64,000 nt of DNA from Isoetes taiwanensis. Taxonomy: Eukaryota; Streptophyta; Lycopodiopsida; Isoetales; Isoetaceae. The notes beneath the pieces were generated by a model that saw nothing but the letters and a program-made list of their open reading frames with translations, had not been told where the DNA came from and made no database searches. Below are positions 1 through 64,000 of this stretch, one piece after another. The position numbers were made by a program, and so were the translations under genes. Within the stretch, counting starts at the first letter, position 1. The number at the start of each line of letters is the position of its first letter. The stretch spans positions 8,584,108-8,648,107 of the forward strand of contig JAJEKV010000057.1 of assembly GCA_021234155.1 (NCBI GenBank), given 5' to 3'.

Positions 1-496
1 CTTTAACTGCACCTGAAGCTGGTGGATCTCCGCTGTTGTTAAAGGCAGTCTTTTCGTTATAGACCCAAAATGAAGCCCAATTAAGGTTTTCACCATATTC
101 ATTTGCAGAAAGAAGATTGCTTAAAGCCATAATCTTTATATTGTACCTTTGAATCTCCCTAACTTCATGATAGATCTTTACTAAGCCTCATCGCCTTGTA
201 GCTGTGAGGTCGAATTCGAAGACGCAGAGTCACCTCCGCTCTGGTCCGCGCCAAATGTCGTGTGCCAAACCCTTCTCTGCTCTGCTCCACGCAGACCTGT
301 CCTCTGCTCTATTACCGTAAAGCCTTATTAGGGCAACGATACTGCTCTTTTTGTCTTGAATCTTGATCGTCTAATTAGGCCAATCAATCCTCACCCTCTG
401 ATTTAGGGCATCATCTCCTCCATTGATTTGATCAAATCTGGGCCGCCCAAATTAGGGCTGGGTCCAACACTTACACAATAACATTATAATATAGGA
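1..496 (-). mobile_element. Helitron-like element, 5' terminal part only
   Basis: The right edge matches the 5' tip shared by the other Helitrons here: read on the minus strand it starts TCCTATATTATAATG after a flanking A. The subterminal text (a 'lattice' of 'attagggct...cgcacttac...ataacattataatata') is shared with the elements ending at 3132, 5732 and 8495. The rest of the element lies to the left of the window. No gene is recognisable in this part. Confidence 0.6.
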
Positions 497-717
497 TTTT
501 AGAACTAAGCAACATGTAAAAAATCAACTAATGCTCCAACTTGATCTTCATAAGGTTATGCCATGCTTCATGTTGACCAACCTTGAACGTATTTAGACAT
601 ATATTCATAGAGGGGTTATGCTTTGCTCGATCAAACCTTAGAGGGGTTATCCTTGCTTGATGAAACTTTAGTTGTAGCAAAACTTTACAGTTGCGTCGAT
701 CTGCAATAAGACCTTAA
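497..717. repeat. Fragment of the tRNA-Arg tandem unit (no tRNA)
   Basis: The text from 'aactaagcaacatg' to 'gcaataagacctta' matches the middle of the roughly 1 kb unit found at 14.8-17.3, 23.2-27.0 and 42.4-45.5 kb. It is cut at 717/718 by a Helitron 3' end. Short open frames here are conserved only because the repeat is conserved. Confidence 0.85.
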
Positions 718-1004
718 CTAGTAAGGGTGCCCAGCGTTGCTGGGCATAAGTTAAGAGCCTGTAAATTTTTTGGGTTGCGCACGAACAATGTCAATTTTGT
801 AGTGCTACTACTATTGTAGTATCGTTCTAGCAAAATGTAACATCGTCTTACATTGTAATATTATGTCCAGTTTTTTCTACCCTTAAACAAAGTTGGAAAC
901 TTGTTAATGATAGAATCAAGTCCATGTTCCATGCCATTGTGGACTCATGTTTGGTAATAGCGCATGTCTAAATGCTCAAAAGTCACACCTGACAATATCA
1001 TGCA
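718..1004 (-). mobile_element. Helitron 3' end (truncated or nested copy)
   Basis: At the left edge, CTAG (718-721) is followed 7 nt later by the hairpin GCCCAGCGTTGCTGGGC (7-bp stem, 3-nt loop). On the minus strand this is the classical Helitron 3' end: hairpin, short spacer, CTRR, then a flanking T. A second such end follows at 1005, so this piece is either an older element interrupted by the next one or an upstream duplicate 3' terminus sharing the 5' end at 3132. Confidence 0.65.
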
Positions 1005-3132
1005 CTAGTAATAGTGCCCAGCGTTGCTGGGCATAATTTGGGAGCCTATGTGGATGGAAACCTATTCAGCCTAGACTTCTTTTCATAAATCATATAATAG
1101 AAACCAAGCCCAGTGTTGCTGAGCTATAAAAGGTTTTTGTGCATTTAATAACCTTTCCCTTTCCTTTGGTTTTTGCTATATCCCGTGTTTCATCTTTTTC
1201 CTCATTATCCTACAGAGTCTCCTTTTTTCTTTTCCCCTTTTTCTTAGTTTTCTCACATGTTATCTTTTTCCCTCCTCCCCTTTTTCTTCTTTTTAAGCCC
1301 CTTCTCCCTCCCCTTCCCTTCCCCTTTCCTTCCCCTTCCCTTTCCCCTTCTCCTTTTTCCCTTTCCCTTTCCCTTTCCCTTCCCATTTCCCTTTTTCTGA
1401 TAGGCTTTTTCTCTTCCCTTTTCCCTTTTTCCCGCCCTTCCCATTTTTCCCTTTCGTTTTCCCCTTTCTTTTCATTTTCTCTTACCCTTTTCCCATGCCC
1501 TTTTTTCTTCTCCTTTCCCCACCTTTTCTTGTGGCCCGTTTTCTTCCTTTCCCCCACCATCTTCCTCTTTATCGTGCTCTTTTTTCCCATCTCTTTTCCC
1601 ATTTTCCTCTCCCCTTTTCCTCATACCTTTTTTTCTTATCCCCCCCATCCTTTTGCCCACCCTTTTGGCTTTTCTCAGGTGCCCTTTTTCCTTTCCCCTT
1701 TTCTCATTCCTTTTTATTTTCTTTTCCCTTTCCCTTTCTTATGCCTCTTTCCATTCGCATTTCTTCATCTATTTTATGTGTCCGTTTTCTTTTTCTTTTT
1801 TTTTTCTATCATCCTCCGCCTTTTTTCCTCTTCCACTTTTTCCCTTTTTCTCTTTTTTTTCCTTTCCTTTTCCCATGCTCTTTTTCCCTTTCCTCACCTT
1901 TTCCCTCTTCCTTTTTTTCAAAAAGAATCCTGTTCCCCTTCCTCTATTCCTTTTTTTTTCCATTCCTTGCTCTACATCCTTTCATGTTCCCATTTTTCCT
2001 CCTTTGAAACCTTTCTCTTTTTTCCCTTTTCCGGTTTTTTTTTATCTTCCGTTCCCCTCTCTTTTCTTTTCCGCTTCCCTGTCCCTTTTCGGATGCCATT
2101 TTCCCCTTTTCTTCTCCTCTTTTTCCTCACCTTTTATCTCTAACCTTTTCCCTTCCTTTTTTAGATGCCCTATTTTTAAGCTTCTCTTTCCTCTTTTTTT
2201 TTCACCCTTTCCCTCTTCCCTTTTTTTTTTGCATGCCCTTTTCCCCTTCCCTTTTGCCTTTTTTTTTCACGTGCCCTTTTTTCTAGGTACCCTTTTTCCA
2301 TTTCCATCTCCCTTTTTCTTTTTTACTTTTCCTTTCCCTTTCCCTCATCCCATGCTTTTATTCGTCCCCTTCTTCCCACCCTTTTCATGTTTATCTTTTC
2401 CCACCCTTTCCCTCTTTCCCTTTTTCTCGATGCCTTTTTATCTTCCTTTTTCCCCTCTCTTTTCCTTTTCCCCTTTTGCTTTCTCTTTTTCCATGTCATT
2501 AGCCCCTTCTATTCTCCTCTTTCCTCAACTTTTCTCTCTAACCTTTTCCCTTTCTCTTTTTGAAGCTCTTTTTTTGCTTCTCTTTTCCTCTTTCTTCACC
2601 CTTTCTCTTTTCTTTTTTTTTTCCCATGCCCTTTCCCCCTTCCCTTTTGCCTTTTTCTTCGTGCCCTTTTTCTAGGTTCCCTTTTCCATCTCTCTTATTC
2701 TTTTTTCATTTCCCTTGCCCTTTTCCCATCTGGCTTTCCATGTTCCCTTCTTCCCATCTTTTTTCTTTATATCTTTTTCTCCTTTTCCCGACATTCCCTT
2801 CTTCCCTTTTTTCCGTTGCCCCTTTTCCCTTCCCTTTCTCCCTCTCTATTTCTATTCCTTTTTTTCATTTTTTCCATGCCATTTTTCCTTCCCTTTTTTC
2901 TTTCTTTGTCATTTTCCTCTTTTCCTTCTTCCCATGCTCTTTTTCCCTTCCCTTTTCCCTTTTACCCGTGCCTTTCCTCCCCTTTCCTTTTCCCTTAAGA
3001 GGTCAAATCATGACTAATCACGATAATGGGAGGTCGTGCGATAAATCTCGGCCTTCAGTTTCAATCAGATGATCTCAACCATTTAAGAAAAGGCTTGATC
3101 CATTCAATACGGTATAACATTATAATATAAGA
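1005..3132 (-). mobile_element. Non-autonomous Helitron with homopurine body
   Basis: The 3' end is CTAG at 1005-1008 plus the GCCCAGC/GCTGGGC hairpin. The 5' end at 3132 reads TCTTATATTATAATG on the minus strand, next to a flanking A. Nearly all of the 2.13 kb body is a homopyrimidine tract on the plus strand, so purine on the element's own sense strand. No Rep or helicase frame is present, so it must be mobilised in trans. Confidence 0.75.
1139..2999. repeat. Homopyrimidine tract (CCCTTTT-type), 1.9 kb
   Basis: Almost unbroken C/T on the plus strand with recurring 'ccctttttcc' and 'catgccctttt' phrases. Long open frames rich in Phe, Ser, Pro and Leu (or Lys, Gly and Glu on the other strand) arise only from the lack of stop codons in such DNA. 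I do not regard any as a gene. Confidence 0.95.
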
Positions 3133-3632
3133 TTCTATAGAAAACCATAAACTAACTTGTAATGGATTTGGGACCAAAAGAATCTAAGGACACAAGATTT
3201 ATAGCTCATTTATATGCCTAGTACAGATTGCAGTATTGTTCCTAATGAAACCTTTGTTTTTGTTCAATATAATCCAATTTAATTTCTCGTATTTAAAAAA
3301 AGAGAAAAAAAAAAAAGAGAGTAATTTTTGCGTAATTTGGCAGGTTCACATATTATAAATCACTCGTACTTCTTGGTCAATATAATGGAGATATGTATGC
3401 CTTATATTATATTTTAGAACCAAGTAAGCAACATGTAAAAAATCAACTAATGCTCCAACTTGATCAAACTTCATAAGGTTATGCCATGCTTCATGTTGAC
3501 CAACCTTGAACGTATTTAGACATATATTCATAGAGGAGCCATGCTTAGAGGGGTTATCCTTGCAGTTGTAGCACAACTTTACAGTTGCATCGATCTGCAA
3601 TAAGACCTTAATTCTATTTAGACATAAATCTA
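3133..3632. repeat. Fragment of the tRNA-Arg tandem unit (no tRNA)
   Basis: Runs from 'tctatagaaaaccataaac' to 'gacataaatcta' in unit order, with the usual A-rich stretch near 3297-3320. It ends at the Helitron 3' end at 3633. No tRNA is included. Confidence 0.9.
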
Positions 3633-3689
3633 CTAGTAATGGTGCCCAGCGTTGCTGGGCATAAGTTGAGAGCCTGTAAATGCTTTGGG

Positions 3690-5595
3690 ATGCAGTGAGA
3701 AAAGCCCTATCCCTTTCCCTTTTGCTCTATCCCGCATTTCAGTTTTTCTTATTTTCTCTATTTTTTTTTTCTTTTCTTTTTTTTTCCGTCTTTCTCACAT
3801 GTTTCCTTGTTTTCCCATCCCTTTCCTTCCCCCTTCCCTGTTCCCGATAATCTTTTTCCCTTCCCTTTTGCTCCTTTCTCCACCTTTTCCCTCTTCTCTT
3901 TTTTCTTTGCCCTTTTCCCTTCCCCTTTCTCTTTTTTTATGCCTTCTCTTTCCCCACCCTTTTTCCATGTCTTCTTTTTTTTTTCTTCGTTTTTTTTTTC
4001 TCTTTGAAGAGCCTTTTCCATGCCTATTTTTCCTTCTCTTTTTCCTCGCTTTTTTTTTCCTTTCTTCATCCGCCTCCTAAATCTGGTGGTCTAGAATATT
4101 TTGTCCTAAAATTTTCGGTATCTTTTATGCATAGCTCAATGGCGGAAGATTATGAAGTCTCAAGACCAAAAAAAAACCGATGCTCTGGCGATGGCGATCT
4201 CCTCTTGATTTCATTGATAGTTAATTTTGCAAAACAAAGCGGCTTCAAGGCCGCTATGGCTATGTCATGCTATAGTGAAGGCTAGAATTACGTGAACTCA
4301 AGGTTTAGTTTGTAAAAAAAAATAGGTTTTCCTCTAGCATCGCCTATCCGCATTATTGCTTTTTGGGAGCCATTACTTGGCAAAGTTGTAGGTGGAACCG
4401 GAGGGCTTTCCGGCAGGAGGATGCTTGAATAAAGCAATGTTTTTTTTCATAAAATGTTAGCAAGAGCAAAAACCTCCAGCCATGTCCGTTATGGCTTTTG
4501 CATAGTCAATGGGTTCCTCCTTTTCAAAAATTTTCCTCTTTTTTACCATTGTGACCTTTTCCTTCCGTTTTTTTTTTCTCCCTTCCGTTTTTCATGCCCT
4601 TTTTACCTTCCCTTTTTCCATCTCCCTCACCCCTTTCCCTCTTTCTCTTTTCCATGTTCCTCGGTCTCTAAGAATGTTTTCCATTTTTCCTCATTTCCAT
4701 TTTTCCCCACGCCTCTAGTTCTTTCCCCCCTATTTTCCTTTTTTTTTTCTTTTCTATTTCCCTTTTCCCAAAATTTTTTTCCCACCCCTTTTCCCTTTTC
4801 CCCATGCCTTTTGCCCTTCACATTCTCTCTTTCCACTTCCCTTTTCTTTTCCTTTCCCTTTTTTTTCTTTTTTTTCCTTTTCCTTTACATCCTTTTCCCT
4901 TTTCCCCATGCCTTTTGCCCTTCACATTCTCTCTTTCCACTTCCCTTTTCTTTTTTCCCTTTTCTTTTCCCTTTTCCTTTTTCCCTTTTTTCTGATTTTT
5001 TTACCTTTTCCTTTTTTCCTTTTTTTCCTTTTCCCCATACCTTTTGAACCCTTTTCCCTTTTCCCAAAAAAATGCCTTTTTCCTTTCCACCCACCCTTCC
5101 TCTTTTTTTTTTTTCCATTTTCTTTTTCTCTTTTTTTTCCTTTTCCTTTACCTTTTTTACCTTTTCCCTTTTCCCCATGCCTTTTGCCCTTCATTCTCTC
5201 TTTCCACTTCCCTTTTCCTTTTTTCCCTTTTTTCCTATTTTTCCCTTTTCCCTTTAGTTTTTTTTTTTTTTCCTTTTTTCCTTTTCCTTTTACCCTTTTC
5301 CCTTTTCCCCAATGCCTTTTTGCCCTTCACATTCTCTTTTTCCACTTCCCTTTTCCTTTTTTCCCTTTTCCTTTTCTCCTTTTTTTTTTTCCCCTTTTCC
5401 TTTTGCCTTTTTCCTTTTCCCCATGCCTTTTTCTTTTCCCCACCCTTTCTCTTTTTTTTCCTTTTTTTTTTCCTTTTTTTCTTTTTTTTCCTTTTCCTTT
5501 TACCCTTTTCCTTTTTCCCCATGCCTTTTTTGCCTTCACATTCTCTCTTTCCACTTCCCTTTTCCTTTTCCCCCTTTTCATTTACCCTTTCCCTT
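3690..5595. repeat. Homopyrimidine tracts with a higher-order unit
   Basis: Two C/T tracts separated by 4076-4550. From 4800 on, the phrase 'catgcctttt...cccttcacattctctctttccacttccc' recurs at about 4804, 4908, 5177, 5311 and 5520, and again at 7708, 7957, 8082 and 8283. This gives a higher-order unit of about 100-270 bp on top of the simple C/T composition. Confidence 0.85.
4076..4540 (+). other. Captured segment, related to 54425-54870
   Basis: From 'aaatctggtggtctagaatatttt' to 'gcatagtcaatggg' this piece is a diverged copy of the 5' subterminal region of the plus-strand Helitron that starts at 54399. It lacks that element's first ~25 bp, so it is an internal fragment carried inside the minus-strand Helitron. 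No convincing coding sequence is seen. Confidence 0.6.
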
Positions 5596-6091
5596 AAGAG
5601 ACGCATGACCAATCATGCGGTGTTGGTAAGTCGGTGCAATAAATCTAGGCCTTGATGCATCAGGATGATCTCGGCCATTCAAATTAGGGCTCGGTGCACA
5701 CGCACTTACGATTATAACATTATAATATAAGATTTGAACTACATTCTAGGTGGTTTGTTTATGCGTAAAGCAACATACCTACCATAAGTTACACCAAATA
5801 ACCTGGTTATACAATCCACTACCACAAATGGCTTACTTGTCCCAATATTTTGCAAAGTTTTTTTTTTTTTTTTTTTTTTTTTTTTGATGGCAAGATGTTT
5901 TATTTTTTATTATATGAAGGCATGGAGACGATGGCGCATGTGTGCTCGCAAAGTATTCAGATGCTCTCACTCAATCCCATCCGCAACCATCCCATCTTGA
6001 TTTGCTTTCGATCCCATCGAGGTGAGCTACTGTGAAGTGGTAAAGAAGGGGCTGCAGGCCGGGTTGGGCGTGCCTCTGATTAGGCTAGCCC

Positions 6092-6376
6092 ATGGGCATT
6101 CCCCTTCCTGCTGAACTACAGGCTGCTAACTCTAGAAGGGCTAGGATCTTTACCATTCTCGTGATAGGTCATCAGCACATCTGTGGGTGGCTGGAAGCAT
6201 CCTTTGAAGAGCTGTGGGAAGCACTAGTCATTGAGCAAATTTTCCCAGAGCAATTCTTTACCGGTGAAGCAGGGGTTACACCAGACCATCGGACCTCCCG
6301 ATGGGTTGAATGGTGGGGAGAGTTCATGGGGAACCAGAACTTAACCGGCAGCCACTGGTATCTTTTATGTGCATAG
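6092..6376 (+). pseudogene. Exon-like fragment, unrecognised (duplicate copy 1)
   Basis: A 94-codon frame beginning MGIPLPAELQ. It is identical to the frame at 8846 for the first ~67 residues, then differs by small changes around 6297-6340 that alter its end. I do not recognise the protein. Codon use looks protein-like (GWLEASFEELWEALV), and a possible splice acceptor (ggctgcag) lies upstream near 6057. It is probably a captured host exon carried along by the duplication. Confidence 0.4.
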
Positions 6377-7682
6377 TGAATGGGCGGAAGCTATGATCTC
6401 AGTTAAAGTCTATTCAGGTTAAAGAAAGCAATTGTCTGGATGCCCAATCATGTGCTATGGCAGATTCCTCCATTAGCAGTAATCATTCAGTAGGTAGGAT
6501 TAGGTGTTTATCCAAATCGGCCAAATATCTTGCAACTGGCATTCTACTCTAAAACGTGTGCTTAGAAATGTCGGGCACATGTAGATGGAATACAATAGTA
6601 CAAATAAAATCATCATGAATAATAAATTAATTGGGCATTTATCCTTTGTTTCCGAAGGTATATCGTTATGCCGGGCATTAGTTGTAGGTGGAATACAATA
6701 ATACAAATAAAATCATGTGTGTTTAAGAATTGAAGGGTAGTTTGCATACAAAGGATAAGAGAACAAATCTTGCTTAAGTAGGAACGTCAATGAGAATGGG
6801 AATGAGAACGTCAATGAAAAGTAGGAACACCAAGTTCAAAATTACACTTGCAATATTACCATTGGGCAAGGGTAGTTGATGTTTCCATAACCATAATTGT
6901 GGGAGAGAACATTGTATATCATACATGTCTATATCAGATTGACTAAACCATGTGTTAACTTATTATCCAACATATCCAAGGAACCTAAGAATGTTAGGCA
7001 CGACTCTACAGGTGCATTTAACAACAACATAGATGTAACACTAATAGTTTGGCTCTTATATATTTGCAATATAGACATTTTATGTACCACTGTAAAATGG
7101 TTGGCATCCACGGAAAACTATGATTATTAGTAGACCCGAGTTGTGTTTGGAATTACATAGTTTTGTTACTTGATAAAAGCATGGCAAAAAAGCGGAGATC
7201 TTTGATGTACCATGTCTACACGGATGTATAAACCGCATATACATCCGACCCAGTACAAACATAAAGGTACAAAGAAGGAACAAACTTACGATGCATTTTT
7301 GAAGTACCACATCTGAATTTCAGAGTTGTGAAATGAGACTTGATGAATGAGATCGTACCAAAGCAGGTGAGAGTTGTATCAGAGCAAGAATTTATGAAGG
7401 AAGTAAATATCACACATCGCTACAACCAAAAAATATACCGTCCCATTGGAAGCAAAATATCTTGGCCTTGGTTGCAACCATGAATTGGGTTTTGTTCTAG
7501 ATCTTTTGAGTGAGCCATCTGCAAGAATAACCCAATCATTTTCCCTAAAAGATGGCCGTTGGCCTTGCTAAAAAAAAAACCAAGGCAAACAATCCACAAT
7601 TTTAATCCTCGAAACAGAATACTCCATAGAAAATGCCAGTGCAGCTATATAGTTTAAGTAAGCCTGTCCAGTTCATGAATTT

Positions 7683-8360
7683 CCTTTTACCCTTTTCCCT
7701 TTTCCCCATGCCTTTTTGCCCTTCACATTCTCTCTTTCCACTTCCCTTTTCTTTTTTTCCCTTTTCTTTTCCCTTTTCCTTTTTTTCCCTTTTTTTTTTT
7801 TTTACCTTTTCCTTTTCCCTTTTTCCTTTTCCCCATGCCTTTTACCCTTTTCCCTTTTCCCCATGCCTTTTTCCTTTCACCACCCTTCCTCTTTTTCCTT
7901 TTCTTTTCTCTTTTTTCCTTTTTCCCTTTACCTTTTACCCTTTCCCTTTTCCCCATGCCTTTTTGCCCTTCACATTCTCTCTTTCCACTTCCCTTTTCCT
8001 TTTTTCCCTTTTCCTATTTTCCCTTTTCCTTTACCTTTTTTTCCTTTTTCCTTTTCCTTTTACCCTTTTCCCTTTTCCCAATGCCTTTTTGCCCTTCACA
8101 TTCTCTCTTTCCACTTCCCTTTTCCTTTTTTCCCTTTTCCTTTTCTCCCTTTTTTTTCCCCTTTTCCTTTTTGCCTTTTTCCTTTTCCCCATGCCTTTTT
8201 CTTTTCCCCACCCTTTCTCTTTTTCCTTTTCTTTTCCCTTTTTTCTTTTTTCCCTTTTCCTTTTACCCTTTTCCCTTTTCCCCATGCCTTTTTGCCCTTC
8301 ACATTCTCTCTTTCCACTTCCCTTTTCCTTTTCCCCCTTTTCATTTACCCTTTCCCCTTA
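7683..8360. repeat. Homopyrimidine tract, second duplicate
   Basis: C/T tract with four to five copies of the 'cccttcacattctc...ccacttccc' phrase. It is followed by the Helitron subterminal text and the 5' tip ending at 8495 (minus strand). It corresponds to 4925-5595 in the first duplicate. No Helitron 3' end is present for this copy. Confidence 0.85.
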
Positions 8361-8845
8361 AGAGACGCATGACCAATCACAGTGTTGGTAAGTCGTGCAA
8401 TAAATCTAGGCCTTCGAATGCATCCAGATGATCTCAGCCATTCAAATTAGGGCTCGGTGCACTACGCACTTACGGTATAACATTATAATATAAGATTTGA
8501 ACTACATTCTAGGTGGTTTGTTGTCTGTAAAGCAACATACCTACCATAAGTTGCACCAAGTAACACAGTTATACAATCCACTACCACAAATGGCGACTTG
8601 TCCCAATATTTTGCAACTGGTTTTTTTTTTTTTTTTTTGATGGCAAGATGTTTTTATTTTTTTATTATATGAAAAGGGCGGAGACGATGGCGCATGTGTG
8701 CTCGCAAGCCTTCTGTATGCTCTCAGCTCAATCCCATCTGCAACCATCCCATCTTGACTGCTCGATCCCATCTGAGTGAGCTACTGTGAAGTGGTAAAGA
8801 AGGGGCTGCAGGCCGGGTTGGGCGTGCCTCTGATTAGGCTAGCCC

Positions 8846-9172
8846 ATGGGCATTCCCCTTCCTGCTGAACTACAGGCTGCTAACTCTAGAAGGGCTAGGA
8901 TCTTTACCATTCTCGTGATAGGTCATCAGCACATCTGTGGGTGGCTGGAAGCATCCTTTGAAGAGCTGTGGGAAGCACTAGTCATTGAGCAAATTTTCCC
9001 AGAGCAATTCTTTACCGGTGAAGCAGGGGTTACACCAGACCATCCAGACCTCCTGATCAGTGAATGGCTGGGAGAGTTCATGGGGAACCCGAACCTGCCA
9101 GCAGCTGGTATCTTTTATGTGCATAGTGAATGGGCGGAAGCTATGATCTCAGTTAAAGTCTATTCAGGTTAA
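8846..9172 (+). CDS. Exon-like frame, unrecognised (duplicate copy 2)
   Basis: A 108-codon frame that is the fuller version of the copy at 6092. It ends with 'IFYVHSEWAEAMISVKVYSG' before a TAA. Acidic and aromatic residues are spread as in a folded protein, but I see no diagnostic motif and assign no function. It may be one exon of a longer gene: 'ggctgcag' upstream could be an acceptor, and the ATG may be internal. Confidence 0.35.
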   Translation: MGIPLPAELQAANSRRARIFTILVIGHQHICGWLEASFEELWEALVIEQIFPEQFFTGEAGVTPDHPDLLISEWLGEFMGNPNLPAAGIFYVHSEWAEAMISVKVYSG

Positions 9173-10356
9173 AGAAAGCAATTGTCTGGATGCCCAATCA
9201 TGTGCTATGGCAGATTCCTCCATTAGCAGTAATCATTCAGTAGGTAGGATTAGGTGTTTATCCAAATCGGCCAAATATCTTGCAACTGGCATTCTACTCT
9301 AAAACGTGTGCTTAGAAATGTCGGGCACATGTAGATGGAATACAATAGTACAAATAAAATCATCATGAATAATAAATTAATTGGGCATTTATCCTTTGTT
9401 TCCGAAGGTATATCGTTATGCCGGGCATTAGTTGTAGGTGGAATACAATAATACAAATAAAATCATGTCGCAGAGCGAAGAATTGAAGGGTAGTTTGCAT
9501 ACAAAGGATAAGAGAACAAATCTTGCTTAAGTAGGAACGTCAATGAGAATGGGAATGAGAACGTCAATGAAAAGTAGGAACACCAAGTTCAAAATTACAC
9601 TTGCAATATTACCATTGGGCAAGGGTAGTTGATGTTTCCATAACCATAATTGTGGGAGAGAACATTGTATATCATACATGTCTATATCAGATTGACTAAA
9701 CCATGTGTTAACTTATTATCCAACATATCCAAGGAACCTAAGAATGTTAGGCACGACTCTACAGGTGCATTTAACAACAACATAGATGTAACACTAATAG
9801 TTTGGCTCTTATATATTTGCAATATAGACATTTTATGTACCACTGTAAAATGGTTGGCATCCACGGAAAACTATGATTATTAGTAGACCAGAGTTGTGTT
9901 TGGAATTACATAGTTTTGTTAACAGTAAAGCATGGCAAAAGAAAGCGGAGATGCTGATGTACCATGTCTACACAGATGTATAAACTGCATATACATCTGA
10001 CCCAGGTACAAACATAAAGGTACAAAGAAGGAACAAACTTACGCATGCATTTTGGAAGTACCACATCTGAATTTCAGAGTTGTGAAATGAGACTTGATGA
10101 ATGAGATCGTACCAAAGCAGGTGAGAGTTGTATCAGAGCAAGAATTTATGAAGGAAGTAAATATCACACATCGCTACAACCAAAAAATATACCGTCCCAT
10201 TGGAAGCAAAATATCTTGGCCTTGGTTGCACCCATGAATTGGGTTTTGTTCTAGATCTTTTGAGTGAGCCATCTGCAAGAATAACCCAATCATTTTCCCT
10301 AAAAGATGGCCGTTGGCCTTGCTAAAAAAAAAACCAAGGCAAACAATCCACAATTT

Positions 10357-10760
10357 TAATCCTCGAAACAGAATACTCCATAGAAAATGCCAGTGCAGCT
10401 ATATAGTTTAAGTAAGCCTGTCCAGTTCATGAATTTCATGTAAGGAAAGGTGTGAAGATTTTCCAATCTATAAAGTTCTAGGTTGCATTTGGATCGAACA
10501 CTTGCAATTGGATCAAACACTGTCTCCTGCAGTTAAAAAAGTGCAACATGCTTACTTCACATAAAACCTGAGAACTTATACTAAAATTTGCAACTTACCA
10601 CACAAATTGGGCATGCAAGATCCATCTTGAATGACATATAATCTTGCATAGTACAACAAATAGTAGGTTTACCATCTTCAAATTTCCAATAACAGTTTGT
10701 AAATCCCTCTAGTAGAGATGGGTTAAGCCGCCAAAGTGGATAACGTGGATTCACGTAAAT
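10357..10760 (-). pseudogene. Two captured exons of an unrecognised host gene
   Basis: On the minus strand an open stretch reading ...NPSLLEGFTNCYWKFEDG... ends at a good donor (GTG|GTAAGT, exon end 10599). A 72-bp intron with a T-rich acceptor (ACTGCAG) follows, and the next exon starts at 10526 with ETVFDPIASVRSKCNLELYR. The phases agree (phase 0 to phase 0), which supports real exons. The second exon meets a TAA near 10357. The motif 'ACPIC' suggests a metal-binding Cys pair, but I do not recognise the family. The tail of the second exon is also present at about 7610-7682 in the first duplicate. Confidence 0.5.
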
Positions 10761-11348
10761 GCATCAGACTTCTTCAAGAACATGGCAACATGCTGGCAAA
10801 GACTGTGCAGGCAACCCACATTAGGTCCCAAAGATTAATAAAACGATCATTCAACTCCCCCTTTTCCATGGCAAAGACTGTGAGCGATTGCATGGCTTGG
10901 CACAACTTGTAAAAACCATTTTCATCTCTCCAAAATCAAGTCTTAGTTCAAGCAAATACTTGGCTTATGACAAGATTTCTGAGATTAAGCAGCAAAACCT
11001 TCAATCTGAACAACTTATACAGACCATATGAGCTTGAAATGTTCTTGTCATGATGCCATGGATGCACATGGACATTCTAATATCCTATTCCTGCAAAATT
11101 GAAACATGTTCAATGCTTAAATATTTACCTTAGACTCCATTTACCAGTCTCAAATGACAAAACACAAAAGCTTATAAAGCCAACAATAATGGGCATGGCC
11201 AACGAAGATATTAGATCCATATTCAAATCTCAAAACAAAACTGCAATTGCCCTGAGATCAGTGCAAAATAAGCAGATTGCTTAACCTAGAATAGAGACAT
11301 GGAAAGCATACGGATTATAGATAAACCAAGTTGAATTGTAGCAAAACA

Positions 11349-11851
11349 ACTCCAACTTGATCAAACTTCATAAGGTTATGCCATGCTTCATGTTGACCAA
11401 CCTTGAACGTATTTAGACATATATTCATAGAGGAGTCATGCTTTGCGCGATCAAACCTTAGAGGGGTTATCCTTGCTTGATGAAACTTTAGTTGTAGCAC
11501 AACTTTACAATTACGTCGATCTGCAATAAGACCTTAATTCTATTTAGACATAAATCTATAGAGGGATTATGCCTTGCTCGATCAAACCTCAATCATAGAG
11601 CGTTATCATTGCTCGATCAAACTATAGTTGTGGTACAACTTCACAGTTATGTCCTTCGGCGAGTTCACGAAGTGTCAGCACGCTCATAAAACAAACCGAC
11701 CAAGATGGGGTTCGAACCCATAATCTCCCATTTCGGAGGCGAGCGCCTTGTCCATTAGGCCACATGGTCATTGCTATATTTGGATTTTCACCTGAGACAC
11801 TAGGATGGTTTGTGTTTTTCTTTTAAGTAAGGAACAAGTATGGTAGGCAAC
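11349..11851. repeat. tRNA-Arg tandem unit, interrupted by LINE
   Basis: The unit runs from 'tccaacttgatcaaac' to 'aacaagtatggtaggcaac'. The last 16 bp (11836-11851) reappear at 14788-14803 with one mismatch, as the target-site duplication of the LINE inserted here. It contains the tRNA copy at 11697-11769. Confidence 0.9.
11697..11769 (-). tRNA. tRNA-Arg(CCG), degenerate anticodon stem
   Basis: 73-nt cloverleaf on the minus strand: acceptor GACCATG/CTTGGTC, D arm GCC/GGC, T arm ATGGG-TTCGAAC-CCCAT. The anticodon loop is CTCCGAA (anticodon CCG). The 3' anticodon strand is ATGGG instead of GCGAG, which gives a C-A mismatch and wobble pairs, so function is doubtful. A TTTT terminator follows about 7-10 nt downstream. 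Confidence 0.75.
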
Positions 11852-14787
11852 TTTACTGGACACTTTGTATCAGGACCTGCTCCATTCTCGACAGGGACGT
11901 CTTCCAGGTGTTCATGATCGTGATATTTTGGCACAGATCCAAGCATTGGAGGAAGAGCAAATTCAGCAAGCAAAGATGAAGGCAGGTCTGCAGTGGTTTC
12001 GTGATGGAGACCGTTGTACGGGCTTCTTTTTTCGTGCAGCTAAGAGGCATCGCATGACATCAACCAGAGCCGACTGAACTCAGGCAGCATCTGCATAACC
12101 ACTTCCAGACATTTTTTGCTGAGAAACACCCTTTCAATCAGAAATGCAAGATGTTGTTTTATCTAGGATTTCCCCCATCATCTCTGGTGAGCAACGCGAG
12201 TCAATAGAGGTGGCTATGACAGCTGATGATTTAGGTTCGGCAGTCTTTGTACTGAAAAGAGGCAAATGCCCAGGTTTGGATGGTTTGCCAATTGAGTTCT
12301 TCCAGGAGTATTGGGAATGGCTGGAGCGAGCTGTGTATGATGCTTTCTGTGACTTTCGGCGGTCCACTGCTTTGGATAGAATTCTAAACACAGGTGCCAT
12401 CTCACTCATCCCCAAGGTCAAGGATCCTCAGACTATTTCAGATTGGCGGCCCATTACCTTATTGTCGTCCGTATATAAGATCTTCGCCAAGGCTTTTGCA
12501 GAGCGGGTAAAGGACATCTTGGCAGAGTCCATCTCAACAACCCAGTCAGGTTTTCTTCCAAAACGGTGCATTTTGAATAATGTTGCTGCTGCTTACGAGG
12601 GAATTTATTGGGCACGTAGGCAAAACCTTCCAGTTGTATACCTTAAGCTTGATTTTGCAAAAGCGTATGACAGTGTCAGCTGGGAATTCATGCGCCGCTG
12701 TATGCTGAGACTGGGATTTGGGGAACAGATCACATCAGATATTATGAAGTTGCATATCTCCGCTCGGGCGACTGTCCTGTTCCATGGTGAGCCGTCACAT
12801 GCCTTTTCACTCGGTCGTGGTATTCGCCAGGGATGCCCTTTAGCACCATTGCTTTTCACAATTGTTGCAGAGGCTTTGTCACAGTTATTCACCATTGCAA
12901 CGACAGAGGGACTTCTCCATGGTCTTGCAATGGAGGACGGCCCACAAGAGGTGTGCAATCAATATGCAGACGACACGTTCCTCTTCCTAATCGCTAATGA
13001 TGAGAATCTTGCTGCTGTCAAAATGCTTTTAGATAGTTTTTCACTGGCTTTTGGTGTTCTTGTGGGGTGGCAGAAGTGTACAGCTCTGTGGACATTGGAT
13101 AATCCGGCTCCGGCATGTGTTCACGATTATCCATGGAAATTACTTGCGCATGGACAGGCCATCAAGTTGTTGGGGATTCCAGTTGGCATCCGTGTTACTA
13201 TGGGGGCTGCATGGGAGGAGATCATTAGGGGTTTGGAGAAGCACTTGTTCTGGTGGTCCACTGCTAAGTTGTCTCTTGCGGGTCGCATTACAGTGGCCAA
13301 GTCAGTCCTTAGTAGTACCCATGTTTATATGGCATCCTTACTGCTAGCACCACAGATCAAAGTGCGTGAGCTCATTGCAATAGTTTGGAACTTTATTTGG
13401 GCAGGTACTAAGGAAGGTGATGTGGTTAAGGTGGCTTGATCGAAGTGCATCCTTCCAAAATGGGCAGGTGGTCTGGGTATCAGATGGACTTCTTACTGCA
13501 GAGCAAAGTGCTTATTTCAAAGTTCATTTGGAGACTCCTGAATGGTGAGGATGACTCTCCTGGTTCACGCCTTCTTAGACAAGCTCTTGGTCACTGTATC
13601 CCTCTAGGCAAGAAGGCTGTCAAGCCAGTCCTACCTTGGGCTTTATTTCAGACTCTGCAGCCTTTTCCAAGTGCTTCTCCATTTTTGAGTGGCTTATTGG
13701 CAGCATGGGAGGCAGTCAGACATCTTTTCTGGCCATGCCCCTCTATCCACACCCTATTGGAGACTCCATGGTGGTGGGCGCCACTGCCTCCAGACCCCTC
13801 AGCACCTCCATTGGCAGCCTCAGTTCATCCCCTTACATAGAGACGATGGGTTCTTGCAGGTGTTGTCTCTATTCAAGCATGGTATGAGGAGGGTCGCCTA
13901 CTGTCTTGGCCTGAATTTCAGGCAAAGTTCCTGCTCTCTCGTTGGGATACATCTCTATGGGAGAAGGTCGCAGAAAATTTGCCTCTTATAGTGCAAGTTG
14001 GTGTTGCTGAAAGGGTGCCATGGGACTGTCATGAAAGTATTCACAAAGGCAAGCAATTTGTCAGATCAGTATATCGCCTTCTTTTAGCACCACAACCCCT
14101 CCAGTTGCCAGATGGGTGGCACCTACATGTTCCACAGCCCACTTTGTGTCGTACATGGCGATGGCTTTGGGATAGGTTGCTCCACCCTAAAGTCTGGCAG
14201 GTTATCCACAGGTGCCTGCGGGTTAATGCCTTTCGACATCGCTATGATCTTCGCATATCTGCAGTATGCTCGCTCTGTCTTTCGGACGTTGACACTCTTG
14301 AGCATTGTCTCTTTGATTGTCCTGAGGTTCAAATAGCGTGGTCCTGGCTACAAGGTTTGTTTAACAGTACATTGGACTGCCGATGCATCCTTTTGGCGTC
14401 CTATCCCAACGCATGGCCTCCAGCTAAACAAAGGGCATTTCATCTTGGTTCTGGTTGGCTCCTATGGTCGATATGGGAGCGTCGCAGACACCACATCTTT
14501 CAGGGCATTTATTCATCTGAACACAGTGTTATTACAGTGGCCCAGAAAAAGATATTGACAGCCTGCGAATGTTCCTCCCTTGACTCAGAAATGGTGGAAC
14601 GCATCTGAATTCAGTATCTTCGAATTGATTCTTATCATTAGTCTCCTATTCTGGAGTAAGTACATTGTGCTCCAGGCTCGTGCTCCTATGGCATCTTTGT
14701 GTGCTTACACAGTTAGATGAGACATGTAAATTTTGTATTTTTTCTCTGATTAATAAACTTTTTGGCTTTCGTCCTTCCAAAAAAAAA
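11852..14787 (+). mobile_element. L1-type LINE, 5'-truncated
   Basis: A 2.9 kb non-LTR retrotransposon with reverse-transcriptase and zf-RVT regions, a poly(A) tail (14779-14789) and a ~16-bp target duplication (11836-11851 and 14788-14803, one mismatch). It begins within the linker between endonuclease and RT, so the endonuclease and ORF1 are missing; 5' truncation is typical of L1 insertion. The target lies inside the tRNA-Arg tandem unit. Removing the LINE plus one duplication leaves tRNA spacing of about 978 bp, the normal unit length. Confidence 0.93.
11865..14608 (+). pseudogene. LINE ORF2 remnant (RT + zf-RVT), frameshifted
   Basis: Pieces in order: the pre-RT linker (11865-12077, motif GLQWFRDGDRCTGFFF); the reverse transcriptase (12144-13439), with KLDFAKAYDSVSWEF near residue 170, GIRQGCPLAPLLF near 226 and catalytic QYADDTFLF near 273; then, after a stop at 13437 and a change of frame, LLQSKVLISKFIWRLLN (13436-13840); and finally a zinc-knuckle zf-RVT domain (13979-14608) with CSLCLSDVDTLEHCLFDC. 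The RT palm motifs are intact, but at least three frame breaks preclude a complete polyprotein. Confidence 0.9.
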
Positions 14788-15626
14788 AAGAATGGTAGGC
14801 AACCATCTAAACCTGACTCCAAAAGGATTTTTTTTTTTTTATCAACCTTACAACTAGTCGTATATAAGAACAATCCCACAAAATTCATACATCTGCTAAA
14901 TCTATCCTTATGGCGTATTCTATAGAAAACCATAAACTAACTTGTAATGGATTTGGGACCAAAAGAATCTAAGGACACAAGATTTATAGCTCATTTATAT
15001 GCCTAGTACAGATTCCAGTATTGCGCCTAATGAAACCTTTATTTTTGTTCAATATAATCCAACAGTAATTTGGCGTATTTCGCAAAAAAGAGAAAAGAAA
15101 AAGAAAAAGAGAGTAATTTTTGCGTAATTTGGCAGGTTCACATATTATGAATCACTCGTACTTCTTGGTCAATATAATAGAGATATGTATGCCTTATATT
15201 ATATTTTAGAACCAAGTAAGCAACATGTAAAAAATCAACTAATGCTCCAACTTCATCAAACTTCATAAGGTTATGCCATGCTTCATGTTGACCAACCTTG
15301 AACGTATTTAGACATATAATCATAGAGGAGTCATGCTTTGCTCGATCAAACCTTAGAGGGGCTATCCTTGCAGTTGTAGCACAACTTTACAGTTGCGTCG
15401 ATCTGCAATAAGACCTTAATTCTATTTAGACATAAATCTATAGAGGGATTATGCCTTGCTTGATCAAACCTCAATCATACTTAAAAATAAATTACAGAGG
15501 GTTTACAGATTAATCAATCAAACCTTAGAGTGTTATCATTGCTCGATCAAACTATAGTTGTGGTACAACTTCACAGTTATGTCCTTCGGCGAGTTCATGA
15601 AGTGTCAGCACGCTCATAAAACAAAA

Positions 15627-15700
15627 CGAACCAAGACGCGATTCGAACCCATAATCTCTCGCTCCGGAGGCGAGCACCTTGTCCATTAGGTCACATGGTC
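15627..15700 (-). tRNA. tRNA-Arg(CCG) pseudogene
   Basis: The anticodon arm is perfect (CTCGC-CTCCGGA-GCGAG). However, the T stem pairs ATGGG with CGCGT, the acceptor has an extra base (74 nt in total) and the D stem is changed (GACC/GGTG). It is probably non-functional. Confidence 0.7.
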
Positions 15701-16633
15701 ATATTTGGATTTTCACCTGAGACACTAGGATGGTTTGTGTTTTTCTTTTAAGTAAGAAACAAGAATGGTAGGCAGCCATCTAAACCTGACTCAAAAAGGA
15801 TTTTTTTTTATCAACCTTACAACTAGCCGTATATAAGAACAATCCCACAAAACTCATACATCTGCTAAATCTATCCCTATGGCGTATTCTATAGAAAACC
15901 ATAAACTAACTTGTAATGGATTTGGGACCAAAAGAATCTAAGGACACAAGATTTATAGCTCATTTATATGCCTAGTACAGATTGCAGTGTTGCGCCTAAT
16001 GAAACCTTTGTTTTTGTTCAATATAATCCAACAGTAATTTTGCGTATTTCGCAAAAAAGAGAAAAGAAAAAGAAAAAGAGAGTAATTTGGCGTAATTTGG
16101 CAGGTTCACATATTACGAATCACTCAAATACTTCTTGGTCAATATAATGGAGATATGTATGCCTTATATTATATCTTAGAACTAAGTAAGCAACATGTAA
16201 AAAATCAACTAATGCTCCAACTTGATCAAACTTCATAAGGTTATGCCATGCTTTCATGTTGACCAACCTTGAACGTATTTAGACATATATTCATAGAGGA
16301 GTCATGCTTCGCTCGATCAAACCTTAGAGATGTTATCCTTGCTTGATGAAACTTTAGTTGTAGCACAACTTTACAGTTACGTCAATCTGCAATAAGACCT
16401 TAATTCTATTTACACATAAATCTATAGAGGGATTATGCCTTGCTCGATCAAACCTCAATCATACTTTAAAATAAATGGTAGAGGGTTTACAGCTTAATCA
16501 ATCAAACCTTAGAGCGTTATCATTGCTCGATTTAGAGCATTATCATTGCTCGATCAAACTATAGTTGTGGTACAACTTCACAGTTATGTGCTTCGGCGAG
16601 TTCATGAAGTGTCAGCACGCTCATAAAACAAAC

Positions 16634-16706
16634 CGACCAAGATGGGACTCGAACCCATAATCTCTCGCTCCGGAGGCGAGCGCCTTGTCCATTAGGCCAC
16701 ATGGTC
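16634..16706 (-). tRNA. tRNA-Arg(CCG), intact
   Basis: 73 nt on the minus strand. All four stems form: acceptor GACCATG/CTTGGTC with a U-U mismatch at 6-67 that is shared by the array's consensus, D GCC/GGC, anticodon CTCGC/GCGAG around CTCCGGA, and T ATGGG/CCCAT around TTCGAGT. Box A (TGGCCTAATGG) and box B (GGTTCGAGTCC) are present. An upstream CAA-like 'gcaat' and a downstream TTTT fit a pol III gene. Confidence 0.9.
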
Positions 16707-17299
16707 ATTGCTATATGTGGATTTACACCTGAGACACTAGGATGGTTTGTGTTTTTCTTTTAAGTAAGAAACAAGAATGGTAGGCAACCATCTAAACCTG
16801 ACTCAAAGAGGATTTTTTTTTTATCAACCTTATAACTAGCCGTATATAAGAACAATCCCACAAAATTCATACATCTGCTAAATCTATCCCTATGGCGTAT
16901 TCTATAGAAAACCATAAACTAACTTGTAATGGATTTGGGACCAAAAGAATCTAAGAACACAAGGTTTATAGCTAATTTATATGCGTAGTACAGTTACCTA
17001 TTTAAGCCTAATGAAACCTTTGTTTTTGTTCAATATAATCAAAGCGATAATTTGGTATTTTCATAAAAAAAAAAAAGAAAAAAAAGAAAAAGAGAGTAAT
17101 TTGGTGTAATTTGGCAGGTTCACATATTACGAATCACTCGTACTTCTTGGTCAATATAATGGAGATATGTATGCCTTATATTATATTTTAGACTAAGTAA
17201 GCAACATGTAAAAAATCAACTAATGCTCCAACTTGATCAAACTTCATAAGGTTACCAGGGCATGTTGACCAACCTTGAGCGTTATTTAGACATATATTC

Positions 17300-19250
17300 A
17301 TGAAGCTATAAATAATATATTGTAGCAATAAGAGAGTAACTTTCGAAGAGCTCCATTATTTCGTCAATTGCAATAAGTCGTTTAATTCCTTATGCCATTT
17401 GCTCTATAGAGGATTTTATCCTTTTTCTTTTCCCTACACACTTCCATTTGTTTTTACCTTTTTTCTCGTTTTCTTTACATGCTTTCTTTTCTTCTTTTTA
17501 GAGCATTATTTTTTTTTTTCCACCCCTTTCCCCCTCAACTTTTTTCCTTCCTATTCCCTTTCCATCTACCTTTTCAAGATGGACTCGAACCTTTCTATTT
17601 TCTCTTTTCGGACCCCTTCCTTCTTCCCTTTCTTTGTGGTTTTTTTCCTTTCCTTTCCCTTTTCCTCTTCCCTTCCTTTTCCATTTCCTTTTTTCCATGC
17701 CCTTTTCTCCACAGGCAACCTTCCCAAAAGAGGTTTTTTTTTTTCTATGCCCATTTTTCTCTTTTCTCCACCATTTTTCCTCTTCCCCTTTTTCTTTTTT
17801 TCCTTTTCCTTTTTATGCATTTTCCCAAAAAATTTTTACCCTTTTCTTCACCCTTTTTCCTCTTTCCCTTTATCTTGTTCCCTTTTCCCCTTCCCTGTTT
17901 TTTTTTTTCTCATGGCCTTATTCCGGTTTCCTTTTCCCCTTTCTTTTCTATTTTCTTTAATTTTCACTTTCCCTTTTTTCCATGCCTTTTTTCCTTCTCT
18001 TTCCCTTTTTTTTCCCCTTCTCTTTTCCTTTCCCATGCCTTTTTTGCTTCCGTTTTAATACGCTCTTTTTTGAAAACTTTTTTCCCTTTCTTCACCTTTT
18101 TCCCTCTTCCCATTTTTTTCCATGCCCTTCCCCTTCCCTTTTCCATTTTATCTCTTCCTTTTTCTTCGTGCACTTTTTTCAAATTTCCTTTCCCCTCCCT
18201 CTTTCTTTTTTCTTTCGCATTTCTTTTTTCCATGCCTTTTTTCCTTTCCTTATCCTCTTCCCCTTTATCTCGTACCCTTTCCGCCTTCCCTTTTCCCGTT
18301 TCCCTCTTCCCTTTTTTTAGCTTCCCTTTCCCCTTTATTTTTCTTTTTTCTTTTCGTTTCCCTTTCCCTTTTTCCATGCCCTTTTTCCCTTCCTTTCTCC
18401 CCATCCTTTTTTTGTTCCCCTTTTTCCTTTCCTTTTCCTCATTTTCCCAACCTTTCACTCTTCCCCTTTTTTTCCGGTGCCCTTATCCCATGCCATTTTC
18501 TCTTCCCTTTTCTTCTTTCCTCATCCTTTCTCTTTTCTCCTTTTTCCCTTCCATTTTTTCATACCCTTTTTCCCTCCCTTCTCCCCTTTCTCTTCCCCTT
18601 TTTCCCGTGCCTTTCACCATTTTCCTTTTCCCTTTCCCTTTCCCTTTCTCTTTTCCCGGTGGCCTTTTTTCTATTCTATTTTCCTCCTCTCCTAACACTT
18701 TCTCTCTTCCCTTTTTTTCCCTTCCATTTCCCCCCCACCCTCGCCTTTTCCCTTTCCCTTTCCCTTTCCCTTTCCTTTTTCCTTCCCCTTTTTTCTTTTT
18801 TTTTTTTCCTTTCCTTTTCCCTTCCCTTTTCCTTCGGCCCTTTTGCCTTCACTTTCTCCTTTTCTTTCGGCCCTTTTGCCTTCCCCTTTTTCATTTTCTC
18901 CTTCCCTTTCCCTTTTTCACTTCCCCACTTTTTTTTTCTTTTTCCCACTTTCCCTTTTCCTTTTTCTATTTTCATCTATCTATCTATCTATCTTTTATTT
19001 CTATTTTCCCTTTTTCCTTTCTCCCTTTCCTTTTGTCCTTTTCCCTTCCCTTTTCCATTTTTCCTCTCTTTTCCCTTTTTCCTTTCCCCTTTTACCCCTT
19101 CACTGTCGGATTGAGTGAATCTTATTGAAGCAACAATCAAGATGAAATTTTTGTTGAAGTCATGCACATGTCATCTTCACCGTCGATCGATCAAATTCTC
19201 AACCATTCGATCTAGGTCTCCATGGAAGACACATGCTATATTTATTTTTA
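17300..19250 (-). mobile_element. Outer minus-strand Helitron, main part
   Basis: The sequence between the pyrimidine tract and 19250 is, on the minus strand, clearly related to the 5' subterminal region of the plus-strand Helitron at 55907 (shared 'acttcaacnaaaatttcatcttga' text). Its 5' tip continues after the nested element at 23190-23205 (TCTTTATATTATATTA on the minus strand, flanked by A). The 3' hairpin end was not found near 17300, so the left boundary is uncertain. Confidence 0.6.
17399..19105. repeat. Homopyrimidine tract, 1.7 kb
   Basis: C/T on the plus strand with 'catgcccttttt' spacers and a short (TCTA)n run near 18976. Long open frames in both strands are composition artefacts. 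The purine strand is the sense strand of the enclosing Helitron, as in the other elements. Confidence 0.93.
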
Positions 19251-20185
19251 TCTTATATTATAATGTTGTGTAATGGACCACGCCCTAATCTGGACGGTTT
19301 GGATTCATTCGTATCACGTGGCATCATCCTAACCTTTCCTTGCAACTTACCTCTTTTTAGGGTTTTTTAGGGTTGTACTTTACGGCTGGAGCTGCTTGAT
19401 CTTCGGCTTCATTTGGCTAGGAATCCAATTCACTGAGAGGCGAGCCATTCCGGCATTGCCCAAAGGTTTGATGGATGCCAGTTCAAAGCCAAAAGCGCGA
19501 GAGTTTCTTTGGATACCGGTGAAAGATCGAATCTATAGTATCCAGTGAAAGGTCGAATCTATATTTCTATATTTTGTTCTTCAGTGCCGATTCTATATTT
19601 TGTGTTTGAATGGATACGAATTTGGCCCAGGGAAAGATCAATTCTATTTTTTTCGTTCTTGGTCGCGGGGAAAGTTTTACGCTTCTTTGCCATGCCGCTA
19701 TCCCTTTTGGAGAAAAAATAAGGTATGTGTTGTTTTGTTTCCATGGATATGGATCAGACTCTATTCATGCTTCAAATTTCATGCACTTGCATTTTCGTGA
19801 TTGGATCTGATTGGATGTGTTCAAGCTTCCCTTTGAAATGTGGGATATGGGTATGGAGCCGTTTCTCCATCTGGGGCATTCCACAAAAGCGTGTATAGCT
19901 TCCAACATGAAGCGGATTTGTGGGTTCTCTGACCATGGCAACCCTGTATGCTTTCTCGCCCCTTCCTGTCCCCTTGCCTAGCCATAAAAACTTGCATATC
20001 TGTTGATCACCGCCCATGTTGGATTTGCCTTGATAGCCTTTTTTAAAGAACTCATGAGCTCTGCAAAAAAAAAAAAAAGATATCGATTCAATAAACACTA
20101 ACTCATCATCCATGTTCAACATATCGCTTCAAAAGTTTACCTGTTGTGATAGGGTTGTGGCATTGAACTAATTATAATTTACATG

Positions 20186-20560
20186 TTTAGGTTACGTACT
20201 CTACGGGTAACTGGCGGGAAGAAGTGCTAGACTTTTGGAGTTGGAATGGGAATCTTTGTTCGTCTCCAAAGGCGATCTGGATGCTTACGGAGATAGAACT
20301 TCAATAGTACTTGGCCACGAGATAGGTATAAGAGTAAATCCATGTCTCACACTAACTATGATGGGGTTGCGGTAAGGTGGGGCCTTACTCATCATCTTGA
20401 AAAGTCTTTGCATGATTGTTGTCAAGCATGCATGGATCAGGCTAGAAGGCCAAACCAGGTGAAAAGAAATGCAACGTATGGGTGTTTTGTCTTGCAGAGA
20501 ATGGCTGCTTTTCTCCCGACATTTATGAACATACACCAAGAGCGCGGGCTGAAACAGGTA
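20186..20560 (+). pseudogene. Captured Cys-rich (PAN/Apple-like) exon fragment
   Basis: An open stretch with VRWGLTHHLEKSLHDCCQACMDQA is followed, after a one-base frame slip near 20480, by WVFCLAENGCFSPDIYEHTP in the next frame. It ends at an AG|GTAATG donor near 20559. The CCxxC...C spacing and the 'GCFSPDIYEH' phrase remind me of a conserved plant Cys-rich domain of PAN/Apple type; this is recollection and not a verified hit. The frame slip shows decay after capture. Confidence 0.45.
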
Positions 20561-20739
20561 ATGGACTGCTATTTTTTTCCAGAGGGCTACCTTTACTTTC
20601 TAATGAAAACATCTTTTCATGCTTGCATTTTTCTTTCTTATTGGAACTTATTTGACATTCACAGAACTTTCTCAGTAATGATTAGTGTGCTTCTTATTGA
20701 TTGTCTATATGTTTTTATAATATACAAAAACCATACTTG

Positions 20740-21040
20740 ATGTTTGAGATCTCTCTTATGTCAGAAAATTGTGCAGCATATGATCATGCTTTAAAAATAT
20801 GTAGGAATCAAAACGCCTTCTCACAGACCAAATGGGTTCAGGCTATAGCGGAGCTCTGGAAGATGCGGGGAGCAAGATTTGACAGTTTCTTGAGAATAGG
20901 AACTTTTTGTTGGAGTATTATGATCACAGTTTATACCGGCAAGGACATATAGATGAAGCTCTTACTCTCTTTAGAGAAATACGAGCAAAATGTTGTTTCA
21001 TGGAATCTTGCGACCACGAGGTCTATGTCACGTTGTAGGT
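20740..21040 (+). pseudogene. Captured helical-repeat-like fragment
   Basis: Two overlapping open frames on the plus strand. The downstream one (about 20890-21040) reads ...EYYDHSLYRQGHIDEALTLF..., which resembles a pentatricopeptide- or TPR-type helix pair. A frame change is needed to link it with the upstream part (NAFSQTKWVQAIAELWK). The fragment is too short for firm assignment. Confidence 0.25.
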
Positions 21041-21049
21041 TCTACATTT

Positions 21050-22130
21050 TGTAACAACCCAATCTTCTTCTACTCTATTTTCCACATAGATCTGATTAAA
21101 CATGTTGTCACATATGCTAACAAGAAAAGGCGGTGGAAGAAAGCGCACATAAGGCAAATCTACTAAAAGGGTATCTTCAAAAAGAGGCCTAAAGTCGCCA
21201 TCGAGGATTTGCAAGCGACAAAAGGATTTTTTTCGGGGTCTATGCTTAGCGCATCTTTGATAGATGAGATCAGTTTTGTCATAATACTCCACCAAAATCT
21301 TAAGAGTACTTCTCCATCAATAGGTACCATATGTGGTATAGTACCCAAATCTAAAAGGCTTCTTGCATCAAAGACACGGCAAGAAGACTATCCTCTTTAG
21401 AGACTCTATATTGAGATTGATAGGCTTAGAACTTAACACAGTCAAGGTTCCATGCTCATCTTTGAGATCTGAGAAAGAAATGCGCACGAGATGAAGGTGT
21501 GCGAGGGGCGACCTCTTCTCTAGACACCATTCTTCTTGCATCGAGTTTACGCTAAACCAATTTCCTCCATCGGCCACCTTTGCAATAAATATGTTCTTAG
21601 AATTTCCCCTGCGGATCCACAACCCGGAAAATGCACGTAGATATCGAAGAATCGAAGCGTGGATCCCTTACGGAACATGAAAAGAAGTCACCCCTTCATT
21701 GGATCTTTGCATTTTACGAATAGACACCATTCTTGGGTTTTGGTGGAGGGCATATACTACATCATGCTCTCCTATGGAATAGGCGATAAAATTTGCAAGA
21801 AGAATCATGACGAGATACCATCAAGGAAGGTGTGCATGCAAAAATCTCTTTGGAAAAGCCATACAAAAGGACGAATGCGGTTCTCAGGTGCACAAGGTTT
21901 TAATTTTGTGAAGATCATGTGCCCTGCATAAAAGCATGGCGCATGGCGAAGGGTATGGCTTTGAAGGGTCCCGATCATAAATACCATGGAAGAAAAAGCC
22001 TTCTTAATGGAGCAGCTTCGCTATTCACATGAATCGTGTCATCTTTCATGAGCTTTTTTTACATTATACGCCTCTTTAAATCTCTCAAAGAAAGTGAAAT
22101 ACCCACAGGATCTGACACCGCCATGTTAGA
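21050..22130 (-). pseudogene. Decayed minus-strand coding region, unrecognised
   Basis: Several minus-strand frames follow one another with small frame changes: GHMIFTKLKPCAPENRIRPF (about 21930-21805), then FIAKVADGGNWFSVNSMQEE through LVRISFSDLKDEHGTLTVL (21622-21368), then ILDGDFRPLFEDTLLVDLPY (about 21200). The composition looks like real protein, and about 300 residues could be involved. I do not recognise the family. Stops and slips between segments mark it as a captured, dead piece. Confidence 0.35.
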
Positions 22131-23189
22131 CTGCATATTGTCTATAGTTGGAAACCATTCTGGAGCTGCAAATTAAAATCGTAAAAGACAAGCACAAGTT
22201 GGAACAAAAAGATCCCAACATCTGTGCTACAATTTGGGTATCGGCGGCTTGAGGAGGTTTGGATCAGAAAAAATTGGATTATGAGATGCAGCGGAGATTT
22301 GGATAAGAAAAAATTGGATTATGAGACATCTAAGAATGGCATTGGACTTTATGGTAGTCACAACAGCCTTGGGGACTAGATAGCAAGACCATGTGAGCAA
22401 ATGATAATGTACTGAAATATCCATATTATTTAGTGAATATCCATGTTATATAGTACTGTAATATTAAAGGCATTCTTTTATTCTTTTTGTGTATGTCTTC
22501 TATCAACACAAAGCTAAAGCATGTATCTAGATGTGTAAAGAAAAAGGCATGTTATATGGAGAATTATCCATGTTAATAAGAGCTACACAAAGTACTTTGC
22601 AATGTTAATGAATGTTATCTTATGCATGGATGGACAAGAAAATCAACATCTAAAACATTATATCATCCTCAAAGAAGCAACCATAGAACTATATCATAGC
22701 TAAAACGTTATATCATCCTCAAAGAAGCAACCATAAAACCACATTATAGGAGTTGTTACTGCAAGATTGGAAAGAGGTGGTTTGTTAGATCTCTAGCAAC
22801 AAACTTTGAAGATAGCATTTATAAGAGTTGTGCAACAACGCAAAACCTAAAGCATTTAAGTAGGATCTATTAAACCTAAAGCATTTAAGTAGGATCTATA
22901 ATGTCCCTCATATCTATGCAATGACAGGCTCTGGTTCAACTATTCGGTATTTCAACTATTCACGCAATTGAATAGGCAACATTTCTAAAAGTCCAAAGAT
23001 ATACGCAACACAACTATTCATGTACATCACCAGGAACTTCCATCGATGGTGGGCAATTACATATATCAAATAGAATAGGCAAATTACAAAAGTAAGAATT
23101 GCATAGTGATGGGCTCACTTTCTCCATTGCAGCCCAAAACATTTATCGCCTCTCAACTTACACCCAGCAACGCTGGGCACCATTACTAG

Positions 23190-23205
23190 TAATATAATAT
23201 AAAGA
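23190..23205 (-). mobile_element. 5' tip of the outer Helitron, detached by nesting
   Basis: Sixteen bases that on the minus strand read TCTTTATATTATATTA and are followed on the plus side by T23206 and tRNA-unit sequence. They complete the element whose body lies at 17300-19250. Confidence 0.65.
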
Positions 23206-23608
23206 TGCCATGCTTCATGTTGACCAACCTTGAACGTATTTAGACATATATTCATAGAGGAGTCATGCTTTGCTCGATCAAACCTTAGAGGGGTTATCCT
23301 TGCTTGATGAAACTTTAGTTGTAGCACAACTTTACAATTACGTCGATCTGCAATAAGACCTTAATTCTATTTAGACATAAATCTATAGAGGGATTATGCC
23401 TTGCTCGATCAAACCTTAATCATACTTAGAAATAAATTATAGAGGGTCTACAGCTTAATCAATCAAACCTTAGAGCGTTATCATTGCTTGATCAAACTAT
23501 AGTTTTGGTACAACTTCACAGTTATGTCCTTCGGCGATAACGCTCGATCAAACTATAGTTTTGGTACAACTTGAGTTCACGAAGTGTCAGCACGCTCATA
23601 AAACAAAC

Positions 23609-23681
23609 CGACCAAGATGGGACTCGAACCCATAATCTCCCACTTCGAAGGCAAGCGCCTTGTCCATTAGGCCAAATGGTC
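23609..23681 (-). tRNA. tRNA-Arg variant (anticodon TCG), probably decayed
   Basis: 73 nt. The anticodon arm is CTTGC-CTTCGAA-GTGGG, so the anticodon would be TCG and the stem relies on three wobble pairs. The acceptor has T at position 7, which breaks the 7-66 pair. The T arm is intact. Confidence 0.6.
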
Positions 23682-24640
23682 ATTGCTATATTTGGATTTT
23701 CACCTGAGACACTACGATGGTTTGTGTTTTTTGTTTAAGTAAGAAACAAGAATAGTAGGCAACCATCTAAACTTGACTCAAAAAGGATTTTTTTTTTATC
23801 AACCTTACAACTAGCCGTATATAAGAACAATCCCACAAAATTCATACATCTACTAAATCTATCCCTATGGCATATTCTATAGAAAACCATAAACTAACTT
23901 GTAATGGATTTGGGACCAACAGAATCTAAGGATACAAGATTTATAGCTCATTTATATGCCTAGTACAGATTGCAGTGTTGCACCTAATGAAACCTTTGTT
24001 TTTGTTCAATACAATCCAACAGTAATTTGGCGTATTTCGCAAAAAAAGAGAAAAGAAAAAGAAAAAGAGAGTAATTTGGCGTAATTTGGCAGGTTCACAT
24101 ATTATGAATCACTCGTACTTCTTGGTCAATATAATGGAGATATGTATGCCTTATATTATATTTTAGAACCAAGTAAGCAACATGTAAAAAATCAACTAAT
24201 GCTCCAACTTGATCAAACTTCATAAGGTTATGCCATGCTTCATGTTGACCAACCTTGAACGTATTTAGACATATATTCATAGAGGAGTCATGCTTTGCTC
24301 GATCAAAACTTAGAGATGTTATCCTTGCTTGATGAAACTTTAGTTGTAGCACAACTTTACAGTTACGTCGATCTGCAATAAGACCTTAATTCTATTTACA
24401 TATAAATCTATAGAGGGATTATGCCTTGCTCGATCAAACCTCAATCATACTTTAAAATAAATTGTAGAGGGTTTACAGCTTAATCAATCAAACCTTAGAG
24501 CGTTATCATTGCTCGATCACAGCCTAATTAATCAAACCTTAGAGCATTATCACTGCTCGATCAAACTATAGTTGTGGTACAACTTCACAGTTATGTCCTT
24601 CGGCGAGTTCATGAAGTGTCAGCACGCTCATAAAACAAAC

Positions 24641-24712
24641 CGACCAAGATGGGACTCGAACCCATAATCTCTCGCTCCGGAGGCGAGCGCCTTGTCCATT
24701 AGCCACATTGTC
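24641..24712 (-). tRNA. tRNA-Arg(CCG) pseudogene
   Basis: 72 nt. The anticodon and T arms are perfect, but one G of the D stem is deleted and the acceptor 5' strand is GACAATG, with an A-G mismatch at pair 4-69. It is probably inactive. Confidence 0.7.
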
Positions 24713-24908
24713 ATTGCTATATTTGGATTTTCACCTGAGACATGGTTTGTGTTTTTCTTTTAAGTAAGAAACAAGAATGGTAGGCAATCATCTAAACATG
24801 ACTCAAAAAGGATTTTTTTTTATCAACCTTACAACTAGCCGTATATAAGAACAATCCCACAAAATTCATACATCTCCTAAATCTATCCCTATGGCGTATT
24901 CTATAGAA

Positions 24909-25085
24909 TAGAATAGAATAGTTTTTTTAACGTCCACAAAGACCAATAGGTCATGGGACCCATACAATGGGCTAGTACAATCATTACTACTAGGATTAAA
25001 AAACCCCTGACTCGAAAGGTTTTCAAGGGAAAAACCTTTGCAGTAATGATACTAGACAAGCTTAGATAATGACTACTGAGGGCTC
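24909..25085. mobile_element. Small insertion (SINE/MITE-like?), one unit only
   Basis: A ~175-bp sequence starting with a 'tagaatagaatag' run and a T7 stretch replaces 'aaccataaactaacttg' of the unit and occurs in no other unit. On the minus strand the T-run would be a short A tail followed by a TTCTA-type repeat. No tRNA-like promoter boxes are evident, so its class is open. Confidence 0.4.
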
Positions 25086-25669
25086 AGTAATGGATTTGGG
25101 ACAAAAAGAATCTAAGAACACAAGATTTATAGCTCATTTATATGCCTAGTACAGATTGCAGTGTTGCGCCTAATGAAACCTTTGTTTTTGTTCAATATAA
25201 TCCAAACGATAATTTGCGTATTTCAAAAAAAAAAAAAAAAAGAAAAAAGAAAAAGAGAGTAATTTGGCATAATTTGGCAGGTTCACATATTACGAATCAC
25301 TCGTACTTCTTGGTCAATATAATGGAGATATGTATGCCTTATATTATATTATAGAACCAAGTAAGCAACATTTAAAAAATCAGAGGGGTTATCCTTGCTT
25401 GATGAAACTTTAGTTGTAGCACAACTTTACAGTTACGTCGATCTGCAATAAGACCTTAATTCTATTTAGACATAAATCTATAGAGGGATTATGCCTTGCT
25501 CGATCAAACCTCAATCATACTTAAAAATAAATTATAGAGGGTTTACAGCTTAATCAATCAAACCTTAGAGCGTTATCATTGCTCGATCAAACTATAGTTG
25601 TGGTACAACTTCACGGTTATGTCCTTCTTACGAAGTTAATGAAGTGTCAAAGACGCTCATAAAACAAAC

Positions 25670-25742
25670 CGACCAAGATGGGACTCGAACCCATAATCTC
25701 TCGCTCCGGAGGCGAGCGCCTTGTCCATTAGGCCACATGGTC
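25670..25742 (-). tRNA. tRNA-Arg(CCG), intact
   Basis: Same 73-nt consensus as the copy at 16634: anticodon loop CTCCGGA, T loop TTCGAGT, all stems paired apart from the array-wide U-U at 6-67. Terminator TTTT and upstream 'gcaat' are conserved. Confidence 0.9.
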
Positions 25743-26622
25743 ATTGCTATATTTGGATTTTCACCTGAGAGTTTTTCTTTTAAGTAAGAAACAAGAATGG
25801 CAGGCAACTGACTCAAAAAGGATTTTTTTTTTTTATCAACCTTACAACTAGCCATATATAAGAACAATCCCACAAAATTCATACATCTGCTAAATCTATC
25901 CCTATGGCGTATTCTATAGAAAACCATAAACTAACTTGTAATGGACTTGGGACCAAAAGAATCCAAGAACACAAGATTTATAGCTCATTTATATGCCTAG
26001 TACGTGCATTGCGGTGTTAGCCTAATGAAACCTTTGTTTTGTTCAATATAATCCAACAAGATAATTTGGCGTATTTAAAAAAAAAATAGAAAAAAGAAAA
26101 AAGAAAAAGAGAGTAATTTGGCGTAATTTGGCAGGTTCACATATTATGAATCACTTTACTTCTTAGTCAATATAATGGAGATATTTATGCCTTATATTAT
26201 ATTTTAGAACCAAGTAAGCAACATGTAAAAAATCAACTAATGCTCCAACTTTATCAAACTTCATAAGGTTATGCCATGCTTCATGTTGACCAAACTTGGA
26301 CGTTTTTAGACATATATTCATAGAGGGGTTAATGTTTGCTCGATCAAACCTTAGAGGGGTTATCCTTGCTTGATGAAACTTTAGTTGTAGCACAACTTTA
26401 CAGTTACATCGATCTGCAATAAGACCTTAATTCTATTTACACATAAATCTATAGAGGGATTATGCCTTGCTCGATCAAACCTCAATCATACTTTAAAATA
26501 AATTGTAGAGGGTTTACAGCTTCATCAATCAAACCTTAGAGCGTTATCATTGCTCGATCAAACTATTCACAGTTATGTCCTTCGGCGAGTTCATGAAGTG
26601 TCAGCATGCTCATAAAACAAAC

Positions 26623-26695
26623 CGACCAAGATGGGACTCGAACCCATAATCTCTCGCTCCGGAGGCGAGCGCCTTGTCCATTAGGCCACATGGTC
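26623..26695 (-). tRNA. tRNA-Arg(CCG), intact
   Basis: Matches the array consensus over all 73 nt, with complete A and B boxes. It is the last copy before the 15.5 kb Helitron. The next copy (43070) would be 992 bp away if that Helitron were absent. Confidence 0.9.
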
Positions 26696-27363
26696 ATTGC
26701 TATATTTGGATTTTCACCTGAGACACTAGGATTGTTTGTGTTTCTCTTTTAAGTAAGAAACAAGAATGGTAGGCTGACTCAAAAAGGAATTTTTTTTTTT
26801 TTTTATCAACCTTACAACTAGCCGTATATAAGAACAATCCCACAAAATTCATACATCTGCTAAATCTATCCCTATGGCGTATTCTATAGAAAACCATAAA
26901 CTAACTTGTAATGGATTTGGGACCAAAAGAATCCAAGAACACAAGATTTATAGCTCACTAGTTATGGTGCCCGGCGTTGCCGGGCATAACTACAATTGTA
27001 TTGTAGAATTATATGAATAAGATGTAGGATTTAGGAACACTAAAATTGATTCAGTTCTATAAGAATTGCAATTCACAATAGAATAATTTCCTAGGAACTT
27101 CGAGCTTGTGTTTATAAGTTGGGCACTGTATAGATCATGGGATTTGGAGTTGCTTGTGGACATTGGACTGATGAGAGTATTGCAATGAGATTTGGAGTTT
27201 TATGTTTCACAATAATAATTGCACTGAGGTGTGAGATGTAAACTGCAATCAAGCTAATATTGAGCCAACTTGTTTAAATGAATCTTCAACTATAACCCAA
27301 AATTCATAAATAGACGTGAATTAGCTTGATGTGTTAACTCTCTCATACTGTTTCACATGTTTA

Positions 27364-27396
27364 ACAAGGTGACCTAGCAAACACACTAATGACCTG
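27364..27396. repeat. Left terminal inverted repeat (33 bp)
   Basis: Pairs with 36226-36258 with two mismatches (CA versus TG at positions 19-20). Preceded by TGTTTA. Confidence 0.92.
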
Positions 27397-27472
27397 TGGT
27401 GCAATTGCAGATTCCTTTTTCAAAAACACGTAAATTCCGCATTTTAGCCATTTTTTAAAAAAAGCAAGCCCA

Positions 27473-27772
27473 GAAAACGTAGTGAGCCTAAAAAAAGTCC
27501 ACATTTCGAAGACAAGCAGGTTTTCTTGGTTTTGGACAAAGTAAGAAACACACTTTTTGGAGCACCAAAATGCAAATGAAAAGAGAAAAGCCTATGCGCG
27601 CATAGAGAAGACAGTCCTTATTAAATTATAATTTATTTAAAAACGCTAGTGAGCCTAAAAGAAATCCACATTTCAAAGACAAGCAGGTTTTCTTGTATTT
27701 AGACAAAGTAAAAGACAAACTTTTTAGACCAACAAAATGCAACTGAAAAGAGAAAAGCCTATGCGGCGATAG
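27473..27772. repeat. Subterminal direct repeat, period 167 bp
   Basis: About 133 bp from 'acgtagtgagcctaaaa' to the palindrome at 27592-27605 recurs at 27640-27772 with moderate divergence. The second copy ends in a degenerate palindrome (CTATGCGGCGATAG). It lies just inside the left end of the TIR transposon, where transposase-binding repeats are often found. Confidence 0.8.
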
Positions 27773-27852
27773 ACATGATGATCATTAATGGAATATATTA
27801 CATTTAAAATAGGGCACAGAGAATAAAATGTTTAACTTTTGGAACAGAAATT

Positions 27853-29027
27853 TTAAATATCCAAAGGAACATCCTTTGCAGCTATTTCCTCATCTGTTTC
27901 AGAACCTTCGGGATACTTAGGCTTAGTAGCTTCTAGATTTTCCTCAGACTCGGACGGACCTTCTACCTGTTTGACCTTAAGTGGATCTTCGACGGGAATC
28001 AATTCAACATAGTCGGCTTGATCGTCATTGTTCCGTGTAAGAGGAGGCAATGTGCTCGACGAGGAGAAGGCCGGAACACCATCCTTATCCTTGATCCCAA
28101 GTTCCGGTTTTTCGTCCGGCAAGCTGTGTAAGGAACTGACACGTGATTTGATGTATGCTACTGCATCTGCATCGACGTCAACGGCCTACTTTCTGCCAGT
28201 TGTGGCCCCTTCGTAATGCACAAGCCAGCGTGGTGCGGATCACGAAAATGCGTCAACGACCCAATCTCCAGGTTGCGAGAACATGTCCAGAAGCGTGTTA
28301 ATTAGTCTCTGAGGCTTCTGGTAGGGATTGACAATGCGTCCCTGGTGAACTGGGTCTGTAAGCTTTTGTAAGACTGCTGGGCATTGAAAAGCATTGCGAA
28401 AATCCATGCCGGTAGTGTTATAGTGCATTTGGCTTCTCTGCCCAGATACGCTATGGTAGCCTATGTGAATCTGCTCCCACACGTTGACAAGTCTAGCACC
28501 ACCACCTCCCCTAATATTCGTCTTTAACCTGCAAAGAAAGGAAACACTTTTGTATTCGCTATGCCCGCATGGAGAAAACAACTAGACACTTACCATATGG
28601 CAGCCTCGTAACCAGCCTTGCAGTCGGTCTTCATAGCCGCTTGCACCATACCGGCCTGGTTAGTGGAGTGGAAGACGACAATCCTCCAGAGCGGAGCAGT
28701 GTTTATCTTAACAAACCTTCCCAAAAAAGAATCAAACTCGGCGTACGTAAATGGTGAGTCATCACCACGGCTGTCAGGCAACTTAAACCCGTAAGGTATG
28801 TCAGCAATGCACAAGGAATAGTTGCCAGGTCTCAAAGTGTGGTCAAGTTTGACACAATTCCCACGATACACTTGATAAAGACAATTCTGGCCAAACATAT
28901 CAAATCTTTCAAACTCGGAAGGCACCAAACTCTGTTCAGCTTCTTGAGACTTTTTTAGCTTTGACCGCTCCTCTTTAGCTAGCCGGACCATGTTCAAAAA
29001 TCCAGGTGGGATGGGGTCTTTCTTTTT
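27853..29027 (-). pseudogene. Beta-class N6A/N4C DNA methyltransferase domain
   Basis: Exon 28594-29027 contains the catalytic motif IV as SLCIADIPYGF (DPPY-type). Exon 27853-28528 carries, after a conserved-looking RIVNPYQKPQRLINTLLDMF, the AdoMet motif I region PGDWVVDAFS, after which the frame meets TGA (28240-28242). One base later the sequence continues as TTLACALRRGHNWQKVG, then after another slip DVDADAVAYIKSRV. The order motif IV before motif I defines the beta class. The C-terminal 90 residues are acidic and low in complexity. The lesions hit the cofactor-binding loop itself, so this copy cannot be catalytic. Confidence 0.8.
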
Positions 29028-29774
29028 CTGAAAGCCGAAACAATTTGTAAGAAACAAAAATGACTCCCTCACTCACGTGCTATGCGCCAAGATAGCATGG
29101 TAGTGAGGGACACAGGTTAGTGCTATCGCCAAGATAGCACTACCACAAGGTCCCTCAATCACATGCTATGCGCGCATAGCACAGGTACAAAAATGAATAC
29201 CTTAACTCAAGCGAAGAAGGAGGAGAAAAGAAATGACCTACCGGTTGGTAAAGTTGGTGGCATATTGATTTATTTTTTCGTGCGAGGACCACGTGGGGTA
29301 TAATTCCCGCACCTTCTCCCGGTTTGTCGCAGGTTGAGGTGAACCATTAGTCGCTGTTGGCGGCGAGTGCACAATCTTTTTGGTCGCAAAGCGTTCCAAA
29401 AGGTTAATAACAAATATTGGAAAAAACGTGAGTGTGTAATGTAGGCTTACTGTTTAAATTCTTTCTGCATCTCTTCCAGAGTGAACTGTTTATCAACAAC
29501 CTTTTGCAGGACCTCACAAACTTTGTCAACATTTTTTAGGCCTTGCATTTCACGCCAGGCCATTATACCCATATCCTTTTGCTTTGCGGGATCATTTTTC
29601 TTCCTCTTGGAATCCGTTGACTTGCCTTTAGTTTTTAAAGTGCCCTCGTGAGAACATGTCAAAATTTTTTCTTGTAGCTCCCAGACCTAACATAGAAAAC
29701 AACAAGCATGTTAAAAAAATATTTAAGAGCCATGCGCGCATAGCCAAAGGCAAAGGTCGAGAGAAAATACTTAC

Positions 29775-30813
29775 ACGTCCATGACGGAAAGCTAACTGAA
29801 AATAATTATCATATTTTACAAGAGATGCTCTGGCATCTGAGGTGGAGTAAGTTAGGCAAAGCACTTTCGATGGCGCCTTTGTTCTTTTAAGGCCAGTCTG
29901 AGCACGGTCATCCTTAATATCTTTCTCACCTTGGTGCTCGAAGCGGAAGAGTTCATATTCCTTGTGCATGAATTTAATTTTATCTGTGAAGCTCATACTC
30001 ATCCGATACTCATTGTCCACGTTGTGGCTCATTGCAAGCAGCTTTGCCTCTGAGTCAGTGACACCCACGTAAACAAAGGCAAAGATTTGTGAGAAGCAGT
30101 GCTCCTTTGTTTCCTTGTATAGTTGTCTTCTTGCCTTGAAACTGTGGGTGCCCCCTAAAACATAGTATTTGTAGTTCTCGTCCTCTTCCTTAACAAACAG
30201 CTCCTTATCATTGCACTGGGCAGGATCAACTATACATATATGTGGAGCTGTTGCTGCATTCGGCCTGTCTCTTATTCTTTCTTTCAATGCAGTTAAGTGG
30301 CCACTGTAAATTTTACGGACTTGCAATTGTCTCACACCTTGCTCGTCCTTAGGTGCAAGCTTCACACAGTCTACAGAGAGATGCATGATGCCGGGTACAC
30401 GGCTCGATTTCCTCGAGCTTCTTAGATGCCATGTCCTTCTCCTTGCTTGCTATCTTCGTGCCCGGTCCTGACGGCAAAGCTTGCTTAAGGGCCTTCCTGG
30501 CATCTTTTGAGAGTGGAGGCACGGTGGTTGTAACCAGGCCAACCTTGTAGTAATTTCTTTTTCCTTTCTTTTTAGGTGGCTCCTCCTCTTCCTCCTCTAC
30601 ATCCTCCTCTACATCCTCCTCTTCGATTTCCTCTACTTCTTCCTCCTCTTCCACATCTTCAACCAGATGCAAAGTGGCACTCCCCGTTGCTTTAGAAAGG
30701 GTAAGTTTTGGAACAGAGGGCATTGCATCTTTCAATAATTTAGGAACAGAGGCACTAGAAGTTAAAATAGGATCCTTGCACAATAGCAGGTCCTTCAAAA
30801 TGGTGACAAGATC
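29775..30813 (-). pseudogene. ParB-like (ParB/sulfiredoxin-fold) domain exon
   Basis: After the acceptor at 30813 comes DLVTILKDLLLCKDPIL, then an acidic run of Glu/Val/Asp, and PPKKKGKRNYYKVG. A one-base frame change near 30400 then leads into VPGIMHLSVDCVKLAP..., KIYSGHLTALKERI, HICIVDPAQCNDKEL, and YYVLGGTHSFKARRQLYKE. The GGTHSFKA segment corresponds to the GxH(R)xxA signature of ParB-type domains (bacterial ParB has G-E-R-R/H-R-x-x-A). In prokaryotes ParB-like domains are often joined to adenine methyltransferases in phages and mobile DNA. The exon ends RHGR|GTAAGT. The domain call is from motif reading only. Confidence 0.65.
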
Positions 30814-30899
30814 CTGGAAATTGCCTGGAAAGTAACATTCCATTAGCGCAAGAAGAACATTAAAGTTTCTTAGGCTATGTGCGCATAGACAATACTTAC

Positions 30900-31323
30900 A
30901 ATTTTTGCTTTCATTCGGGCCTGAATGTAACCCTGCATGTCCTCGGGAGACGACAGAGTGAGCTTAAAGAAATGGGGGTCCACCGAGTAAACATGTTGAG
31001 CCCCCTTAGTCGTTGTGGTGCAGTTAATATGATACATATCGAAGAGCTCAGTATCTATTAACCTGCCACATCTCTTGAAGCTGTCCAACTCTTTGGATTC
31101 TTTACTAAAACTGTCACAAATGTACAGATACAAAAAATGGGCCGTCACAGGCTCACCAGTTCCTCTTACTAGTAGCCACTGCTGGTCCTTACAGAAATAG
31201 GAACCGTCCTCAGTGATCATGAATGGTGTAGGTGCATCACCCTTTGGTTGATTCTTATCCTTTGTCGGCTTCCTCTTCTTGGCAGCCTTGTGGGAGGAGC
31301 CTGCTTCAGGATTTTTCTTGGCT
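30900..31323 (-). other. Exon 2: unrecognised N-terminal domain
   Basis: 424 nt, in phase with the 14-nt first exon (AG|A gives Arg). It begins with a lysine-rich stretch (KKNPEAGSSHKAAKKRKPTK), likely a nuclear localisation signal, then EDGSYFCKDQQWLLVRG and about 90 residues ending MKAKI before GTAAGT. The text 'GEPVTAHFLYLYICDSFSKE' looks globular. I do not recognise the domain. Confidence 0.7.
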
Positions 31324-31809
31324 CTACAAGACAGAAAAAACCTATTAAAAGACTGCTAGAAAATGCACAAGCAGATCTAACATTGGAAAGGCCTATGCAT
31401 GCATAGACAACCGCAAGTGAAAAACATTATGCCGGCGCGCCAAAGATAGACAATGGCGAGTGGTAAAGGTAAATGCCTATAATGCGCGATAGACAAGGGT
31501 TGCTAAAAATGTTGGTGCCTATGCGCGCATAGACAATACAAGAAGAGAAAAAACAATATGCCTGTGCGCGCAAAAACAATAATAAGAAAAAAGACAGAAT
31601 GCATATGCACGCATAGACTATGAAAGAAAAAAACACTAAATGCTACTGCCCAAGAAGAAATTCGGCAAACAAGATGACCAAAAAGCTAAAAATCAACTAT
31701 CTTCGTCTCTAACCAAAAGACCCTAAACGGGCTACATTTGGTATAAAATTTCTAACAAGTACTGTAAACTGCTACTGGCTGAGATGTTTACGTACCTTCC
31801 ACCTGTCAT

Positions 31810-32242
31810 GTTTGGCGACGCTATGCGTAACTCTATGGAGATGCTCTGATTCAAACGGAAGAGCAAATTTCAAGGGGAGGTCGAAATTTTGAGTAGTATC
31901 GTCTGTATATGCAAATGCCTCCATATGTTTTCGTATTTATATTGTGTTAGGTACTTTGCTTTTCGTCTATGAATTCTTGCATACACATCTAGTTTTGGTT
32001 GCATGCATTGGCTTGTGGAGATAATGTCTAATATTTTGTAATGTTTCTTGGTTGTGTGGCATCTACTTTTCGTATTGAAGTATGCGCACATAGATATATT
32101 TTATCCCTGTCTATGCGCGCATGGGCAACTAGTGTATATTACGTTTGTAACTGCTTTTTTATGCGCGCATGGGCATGTAGACTTGCAGGTTTGAAGGGAG
32201 AGGGTTTAATCGCTGAAACAAGTCACTCTTCCTTGTGCAGCA
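31810..32242. promoter_or_regulatory. Divergent promoter region with palindromes
   Basis: The 433 bp between the two divergent start codons contains three palindrome-type sites (32081-32094, 32110-32124 and 32160-32174). No clear TATA pair can be assigned by eye. The shared spacer suggests coordinated expression of the modification gene and the transposase. Confidence 0.45.
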
Positions 32243-34831
32243 ATGGAGAGCGACGACGAAGACGTTTTTACTTCAAGTCCTCCTGTTAATGTGGCAATAT
32301 TGACTCGTGGTCGTTACAACACACCCACACCAGTAGGTGACGATGAAGAACACTTCGATACGCTTCTCCCGGATGCTACCTCCTCCACACCATCTCCCTC
32401 CCCTTTACACCTACTGGTGTGTCTACCTCTTTTCAAACTCCATCTCCAAAACACGTTTTACAACATTCGTCCATTTTTACAACACCCTCCCCGCCACAAT
32501 CACGAAGTATCTTCTCCTCTTCCCCTACTCAACGTACTCACTCTATTTTTGATACTCCTTCACCTCTCCAGGAACTACACGAATCGTTGCAATATATTGT
32601 AGATTCTGCGGAGAGACGTGTGCTGCGTGCTGCTGGCCCTTCTTTAACAGAAAGGGCTTCTGAGGAAGACCTTCAAGTTCTGAAGAGAAAGTCGAGAACA
32701 TTATTTGCTGACAGACCTGGCACTTCCGTTGAGGGCGACAAGGCTGATGACCCTGTGTTTGAAGACGTGCAGTTCTGCACTCCTAAAAGACCTACCACAG
32801 ACACTGCTCAGAATAAAAGTCCTGCAGTGAAAAACCCGTACAGCAGTGCGAAAAGATTTAAGAGGGATCCCACAGTAAAAGCTTTTAGAACTGTTATGCG
32901 CGAGCGATTGATGGGACTGTCTTACATGAGAAAGCTGAGGAGACTGAATTGCTGTCAAAAAAAATGCTTACAGGCCTTTACATTTTCGTCTTTAAGGAAC
33001 ATAAGACAACGATTTTTGTCAATGTCGAAAGGTGATCAAGAGTTGTACTTGGCATACAGTGTAAGGCCTGAAGTTGGAGACAATTTTTCATATTATGTTT
33101 CAAGCAACACAGTGTGCCAACTTGCTTTTAAAAGAATACATGCCATTGGAAGTCGTCGCATGTCAAGAGTGCAAAAGAGGTTAGACAGGAATCCGTGCAT
33201 TGATGACTATTCACACCCAAAGAAAGTTGTCGGTATGTACTGCCTAAAAGCAAAAGCTTGGCTGGTTGGTTTCTTTGACTCTAACTGTGCGCGACTTCCA
33301 AACAGTCCTGTATATCATCTGACAGACAGTATTACTAAGAAGGAAGTCTACAGCATGTACAAGGATCTTTTCCAGAGTTCAAGTCAAAAGTTCATATCCT
33401 ATTCCTACTTCTTGAGGTTGTGGAAGCAAGAATTTAATCTTGTTAGGATTCCGAAGAGGCACAGATTTTTGGTGTGTACTAGCTGCTCCACATTAAAGGA
33501 AAAACGAACAATGGCCAAGGATATTCTAGAAAAAAGTACGTCCCTTTCGTCTAATCCCTTCTCGTTAGCACGACTAGAGACATTGTCTTATGCGGCCAAA
33601 GCACGGCTATTTAGTCTTGAGTTTGTCTATGTGCACATAGCAGGTCTTTTTTAATCTTGTAGTACTCGCACAGCAGGTCTCTTCAATCTTGTAGCTTCGC
33701 CCCTTCCCCAAAAGAGTCTCCTCTATTATGCGCGCCAAGATAGCACGTCTACAAAAGCTTTTTGCCGGTTACTGGTGGAGCCTTCACATTTGCTTCAAGG
33801 TAATCGACAAAAAGCTTATTTGGCAAGATAGCACGCGGCTACAAAAGCTTAGCTACAGTTACGTGGAGCCCCCATCGTTGCCTATCGCCAAGATAGCACG
33901 GCTACAAAAGCTTAGCTGCAGTTCTGTGGAGCCTTACTATTGCTTCAAGGTACTGACTAATGTCTTAATTGCAGATCAGATAACTCAAGAGTTGCAAGTT
34001 CACAGAGAGGCTCAAGCCTTGGAGAGAAAGAAGCTAGCAAAACATAGAAAGAAATCTTTGGAGAGGCCACTCGAATATATGTCTGTGGTGGTAGACGGCA
34101 TGGACCAAAAGAAGACCTCACTTCCCCATTTTGTAAATGTTCCAAAGGATTTAGATGAATCCGATTTTTTGAGGCTTCATTTGGTTGGGGCGATGATCTT
34201 TCATGGTGTTGTACAGTGCAGAGTATTTTTGACCTATCCAAATATACAAAGCGATCCTAACCTCACGGTGACAATACTAAATAAGATTTTGCTGGCAAAG
34301 GAGAAGCTGCCTCCAGTGTTGTACTTACAGTTAGACAATACTACTAGAGAAAATAAAAACCAAGTTTTATTTGCTTATTGCGCAATGCTGGTCGAGCTGG
34401 GTATCTTTCGAAAGGTCAAGGTTGGTTTCTTACTTGTGGGCCACACCCATGATCAGATAGACCAAATGTTCAGCAGATTTTCTGTGCGGTTGCGAAGGAA
34501 AAAAGCATTTTGTCTACACTCCTTGTGCAGTGTGATTGAGCAAGCTTACAATCCGACTCCAGTTGTCGAAGTGCTTAGCGAGACTTTTGATTTTCGTGAG
34601 TTTGTTTTCCAGCGTCATGGTGATACAGGTCCTGCTATCCATAAGTTGAATAATTTGACATTTCAACATCATGTAAAAAACTTTCTCAAGGACGGTAAAG
34701 CACAACTTCAAGGGAAGTACTTTGTCACCTCCCAAACTTGGCAGCCTGAGGCAGGCCTACAATATTTAAAATATGTTCCTGAAACTAAGGTAATGAGAAG
34801 GGCTATTCAAGCCACCCTAAAAGTGCCGTAG
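32243..34831 (+). pseudogene. Putative RNase-H-like transposase (DUF7869-type)
   Basis: Exon 1 runs from 32243 (MESDDEDVFTSS) or 32419 to 33535. The intron is 33536-33974 (GTACGT...TTGCAG), and exon 2 runs from 33975 to a TAG at 34829. The join restores phase (A|AT gives Asn). The N-terminus is Ser/Thr/Pro-rich and needs a one-base frame change near 32405. Exon 1 ends with a Cys pair (FLVCTSCSTLKEKR). Exon 2 carries MSVVVDGMDQKKTSLPHF, LYLQLDNTTRENKN and LLVGHTHDQIDQMFSRFSVR, spaced like the acidic catalytic residues of an RNase-H fold. The combination DGMDQ / LDN..REN / GHTH.QIDQ.FSR matches what I recall as Pfam DUF7869. It is the best candidate for the transposase of the enclosing element. 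Confidence 0.75.
33729..33974. repeat. Intronic triplicate with palindrome half-sites
   Basis: Within the transposase intron a ~65-85 bp unit ('gccaagatagcacg..ctacaaaagctt...gtggagcc') occurs three times, starting near 33734, 33822 and 33890. Each unit carries the CCAA-expanded half of the element's palindrome. Confidence 0.8.
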
Positions 34832-35750
34832 ACTACAATGTAAAAGAACAAGGACAAAAATCCCTTCGCCTCTCCGGACAAAGCATGGAGAAAAGTATAA
34901 GGTCAGGTTTTAAGTACTTCAATTGAGGAGGACAAAGGCTGGTGGGAGAATTTCTTTTCAATAATGCGGGGATGTAACTAAATCCCTCAACAAAGATCTC
35001 CCCGAAGTTGCTTTTGTTGGCCCTGGTACTCAACTTCATCCCCTTGTTGAGGCGAGACAAGGAATTGCAAAGGGTTCCGTGGTTTCGCAAGATCAAGTCA
35101 ACAAGGAACCTGATCGTGTAATGTACCTCGGAAGTAGACGTGTTTTGAAAAGAACCAAGGCCAAACTCCGTAAAAACTTTGCGGATTTGACTAAGGGGAT
35201 GCTTATAGCCGTACCTTCGACCGATGATGGCTAAGAGCGCCCTTTCGATTGCGCGGGTTAAGGACATTGTACTCAAAGACAATCTCCCTTCAAGAGGAAA
35301 GTTCATTTGGTACCAAACTAAGGATACGATCCTTTTATCGGTCGGTATGATCCCCGCGGATAATTCCTTTCAAGGAGGGCCGGAAAATGATGAATAAGAA
35401 TCACATGGACAACTGGACCTGAACGTAAACTCAAGTGCTGGCTTATGATTTTACACTCAAGGTTGATAACAATGCTACGCGGCGATAACAGCTAACTTCA
35501 TCAAGTCTTTCTCGCTAAGATAGTTCGTGATTTAAGGTTCCCGTGGATGAGGACAAGTTGTTCCAAAGCGGTTAGCTCTTCGACCACTTCAAGTGACAAT
35601 GAGGAGAGTGGCAACGAGGACAAGGGTGACGAAGTCCGAAGGAGTTGACGAGTATAACGACATTCCTAATCATGCTCTTTCTCAAAGGTCAGAAACTTCT
35701 TTGTATAATCTAAATGTGGGCACATCGTTACCTCCTAGTTTTGGCTAGAG
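34832..35750 (+). pseudogene. Decayed C-terminal extension of the transposase
   Basis: After the stop at 34829-34831, plus-strand frames with protein-like composition continue with slips: SLNKDLPEVAFVGPGTQLHP, then KLRKNFADLTKGMLIAVPS, then SIARVKDIVLKDNLPSRGKF, and near the end SETSLYNLNVGTSLPPSFG before a TAG at about 35748. The 'GMLIAV...FIWYQ' stretch resembles the small C-terminal domain that I believe follows the catalytic core in related proteins. Minus-strand frames over the same stretch look like shadows. Confidence 0.5.
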
Positions 35751-36225
35751 TTTTTGTACATGTTGTACATGTTTTGTACATGCTCGCATAGCTTCTTCCA
35801 AGTTTATCCATGTTTTTCATGTCTTGTATAAGCTAAAAATGCTATCGACATGTTAGTTATGTCTTGTATGTTTTTCTCGCTGTTATGCGCCAAGATAGCA
35901 CCTTGTGGTTCTTCTTGAGTAATAACAAATAGATACTTAGATTTGCCAATCTTGCTTTCATTTCTTGTGAAGATTTTAATGGTTCTTTAATTTTGCTAGT
36001 TTTCTTGTATTTCCTAGATTTTCTTAAAAGGTGACTCCATTTTTTAAAATTTTGTTTGGGTGTCTACAATTCACAAAACAAAGAAAAGTTTTCTAATTTT
36101 GGACCAAAAAAGGGGTGTCACAAATCAAAATTGGGGGCTGTTTTTTCAATTGACCCCCCCAAAAGTGGCAATTTTTAGGTTTTTTTTAGGGAATCTTTAA
36201 AAGATTCCTTTTTGTAGTGCAAACG

Positions 36226-36258
36226 CAGGTCATTAGTGCATTTGCTAGGTCACCTTGT
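36226..36258. repeat. Right terminal inverted repeat (33 bp)
   Basis: Inverse of 27364-27396. Followed by TGTTTA, the same hexamer that precedes the left repeat. Confidence 0.92.
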
Positions 36259-36264
36259 TGTTTA

Positions 36265-38702
36265 TATTGTAGGCATGTGCCTTGCATTCTTGGCGTGTCA
36301 TGGCCATTGGGTGTGCGCCTTATTCTGCTCATAAAGATGGTTGTGGCGACTATTAAACTTTAATACAACAATGACTATCATATACCTAGATATGAAGTAC
36401 GTCTACATGTAACATGTAAGTTGCAATTTAAGTAAACACCACCCCAGGTCTGATTTAAGTAAACACGTGTGGTCTACTTTAAGTAAACACCACCAGTCCG
36501 AAATTTAAGTAAACACCACCAGTCCGAAATTAAAATTTGCCCTAACCATTAAAAATGCCTGCATACATTGAAGGCTACTGAAAATACACGAAATTATAGT
36601 GTAGTTTCCCAGAAATCCTTAAAAACTTATACGAAAATAGCCTGAAAAAATGCCAAGATTGTTTTTTAGTTATCGGAATTTTTTTAGAATGGTCGGATTT
36701 TTCAGGGTCGAACCCCCCCAATTTCGAACCCTGCTGACCACCCTAGTTTAACTGGTTAATGTCTACAATGTACCTATAACCATAGTAAGATGAAAATAAT
36801 TCAATAAGGCACATTTTTTAAAATATAGCTTCAACGATTTCTCAGCAGGATACAATTCCCAAGTATCATTTGGATAAGTTTGATCAGGGTTGATTTGCAT
36901 TAAAAATCCTTGTTTAAATCATGCCATTTAATTTAAAAATAGCAGACATTTATAGGCAGCATTGCTTGTTAAATGTAGTCCTAAACCAGTCCCAACTTAG
37001 AATGCAATTTAAGTCAGTGGCTCTTCTGCTAAATGCTAAATGAGTATCATCAAAATCATGATAATAGTAACATTAGTACGTTAGTGAGTGTAGTATCCCT
37101 GCAAAATCCATGAATCCGCTAATTGATAGAAACCTGAAATCATAAGACGATAAAAGCCAGCTGCATGTTAGCACATAATACATCACTCATAGCAAATTAA
37201 AGTAGAAAAAATCTATAAGCACCATGACCTAGCAGGTTTGCTAACCTGAGAAATTTGCCTTCATAATAATAACATAGTTCAACATGCACAAAAATTACCT
37301 GCACAAATATGGAAGTTGCTTCAAATGTAGTATGTTGCTAGCAAACTTCTCATTAGGCAAAAGAATAGAAGGTATACACCTTATACAGAGATTATTCCAT
37401 TTTAAAGAAAAACCAATTGTAGATATGAGAAGTATGTATCTATTTGGACCTTTGTCAATTGAACTGTTTAATTCGAGGCACCTTCTTTCCTAACATAATT
37501 GGAATTCTAGATTACGAAGTAACATGACAGTTGGGTCTACAAAAGATTCAGCACACATGATGTTACACAATCTGTAGAATTTACAAAACTAAATCGTGTG
37601 AGATGAAGCACAAAGGGAGGTGACTGATATGCTTTCAAAAGATGATGTGGAAGATATCTTTTAAAACTCTCCATTGCAACACATTAAGATTTTGAACATA
37701 GATGAAGGATGTCGTATTATCTATCTATATATATAATAATAAAGCCGTTTTAGGATAGTTTGTGCAGCATCTGGTCCCTTCATTTTTTTTTTAATTATTT
37801 TTATCCCTTCGATTTATCCGCGGTAGACGGTTTTTTTCCTCTCTTGACCCCTCTCACGGCTTCTCGAGTTAGACCCCTGTTTGCAGGCAGAGCGTGAGCT
37901 TGTATCACGAAGCAATAAGCCATTATTGTCGATTTTGTTGCTTTCATTTTGGTCCGTTGATAGGAAAATTTCAATGAAGAGGTTGTAGGGGCGGTTTTCC
38001 TTTCAAATCATATACAGCGGCAGTTCTCCAGTGCATTTTGTGGCTCCTTTTTTTTGTCATGGCATTTTGTGGCACTTTTTGTGGATTTGAGTATGGAGCA
38101 ACCTGTATTCATGCAATCCGTCAACATTTTTGTAGTTTATTTTGAAGGCATCCGGATGTGTGAATTTTAAGCAGATGGAGAAATGGAGGTGCTATAAATA
38201 CATGTGTGAGAGTAGTGACACATCATGTATATCTGTAAACACATTAAATCAGCAACATTTTTCTTAGAACAATTCATCAACTGCATAACAATTTATCTTG
38301 ATCAACGATAAGAAAGCGAAAAAATTGTTCATCATGTATAGCATGAAGTTCATCTACATTACTTGTATCAGAAGAAGCACATTCTAGATTAGATACCATC
38401 TTCTACAGCAATACTAAGAACTTGAGATTCATAGACATAATGGATGCAACGTTTCGAATAGAACCAACATGACATAAACATACCTAAAAGGACCAAATAT
38501 TAACAAAGGAAACGTCCATTAGCTTGGAATTAAGGCCTCCTCGTCAACTATCACATGCATTTATAGTGAAGAACATGTGCTAAGCTATCTAATAATAATT
38601 TCATGGCAATAACCTAGATATTTGAAATTTGATCTAGGAATATCTTGTCTATTAAAAATCTTATGGCTTGATTCAGATGAGGCATCAAAATCATTCAGCT
38701 TG
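36265..38702. other. Helitron interior, no gene recognised
   Basis: AT-rich sequence with scattered short frames only. There is a short tandem motif 'taagtaaacaccaccagtcc' near 36432-36530 and an AT microsatellite near 37720-37740. Nothing here can be supported as a gene. Confidence 0.6.
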
Positions 38703-38707
38703 TAATC

Positions 38708-40370
38708 TGTGACGCTCCCTGAACATATACGACCCTCGGCCGTATACATACGGGGACTTTCCCCTCCCATGGCGACCAACTCGCCATGAGCAGGGCCCTC
38801 CGTCTATTTCGGGCCATCTATAATATGATGCCCGAAAGAAGGACACGAAGGGGTCATTCGGCCCACGCCTTCAATGGGGCTCCTACGTCGCGGAAGCGTG
38901 AATACAAGGGTTAGCACACAGCATAAATCACATATAAATAACCACCACGAAGGGTGGTGCATCCATCCAAATACCAACGGCAAAGAATATGCATCTAAAC
39001 CTAAGAAAACACCCCAAACCCATGGTTCTACCCCCCGGCCGACTCGGTGAGGATCGACTGACGGCTAGGTCTCAAGAGATCAGCAGACCGAATCTTAACA
39101 TGGCGTTGGCTGGCATAGAACATCGGCTAGGGTTGTCCACTCCATCCGCCCCTCCTGTGCACACTTTGCAGATGAGTCGAATCATGCTATGGCATCACTA
39201 TAGCCTTCCGGACACGCAGACTCAAGGTATCACCCTACGAGCCTACTACAGGGTTCATGAAGCCCCGTCCGATGAGGCAGGTCGGGAAGCGCCCCTTCCG
39301 GGATCACCGGTGGTTCCATGGGTGGACTAGAGAATACGTGCCGCACGGGCAACCCCCGCATCCGTACCCGACTTACTCGCCCTAAATCTACTCAAAGTAC
39401 AGGATGCCCCATGCGGGTCACACCTCTGTACCCAGGGAGTGTCAGACCCATACCCGGCCTGGATCGCGCCTAGCTCACTGGCCGGCTATTAGGCCTAGTC
39501 CACTGTAGGAGTCTCAGGAGCCTTTTATGTTCGTGCAAGACCCCACCCCCACTTCACCACTGTGTCCCTTGTTTGGTGCTAAGCCATTCCATAGCATCCA
39601 CGACTCGGTGGTCTCTTGTGCACAGGCCGCATTATTGGGATAATATAGGGCTCTACCTAGGAGCATACTACAATATATGGGCTCAGAGGTCTCTACCCCC
39701 CTTATTTCCCCCATTTCCAGAGTAAGACTATGCAAAGAACTATCAATCCATCCTTTAAGAGCAAAACCAGAATCAGAATATAAAGAGAACTTACCTTTAC
39801 AACCAAGGGTTAGCTCCTACGAGTAAAACACAGAGAGAACAAACAAAACAACACAACAAGTGCCCAAAAGGGGCGCTACCCTAGAATATCAGCCTATACT
39901 AGCCACCTACCCAAGTTCCTGCTGGACCCGTTATCGTTTGGCGCCTCCATCTTCTTGGGACTTGACGTTTAGCTCTGGCTACACAGGTACGTGCTAGGGA
40001 AGGGTGGCGCTCAGCTGGGTGAAGGTAGGTAGGCGCTCAGCTCCTCAAAGGTGGCGCTCCACTCCTCCTGGTCGATTATGGCTGATATGGGGGGTAGTGA
40101 TCCACCTTGATGCCTCCAATTAGCATCACCATGTTAGCCAATCGATTTTGGCCAAGTGGCACCTTCCCAAACTATAATTAACATAATTATCCCTTTTACA
40201 TATTAATTCCTTAATTATAGGTTATTATCCTTAATAATTAAATTAGCATAGCTAATTTAATCCCTTTTAGGTCAACCCCCTAGGTTACCATACCCCATGG
40301 TGGCGTATCTATACTGGGTGACGTGTCAATATATTTATACGTATACCGTATAAATACTTGGAACGTCACA
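38708..40370. mobile_element. Solo LTR of a retrotransposon (1.66 kb)
   Basis: Begins TGTGACGCTCCCTG and ends GGAACGTCACA, so TG...CA with short imperfect terminal inverted repeats (TGTGACG/CGTCACA). It is flanked on both sides by TAATC (38703-38707 and 40371-40375), a 5-bp target duplication. Compared with its surroundings it is GC-rich. No coding region or primer-binding site is present, so this is a solo LTR left by recombination between the two LTRs. The terminal bases are typical of Ty3-type LTRs, but superfamily is inference. Confidence 0.85.
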
Positions 40371-41379
40371 TAATCATTTTACAACTTAAATACATGACTG
40401 TAAAGAACATTCTGCTTACAATCACTTCACAACAAATTAAATACACAACTAAACATTAGAGTAATACATCCAAAGAGCATTAAATATGGATTAGATTGAT
40501 CCTACCTCTAAGGAGAAATGATGCTTCATTTAGCTCGAAGTTTACCACATTTGGCTCTATCTTGTGCAATAGATGGCAACATCGATCAGGATGGCCATAA
40601 ATAGTGCAAATTGCATAGTACCAGTAGCTATCTTGCAGAGTAAAAGTAGTCAATAATCAGATAGTCCTGTTAAAATAGAACATAAGCACAGTTAGAGTTC
40701 AGATATTTACCTTTAAAGCTTTGGTGGTGACTTCTTCTTGGAAAGACCCAGAATCTAGAAAAAGATTATAATATCATAAGTGCTGGCTAATTGCTTCATT
40801 GTTCCATTTGCACACACAATAGAGTATAATCACCCTTTTTTGCAAATAAGAACAGAGGCTTAGTTTATCTCCATGAGGTTAAGGTTTGTTCCTAATCAGG
40901 CTCGTTACTTCAGACAACACGATGTTACAACAATTTTCAAATAAACTAATAATTACGTTGCACCTCTCATCATGGTCCACACCTCTCATCATGGTCCACA
41001 GTTGATTTTGGCAACGACTTTCAAAAGCAGGTAGGTTCCATTACAGATATTGCAAAAAGATAGATCTTGTTAGATAATATTCCCTTTGACAATGGTCCTT
41101 CTAATCCCTTTCAAAAATAATAAAACAACAACATGGGTAAAGCAGAAACTTTAAAGAGCAAATTGATTCAGTTCTTACCAAGGCCAGAGACATGCAAAGA
41201 GCACATATCAAAATGGAGCAGATAGACGAAAGAGCACATATCCTAGGGATATTTGTACCCACCAACGCATTTCAGAGAACTGCATGTCAGTCTCTTGTCA
41301 TTACTTGAAGAGAGAACCTAGAAAGAGGAGATACATGATGAATAGATCTTCGCACACATCAACTGCTTATAAATTGTTA

Positions 41380-42090
41380 AAAAGAGCATCCGATCTCTAT
41401 GCAAATAGTAAACTATACTCACAAAGAAAAAGGGCTCCTTCAAAACATATCCTGCCTAATTTGCCAGGCCAGAAAAAATATGAATACCCTAAGAAATAGA
41501 ACCAGAGTTAAGAAAACAAAATTGTTTCCTTACCTGGCTCATGAATACTGGAAGTAATCAATTTGCAGAGGATCCCGATCTCTATGCAAATAGTAAACTA
41601 TAATTACAAAGAAAAAGTGCTCCCTCGAACCTCCTTCGCAAATATAAAATCAGAAAGTGAAACTCTACCACTTATGATTTTCTTCCACTGGCGTTGGAGG
41701 TATTGCTTCACCTGCATATCCAGTTTCACAGGCTTGAATAATCTTCATCTCAAAAGAGAGGCAAGCAGACTTACCTGTAAGATATCATAAGTTTCAAAAA
41801 GAACTCTGAGGGAGCGCTCCATAGTTTTTGCAACAGCAGCACAACTATCACGCCTGACAGTTTCGATTCCTTTGGCATCAAATACAGGCTTAACTTGTGT
41901 AAAAGAGTCATAGCTGTAACCCACATAATGTTTTTTGGCAATGAGATATCCTGCCTAATTTGCCAGGCCAGAAAAAATATGAATACCCTAGGAATAGAAC
42001 CAGAGTTAAGAAAACAAAATTGTTTCCTTACCTGGCTCATGACTACTGGAAGTAATCAATTTGCAGAGGATCCCGATTTGGCCAGGGTAG
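41380..42090. repeat. Direct repeats around the captured exon
   Basis: The sequence 'tgccaggccagaaaaaatatgaataccct...' through 'caatttgcagaggatcccgat' occurs at about 41460-41580 and again at 41955-42075 (over 95% alike by eye). A shorter piece (gatctctatgcaaatagtaaactat) occurs at 41392 and 41577. The repeats flank the REV3 exon and include a possible donor (GAGCCAG|GTAAGG on the minus strand), suggesting duplication of intron plus exon edge during capture. The rest of 40376-42412 shows no gene. Confidence 0.75.
41775..41950 (-). pseudogene. REV3: Captured exon of REV3 (DNA polymerase zeta catalytic subunit)
   Basis: A 176-nt exon bounded by AG (acceptor ...GGCAG) and GTAAGT, completely open. 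It encodes YLIAKKHYVGYSYDS, then PVFDAKGIETVRRDSCAAV and AKTMERSLRVLFETYDI. The block 'KYVGY..., FDAKGIETVRRD, C.AV.K..E.SL.LLFE' is the conserved B-family polymerase segment specific to REV3-type catalytic subunits. Only this exon is recognisable, so it is a Helitron-captured fragment and not a gene. Capture in sense with the Helitron strand (minus) fits transcript-through capture models. Confidence 0.85.
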
Positions 42091-43069
42091 GCAAAGGTGC
42101 TGTCCTGCCGCAAGAAGAGGAAGTAGGGCCGATTGAGCTAGCAAGAGCTGCCGCTGACATGGCCAGCTCCGTGTTCATGGCTTGATCTGTGTTTCCGGCC
42201 TCCACGGTGAACAATTAGGGCTACAATTCGCAACTTAGAATATCTTATCTCAGCTAATAAAACTCTAAAACCACAAATTTTTTTTTTCGATTTTTAGACA
42301 ATCGGAATTTTTTTCCGGCCACTAAACCCTTCAAAATCTTATGAAATGGGACTAAGAAAAATTCCAAAAACTTTTTTAGCCAAACCGGAAAATCCCAAAT
42401 TAAAAAGATTGATTTATATGCCTAGTACAGATTGCAGTGTTGCGCCTAATGAAACCTTTGTTTTTGTTCAATATAATCCAATAGTAATCTGGCATATTTC
42501 GCAAAAAAGAGAAAGGAAAAAAGAAAAAGAAAAAGAAAAAGAAAAAGAAAAAGAAAAAGAGAGTAATTTGGCATAATTTGGCAGGTTCACATATTACGAA
42601 TCACTCGTACTTCTTAGTCAATATAATGGAGATATTTATGCCTTATATTATATTTTAGAACCAAGTAAGCAACATGTAAAAAATCAACTAATGCTCCAAC
42701 TTGATCAAACTTCATAAGGTTATGCCATGCTTCATGTTGACCAACCTTGAACGTATTTAGACATATATTCATAGAGGGGTTAATGTTTGCTCGATCAAAC
42801 CTTAGAGGGGTTATCCTTGCTTGATGAAACTTTAGTTGTAGCACAACTTTACAGTTACATCGATCTGCAATAAGACCTTAATTCTATTTACACATAAATC
42901 TAAAGAGGGATTATGCTTTGCTCGATCAAACCACAATCATACTTTAAAATAAATTGTAGAGGGTTTACAGCTTAATCAATCAAACCTTAGAGCGTTATCA
43001 TTGCTCGATCAAACTATAGTTGTGGTACAACTTCACAGTTATGTGTGTCAGCACGCTCATAAAACAAAC

Positions 43070-43142
43070 CGACCAAGATGGGATTCGAACCCATAATCTC
43101 TCGCTCCAGAGGCGAGCGCCTTGTCCATTTGGCCACATGGTC
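43070..43142 (-). tRNA. tRNA-Arg-like with CTG (Gln) anticodon
   Basis: A 73-nt cloverleaf with perfect anticodon stem (CTCGC/GCGAG) and T arm. The loop is CTCTGGA, so the anticodon is CTG instead of CCG, which would read the Gln codon CAG. The D loop has AAATGG instead of TAATGG. The rest matches the arginine consensus. Confidence 0.75.
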
Positions 43143-44032
43143 ATTGCTATATTTGGATTTTCACCTGAGACACTAGGATGGTTGTGTTTTTCTTTTAAGT
43201 AAGAAACAAGAATGGTAGGCAACCATCTAAACCTAACTCAAAAAGGAGTTTTTTTTTTTTTTATCAACCTTACAACTAGCCGTATATAATATCCCACAAA
43301 ATTCATACATCTGCTAAATCTATCCCTATGGCGTATTCTATAGAAAACCATAAACTAACTTGTAATGGATTTGGGACCAAAAGAATCCAAGAACACAAGA
43401 TTTATAGCTCATTTATATGCCTAGTACAGATTGCAGTGTTGCGCCTAATGAAACCTTTGTTTTTGTTCAATATAATCCAACAGTAATTTGGCGTATTTCG
43501 CAAAAAATATAAAAGAAAAAGAAAAAGAGAGTAATTTGGCGTAATTTGGCAGGTTCACATATTAGAATCACTCTACTTCTTAGTCAATATAATGGAGATA
43601 TGTATGCCTTATATTATATTTTAGAACCAAGTAAGCAACATGTAAAAAATCAACTAATGCTCCAACTTGATCAAACTTCATAAGGTTATGCCATGCTTCA
43701 TGTTGACCAACCTTGAACGTATTTAGACATATATTCATAGAGGGGTTAATGTTTGCTCGATCAAACCTTAGAGGGGTTATCCTTGCTTGATGAAACTTTA
43801 GTTGTAGCAAAACTTTACAGTTGCGTCGATCTGCAATAAGACCTTAATTCTATTTAGACATAAATCTATAGAGGGATTATGCCTTGCTCGATCAAACCTC
43901 AATCATACTTAGAAATGAATTATAGAGTTAATCAATCAAACCTTAGAGCGTTATCATTGTTCGATTTGGTACAACTTCATAGTTATATCCTTCGGCGAGT
44001 TCATGAAGTGTCAGCACACTCATAAAACAAAC

Positions 44033-44105
44033 CGACCAAGATGGGAGTCGAACCCATAATCTCCCGCTTCGGAGGCGAGCGCCTTATCCATTAGGCCACA
44101 TGGTC
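44033..44105 (-). tRNA. tRNA-Arg(CCG), intact variant
   Basis: 73 nt. Anticodon arm CTCGC-CTCCGAA-GCGGG (one T-G wobble), T arm ATGGG-TTCGACT-CCCAT, and D loop with GGATAAGG. All stems form and both internal promoter boxes are present. Confidence 0.85.
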
Positions 44106-44835
44106 AATGCTGTATTTAGATTTTCACCTGAGACACTAGGATGGTTTGTGTTTTTCTTTTAAGTCAAGAATGGTAGGCAACCATCTAAACCTGACTCAAA
44201 AAGGATTTTTTTTTTTTTTTATCAACCTTACAACTAGCCGTATATAAGAACAATCCCACAAAATTCATACATCTGCTAAATCTATCCCTATGGCGTATTC
44301 TATAGAAAACCATAAACTAACTTGTAATGGATTTGGGACCAAAAAAATCCAAGAACACAAGATTTATAGCTCATTTATATGCCTAGTACAGATTGCAGTG
44401 TTGCGCCTAATGAAACCTTTGTTTTTGTTTTCGCAAAAAAAAGAAAGGAAAAAAGAAAAAGAAAAAGAGAGTAATTTGGCGTAATTTGGCAGGTTCACAT
44501 ATAATATTCATAGAGGGATTATGCTTTGCTCGATCAAACCTTGGAGGGGTTATCCTTGCTTGATGAAACTTTAGTTGTAGCAAAACTTTACAGTTGCGTC
44601 GATCTGCAATAAGACCTTAATTCTATTTAGACATAAATATGCCTTGCTCGATCAAACCTCAATCATACTTAGAAATGAATTATAGAGGGTTACAGCTTAA
44701 TCAATCAAACCTTAGAGCGTTATCATTGCTCAATCAAACTATAGTTGTGGTACAACTTCACAGTTATGTCCTTCGGCGAGTTCATGAATGTCCTTCGGCG
44801 AGTTCATGAAGTGTCAGCACACTCATAAAACAAAC

Positions 44836-44908
44836 CGACCAAGATGGGACTCGAACCCATAATCTATAGCTCCGGAGGCGAGCGCCTTGTCCATTAGGCC
44901 ACATGGTC
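44836..44908 (-). tRNA. tRNA-Arg(CCG) with damaged anticodon stem
   Basis: 73 nt. The 3' anticodon strand is GCTAT instead of GCGAG, leaving two mismatches, while the anticodon loop CTCCGGA and T arm are normal. Probably a pseudogene. A short duplication ('tccttcggcgagttcatgaa' twice) lies just downstream of it on the minus strand, at 44768-44807. Confidence 0.7.
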
Positions 44909-45456
44909 ATTGCTAAATTTGGATTTTCACCTGAGACACTAGGATGATTTGTGTTTTTCTTTTAAGTAAGAAACAAGAATGGTAGGCAACCATCTAAACC
45001 TGACTCAAAAAGGATTTTTTTTTATCAACCTTACAACTAGCCGTACAAATTCATACATCTACTAAATCTATCCCTATGGCGTACTCTATAGAAAACCAGA
45101 AACTAACTTGTAATGGATTTGGGACCAAAAGAATCTAAGAACATAATATTTATAGCTAATTTATATGCCTAGTACAGATTGTAGTGTTGCGCCTAATGAA
45201 ACCTTCATTTTTGTTCAATATAATCCAAACAGTAATTTGGCGTATTTCGCAAAAAAAGAGAAAAGAAAAAGAAAAAGAGAGTAATTTGGCGTAATTTGGC
45301 AGGTTCACATATTACGAATCGCTCCTACTTCTTGGTCAATATAATGGAGATATGTATGCCTTATATTGTATTTTAGAACCAAGTAAGCAACATGTAAAAA
45401 ATCAACTAATGCTCCAACTTGATCGAACCTCATAAGGTTATGCCATGCTTCATGTT

Positions 45457-48400
45457 TTTTTTTTTTTTTGATGAACGTGGACCTTTATTACTCAAAAGAA
45501 CACAAAGAGTACATGGGGGACTCAAAACCCAGTGGAGAAGATATCCACTAGAGCAACACTACCCACCACATACATAACATAGAAAAGCACAATTGTTTGC
45601 TATGAGTAGGTGTGAATCTGAAGATATTGCTCCCAAATGACACTTTTGATGCCATCCTTTAAGGAAGAACACTTGTACGCCTTCACAATGCGACTACGGG
45701 CATCGCTTAGCACTTGCATATCTGAAAGGGCTGTCCCTTGCAGATGAGGAGATTTCGTCTCTTCCAGATGGACCAGATGATCCAAGCAGATGCTAAGTGG
45801 AAAGCCCTCTTTGCCAACTTGTCCCAAGAACTAGGATAGACTGACAATAGGACCTGCTGACTATTCAAGTCACAATGGAAAAGACTCAGAAGCCACTGCC
45901 AAGCAGGTCGAACATGGTTACACAAGAAAAAGCAGTGCTCAATTGTCTCATCCCTCTGCGTGCAAAGAGGGCAGATCACAGAGACTTCTGGACGAAATCG
46001 ATGAACAACAGTGTTTACCCGCACGCATCTATGAATGATCTGCCACCATAAAATGGATAGCTTAGGATGAAGCAATTTATCCCATACCCATCGTCAAACT
46101 GCTTTACGATGAGGCTCGGGGACAACTAAAGGCCACTTTGGTGATGGAGGCAACACCTCAGGATGAAGCAGGACCACATACATCGAGTGCACCAGGTGCT
46201 CCTCCTTAACACTGCCATGAACCACCCAGAGTTGGGGAGCCACGTCTTGTGAGTGTGGAGGAAGTGTAGCAGCTACTTTTTCCCAAATGCCCCGGTCCCA
46301 ACGAAGGAGAAGGAACTTCAATCTGAACTCATTCCACGTCAATAATCTTGTCTCATTATACCATGCAGATACCGTGAGCACACCTGCTGCTCGCCACCGA
46401 CGTTGCGTCAATGGATGGACAGAAGAGACCAGGGGACAATCTGCCTGACCGTCATCCAAAGGGATCCACCAACAACTGGTTGTAGGATCTGTGTGGGCCA
46501 TTGGATGGAACTGAAACAAAGTGCGCACAGTCCTTCAAGCAGCTAGCAACCCCTTGAGGAAAGGAGATGCATTAGGATATGGAGAAAGTGGATAGAATAA
46601 TGCCCATGGGAGGAGAGGCTTAATGGATGGAGAGCCAAAGGAAATGCACCTCTGTAAAGACTGGTGAATGAGACGCAGACCTCGAGAATTATCAGCATTA
46701 TTGAGAATCCGCCATATGAACTTAGAGATCAGCACCTTGCTCTGGAGAAGAAAGTGAATCATCCCCAGCCCCCCACAAAGTTTAGGCATAATGCACTTTG
46801 CCCAACTAACTTTAACATCAGCTCCTTCTTCAGTGCCATCCCAGATGAAGTTCCTGACAGTACGAACTATGAGCTGCATCTTTGTCTGCGGTGCCAGCAA
46901 GATGGATGCCATGTAGACATGTGTACCACTTTAACCCGACTTTGCCCGCTATTACACGACCAGCCATGGATAACTTAGCCGTGGACCACCAGAACAAATG
47001 CCTTTCCAACCCCTTAATAATGACATCCCACGCATCTCCAGATGAGAGGTGTATACCAACTGGAATGCCTAGAAGCTTAGTTGCCTTCCCATGAGGAAGA
47101 ACCTTCCATGGAAATGCAACCACGTAAGACGGCCTTCGAGAGTCTAGGCCCACAGGCGATACACTTTTGCCACCCCACAAAGATACCGAAGCCAAAGAAA
47201 AGCTGTCCAACAAAGAAATGGCATTCGCAAATTCTCGCTCATCGACCATTAAGAACAAGATAGTGTCATCGCATACCGATTCTGGATCTTTTGTGAACCA
47301 TTATTCATGGGAAGACCATGCGGGATGCCTTCCCGCGACCGCAAAGAGAGAATACGAGAAAGAATCTCCACCACAATTGTAAAAAGCAGTGGTGCCAAAG
47401 GACAGCCTTGGCGAATGCCACGTCCCACGTGAAAAAATGTTGATGGTTCTCCTTGAAAAAGAACTGAAGAACGAAAGCGAGAATAATGAAGTTTCATAAC
47501 ATCCAAGGCGAATCGGGCACCAAAACCAAAGCGTAAAGGCACCGCCCGGGGAAACTCCGGTCCAACACCGCCATATGCTTTTGCAAAATCCAGCTTCAAG
47601 TATACAATGGGGTAACCATGCATTCTAGCCCAATAGAGACCCTCATATGCTGCTGCCACATTATTCAAGATACACCGGCGAGGCAAGAAACCTGACTGCG
47701 TAGAAGAGATGGACTCGGTAAGCACGCCACAAAGCTTCTCGAAAGCAAAAGCTTTAGCAAAGATCTTGTATTAATCGAGGACAACAAAGTAATGGGGCCA
47801 ATCTGAAATGGAAGAGGGATCCTTGCATTTTGGAATAAGGAGATGCAACTAGAGTTAAGGATTTTTGTCCAGTGCCTCGCGTCTTTTAAAATCGCATTTG
47901 AAAGCATCATACACATCCGCACCAAGCCAATCCCAATACTCACGGAAAAACTCCACTTTGGAATACCATCAAGACGGGACACTTGCCCCTCTTGAGGGAA
48001 AAATGTGGCCTCAGCTAAATCATTCTCGGCTGATCTCGGCCTCTAAAGTGGCCCTTTGCTCATTGGTGACTATAGGATGAACCTTAGCAAGCAAGGCCGT
48101 TGAAAATCTGACCGAAAAGGGAAGACAGAAGCGATGAAGAAAGCTGAAAAGTGATTATGCAAAAAGCCTCTAAGCTCGGTGGATCTGAAACAACACGCCC
48201 ATCTTGAACCCGCAGAGACCGAAGAGATCGACTAACTTTCTTGTTTTGGCAGCTCAAGAAGAAAAACAGGCACCCGGTCTCTCCTCCTTGAACCATTGCA
48301 ACCCGGCTTTAATGCGAAAGCAAAGTGCACATGTTCAGATTCTATCTGCCGAATGCTACACAAAATTTGCTTCTCCACATGACCATCTGATGGGGCAACA

Positions 48401-48665
48401 GACCTGCATGCTCAAGTTGTCGATAAAGAGCGAGCAGAAGGCTCAGGTTAGCAGAAGCCCGTTCACGACCCCAACTTTTAGCAAAAGACTTCACAGCAGC
48501 GAGAGCATCAACAATACCTGCCATGCCCCTATGTCGAGAGAAAGAAGTGAACCACGCCTGTCTACAGCCTGCCACAAAATCATCATCCTTCAAGAAAAAT
48601 GTATTCAGCTTGAAATATGTCTTAGAGGCAGCATGCACCATCGTATGAGATCAAGAGAAATACTT
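45457..48665 (-). mobile_element. L1-type LINE, 5'-truncated, minus strand
   Basis: A poly-T run (45455-45469) marks the 3' tail on the minus strand. The body carries zf-RVT, RT and pre-RT linker remnants in the expected order. It is related to the LINE at 11852 but diverged. The tandem unit is interrupted within 'tgcttcatgttgacc', and a short duplication of 'ttcatg' flanks the element. The endonuclease and ORF1 are missing. Confidence 0.88.
45600..48640 (-). pseudogene. LINE ORF2 remnant with frameshift in the YADD box
   Basis: From 5' to 3' on the minus strand: pre-RT linker (48300-48084, RVQDGRVVSDPPSLEAF); RT fingers with GIPKWSF...WIGLVRMCMMLSNAI (47982-47665); palm with TQSGFLPRRCILNNVAAAY and YLKLDFAKAYGG (normally AYDSV); RGIRQGCPLAPLLFTIV; then NRYA followed by a frame slip exactly at the catalytic YADD (47258-47262). 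The thumb (46830-47258), then LLQSKVLISKFIWRILN (46535-46912), and a zf-RVT (45707-46075, CPLCTQRDETIEHCFFLC). Many slips and substitutions make it a dead copy. Confidence 0.87.
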
Positions 48666-49009
48666 TTCATGTTGACCAACCTTGAACGTATTTAGACATA
48701 TATTCATAGAGGAGTCATGCTTTGCTCGATCAAACCTTAGAGGGGTTATCCTTGCTTGATGAAACTTTAGTTGTAGCACAACTTTACAGTTATGTTGATC
48801 TGCAATAAGACCTTAATTCTATTTAGACATAAATCTATGGGATTATGCCTTGCTTGATCAAACCTCAATCATACTTAGAAATAAATTATAGAGTTTACAG
48901 CTTAATCAATCAAACCTTAGAGCATTATCATTGCTCGATGAAACTATAGTTGTGGTACAACTTCACAGTTATGTCCTTCAGCGAGTTCATGAAGTGTCAG
49001 CACGCTCTA
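48666..49009. repeat. Fragment of the tRNA-Arg tandem unit
   Basis: Resumes at 'ttcatgttgaccaacc' after the LINE and runs to 'gtcagcacgctc', just short of where the next tRNA would start. It is cut there by the copia remnant. Confidence 0.9.
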
Positions 49010-49252
49010 TAATGCAAGATTATCCTTCTTTTGCTCTTCTGGAGTAATAGGAGACCATGTAGGCAGGAGCACATCTCCTAGATCACTCACCTGAAGATTG
49101 ATGTCTAAATTTTCTCTCCAAGAGTAATAATTTTCATCATCAAGCAAACTTGCTACTACAAACTTCCAAGAATGCACGGTAGCCATGAACAAATCGAATT
49201 TGAGATTGAGATGAGTAAATATAATCCCAGCCAGACAGAGAACCAGGCCCAA
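49010..49252 (-). pseudogene. Copia gag N-terminal fragment
   Basis: 81 codons with SWKFVVASLLDDENYYSWRE followed by NLDINLQVSDLGDVLLPTWS. The 'ENYxxW...L...dLwdvl' pattern is the conserved N-terminal block of copia Gag (UBN2-type). The frame runs into the tandem unit at 49009 and is truncated. Confidence 0.75.
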
Positions 49253-49539
49253 TGTATGACAAGTGTGTCAAGAAAGCTAAAGATCAATGGATCTTAAAGC
49301 TTTTTCTATGAATACGGCTAAATTACTGAGACAAACACCAAGAACGGCAAAATTCTGCCGGAATTTGGATATCTTCTAGAAAAAAGCCACGGTGACAGAA
49401 TTTTGCCTAAAAATAGCAAAAAATTCTTCACGACTGGTCTAAAATTGGACGAAAATTGATTTGCTAAAAAGGCAACATCAATCCGACTCCAACAAAAGAA
49501 CGCCTAGATGCTATCGATGCTATCTTCCGACCATGCCCC

Positions 49540-49551
49540 GCTCTGATACCA
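49540..49551 (-). other. Primer-binding site for initiator tRNA-Met
   Basis: Reads TGGTATCAGAGC on the minus strand directly after the LTR end; this is the standard plant copia primer site. Confidence 0.9.
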
Positions 49552-49806
49552 TGAATGCTTTTGAATGTAATACATGGTTAAAGAAAGCAAGCAGTAATGA
49601 CTGCTTGATTGTGGCTTATATAAGAGTGCCACGTCAGCAACAGGCGTGCATTGACAGGTCAGCAGTGTGACGTCATCACTGACAAGTCAGCATGGGTCTA
49701 ACGCCTTGATTGAAAGAACTTAGAATTTGTATGTAGCTCCTTATATTGAAGTTTATTTCCTGCATTTTTTGTAAATAAATGATAGAAGAAACCCTCTAAG
49801 CCAACA
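49552..49806 (-). repeat. Copia LTR (255 bp)
   Basis: On the minus strand it begins TGTTGGCTTAGAGGG and ends AAGCATTCA. The TGTTGG...CA ends are typical of copia LTRs. The tandem 'acgtcagca' and 'gacgtcatc' motifs near 49632-49676 may be CRE-like promoter elements, and 'ttatataag' near 49617 is a TATA candidate. Confidence 0.75.
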
Positions 49807-49869
49807 TGAAAAAAACCCTCCAATAAAAACTCCTCAATTTGGCACTTCTAAACTTTTTTATATGCACCA

Positions 49870-50786
49870 CCTCCTATGTATCTCTTTTTCACCAAATTAT
49901 CGTTGTCGACCTAGGCAAGCCAGGTGGTCTTAGCATCAGCCACCTTACACTGCTCCCACTCCATCTGGCTCTCTGGATCCCTTGAATGTTGTGGCCTTAT
50001 GGCAGAGGCCAGTGCTTTCTTAATAACGTGGAGGGTAGGGCTATCTTTCTTGGCCTTTCTCAAATTTTATAGCTCACTCCAAACCCTTGCACCCTCCTTC
50101 AACTGCTCCTTCACCATACAATTTCTTAAATTTGCCACTTTTTGTTTAATCTGTCTTCAAACTTGTTAAGTGCACCTGCTCGGACTGCGACATGAATAGT
50201 CTCTTGGCGTTATTGACAACACTCCCTAGGAATTCCTGTTCATAGATCCTCCCTATCTAAGTTAACCTCCATGTCAGCTCTTGACGTACGCAAGACTCGA
50301 GGATAAAGCCAGTTTATCAAGTCTACCTTAATGAACTCTAATCTCTCATTAGGCCTTCCTCTCTTCTTAAGTCTCTGGCTAGACTTTTCAGGTGCTATAT
50401 AGCTAGGGAGGGACTCCATCCAATGTGATGATAGCATAGGCCTCATCTGTGTAGGCAAACATCATATTATCAAGCTCATTGGGCCCATAACCTGTAGAGT
50501 CCAGCAGATACATAATCCAGGAGTCCCGAGCATCCTCATGAACCTTCATTTTTGCCTGGAAATAAGGCCTGATCTTTTGATTAAACCTCCAAATGTCTTC
50601 GCCAGCCAGCAGATGATCGAAAGTGATGCAACTAATGACTTCTGTCTTGACCCAAAATAGAGCCTCAATGGCTTTCTGGTTGGAAAATCGGGTTGTGGTA
50701 GGATCCACCTCACGTATATGTCCTCCCGCATGGTGCCTCTTCAGCAGAAATTCTGTCAAGCAAAGCATCCAATTGTTGATTTGCAT
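49870..50786 (-). pseudogene. Decayed coding region, unrecognised
   Basis: On the minus strand a 127-codon frame (50403-50786: WVKTEVISCITFDHLLAGED, WRFNQKIRPYFQAKMKVHED) is followed, after a frame change near 50440, by APEKSSQRLKKRGRPNERLE and VDLINWLYPRVLRTSRAD (to 50240). After a gap it continues with stops: EQLKEGARVWSEL, SPTLHVIKKALASAIRPQHS, DPESQMEWEQCKVADAKTTW (about 50130-49910). The composition is convincing for protein, but I cannot name a family. Confidence 0.45.
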
Positions 50787-51040
50787 GTCTTCATGTTTCC
50801 TTGCTATTAGATGACATTATATGAAGTCTTAAAACCATATTTAGCTCGAAAAAACTGTTTGAGATTGTGAATTGTTTCTCCTTTACTATAACAAGTTTTG
50901 ACGTAAGACTTGTGGCCATAAAATGGCCCAATTGTAAAAACATATATTTCTAACTTAAGGTTTCTATGGTTTTGTATAGGTATTGTATAGAAAAACTGTA
51001 GAAGTCTGAGCTGGAGGGCGAGTTTTGACCCTAGATGACT
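50787..51040. other. Spacer without recognisable feature
   Basis: AT-rich sequence with no supported frame, bounded on the right by a Helitron-type hairpin. Confidence 0.5.
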
Positions 51041-51873
51041 CTAGAGTTTTGAGTGCGGGATGCCCAGCGTTGCTGGGCATAAGTTGGAATCCTGTAAATT
51101 TTGTGGACGTAATAAGAAAAAGATGCAGTAATGATCCAACTTTTATAACTTTTTATTTTAACAAAAAGTTTCCAATTAACAAAGTTTTAAAGAAACCTAG
51201 CTCCTTCATTAGGTAGTGTTGCATCTATATCTCTGAGAGCTTTAAGTAGAACAACATGTTGCTTGTTCATAGCAATTCTGAGTGAGTGTGAAGTCATATG
51301 GGTCTCCACGTTACATTATATTTACAAATCATTTGTGTGTAGTTAATTATATACATTGTTTGGTCCGTGTATAGATTGTCAAGGTAAAACTGCGATAGCT
51401 TTATCCATATTTCAAACATGGATTATTTAGCAAATGTAGACCTCGCTTTCTTTTGAAACAACATGATCTAGCATTTTTGGATGGACAGACCTGCAAAGCA
51501 ACCAACATCAAGGATGTGCATCATAAAAACACATGCATCATATTCTGTTTGTGTTACAGATGTAGCAATTGATCTCATGTAGACAGCTTGATGAACTCTT
51601 AAAATGTAAATTTTACGCATTAAGGAAGAAGTGAGCAATAATATGTTATTTAGTCATGCCTTTGATTTGATAGAGACATGGACCGTAATGCATAAGGGCA
51701 AGGTTTATGGTTATGGTTTAAAAAATAATCTTTAGCTAAGGAAAAATGGCAAGATTATTCAATGGTAAAGATTGGAAAATTAGAATCTACATTTTGGATC
51801 AGGAAGACAAAATCAGTTCCATGGAAGAGGGTTGTCATGTTTGCGCTGCCACTAATATCAATTGAGAAAGGAG

Positions 51874-52024
51874 GAGGCCATTTTTGGATTAAAGAGGAAG
51901 GTGGACATCGGAAAGAGCGAGGCCGCTGGCCATTTTTGGATTAAAGAGGAAGGTGCACATCAGAAAGAGCGAGGCCATTTTTGGATTAAAGAGGAAGGTG
52001 CACATCAGAAAGAGCGAGGCCGCT
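51874..52024. repeat. Short tandem repeat, about 3 x 50 bp
   Basis: 'ggccatttttggattaaagaggaaggtg' followed by 'cacatcagaaagagcga' occurs three times in a row with few differences. It has no coding meaning that I can see. Confidence 0.85.
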
Positions 52025-53625
52025 CATTTCCCTGTTGAATAGCACTTGTTGTTGGCTATTGCAAAAGATCAAGGATCATGGGCATTTGTAGATCATGGGC
52101 ATTTGTGGATGGGTTAGTCTATCTTCGTTTATTCATGATCCATTTTGATGAACCCTATCTTAATCATTGATGCTAGATTTGATCTCAAATTCATTAAGAT
52201 GCTACATTGATATAATTGTATTAACATGGTCTAATAAGAATCCTAGATATTTTGGGTTCAAATCCCTTGTTAAAGATTGTTACATCCAATTTTGATCTTG
52301 ATATACCACCACTATTACATCTTTGATGGATGGACAGACGTGCAAAGCAACACTGAAGATGTGCAACGTAAAAACACATGTATATTATTCTGTCTACATT
52401 ACTGATGTAGAAATTGAACTCCTCTGATAGGTAGGAGTTGATACAACACGGTGTTTTACAGATTCCTTTAGACTGCTAGAGTGTATTCTTCTGCAACTAA
52501 ATGCATGCAAAAGAAATACCAATCCAGCTATTTGCATTAAAAACCATAATGTTACAATGCAGTATACAAACATGAAACGTTCTTTGCAAATTTGAACATG
52601 CCCAGGGCAACACTGTTGTAAATCCTAGTTAATATTTAAGAAGCAACAAACTGGAAGAGGGGGCAAACTTGCAAAAAGAACATGGCAGACTATGTTGAAT
52701 ACTGGCAGAGAACATACTCTAGGGAGAAACTGAGCAGTGCAACAACCGTCCTGCATTTCTAAGCGAAGCCAGATGCTGCGTGCAGGAACTCCACCAATAT
52801 AGCTGATGCTTGATTACCAGACATCTGGCTGTAGTTGTTATGCCTTACATTTTCAAATTAATTGCAATATTAAGCTGATTGAGTGAGTGATATTACTTTG
52901 TACGGTGAGCCATGGCGTTTTTTGAAAGGTAGACGCTAAATTGTAAAATGAATTATCTCAAGTGGTGTCCCTTTGCAGCAAGATCCACTTATAATCCTGA
53001 AAGGTGTATAGATCCACAGAATTAAGTTGCATAAGTTTACAAATCCATGAGAAGGGCAGTACCTGTACGTAGAGGAACAGAGTGGAACATCGTAATAACA
53101 ATAATATAAAGCTCCTTCGAATGAAATATAAAGCTTGAGGTGGTTCGGCAAGAAAAGTGGAATGGGGATTCTGATTTGCTAGAATCTGGGTATCTCTTAA
53201 AGCCCTAAATCTCGATCAATGTGCTCTTTCTAGCATGTTAGTTACAGATCCAAGTCAAAAAAAGCAAGAAATTAGTGGATTTTAACTCTAGGAAGTGAGC
53301 TGGGCATGGCTCCAGTTGAAGAAGAGCTATTGGAGCTCTGTTCCTGATGAATCGACATATCAGACATGTAATCTTAAGGTGAAAAAAATTCAGTGCATTT
53401 AAAAGTTTAAATGCATGAACATCTCAGAAGCAATGTAGTCATGTTATGCTAGCCAGCCAATGCAGTTAATGCATGGCATCATCCTGCTGAACTCATGTTT
53501 ACGTTCAACTTAGCCAATTTAAAATATTAGAAATGTATCTATCTTATTCTAAATGCATGTCTTTTCTGCATTTTAATAACTGAAGTATTATCCTTTTATA
53601 CAGAAACAGAGGATTAATTGCATAC

Positions 53626-53850
53626 CTGAACGCAATCACAACTTTCGGCTTCCTTTCGCACAACATCAAGCACAGAATCAATTAGTTCTGCTCCCTCAGT
53701 GTAATGACCCTTAGCCCAGTTATTTCCAGCACCAGTCTGGCCAAAAACAAAGTTATCAGGTCTAAAGATCTGGCCATAAGGGCCAGATCCAACGCTATCC
53801 ATGGTCCCAGGCTCCAGGTCCATGAGAACTTTGATGGCAAATCAGTGCCA
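53626..53850 (-). pseudogene. Captured beta-tubulin exon fragment
   Basis: The minus strand reads [16 protein letters not shown], then [40 protein letters not shown] and [12 protein letters not shown] before a GTATGC donor at 53625. This is the beta-tubulin GTP-binding N-domain around residues 70-130. The donor sits where plant beta-tubulin genes have their first intron. Substitutions (G for R in SVRSG) and the loss of homology upstream of 53850 (which runs into unrelated TDLPS sequence) show a captured partial exon. Confidence 0.92.
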
Positions 53851-55906
53851 TAAGCCGTTTTCGCAAGCATGGTCTTAATTTTTATAAAGTTAGAGCATAA
53901 AAAATAGACGATTTCATGACATCTTACTAAATTTGTAAAGCTAACTATTACTCCAGCTCTTACCGAAGATAATAGGGCGACTGCCTTCTTTTGTTTCGGC
54001 ATGAAATGAAAGCTTGTTGTAGGTGCTACGAATCTGACAGGTGCAGAACTACCGAGTTTGACTATGGAGCAAGCAACTCAAGTCTGGAGGAGACAACATA
54101 CAGACGGAGCAGCACTTCCTTAACCATCAGCCATCTATTAACCATCAGCCATCTGTTACTGTATTGGGCTTAGGGTTAGAGTATCTGATTGCCAAGAAGA
54201 TAGATAAGGCCATAGCCAATAGCTTGGCCGACCACCACCATCACAAAAGTCGTAATGGAAGAGAGGGAATTTGGACTGACGTTTTAGGGTTTTGTTTATG
54301 GTGAAATATCGGTCGTCAATTAGAAGGCACAATTGGATGGTAAAATCTCAGCCGTTGGATCTAGGGCTGGATCCAAATCCAGGAATTACAGAATAACATC
54401 CTATATTATAAAATTATATTGAATGTCTGTTGTGTATGTCGCCCTAAATCTGGTGGTCTAGAATATTTTGCCCTAAAATTTTAACGGCCACGATAGTTCA
54501 ATGGCAAGATTATGAAGCTCAAGACCAAGAAAAAAAAAAAACCCTGCTCTGGCGATGGCGATCTCCTCTTCAGCTCAGTGATAGCAATTTTGCAAGACAA
54601 AACGACTTCAAGGCCGCTATGGCTATGTCATGCTATAGTAAAGGCGGCTAGAATTACGTGAACTCAAGGTTTAGTTTGTAAAAAAAGAAATAGGTTTTCC
54701 TCTAGCATCGGCCTATCCGTTATTGCTTTTGGGGAGCCATTACTTGGCAAAGAGCCCTAACCGGAGGGCTTACGCAGAGGATGCTTGAATAAAGCAATGT
54801 TTTTCTTTCATAAAATGTTAACCTCAGCCATGTCTGGTTATGGCTTTTGCATACTGACGGGTTTCTAGAAATTGCAGATGTCGCTCCAGTGATAGTATGG
54901 GCTTTTAAGCTTGAGAGATCTGGATTTCAAACAATGAAATAGGAGAGTTTCGATGGATGAAAATGGGCCTCTTAGGAAGTTTATTATGCTTGCATAGTTG
55001 GGCTTGCAATAGCTTAGAGGTGGACGGAAAGAACAACACAGGAATGTTTAGAGGATGCTATAGCAGGAAATCCTAGATCAGTTGGGCATCTGAGAAGACA
55101 TTCCATTCTTCCTCCAAATCAGAGAGACTGCTACATACCCTTATAGAACCATTTGGTTGGAGCAAAGGACAAGCATCTTCCAGTAAGGATTTTCTTTTCA
55201 GTTTTGTATCTATTTATTGCACGCTAATTAAATGTGTTTTACACTATTTTTAAAACTAAGATCTTTTAGCATAGTTGAATTTGCATATTGGAGCAAGATG
55301 AGATGTATTTTGTTCTGGGTTCTGCAGTTCACATTTCCTTTCTAACAGTATATTGTGTCTTTGCATTTTGAAGGTGTGTGTAAAGTTTTCAGATCCACTG
55401 ATTCACTTTTATGCTTTGTTCAATAACAAGTTCAAGCCCTGTAATCATGTGTTATTCAAATCACACAGTTGATGCAAAGCTTAGGTCTGCAACACGAGCA
55501 TTTTTTGAGGATGGATTCTTATAGACTCAGAACTCAAAACAATCTCGCTTATAAAAGTTCTCTAATTGTAAGGGCTCTGCATAGTGTGTGTAGAAAGATT
55601 ACTGGCATGACATTATATGTCCACATTATCTTCTTTCGCATGCGACTCTTTGCCAGTAACTCCGCCAAAAAGCACTTACTCGATGTTGTCTTACATTATA
55701 TCATAGGCTTGCTCTTCCCTTTGAGCTTCTTTTTTTATCTTTTTTTGCGGTCCCTTCATTTACACATGATGATGTGCACAAGATTTCAAACCTTGACTAC
55801 CAAGTTATGAATGGAAATCCTTCCAATTTTTCAATGCCAAATTATGAATGGAAGTATCCGTGATTTTATGATGCAGTTGATGCGGATTAACACCTTCATG
55901 CTTCCA

Positions 55907-57947
55907 TCTTATATTATAATGTTGTGTAATGGACCGCACCCTAAATCGGACGGTCGAGGATTTGATTGACCAATGGTGGAGATGATGTGTGCGTGTCTTC
56001 AACTAAAATTTCATCTTGACTATGGCTTCAATATGAAAGGGAAAAGGAAAAAGGAAAAGGAAAAGGGAAAAGGGAAAAGGGAAAAGGGGAAGGGGAAGGG
56101 GAAGGGAAAAGGAAAAACGATGAAAGGGAAAAGGGAAACGGAAAAGGGGAAGGGAAAAGGAAAAACGATGAAAAGGGAAAAAGGGAAAAGGAAAACGATG
56201 AAAGGGAAAGGGAAAAGGAAAAAGGGAAGGAAAAAGGAAAAAATGAAAGGGAAAAGGGAAAGCGGAAAAGGAAAAGGGGGCGGGAAAAGGAAAAACGATG
56301 AAAGGGAAAAGGGAAACGGAAAAGGGGAAGGGAAAAGGAAAAATGATGAAAGGGAAAAGGGAAAAGGGAAAAGGGAAAAAGGAAAAGGGGAAAAGGAAAA
56401 GGGGAAGGGGAAAAGGAAAAAGCGATGAAAGGGAAAAAGGAAAAAGGAAAAGGGAAAAGGTAAAAGGGAAAAGAAAAAAGGAAAAGGGGAAGGGAAAAAG
56501 AAAAAACGATGAAAGGGAAAAAGGGAAAAGGGAAAAGGAAAAGGGGAAGGGAAAAGAAAAACGATATGAAAGGGAAAAGGGAAAAGAAGAGGGAAGGGAA
56601 AAGGAAAAGCGATGAAAGGGAAAAAGGGAAAAGGGAAAAAAAGAAGGGGAGGAAAAAGGAAAAACGCGATGAAAGGGAAAAGGGAAAAGGGAAAAGGGAA
56701 AAGGGAAAGGGAAAAGGAATAAAAGAAAGGTAAGAGGAAAAGGAAAGAGAAGGAGAAAAGGAAAATGGAAAGATAAAAGAAAATAGAAAAAGGAATAGAA
56801 TAGGCGAGGGAAAGGGAGCGGAAAAAAGAGCAATCTTGAGAAGGGTGAGAAAAAGGTGAGAAAAAGGAGAAAAAAGGTAAGGGGAAAATAAAAAAAAGGT
56901 TGCAAAGTCTATGGGAAAAAGAAAAGTAAAAAAAAGGAAAAGAGAGGGGAAAAGGGAAAAAAAGAGAACTTGGGAAAAGGGAGCGAGAAAAAAAAAAAAA
57001 GGAAAAGGGCGTGAAAAAAAGGGAAAAGAGAAAGGGTGAAGAAAGAGAAAAGGAAAGCAAAAAGAGCATTGAGAAAAGGGAGAGGGAAAGGATGGAAAAA
57101 ATGAGGAAAAAGGTGGGGAAAGTAGAATAGACAAAGGGTAGGGAGCAAGGAATAGGAAGAGGAAAAGAGGGAAGGAGAAAAGGGGCCTTGCGAAAAAAAA
57201 AGGGAAGAGGGAAAAAGGGTGAGGAAATAGAAAAAAGAAAGGGAAAAAAAGAGTATAGAAAAAGGGAAAAAAAAAAAAAAAAAGAAATGATAAAAGTGAA
57301 AGGGGAAAAAGGGGGAAGAGGATGGGGAAAGAAGGAAAAAGAATTTTACATAAAAAGGTTGAGAAAAGGGAATGGAAAGAGGCATATGAAAGCGAAAGGA
57401 GCGGAAAGGGAAAATGTAAAGGAAGGGAAAGAGAAAAGGAAAGGGAAAAAGGGAACATCATAAAAAGCAAATGGGTTGGGAAAGTATGAAAAGGGAATGA
57501 AAAGTTGAAAGGAAAAGGGAAGCGGAAAAAGGAGAAGGGAAAGCAAAAAAGAGCATGAGGAAAAAGGGAGAGAAATGGGAAAAGAGATGGGGAAAAGGGC
57601 ACGTGATCAAGAGGAAGAGGGTGGGGAAAGGAAAAAAAGGGCACATGAAAAAGGTAAGCAAAAAGAGAGCGAAAAAATGCATGAGAAAGCGGGAAATAGA
57701 AAAGGAAAAGGAAAAGGAAGAGGAAGGGGGAAAAGGAAAGGAAAGAGAGTAGTGGAAAAATGGGAAGAGCGGGGAAAGATAAAAAGGAAGGGAAAAAGCT
57801 GATAAGAAAAAGAGAAAGAAAAAAAGGGGAAGGGGAAAGAGAAGGCAAAGGGAGTGAGAAGGGGGTTAGAAGAAAAAAGGGAGAATAAAAAAGAAAGAAA
57901 TTAAAGGTTCCTAATTTATGCCCAGCAAGGCTGGGTACCATTACTAG
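55907..57947 (+). mobile_element. Helitron, 2.0 kb, homopurine body
   Basis: The 5' end TCTTATATTATAATGTTGTG follows A55906. The 3' end is a hairpin (GCCCAGCAAGGCTGGG), a spacer and CTAG (57944-57947), then T57948. Between about 56034 and 57890 the plus strand is almost pure A/G. It is the cleanest complete copy of this Helitron family in the window. Confidence 0.9.
56034..57895. repeat. Homopurine tract (GGGAAAA-type), 1.9 kb
   Basis: A/G on the plus strand, with 'cgatgaaaggg' interruptions every 50-70 bp in the first 700 bp giving a higher-order period. Long open frames of Lys/Gly/Glu or Phe/Pro/Ser are composition artefacts. Confidence 0.93.
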
Positions 57948-58200
57948 TTTCTTAGATGAGTTTGCTTCATGTTTAAGAGATGCCAATATGGAACAAGAAG
58001 TATGTTCCATTTATCCTGGGAAATGAAGTAGTACATACCAATACATGAGATGTTGCAAAAAAATTGCTGAAATGATGAGCTTACTTTATATTTAAGAGAT
58101 GCCAATATGGAACAAGAAGTATGTTCCGTTTATGCTAGGAAATGAAGAAGTAAATACCAATAGATGAGAGATGTTGCAAAAAAATTGCTGAAATGAAATG
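57948..58200. repeat. Tandem duplication, period ~122 bp
   Basis: 'taagagatgccaatatgg...aagaagtatgttcc...ttgcaaaaaaattgctgaaatga' occurs at about 57973-58075 and 58093-58200 with a few differences. It lies in the 3' part of the 4.7 kb Helitron. The rest of that part, to 59064, has no supported gene. Confidence 0.8.
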
Positions 58201-59093
58201 AAATATTATTGGAGAGTACTACACTTAGAATACCAGAATATACAACTTTGACTTTTCTATAGTTATTCTCATGCTTTATTGTTGAACAAGCAAATTTTTT
58301 TAACCACCTTTGCATGCAAGTAGCAATAAGGCCTCTATGATATTGTACTCATTCTTAGACATTTGCATGCAAGTGCATCAAGTGTGTCAAATATTGTACT
58401 TATTCTTAGATTTCAAGTCTTTTGTAGTTATACAACAAAATATATACTTTCACAACCTTTTCTTGAATGCTAATGAGATATTAACTTTTGTCAGAAAACA
58501 AACAAACTTATTAATGATGCCAACACAATGACATGAATTTATTAATGATGCCCACACAATGACAGAAATTTGAATACTATGGTTTTGAAGGTAGTTTATT
58601 GATAGTAATTAATTCATGACACCTAAGTTATTTGGGATCAATTGCGAGAATATGAACCAAAGCTATTTTGGAAGTACTTAGAACAATATGAGTTGTTCTG
58701 GAGGCACCAAACAACAAATATTGGGTTTGCAACACGGTGACGTCAAAGAGGCAGATGAAGAGATTGCAACATACATGGATCCATTTGAGTAAGTTCATTG
58801 GCAGGTTCTGGGTTAAAGTTACAGACATACTCAGGCTTATCATTTATAGGTTCATGACACTGAACCCAAATATTGCCTTTACATTATTTATTCTAATGTG
58901 AAGACAAGAGAAAATAATAATGTAAAGGGAAGAGAATTGTAGGCATGCCAGCATTGAAACTGCATCAAGGTCTCTATGATATAAAATACTATACAAATTT
59001 TGAAGCCCAAATTGCATATCATTAATGCCATATGAATCCATGTTGAACCCAATAACTGCCTCATAGCCCAGCAACACTGGGCACCATTACTAG

Positions 59094-59106
59094 TTATAAT
59101 ATAAGA
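59094..59106 (-). mobile_element. 5' tip of the outer Helitron, detached by nesting
   Basis: The bases 'ttataatataaga' complete the 5' end (TCTTATATTATAA on the minus strand) of the element at 51041-54398. Flanking T59107. Confidence 0.7.
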
Positions 59107-59477
59107 TGGTTTAGTTTTCAGGTTATTTTTTTGGAAAGCGGTGGCGATGGCGGTGGAGCAGTCGGGTGGCAATGGCACTGGAGCAGCTTTGGAGAAAGGG
59201 ATGAATGGGCATGAAAGGCCGAAAGGGCCTAAAGGGCGGTTTTTTGTTTTCTGTATACAGGAATGACCTTTTGGTCAACATTCCTGGCATGGAAACCCGA
59301 GGCGGCAGCGGAACTGACATTATCTGAGAATGTTGACAAAATCGTCATTATAACGTGGAACATTTCTTGGCGTGTCATCTTGCGTGGTAGGCAAAAAAAT
59401 CTCTCTGAGGCAAAATTCCTTTCCTTACCTCCTTTTGGCGTCGAAACCCCGGACCTTAGGACCTTTTAGGTGGCCTT

Positions 59478-59722
59478 GGCGCTCGAGGGTCTACAAGCAT
59501 CTTCTTGCGATTTTTTCTTTCGGCGCCATCGTTTGTTGCAGTCCGAACCTTTTTTGTGGAGAATCTGGAGTTTTGTCGAAAATCTTGGAGTTTTTTTTGC
59601 CTTTTCGTGGCGCGCCGAAGGCGCTCGAGGTCTGCTGCTGGCGCCATTGTTTTTGTTCCATTCCGAACACTTTTTGTGGAGAATCTTGGAGTTTTTGTCA
59701 AAAATCTTGGAGTTTTTTTTGC
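59478..59722. repeat. Direct repeat upstream of the recombinase gene
   Basis: Two ~110-bp copies ('ggcgctcgagg...ggcgccat..tttg...ccgaac..tttttgtggagaatc..ggagttttgtc.aaaatcttggagttttttttgc') at about 59478-59600 and 59616-59722. They probably lie in the promoter or 5' untranslated part of the next gene. Confidence 0.75.
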
Positions 59723-59849
59723 TCAGGTTCGTCTGCTTGGTCTTTTGCTTGCTTTTATTCTATTCTGGCCGCTAAATTTTGGTATTGACTCACTTGTTTC
59801 TAAATCTTGGAAATGAAATGTGTTTCAGGCGTTGGAAGATCGTGTTTCA

Positions 59850-60069
59850 GGCCAAAGATTGGTGAGAAGACAAGTTTTACGGCACATTCAGGCCTTACAA
59901 GGTAAAACTTCTGTTTTATTTTAGATGTTAGGTTTCTTATTCTGTTCTTTTATTCTGTTCTGTTCTTTTATTCTGTTCTTTCATTCTGTTTTTTTATTCT
60001 GTATTCTTTATTCTGTTCTTTTATTCTGTTTGTAATAAGTTTCTTACTCGTTTTCTTTTGTTACACAGG
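59850..60069 (+). other. Likely 5'-UTR exon and intron of the recombinase gene
   Basis: A candidate exon ends CTTACAAG|GTAAAAC at 59901. A T-rich intron with (ttctgttcttta)n text follows and ends TTACACAG at 60068. The splice pattern fits a leader intron before the coding exon. No ORF is assigned. Confidence 0.4.
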
Positions 60070-60099
60070 GTGAAGATTAGACATTGTAGAGGTTGGATC

Positions 60100-61421
60100 A
60101 TGGGATTCCCTCTATTTTTTCTTGTCAATGCATTATGTTTTATGATTGGAGATCCTGAGAATGCTACCTGGAGGCTTGCAGGCATGGATTCGACTCCAAG
60201 CTTTGATCTTCACATCTCCCAAGCTGCTGCCAGTTCTGAAATTGCTGTTTTAAGTGATGTAACTAACCTGCAGGATGAAGATGTTAGCTTTGAAAATGAG
60301 TTTTCTGATGATGCAATTACAAAATACCTTCAAGAAGCAGAATCTAATGGGCATTTAAGTGTAGTAGTTCCATGTGAAAGCGAGAAAGAGAATTCTGAGA
60401 AACAGCCAACAGTTCCCTTTTTGGAAATTGATAAAGATTTGCTGCAAGAAGTTCGTAGTGGCGGCATTAGCAAGTCTGAAGCAAAAATCCAGTGGGCGAG
60501 GAGGCGGTTTGACTGTTGGAGGGTTCATATGAAAATTCCTGTTGAAAAGAAAGTTGAGGAGCTTGATTTGAAGGAGTTTTGCAGCATGTTGAAGCTATTT
60601 ATGCTTCAAGTTGTGAAGCTAGATGGATCAATGTACCCCCCTGAAACGTAAGTCGTTTATTTTTGTTTACATTCTTTTATTTAGTTTACATTCTAGTTTA
60701 CATTCTAGTTTACATTCTAGTCTTTTATTTAGTTTACATTCTTTTATTACGTCTTACATTCTTTCTTGCAGGCTTCAAGACCTGTTTAGAAGATTTGGAA
60801 AGAGTGGAAAGAGTGGACGGACGACACTAGTTTCCATGTTGTCACGAGCTGGTGTACCAATTAATATTGGTATGAAGGTTACTGGACATCGCAGTGTAGA
60901 GGCTTTTCAAAGGTAATTGAATGTACAATTTTTTTTGGCTTGTTTTCTTATTTGTGTAGTTTCCCTAATTAGTTGCATATTCTGCTATATTCAGGTATGA
61001 TAAAACTGCAGATTTGCAAGTGAAGGCTGCAATGGAGATAGCTGGGAAGCCGTTCGATGAAACTGGATCTAGAAGAATGTTTGAAGCAGTTTATAAGGAC
61101 GAGCTTAATGCGTATGATAAAGGGCAGTTTGGCAAAGATGTTGAAGCTCCACATGGTAATTCTGTATCTTCTGCATCAGCTTCATTAATTTCTGCTCCAG
61201 TATCAGGTTCTACATCAATTGTAGATGCTGTCAAGCAAGTTCAGGTAGCTACTATCGATGTTGCAGGGCCTTTAATATCAGATGGAGATCTGCGGAAAGA
61301 AATTGAAGATGATACATTTTTAAATGATCATTGGGATGATCTGGAGAAGGTGGTGGCAGCGCATCGTTTTAGTGGTGTCATAGGCAAAACATTCCATAAT
61401 TGTGTCTTCAATTTCAAGTGA
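60100..61421 (+). CDS. Tyrosine-recombinase (Crypton-type)-related gene, core deleted
   Basis: Three coding exons: 60100-60647, 60772-60912 and 60995-61421, with GTAAGT/TTGCAG and GTAATT/TTCAG introns whose phases match, giving 371 residues. Residues ~95-183 include EVRSGGISKSEAKIQWARRR and KLDGSMYPPET, the DNA-binding SAM-like domain seen in Crypton/KCTD1- or ZMYM-related tyrosine recombinases. Residues 184-231 give GKSGRTTLVSMLSRAGVP and VTGHRSVEAFQRY. R199, H222 and Y231 have the R...H(9)Y spacing of the catalytic C-terminus; the usual first His of HxxR is Lys196. The tail (232-371) has no recognised fold. The ~150 residues between, with the first catalytic Arg and the beta-hairpin Lys, are absent although reading frame and splicing are intact. 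The start at 60100 is the first ATG of the spliced exon; 60184 (MDSTPSF) is a good alternative. Confidence 0.75.
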
Positions 61422-61797
61422 TATGTGTTTTCTGAATTTCATATGCTGAACATGACCATGTAACTCTTTAACTGAGATAATGAATATCTGATTTTGTTTC
61501 CAGCATTAAATGATAAAATTTGAATCTGTTTCAAGATTTAGTTATGCTTTGAATGTGTTTGAAGCTTTGAATGTAAGTAGAATCAGGAATGTGAGCTTTG
61601 AATGTAAGTAGATTCGGGAATGTAAGTAGAAAATCAGAATGCAAGTAAAATCAGAATGCAACTAAATTTACCTCACATCCTGGAAATGAAACTCGCCACG
61701 TGTCATCACCAGATTGGAACCCAGGGCAGGATGACACGTAAGTGTTGTTTACGTTTAGTTAAAGAGGTTCCCGGTTGACTTCCAACTGGCGATTCCT
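61422..61797. other. 3' flank of the recombinase gene
   Basis: AT-rich with a short repeat 'gctttgaatgtaagtaga' (61563-61615). It may contain the 3' UTR; no polyadenylation signal is certain. Confidence 0.4.
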
Positions 61798-62220
61798 TTG
61801 ATGTTTCGGCTTCTCCCACAGATAATGCCAGATTATCTAGCAAAGAAATGGCACCTTCTGAGGAATTTTGAGCCTTTTTCTGTGTTTGGTGCGACTTCTT
61901 GCTGTGCTTTTGTTCAAGCTTTGTGGAAGTTCCTACGGCAGGAGGATTTAATGCCCTTGGCTTGGAAATGTGTTAAATGGGTATCTTGTTGTTGTATTTG
62001 TTGTAGCAGGGTATTAGTTTGGCAGCAGCCAATTGATTGCGTCATTGACTCGAATTTATATTCATACATCTTTCCTTCAAAAGGAAATAGCAAGAGAACT
62101 GGAAATAGTATCTGCAAAAGATTAATTTTTGTTGTCAGTTTGCAGAATGCCAATGACATATTTAAGCTGCTTGCTTGGTTCTTCTCTTATGATTCTTCTC
62201 TTATGTTCCGCCCAAAATAG
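61798..62220 (+). other. 140-codon open frame, doubtful gene
   Basis: Begins MMFRLLPQIMPDYLAKKWHL and contains Cys-rich stretches (CVKWVSCCCICCSRV). It has no recognised domain. Part of it overlaps the direct repeat at 62049-62176, and its second copy (62461-62579) is not open in the same way, so selection on coding is unlikely. Confidence 0.2.
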
Positions 62221-62580
62221 GTCACATCTGGGATAGTTTTGTTTTGCCCAGATTAATGTGGAGGGATTCTCTATTTGCTGCTGAACTATCCGATATAGTG
62301 CCAAAAACAAAACCTTGAAGTTCTAGCTAGCCAAACAGGTATTTGTCACCTCCCTAGATATAATCTTTATACATTTTAAAGCGGAGTAAAATAATAGAAC
62401 TATAATGTTCTTTTCGTACTATGCTTCAAGATATTAGCTAAATGTAAATATTAGGTTGTTTTCATACATCTTTCCTTCAAAAGGAAATAGCAAGAGAACT
62501 GAAAATAGTATCTGCAAAAGATTAATTTCTGTTGTGAGTGTGCAGAATGCCAATGAAATATTTAAGCTGCTTGCTTGGTG
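62049..62580. repeat. Direct repeat, ~120 bp copies 412 bp apart
   Basis: 'tcatacatctttccttcaaaaggaaatagcaagagaactg...gcagaatgccaatga' through 'catatttaagctgcttgcttgg' occurs at about 62061-62176 and 62463-62580 with about six differences. The palindromic 'ttccttcaaaaggaa' is inside each copy. Confidence 0.85.
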
Positions 62581-62731
62581 ATTTTGGATAGGTATGGATT
62601 GCTGCTTGGTGTTCAGCAGGCTTGCATGCACAACACAGTTGTCGGAAAGGAAAGGAGTGCTTCTTGATTTGAACATTTAGGGTCGTTCACATGTTTGTTT
62701 GGAAGTGTTGTGGTTCTGCCTAGTCTTGGCA

Positions 62732-63032
62732 GGGGGTTCAAGGATCAAAGCATGGAGGTGGGGGACACTTTTTGTGTCAGCGACACATGGTGCTTAGGGG
62801 GTGCTTTCCGGAGCTATTTTCTTTGTATTTTTAAAAAATATTTTTCTTTTATTTTTTTGATATTTTTCCTTGAAACGCATTCATATTACGCCTTGGAATA
62901 CAAAATTTCAGCTTCATCGGAGTTATAGAAAAAAAGATAAAAATAAGTAAAATTTCCCACATTAGGTGCTTAGGGGGTGCTTGGCTGGCGCAAAAATGCC
63001 CCCCAGCTCCATGCTTTGACCCTCAAATCCCC
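62732..63032. mobile_element. MITE-like element with ~50-bp inverted repeats
   Basis: The left arm (62732-62781, 'ttcaaggatcaaagcatgga..tggggg') is the inverse of the right arm (62985-63032, 'gccccccagctccatgctttgaccctcaaa') with several mismatches. The ~200-bp centre is AT-rich with 'gtgcttagggggtgctt' on both inner edges. Exact ends and target duplication were not resolved. No coding capacity. Confidence 0.6.
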
Positions 63033-64000
63033 TTAAAAACTGTTTTGTGAGACGATTATATGTTGACCTGTATATTGACTTATTGCAAAGGTTAAACAAT
63101 CTTATGCTGAGGTGGAAAATGGGATTTGGCCCCATCACCGATTTGGTGGACGGTGTAGAATTCATAGGAAGGAATATGTGTGAGAATATTATGTAAATCA
63201 ATGGTCCAAAACAAGCGATAAAGGGAAAACAAGCGATATAAGTTATCAACTCTAAGAGCTATAATCTTATTAAATTTTTGAAGTGTCTATAAGTCACGTT
63301 GATCTCAACGTTCATGAAAGAAGATTCGACACAGAATCCCAAGACAAATATAGAATTAGCATAGTTTAACTAAACTCATATATAAGCTTTCTAAGGGCAA
63401 CAAATGATGCACTTCATACATTCCACTTATATCTACATAATAAAGAATTTTATCAATTTAAATATGGCGAATAACCATGTATTCTTTATATTTATAGGTG
63501 GTTGCCAGTACACAAAATTGAAGATTTTAAGCATAGTAGCTTCTAAAGCTTAAACCCATAGCATGCAAATTATTTTTGGAGTCTCAGCTATTTTATTTTA
63601 CAAAACATCTTTAGTAACAATAATTTTCTGACATCCATACATCCTGTTCTATTGGAACATTTAGAAGAACCTGAAGTTCGTCAATGTCAGCTTCATACTT
63701 TCTGCCGCATTTATTGGTGATCTCCAAGGCGCTCATGTCATTGCCATTGCAGTACAAAAGAATTGATGCAGGCAACAAGGCTTGCAGGTAACAAGGCTAC
63801 GTAGAAGGTTCCTTGATTTTTGAAGCAAGTATTACTTCAGGGCAAATGTCCTGCAAGACATCTGCGCAGGTTGGATAAAGTTGTGTAGTGAGCATAGTTA
63901 GAATGCAGCTACAATTGGTGCTGGAGAGACAGTTCCAGCCGCAATGATGGGTTACATGCCTGCTTCAAAATCCGTTATTGGAGTTTTTTATCAAGTAAAA
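63033..64000. other. No feature recognised
   Basis: AT-rich sequence with only short frames. I see no repeat shared with the rest of the window and no gene. Confidence 0.5.

Follow-up and report, generated by a model that had tools for sequence, protein, structure and literature searches.

Among the systems closest to the one analysed here is Sola1-1_Ec32 of Ectocarpus, a Sola1 transposon in which a gene for a 1104-aa ParB-like and N4/N6 DNA-methyltransferase protein runs on the other strand from the transposase (PMC12477816). Its authors suggest that such proteins may bind the transposon that carries them and modify it epigenetically, and similar proteins in green and red algal transposons are cited there (Iyer 2011, Petroll 2025, as cited in PMC12477816); the sections of that paper drawn on here contain no mention of binding sites for the Sola1-1_Ec32 protein. 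In Arabidopsis, VANC is a protein encoded by VANDAL transposons that binds short, family-specific motif arrays in their non-coding parts (introns, intergenic and terminal regions), and these motifs differ between related families (PMC5735166, in the parts used here). The TET/JBP dioxygenases of fungal DNA transposons are also transposon-borne DNA-modifying enzymes, but TET oxidises 5mC (PMC12730594, excerpted text). N4CMT of bdelloid rotifers is a bacterial-type amino-methyltransferase that works in a eukaryote, but it is a host gene that helps to silence transposons (PMC8885841, excerpted text).

The Isoetes taiwanensis element described here carries the same kind of gene as Sola1-1_Ec32, likewise opposite its transposase. 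Whereas the Ectocarpus element is 21.5 kb long and comes from a brown alga, ours occurs in lycophyte and fern-like DNA, is ~9 kb long, and comprises several families with candidate binding sites (compared with the same sections of PMC12477816). The first-pass annotation knew of no described plant transposon with this gene pair, a statement qualified by the brown, green and red algal cases. The gene pair itself is not new in kind; the lineage-specific phased palindromes are new.

The window, a 64,000-nucleotide stretch of Isoetes taiwanensis DNA, contains one decayed copy of a DNA transposon that is abundant (Table 1), with a mean nucleotide identity of 89.5-90.6% to five other copies (L001-L005). 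The inverted repeats noted at both ends are real: each arm has 34 nt, the arms are 94% complementary, and both start AACAAGG. With up to 3 mismatches allowed, the terminal inverted repeat (TIR) pattern matches the genome 331 times on the plus and 337 times on the minus strand; the reversed control has no match. With the element end set at AACAAGG, an exact 4-bp target-site duplication (TSD) flanks 13 of the 14 two-ended copies, and a 5-8 bp duplication flanks none of the 14. The TGTTTA hexamers first seen outside both ends are therefore shared letters as reported, but not a 6-bp duplication; they are the TSD GTTT plus neighbouring letters. Beyond the 14-copy set, L015 (AATG) and L017 (CTTA) have 4-bp TSDs and L022 has none. 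Full-length copies measure 8.8-9.4 kb. Two divergent intron-containing genes, as originally described, were recovered; the minus-strand gene has GT...AG splice sites where modelled, in one exon after a shift of 1-3 bases, and its model leaves out one small exon between ~29027 and 29451. Damage to the window copy includes frame changes in the ParB-like exon near 30400, an interrupted transposase frame, and a stop right after DAFS of motif I, which reads DAFSGSGTT in other copies.

Table 1. Features of the transposon copy in the window (positions count from the first letter of the window).
Feature	Positions	Strand	Basis or detail
Whole element, broken copy	27363..36259		8897 bp; TIR pair, 4-bp TSD, identity to L001-L005
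TSD GTTT, left	27359..27362		
Left TIR, 5'-AACAAGGTGACC...	27363..27396	+	
A-type palindrome CTATGCGCGCATAG, exact	27592..27605		
A-type palindrome, 3 mismatches	27759..27772		
Motif I MTase exon, ParB-MTase gene	27853..28528	-	PF01555, AG acceptor; 3' end approximate
A-type palindrome, 2 mismatches, intron	28559..28572		
Motif IV (ADIPYGF) MTase exon, ParB-MTase gene	28594..29027	-	Ends hand-set, 1-3 bases inward
A-type palindrome, exact, outside modelled exons	29166..29179		
WELQ... exon (next after ParB-like exon), ParB-MTase gene	29451..29686	-	AG/GT sites; tblastn with L016 exon
A-type palindrome, 1 mismatch, intron	29730..29743		
ParB-like exon (VLGGTHSFKARRQ), ParB-MTase gene	29775..30813	-	AG/GT sites, alignment, fold search of L068 homologue; frame changes in window copy
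A-type palindrome, 1 mismatch, intron	30875..30888		
Exon 2, N-terminal domain, ParB-MTase gene	30900..31323	-	AG/GT sites; open reading joined to exon 1
Four A-type palindromes, intron 1	31393..31616		31393, 31519, 31562, 31603; 2, 0, 3, 2 mismatches
Exon 1 (ATG) of ParB-MTase gene	31796..31809	-	GT donor
Three A-type palindromes, divergent promoter region	32080..32172		32080, 32111, 32159; 2, 1, 2 mismatches
Transposase gene 5' exon	32243..33535	+	ORFs, splice context; frame change near start, end approximate
Two A-type palindromes, transposase intron	33627..33739		33627, 33726; 2, 3 mismatches
DUF7869 transposase exon (DGMDQ, LDNTTREN, GHTHDQID)	33974..34831	+	PF25273, alignment
A-type palindrome, 3 mismatches	35778..35791		
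Right TIR	36226..36259	-	
TSD GTTT, right	36260..36263		

The plus-strand gene matches the Pfam domain DUF7869 (PF25273, E 6.8e-52), its sole Pfam match above cut-off; the earlier naming of an RNase-H-like transposase candidate from its DGMDQ, LDNTTREN and GHTHDQID blocks is supported. The model has an RNase-H-like predicted order of strands and helices at a pLDDT of 58.4; Foldseek returned no matches at E 1e-3 or better, and the IstA transposase ranked third (2.8e-3) after a herpesvirus terminase nuclease. Sola transposases are of the DDD type; in the candidate here, across 15 aligned rows, the Asp of LQLDN is invariant, and the DGMD Asp and the second Asp of HTHDQID occur in at least 90%. 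Five finite comparisons gave dN/dS of 0.08-0.17. Together with the TIRs and TSD, the transposase candidate supports the view of a cut-and-paste-type element. The Sola superfamily makes 4-bp TSDs (PMC10741241), and the 34-nt TIRs and the 8.8-9.4 kb length agree with its range (TIRs of 11-1124 bp, elements mostly 2-9 kb). Compared by the described features of Sola, the element is Sola-like, and its 4-bp TSD agrees more with Sola than with a superfamily that makes 6-bp TSDs. IS3EU, with 6-bp TSDs, was rejected on the 4-bp TSD in 13 of 14 copies, as was Zisupton/KDZ identity, Zisupton having 8-bp TSDs and the transposase only its DUF7869 match (both TSD lengths from excerpts of PMC12730594). The DUF7869 profile found no relatives in viral contigs, and the papers searched contain no mention of DUF7869 under that name; the domain is now tied to a TIR transposon with 4-bp TSDs.

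The minus-strand gene joins a ParB-like part to a methyltransferase (MTase). For the ParB-type signature claimed at the outset, structure search and Pfam disagree. Using the predicted model of a fern-like homologue, L068, itself of low confidence (pLDDT 55.8, pTM 0.44), Foldseek returned ParB, Noc or PadC as all of the top ten (best E 3.4e-4, query-length TM-scores 0.24-0.33), and a VIA comparison of this model gave Z of at most 7.5, a range that the tool calls common, with KorB among the matches. Pfam ParB_N (PF02195) has no match in the window, L016 or L068 protein; profile matches of the region are weak (TIGR03764, 0.0093; phrog_723, 0.026), a PDB profile search gave three weak matches, none of them ParB, and the ParB profile found no relatives in viral contigs. 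The nucleotide-binding arginine of ParB sits in GxHR/GERR. At the GxHR position the ParB-like part reads GG[TNS]H[ST] in 16 of 16 alignment rows, and GGNHA in L024; CTP gating is doubtful because the expected Arg is replaced by Ser/Thr.

The MTase assignment is firmer. The better preserved homologue L016 matches PF01555 at 68.5 bits (E 1.1e-18, cut-off 26.7), the window exon falls just short at 26.0 bits, and the best solved relative is CcrM (E 2.3e-11). AD[IL]PYGF (motif IV) precedes AFSG[ST]GTT (motif I) in 7 of 7 alignment rows, so the reported beta-class order, ADIPYGF followed by a broken DAFS AdoMet motif, is borne out. Canonical motif IV of N6_N4 DNA methyltransferases is (D/N/S)PP(Y/F). 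The element's D[IL]PY is one residue away, as in phage relatives L031-L033 (ADLPYG or ADIPYG). Motif IV is intact in 24 of 26 loci; motif I is intact in 17, has one change in 2, is broken in 2, and lies in a segment absent from 5. The MTase exons are ~40-67% identical between families, yet retain the catalytic motifs, and no other part of the protein is as well conserved as the motif-I exon (59-67% to L016 for most loci of A, C and D), all these identities being approximate values from merged local matches. As dS is saturated in most comparisons of this gene, only finite ratios are given: dN/dS is 0.02 for the motif-I exon (two comparisons) and 0.17 and 0.26 for the WDLQ exon, a sequence pattern indicating that the MTase is under constraint. 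The MTase profile found 36 loci in viral contigs (best-segment identity 21-43%) and 24 records among annotated phages, none spanning 80% of the query. Phage L031 (IMG/VR) shares the ADLPYG motif and combines ParB_N (E 3.1e-5; 24.4 bits, just under the cut-off of 26.3) with N6_N4_Mtase (E 4.4e-25) in one protein, but its frame is uninterrupted and MTase identity is 21%.

Are the two genes regularly found together? Six full-length copies chosen by their TIR pairs (L002-L007; the C940 TIR pair was left out, and MTase matches were known beforehand for four) all have transposase and ParB-region homology, and five of the six have the MTase. Among the matches listed, MTase and transposase occur as a pair within 15 kb 23 times, 22 of them in divergent orientation (~0.3 pairs expected by chance), and in 69 of 70 MTase-ParB pairs ParB lies upstream on the same strand (~0.4 expected). 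The same order recurs in diverged families and fern-like contigs. Also among the matches listed, 77 of 109 DUF7869 matches have no ParB or MTase match nearby; of two inspected, L072 carries both genes, and in the stretch of L073 examined the ParB-MTase gene is represented by its N-terminal part only. These co-occurrence fractions are lower bounds because the matches listed are part of the candidates (the best 150 of 2194, 143 of 2854 and 109 of 10215), and most of L015-L030, having been picked for gene co-occurrence, are unfit to measure its frequency. None of the outcomes that the first-pass annotation had set against its own reading (same-TIR copies consistently without the MTase gene, TIRs unpaired elsewhere, structure searches without ParB-like and MTase folds) was observed.

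The strongest clue to mechanism, absent from that annotation, is the lineage-specific phased palindromes. These share a fixed frame, TAT-NNN|NNN-ATA, and have lineage-specific cores: GCGCGC, TCCGGA, GAATTC or AAATTT. Each locus holds its own core of the four, the exceptions being three single AAATTT sites. Families A-D are named after the core, and protein comparison gives an identical grouping. In 25 of 31 loci the count of the most frequent palindromic 10-mer is above the highest value from 30 second-order shuffles; in six it is not (L006, L011, L012, L013, L017, L020). Family-specific arrays in non-coding parts, a VANC-like feature, are thus present, with L012 and L020 lacking an array and L017 having only a variant outside the frame. 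Most exact sites (172 of 187) fall outside detected exons, which make up 132,700 of 239,048 bases, a scarcity partly expected from coding constraint, and of 83 spacings no longer than 100 bp, 49 measure 40-43 bp. The window element has 12 sites when up to 2 mismatches are allowed, and the remaining 55,103 bp of the window have none (2 at 3 mismatches); all 16 sites in Table 1 lie outside modelled exons. In fern-like contigs, a different palindrome lies between the same two genes in 4 of 4 contigs spanning both; its odd centre means that even-centred counting misses these sites. Four of five short derivatives retain sites (L010, L011, L013 and L014, with 9, 9, 10 and 14) and resemble the window element at their ends only. 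They are interdependent, L010 being related to L011 and L013 to L014, and parts of the short copies match L021 (74-75%, ~100 bp) and L029 (87%, 445 bp).

We propose, at a probability of about 0.5, a VANC-like self-recognition in which the ParB-MTase protein recognises, and probably also methylates, the element that encodes it. As reconstructed from sequence, the ParB-like part would act as the reader, binding the palindromes of its own element in a parS- or operator-like manner, and the fused MTase would put an amino-methyl mark (6mA or 4mC) on the element at these sites. Either the mark or the protein sitting on the sites could prevent the host from silencing the promoters, or could flag the element to its transposase. 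Derivatives without the genes would benefit in trans, since they have kept sites. VANC, a different protein, does likewise for VANDAL transposons, but its motif, YAGTATTAY, is non-palindromic whereas the sites here are palindromes, and it causes DNA methylation loss whereas a methyltransferase is joined to the candidate reader here (PMC5735166, same parts).

A less likely alternative is that the palindromes are transposase binding sites, for end synapsis or autoregulation, with the MTase a separate passenger. In several elements of family A, sites lie subterminally, at 226-447 bp from an end, where a transposase could use them, and sites are kept in short copies that need transposition in trans. 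The transposase and ParB-MTase also diverge together, so core type alone cannot separate the two readers. However, most sites are internal, in introns and the divergent promoter, L012 has a perfect TSD without any sites, and L015 and L017 nearly share a TIR yet differ in site centre. The sole available contrast also leans slightly against transposase reading. Family A versus A'' (L029), with the same core, have identities of 65-69% for ParB, 54-71% for the WDLQ exon, 66-70% and 74-80% for the MTase exons, 56-65% for the transposase N-part and 65-67% for its catalytic part. C versus D, with different cores, have 40% (D decayed), 61%, 58% and 75%, 72% and 70%, respectively. By these values, core type tracks similarity of the ParB-MTase a little more closely than that of the transposase; the contrast is weak, since the ranges overlap for two of the four segments of the ParB-MTase.

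It is improbable that the ParB-MTase is simply an operator-bound regulator of both divergent promoters, its methylation incidental or lost. This would suit the arrays between and inside both genes, the replaced nucleotide-binding Arg, and the structural match to KorB, a ParB-type plasmid repressor, but the MTase motifs persist across families and the motif-I exon is conserved above the rest of the protein. Least probable of all are decorative tandem repeats, multiplied by slippage and bound by no protein. Adjacent sites are often in 40-43 bp units, but four lineages keep a common frame around different cores, fern-like contigs have another palindrome in this position, and within one gene several separate introns contain a site each.

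Extended beyond the single element, self-recognition by the ParB-MTase leads to a picture that we hold tentatively, at somewhat less than even odds. Seed-free plants would harbour a large DNA-transposon clan with a prokaryote-type self/non-self code, in which a reader-methyltransferase writes a non-5mC mark at lineage-private palindromes, those of gene-less derivatives included. Reader and sites would co-diverge, a restriction-modification-like radiation of specificities in one plant genome. If true, this would be a second, mechanistically different case of transposons encoding their own epigenetic recognition, and the writable mark would be invisible to ordinary 5mC maps. The fixed frame and variable cores would make reader specificity legible in sequence, with at least four natural reader-site pairs in a single genome.

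The palindromes found in four element lineages (A to D, each named by its 6-bp core; see table) share the frame TAT-NNN·NNN-ATA and differ in their core. Each locus holds only its own of the four cores, except that L023, L025 and L028 each contain a single AAATTT site. In 25 of 31 loci, the count of the top palindromic 10-mer surpassed the highest value from 30 second-order shuffles. It did not in L006, L011, L012, L013, L017 and L020; of these, L011 and L013 still hold 9 and 10 sites at ≤ 2 mismatches, and L017 contains six sites of a variant form that does not fit the common frame. Within the window element, 12 A-type sites occur at ≤ 2 mismatches, and the surrounding 55,103 bp contain none at this threshold and two at 3 mismatches. 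Genome-wide counts, taken inside and outside elements together, are 1551 for CTATGCGCGCATAG (reversed control, 0) and 5751 for ATTCCGGAAT (control, 979).

Features and palindromes of the transposon and its relatives
Feature	Locus	Position	Description
Transposon copy	Window	27363-36259	34-nt inverted repeats (94% complementary) at both ends
Subterminal 163-bp direct repeat	Window	27480-27809	Two copies, 167 bp apart, 82% identical, one palindrome each
Short direct repeats	Window	36411-36520	With TTTAAGTAAACACCACC; just beyond the element
Conserved transposase C-terminal stretch	L016	5821-7536, C-terminal part	GMLIAVPT...FWIAKV...KIHWL, beyond DUF7869
Family A palindrome			CTATGCGCGCATAG
Family B palindrome			GTGTATTCCGGAATACAC
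Family C palindrome			GTATGAATTCATAC
Family D palindrome			GTATAAATTTATAC
Fern-like palindromes between genes	L068		One
Fern-like palindromes between genes	L071		Four
Fern-like palindromes between genes	L074		Three, plus three of GTCGATACC form
Fern-like palindromes between genes	L075		Ten at 50-52 bp
Fern-like palindromes upstream of sole gene present	L067		One
Fern-like palindromes upstream of sole gene present	L069		Four at 41 bp
Fern-like palindromes upstream of sole gene present	L076		Two

Exact sites lie mostly outside detected exons (172 of 187 in 26 loci, where exons make up 132,700 of 239,048 bases), and none of the 16 window sites at ≤ 3 mismatches overlaps a modelled exon: they are intronic, subterminal or in the divergent promoter region. 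Among 83 neighbouring spacings of ≤ 100 bp, 49 measure 40-43 bp (~ four helical turns) and 10 measure 82-85 bp. The array is absent from L020, which represents a sublineage with A-like terminal inverted repeats (TIRs) and decayed genes, and from its short relative L012 (72% alike). Either this sublineage lost the array or it uses another motif.

The inverted repeats reported in the first-pass annotation are real, at 34 rather than 33 nt, and start with AACAAGG. With the element end set there, an exact 4-bp target-site duplication (TSD) flanks 13 of 14 two-ended copies (GTTT in the window), and duplications of 5-8 bp flank none of the 14. The TGTTTA hexamers that had been noted outside both ends are thus not a 6-bp TSD, as they consist of the GTTT duplication and neighbouring letters. 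At ≤ 3 mismatches, the TIR pattern occurs 331 times in forward and 337 times in reverse orientation in the genome (1,658,258,908 bases, 1110 contigs; reversed control, 0). Full-length copies (the window element and L001-L008) are 8.8-9.4 kb long. Of five short copies (3.3-4.2 kb), L012 keeps coding remnants, and L010, L011, L013 and L014 have no match to the coding queries. These four, which are not independent (L010/L011 and L013/L014 form two related subfamilies), match the window element at the ends only (274-278 bp left, 105-308 bp right) and hold 9, 9, 10 and 14 sites, respectively, a density of 2.4-3.3 per kb versus 0.2-2.3 in L001-L008. L012 has zero sites, yet carries a 4-bp TSD. In the short copies, ~ 100 bp resemble the array of L021 (74-75%), and L011 shares 445 bp with L029, of lineage A'' (87%).

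Two divergent, intron-containing genes had been proposed, and the models bear this out: a split plus-strand gene with a DUF7869 domain (E 6.8e-52), the transposase, and a multi-exon minus-strand gene (ParB-MTase) whose product combines a methyltransferase with a ParB-like and an N-terminal region. Exon edges of the latter are GT...AG where modelled, with a 1-3 base shift needed at the ends of one exon and one small exon left out of the model. Both genes are broken in the window copy. In L016, a better preserved homologue, the methyltransferase matches PF01555 at 68.5 bits (cut-off 26.7); its closest solved relative is CcrM (E 2.3e-11) and its top phage family is phrog_67 (E 3e-24). Across loci of families A, C and D, identity to L016 in the methyltransferase exons is mostly 40-67%. 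As first read, the window has an ADIPYGF motif and a broken motif I. Of 26 loci, 24 retain motif IV (AD[IL]PYGF); motif I (AFSG[ST]GTT) is retained in 17, has one change in 2, is broken in 2 (the window and L023) and lies in an absent segment in 5. The motif-I exon has a dN/dS of 0.02 for L016 versus both L015 and L027; most other dS values are saturated.

The ParB-like region was assigned by structure; sequence profiles gave weak matches only (TIGR03764, 0.0093; phrog_723, 0.026), and a PDB profile search with this region returned nothing relevant. For the L068 homologue, modelled at low confidence (pLDDT 55.8), every one of the top ten Foldseek matches is to ParB, Noc or PadC (E 3.4e-4 at best; TM-scores 0.24-0.33 by query length), and Z in VIA-align reaches 7.5. 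The ParB signature of the first-pass annotation is therefore supported by predicted fold, but not by PF02195, which gave no match. The ParB GxHR motif carries an Arg, and Ser or Thr takes its place in 16 of 16 aligned rows. A phage protein (IMG/VR contig L031) has the same fusion, with ParB_N at 3.1e-5 (just under the cut-off) and N6_N4_Mtase at 4.4e-25.

In the transposase, the Asp of LQLDN is invariant across 15 aligned rows, and at least 90% of the rows keep those of DGMD and HTHDQID. The predicted strand and helix order is RNase-H-like, at modest confidence (pLDDT 58.4, pTM 0.62). No Foldseek match to this model reached E 1e-3; an IstA transposase ranked third (2.8e-3), behind a viral terminase nuclease. 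Five comparisons gave dN/dS of 0.08-0.17. By eye only, the C-terminal stretch resembles a chromatin-reader-like module.

Among the matches listed, 68 of 150 methyltransferase matches have a ParB match within 15 kb, upstream on the same strand in 69 of 70 pairs (~ 0.4 pairs by chance), and 22 of 150 have a DUF7869 match within 15 kb, divergent in 22 of 23 pairs (~ 0.3 by chance). Of 109 DUF7869 matches listed, at least 32 have a ParB or methyltransferase match nearby, and 77 have none among the matches listed; two of the 77 were probed, and L072 has both genes, and L073 has, in the fetched stretch, the N-terminal part of ParB-MTase only. Whether intact copies carry both genes had been posed as a test in the first-pass annotation; the full-length L002-L007, chosen from TIR pairs with methyltransferase matches known beforehand for four of six, have transposase and ParB-region homology in 6/6 and methyltransferase homology in 5/6.

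Scanning genome_contigs recovered five contigs with ParB-MTase relatives, all from a 'Trichormus' MAG (ParB ~ 41% and motif-I exon 36-40% identical to L016). L068 and L071 encode DUF7869 on the opposite strand (46% identical to L016), and L068 holds introns, one of which falls between the two exons of the methyltransferase, matching the window. The MAG's genome record has nine DUF7869 matches on eight contigs, with seven stop-free open frames of 873-924 aa. Because Trichormus lives in the fern Azolla, these contigs (L067-L071, L074-L076) are probably host fern DNA in the symbiont's bin. Their palindrome differs from A-D and is odd-centred with a half-site of mostly GTCGATGC. Wherever a contig spans both genes (L068, L071, L074, L075), it sits between them; L070, with little DNA upstream, has none. 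This bacterial MAG contains intron-bearing, eukaryotic-type transposon contigs.

A gene pair of this kind has been described before. One study describes a ParB and N4/N6 methyltransferase gene opposite the transposase in Sola1-1_Ec32 of Ectocarpus, and cites 'similar proteins' for green and red algae (PMC12477816), which qualifies the first-pass remark that no described plant transposon with this pair was known. As judged by described features, the window transposon is likely to be of Sola type, because Sola elements are reported to have 4-bp TSDs and a DDD transposase and to be present in Physcomitrella (PMC10741241). In the open-licence literature, searches aimed at other points turned up nothing on palindromic arrays specific to a lineage and accompanying a ParB-MTase, and no paper was found that mentions DUF7869 by name.

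The arrays follow the pattern of the VANC motif, which is clustered in arrays within the introns and intergenic stretches of VANDAL elements and varies between related families (PMC5735166). Here, however, the candidate reader is a ParB-like protein fused to a methyltransferase, rather than the anti-silencing protein VANC. The main rival reader is the transposase, but most sites are internal, and L012, which lacks the array, has moved. The protein contrast (A versus A'', same core; C versus D, different cores) also leans towards ParB-MTase, if weakly, since two of the four ParB-MTase segments overlap and the ParB of D is decayed. The ParB-like protein would be the natural reader here, and we infer that ParB-MTase probably binds the palindromes of its own element and marks that element. 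Such marking would keep the element expressed or recognisable, and may also act in trans on gene-less copies.
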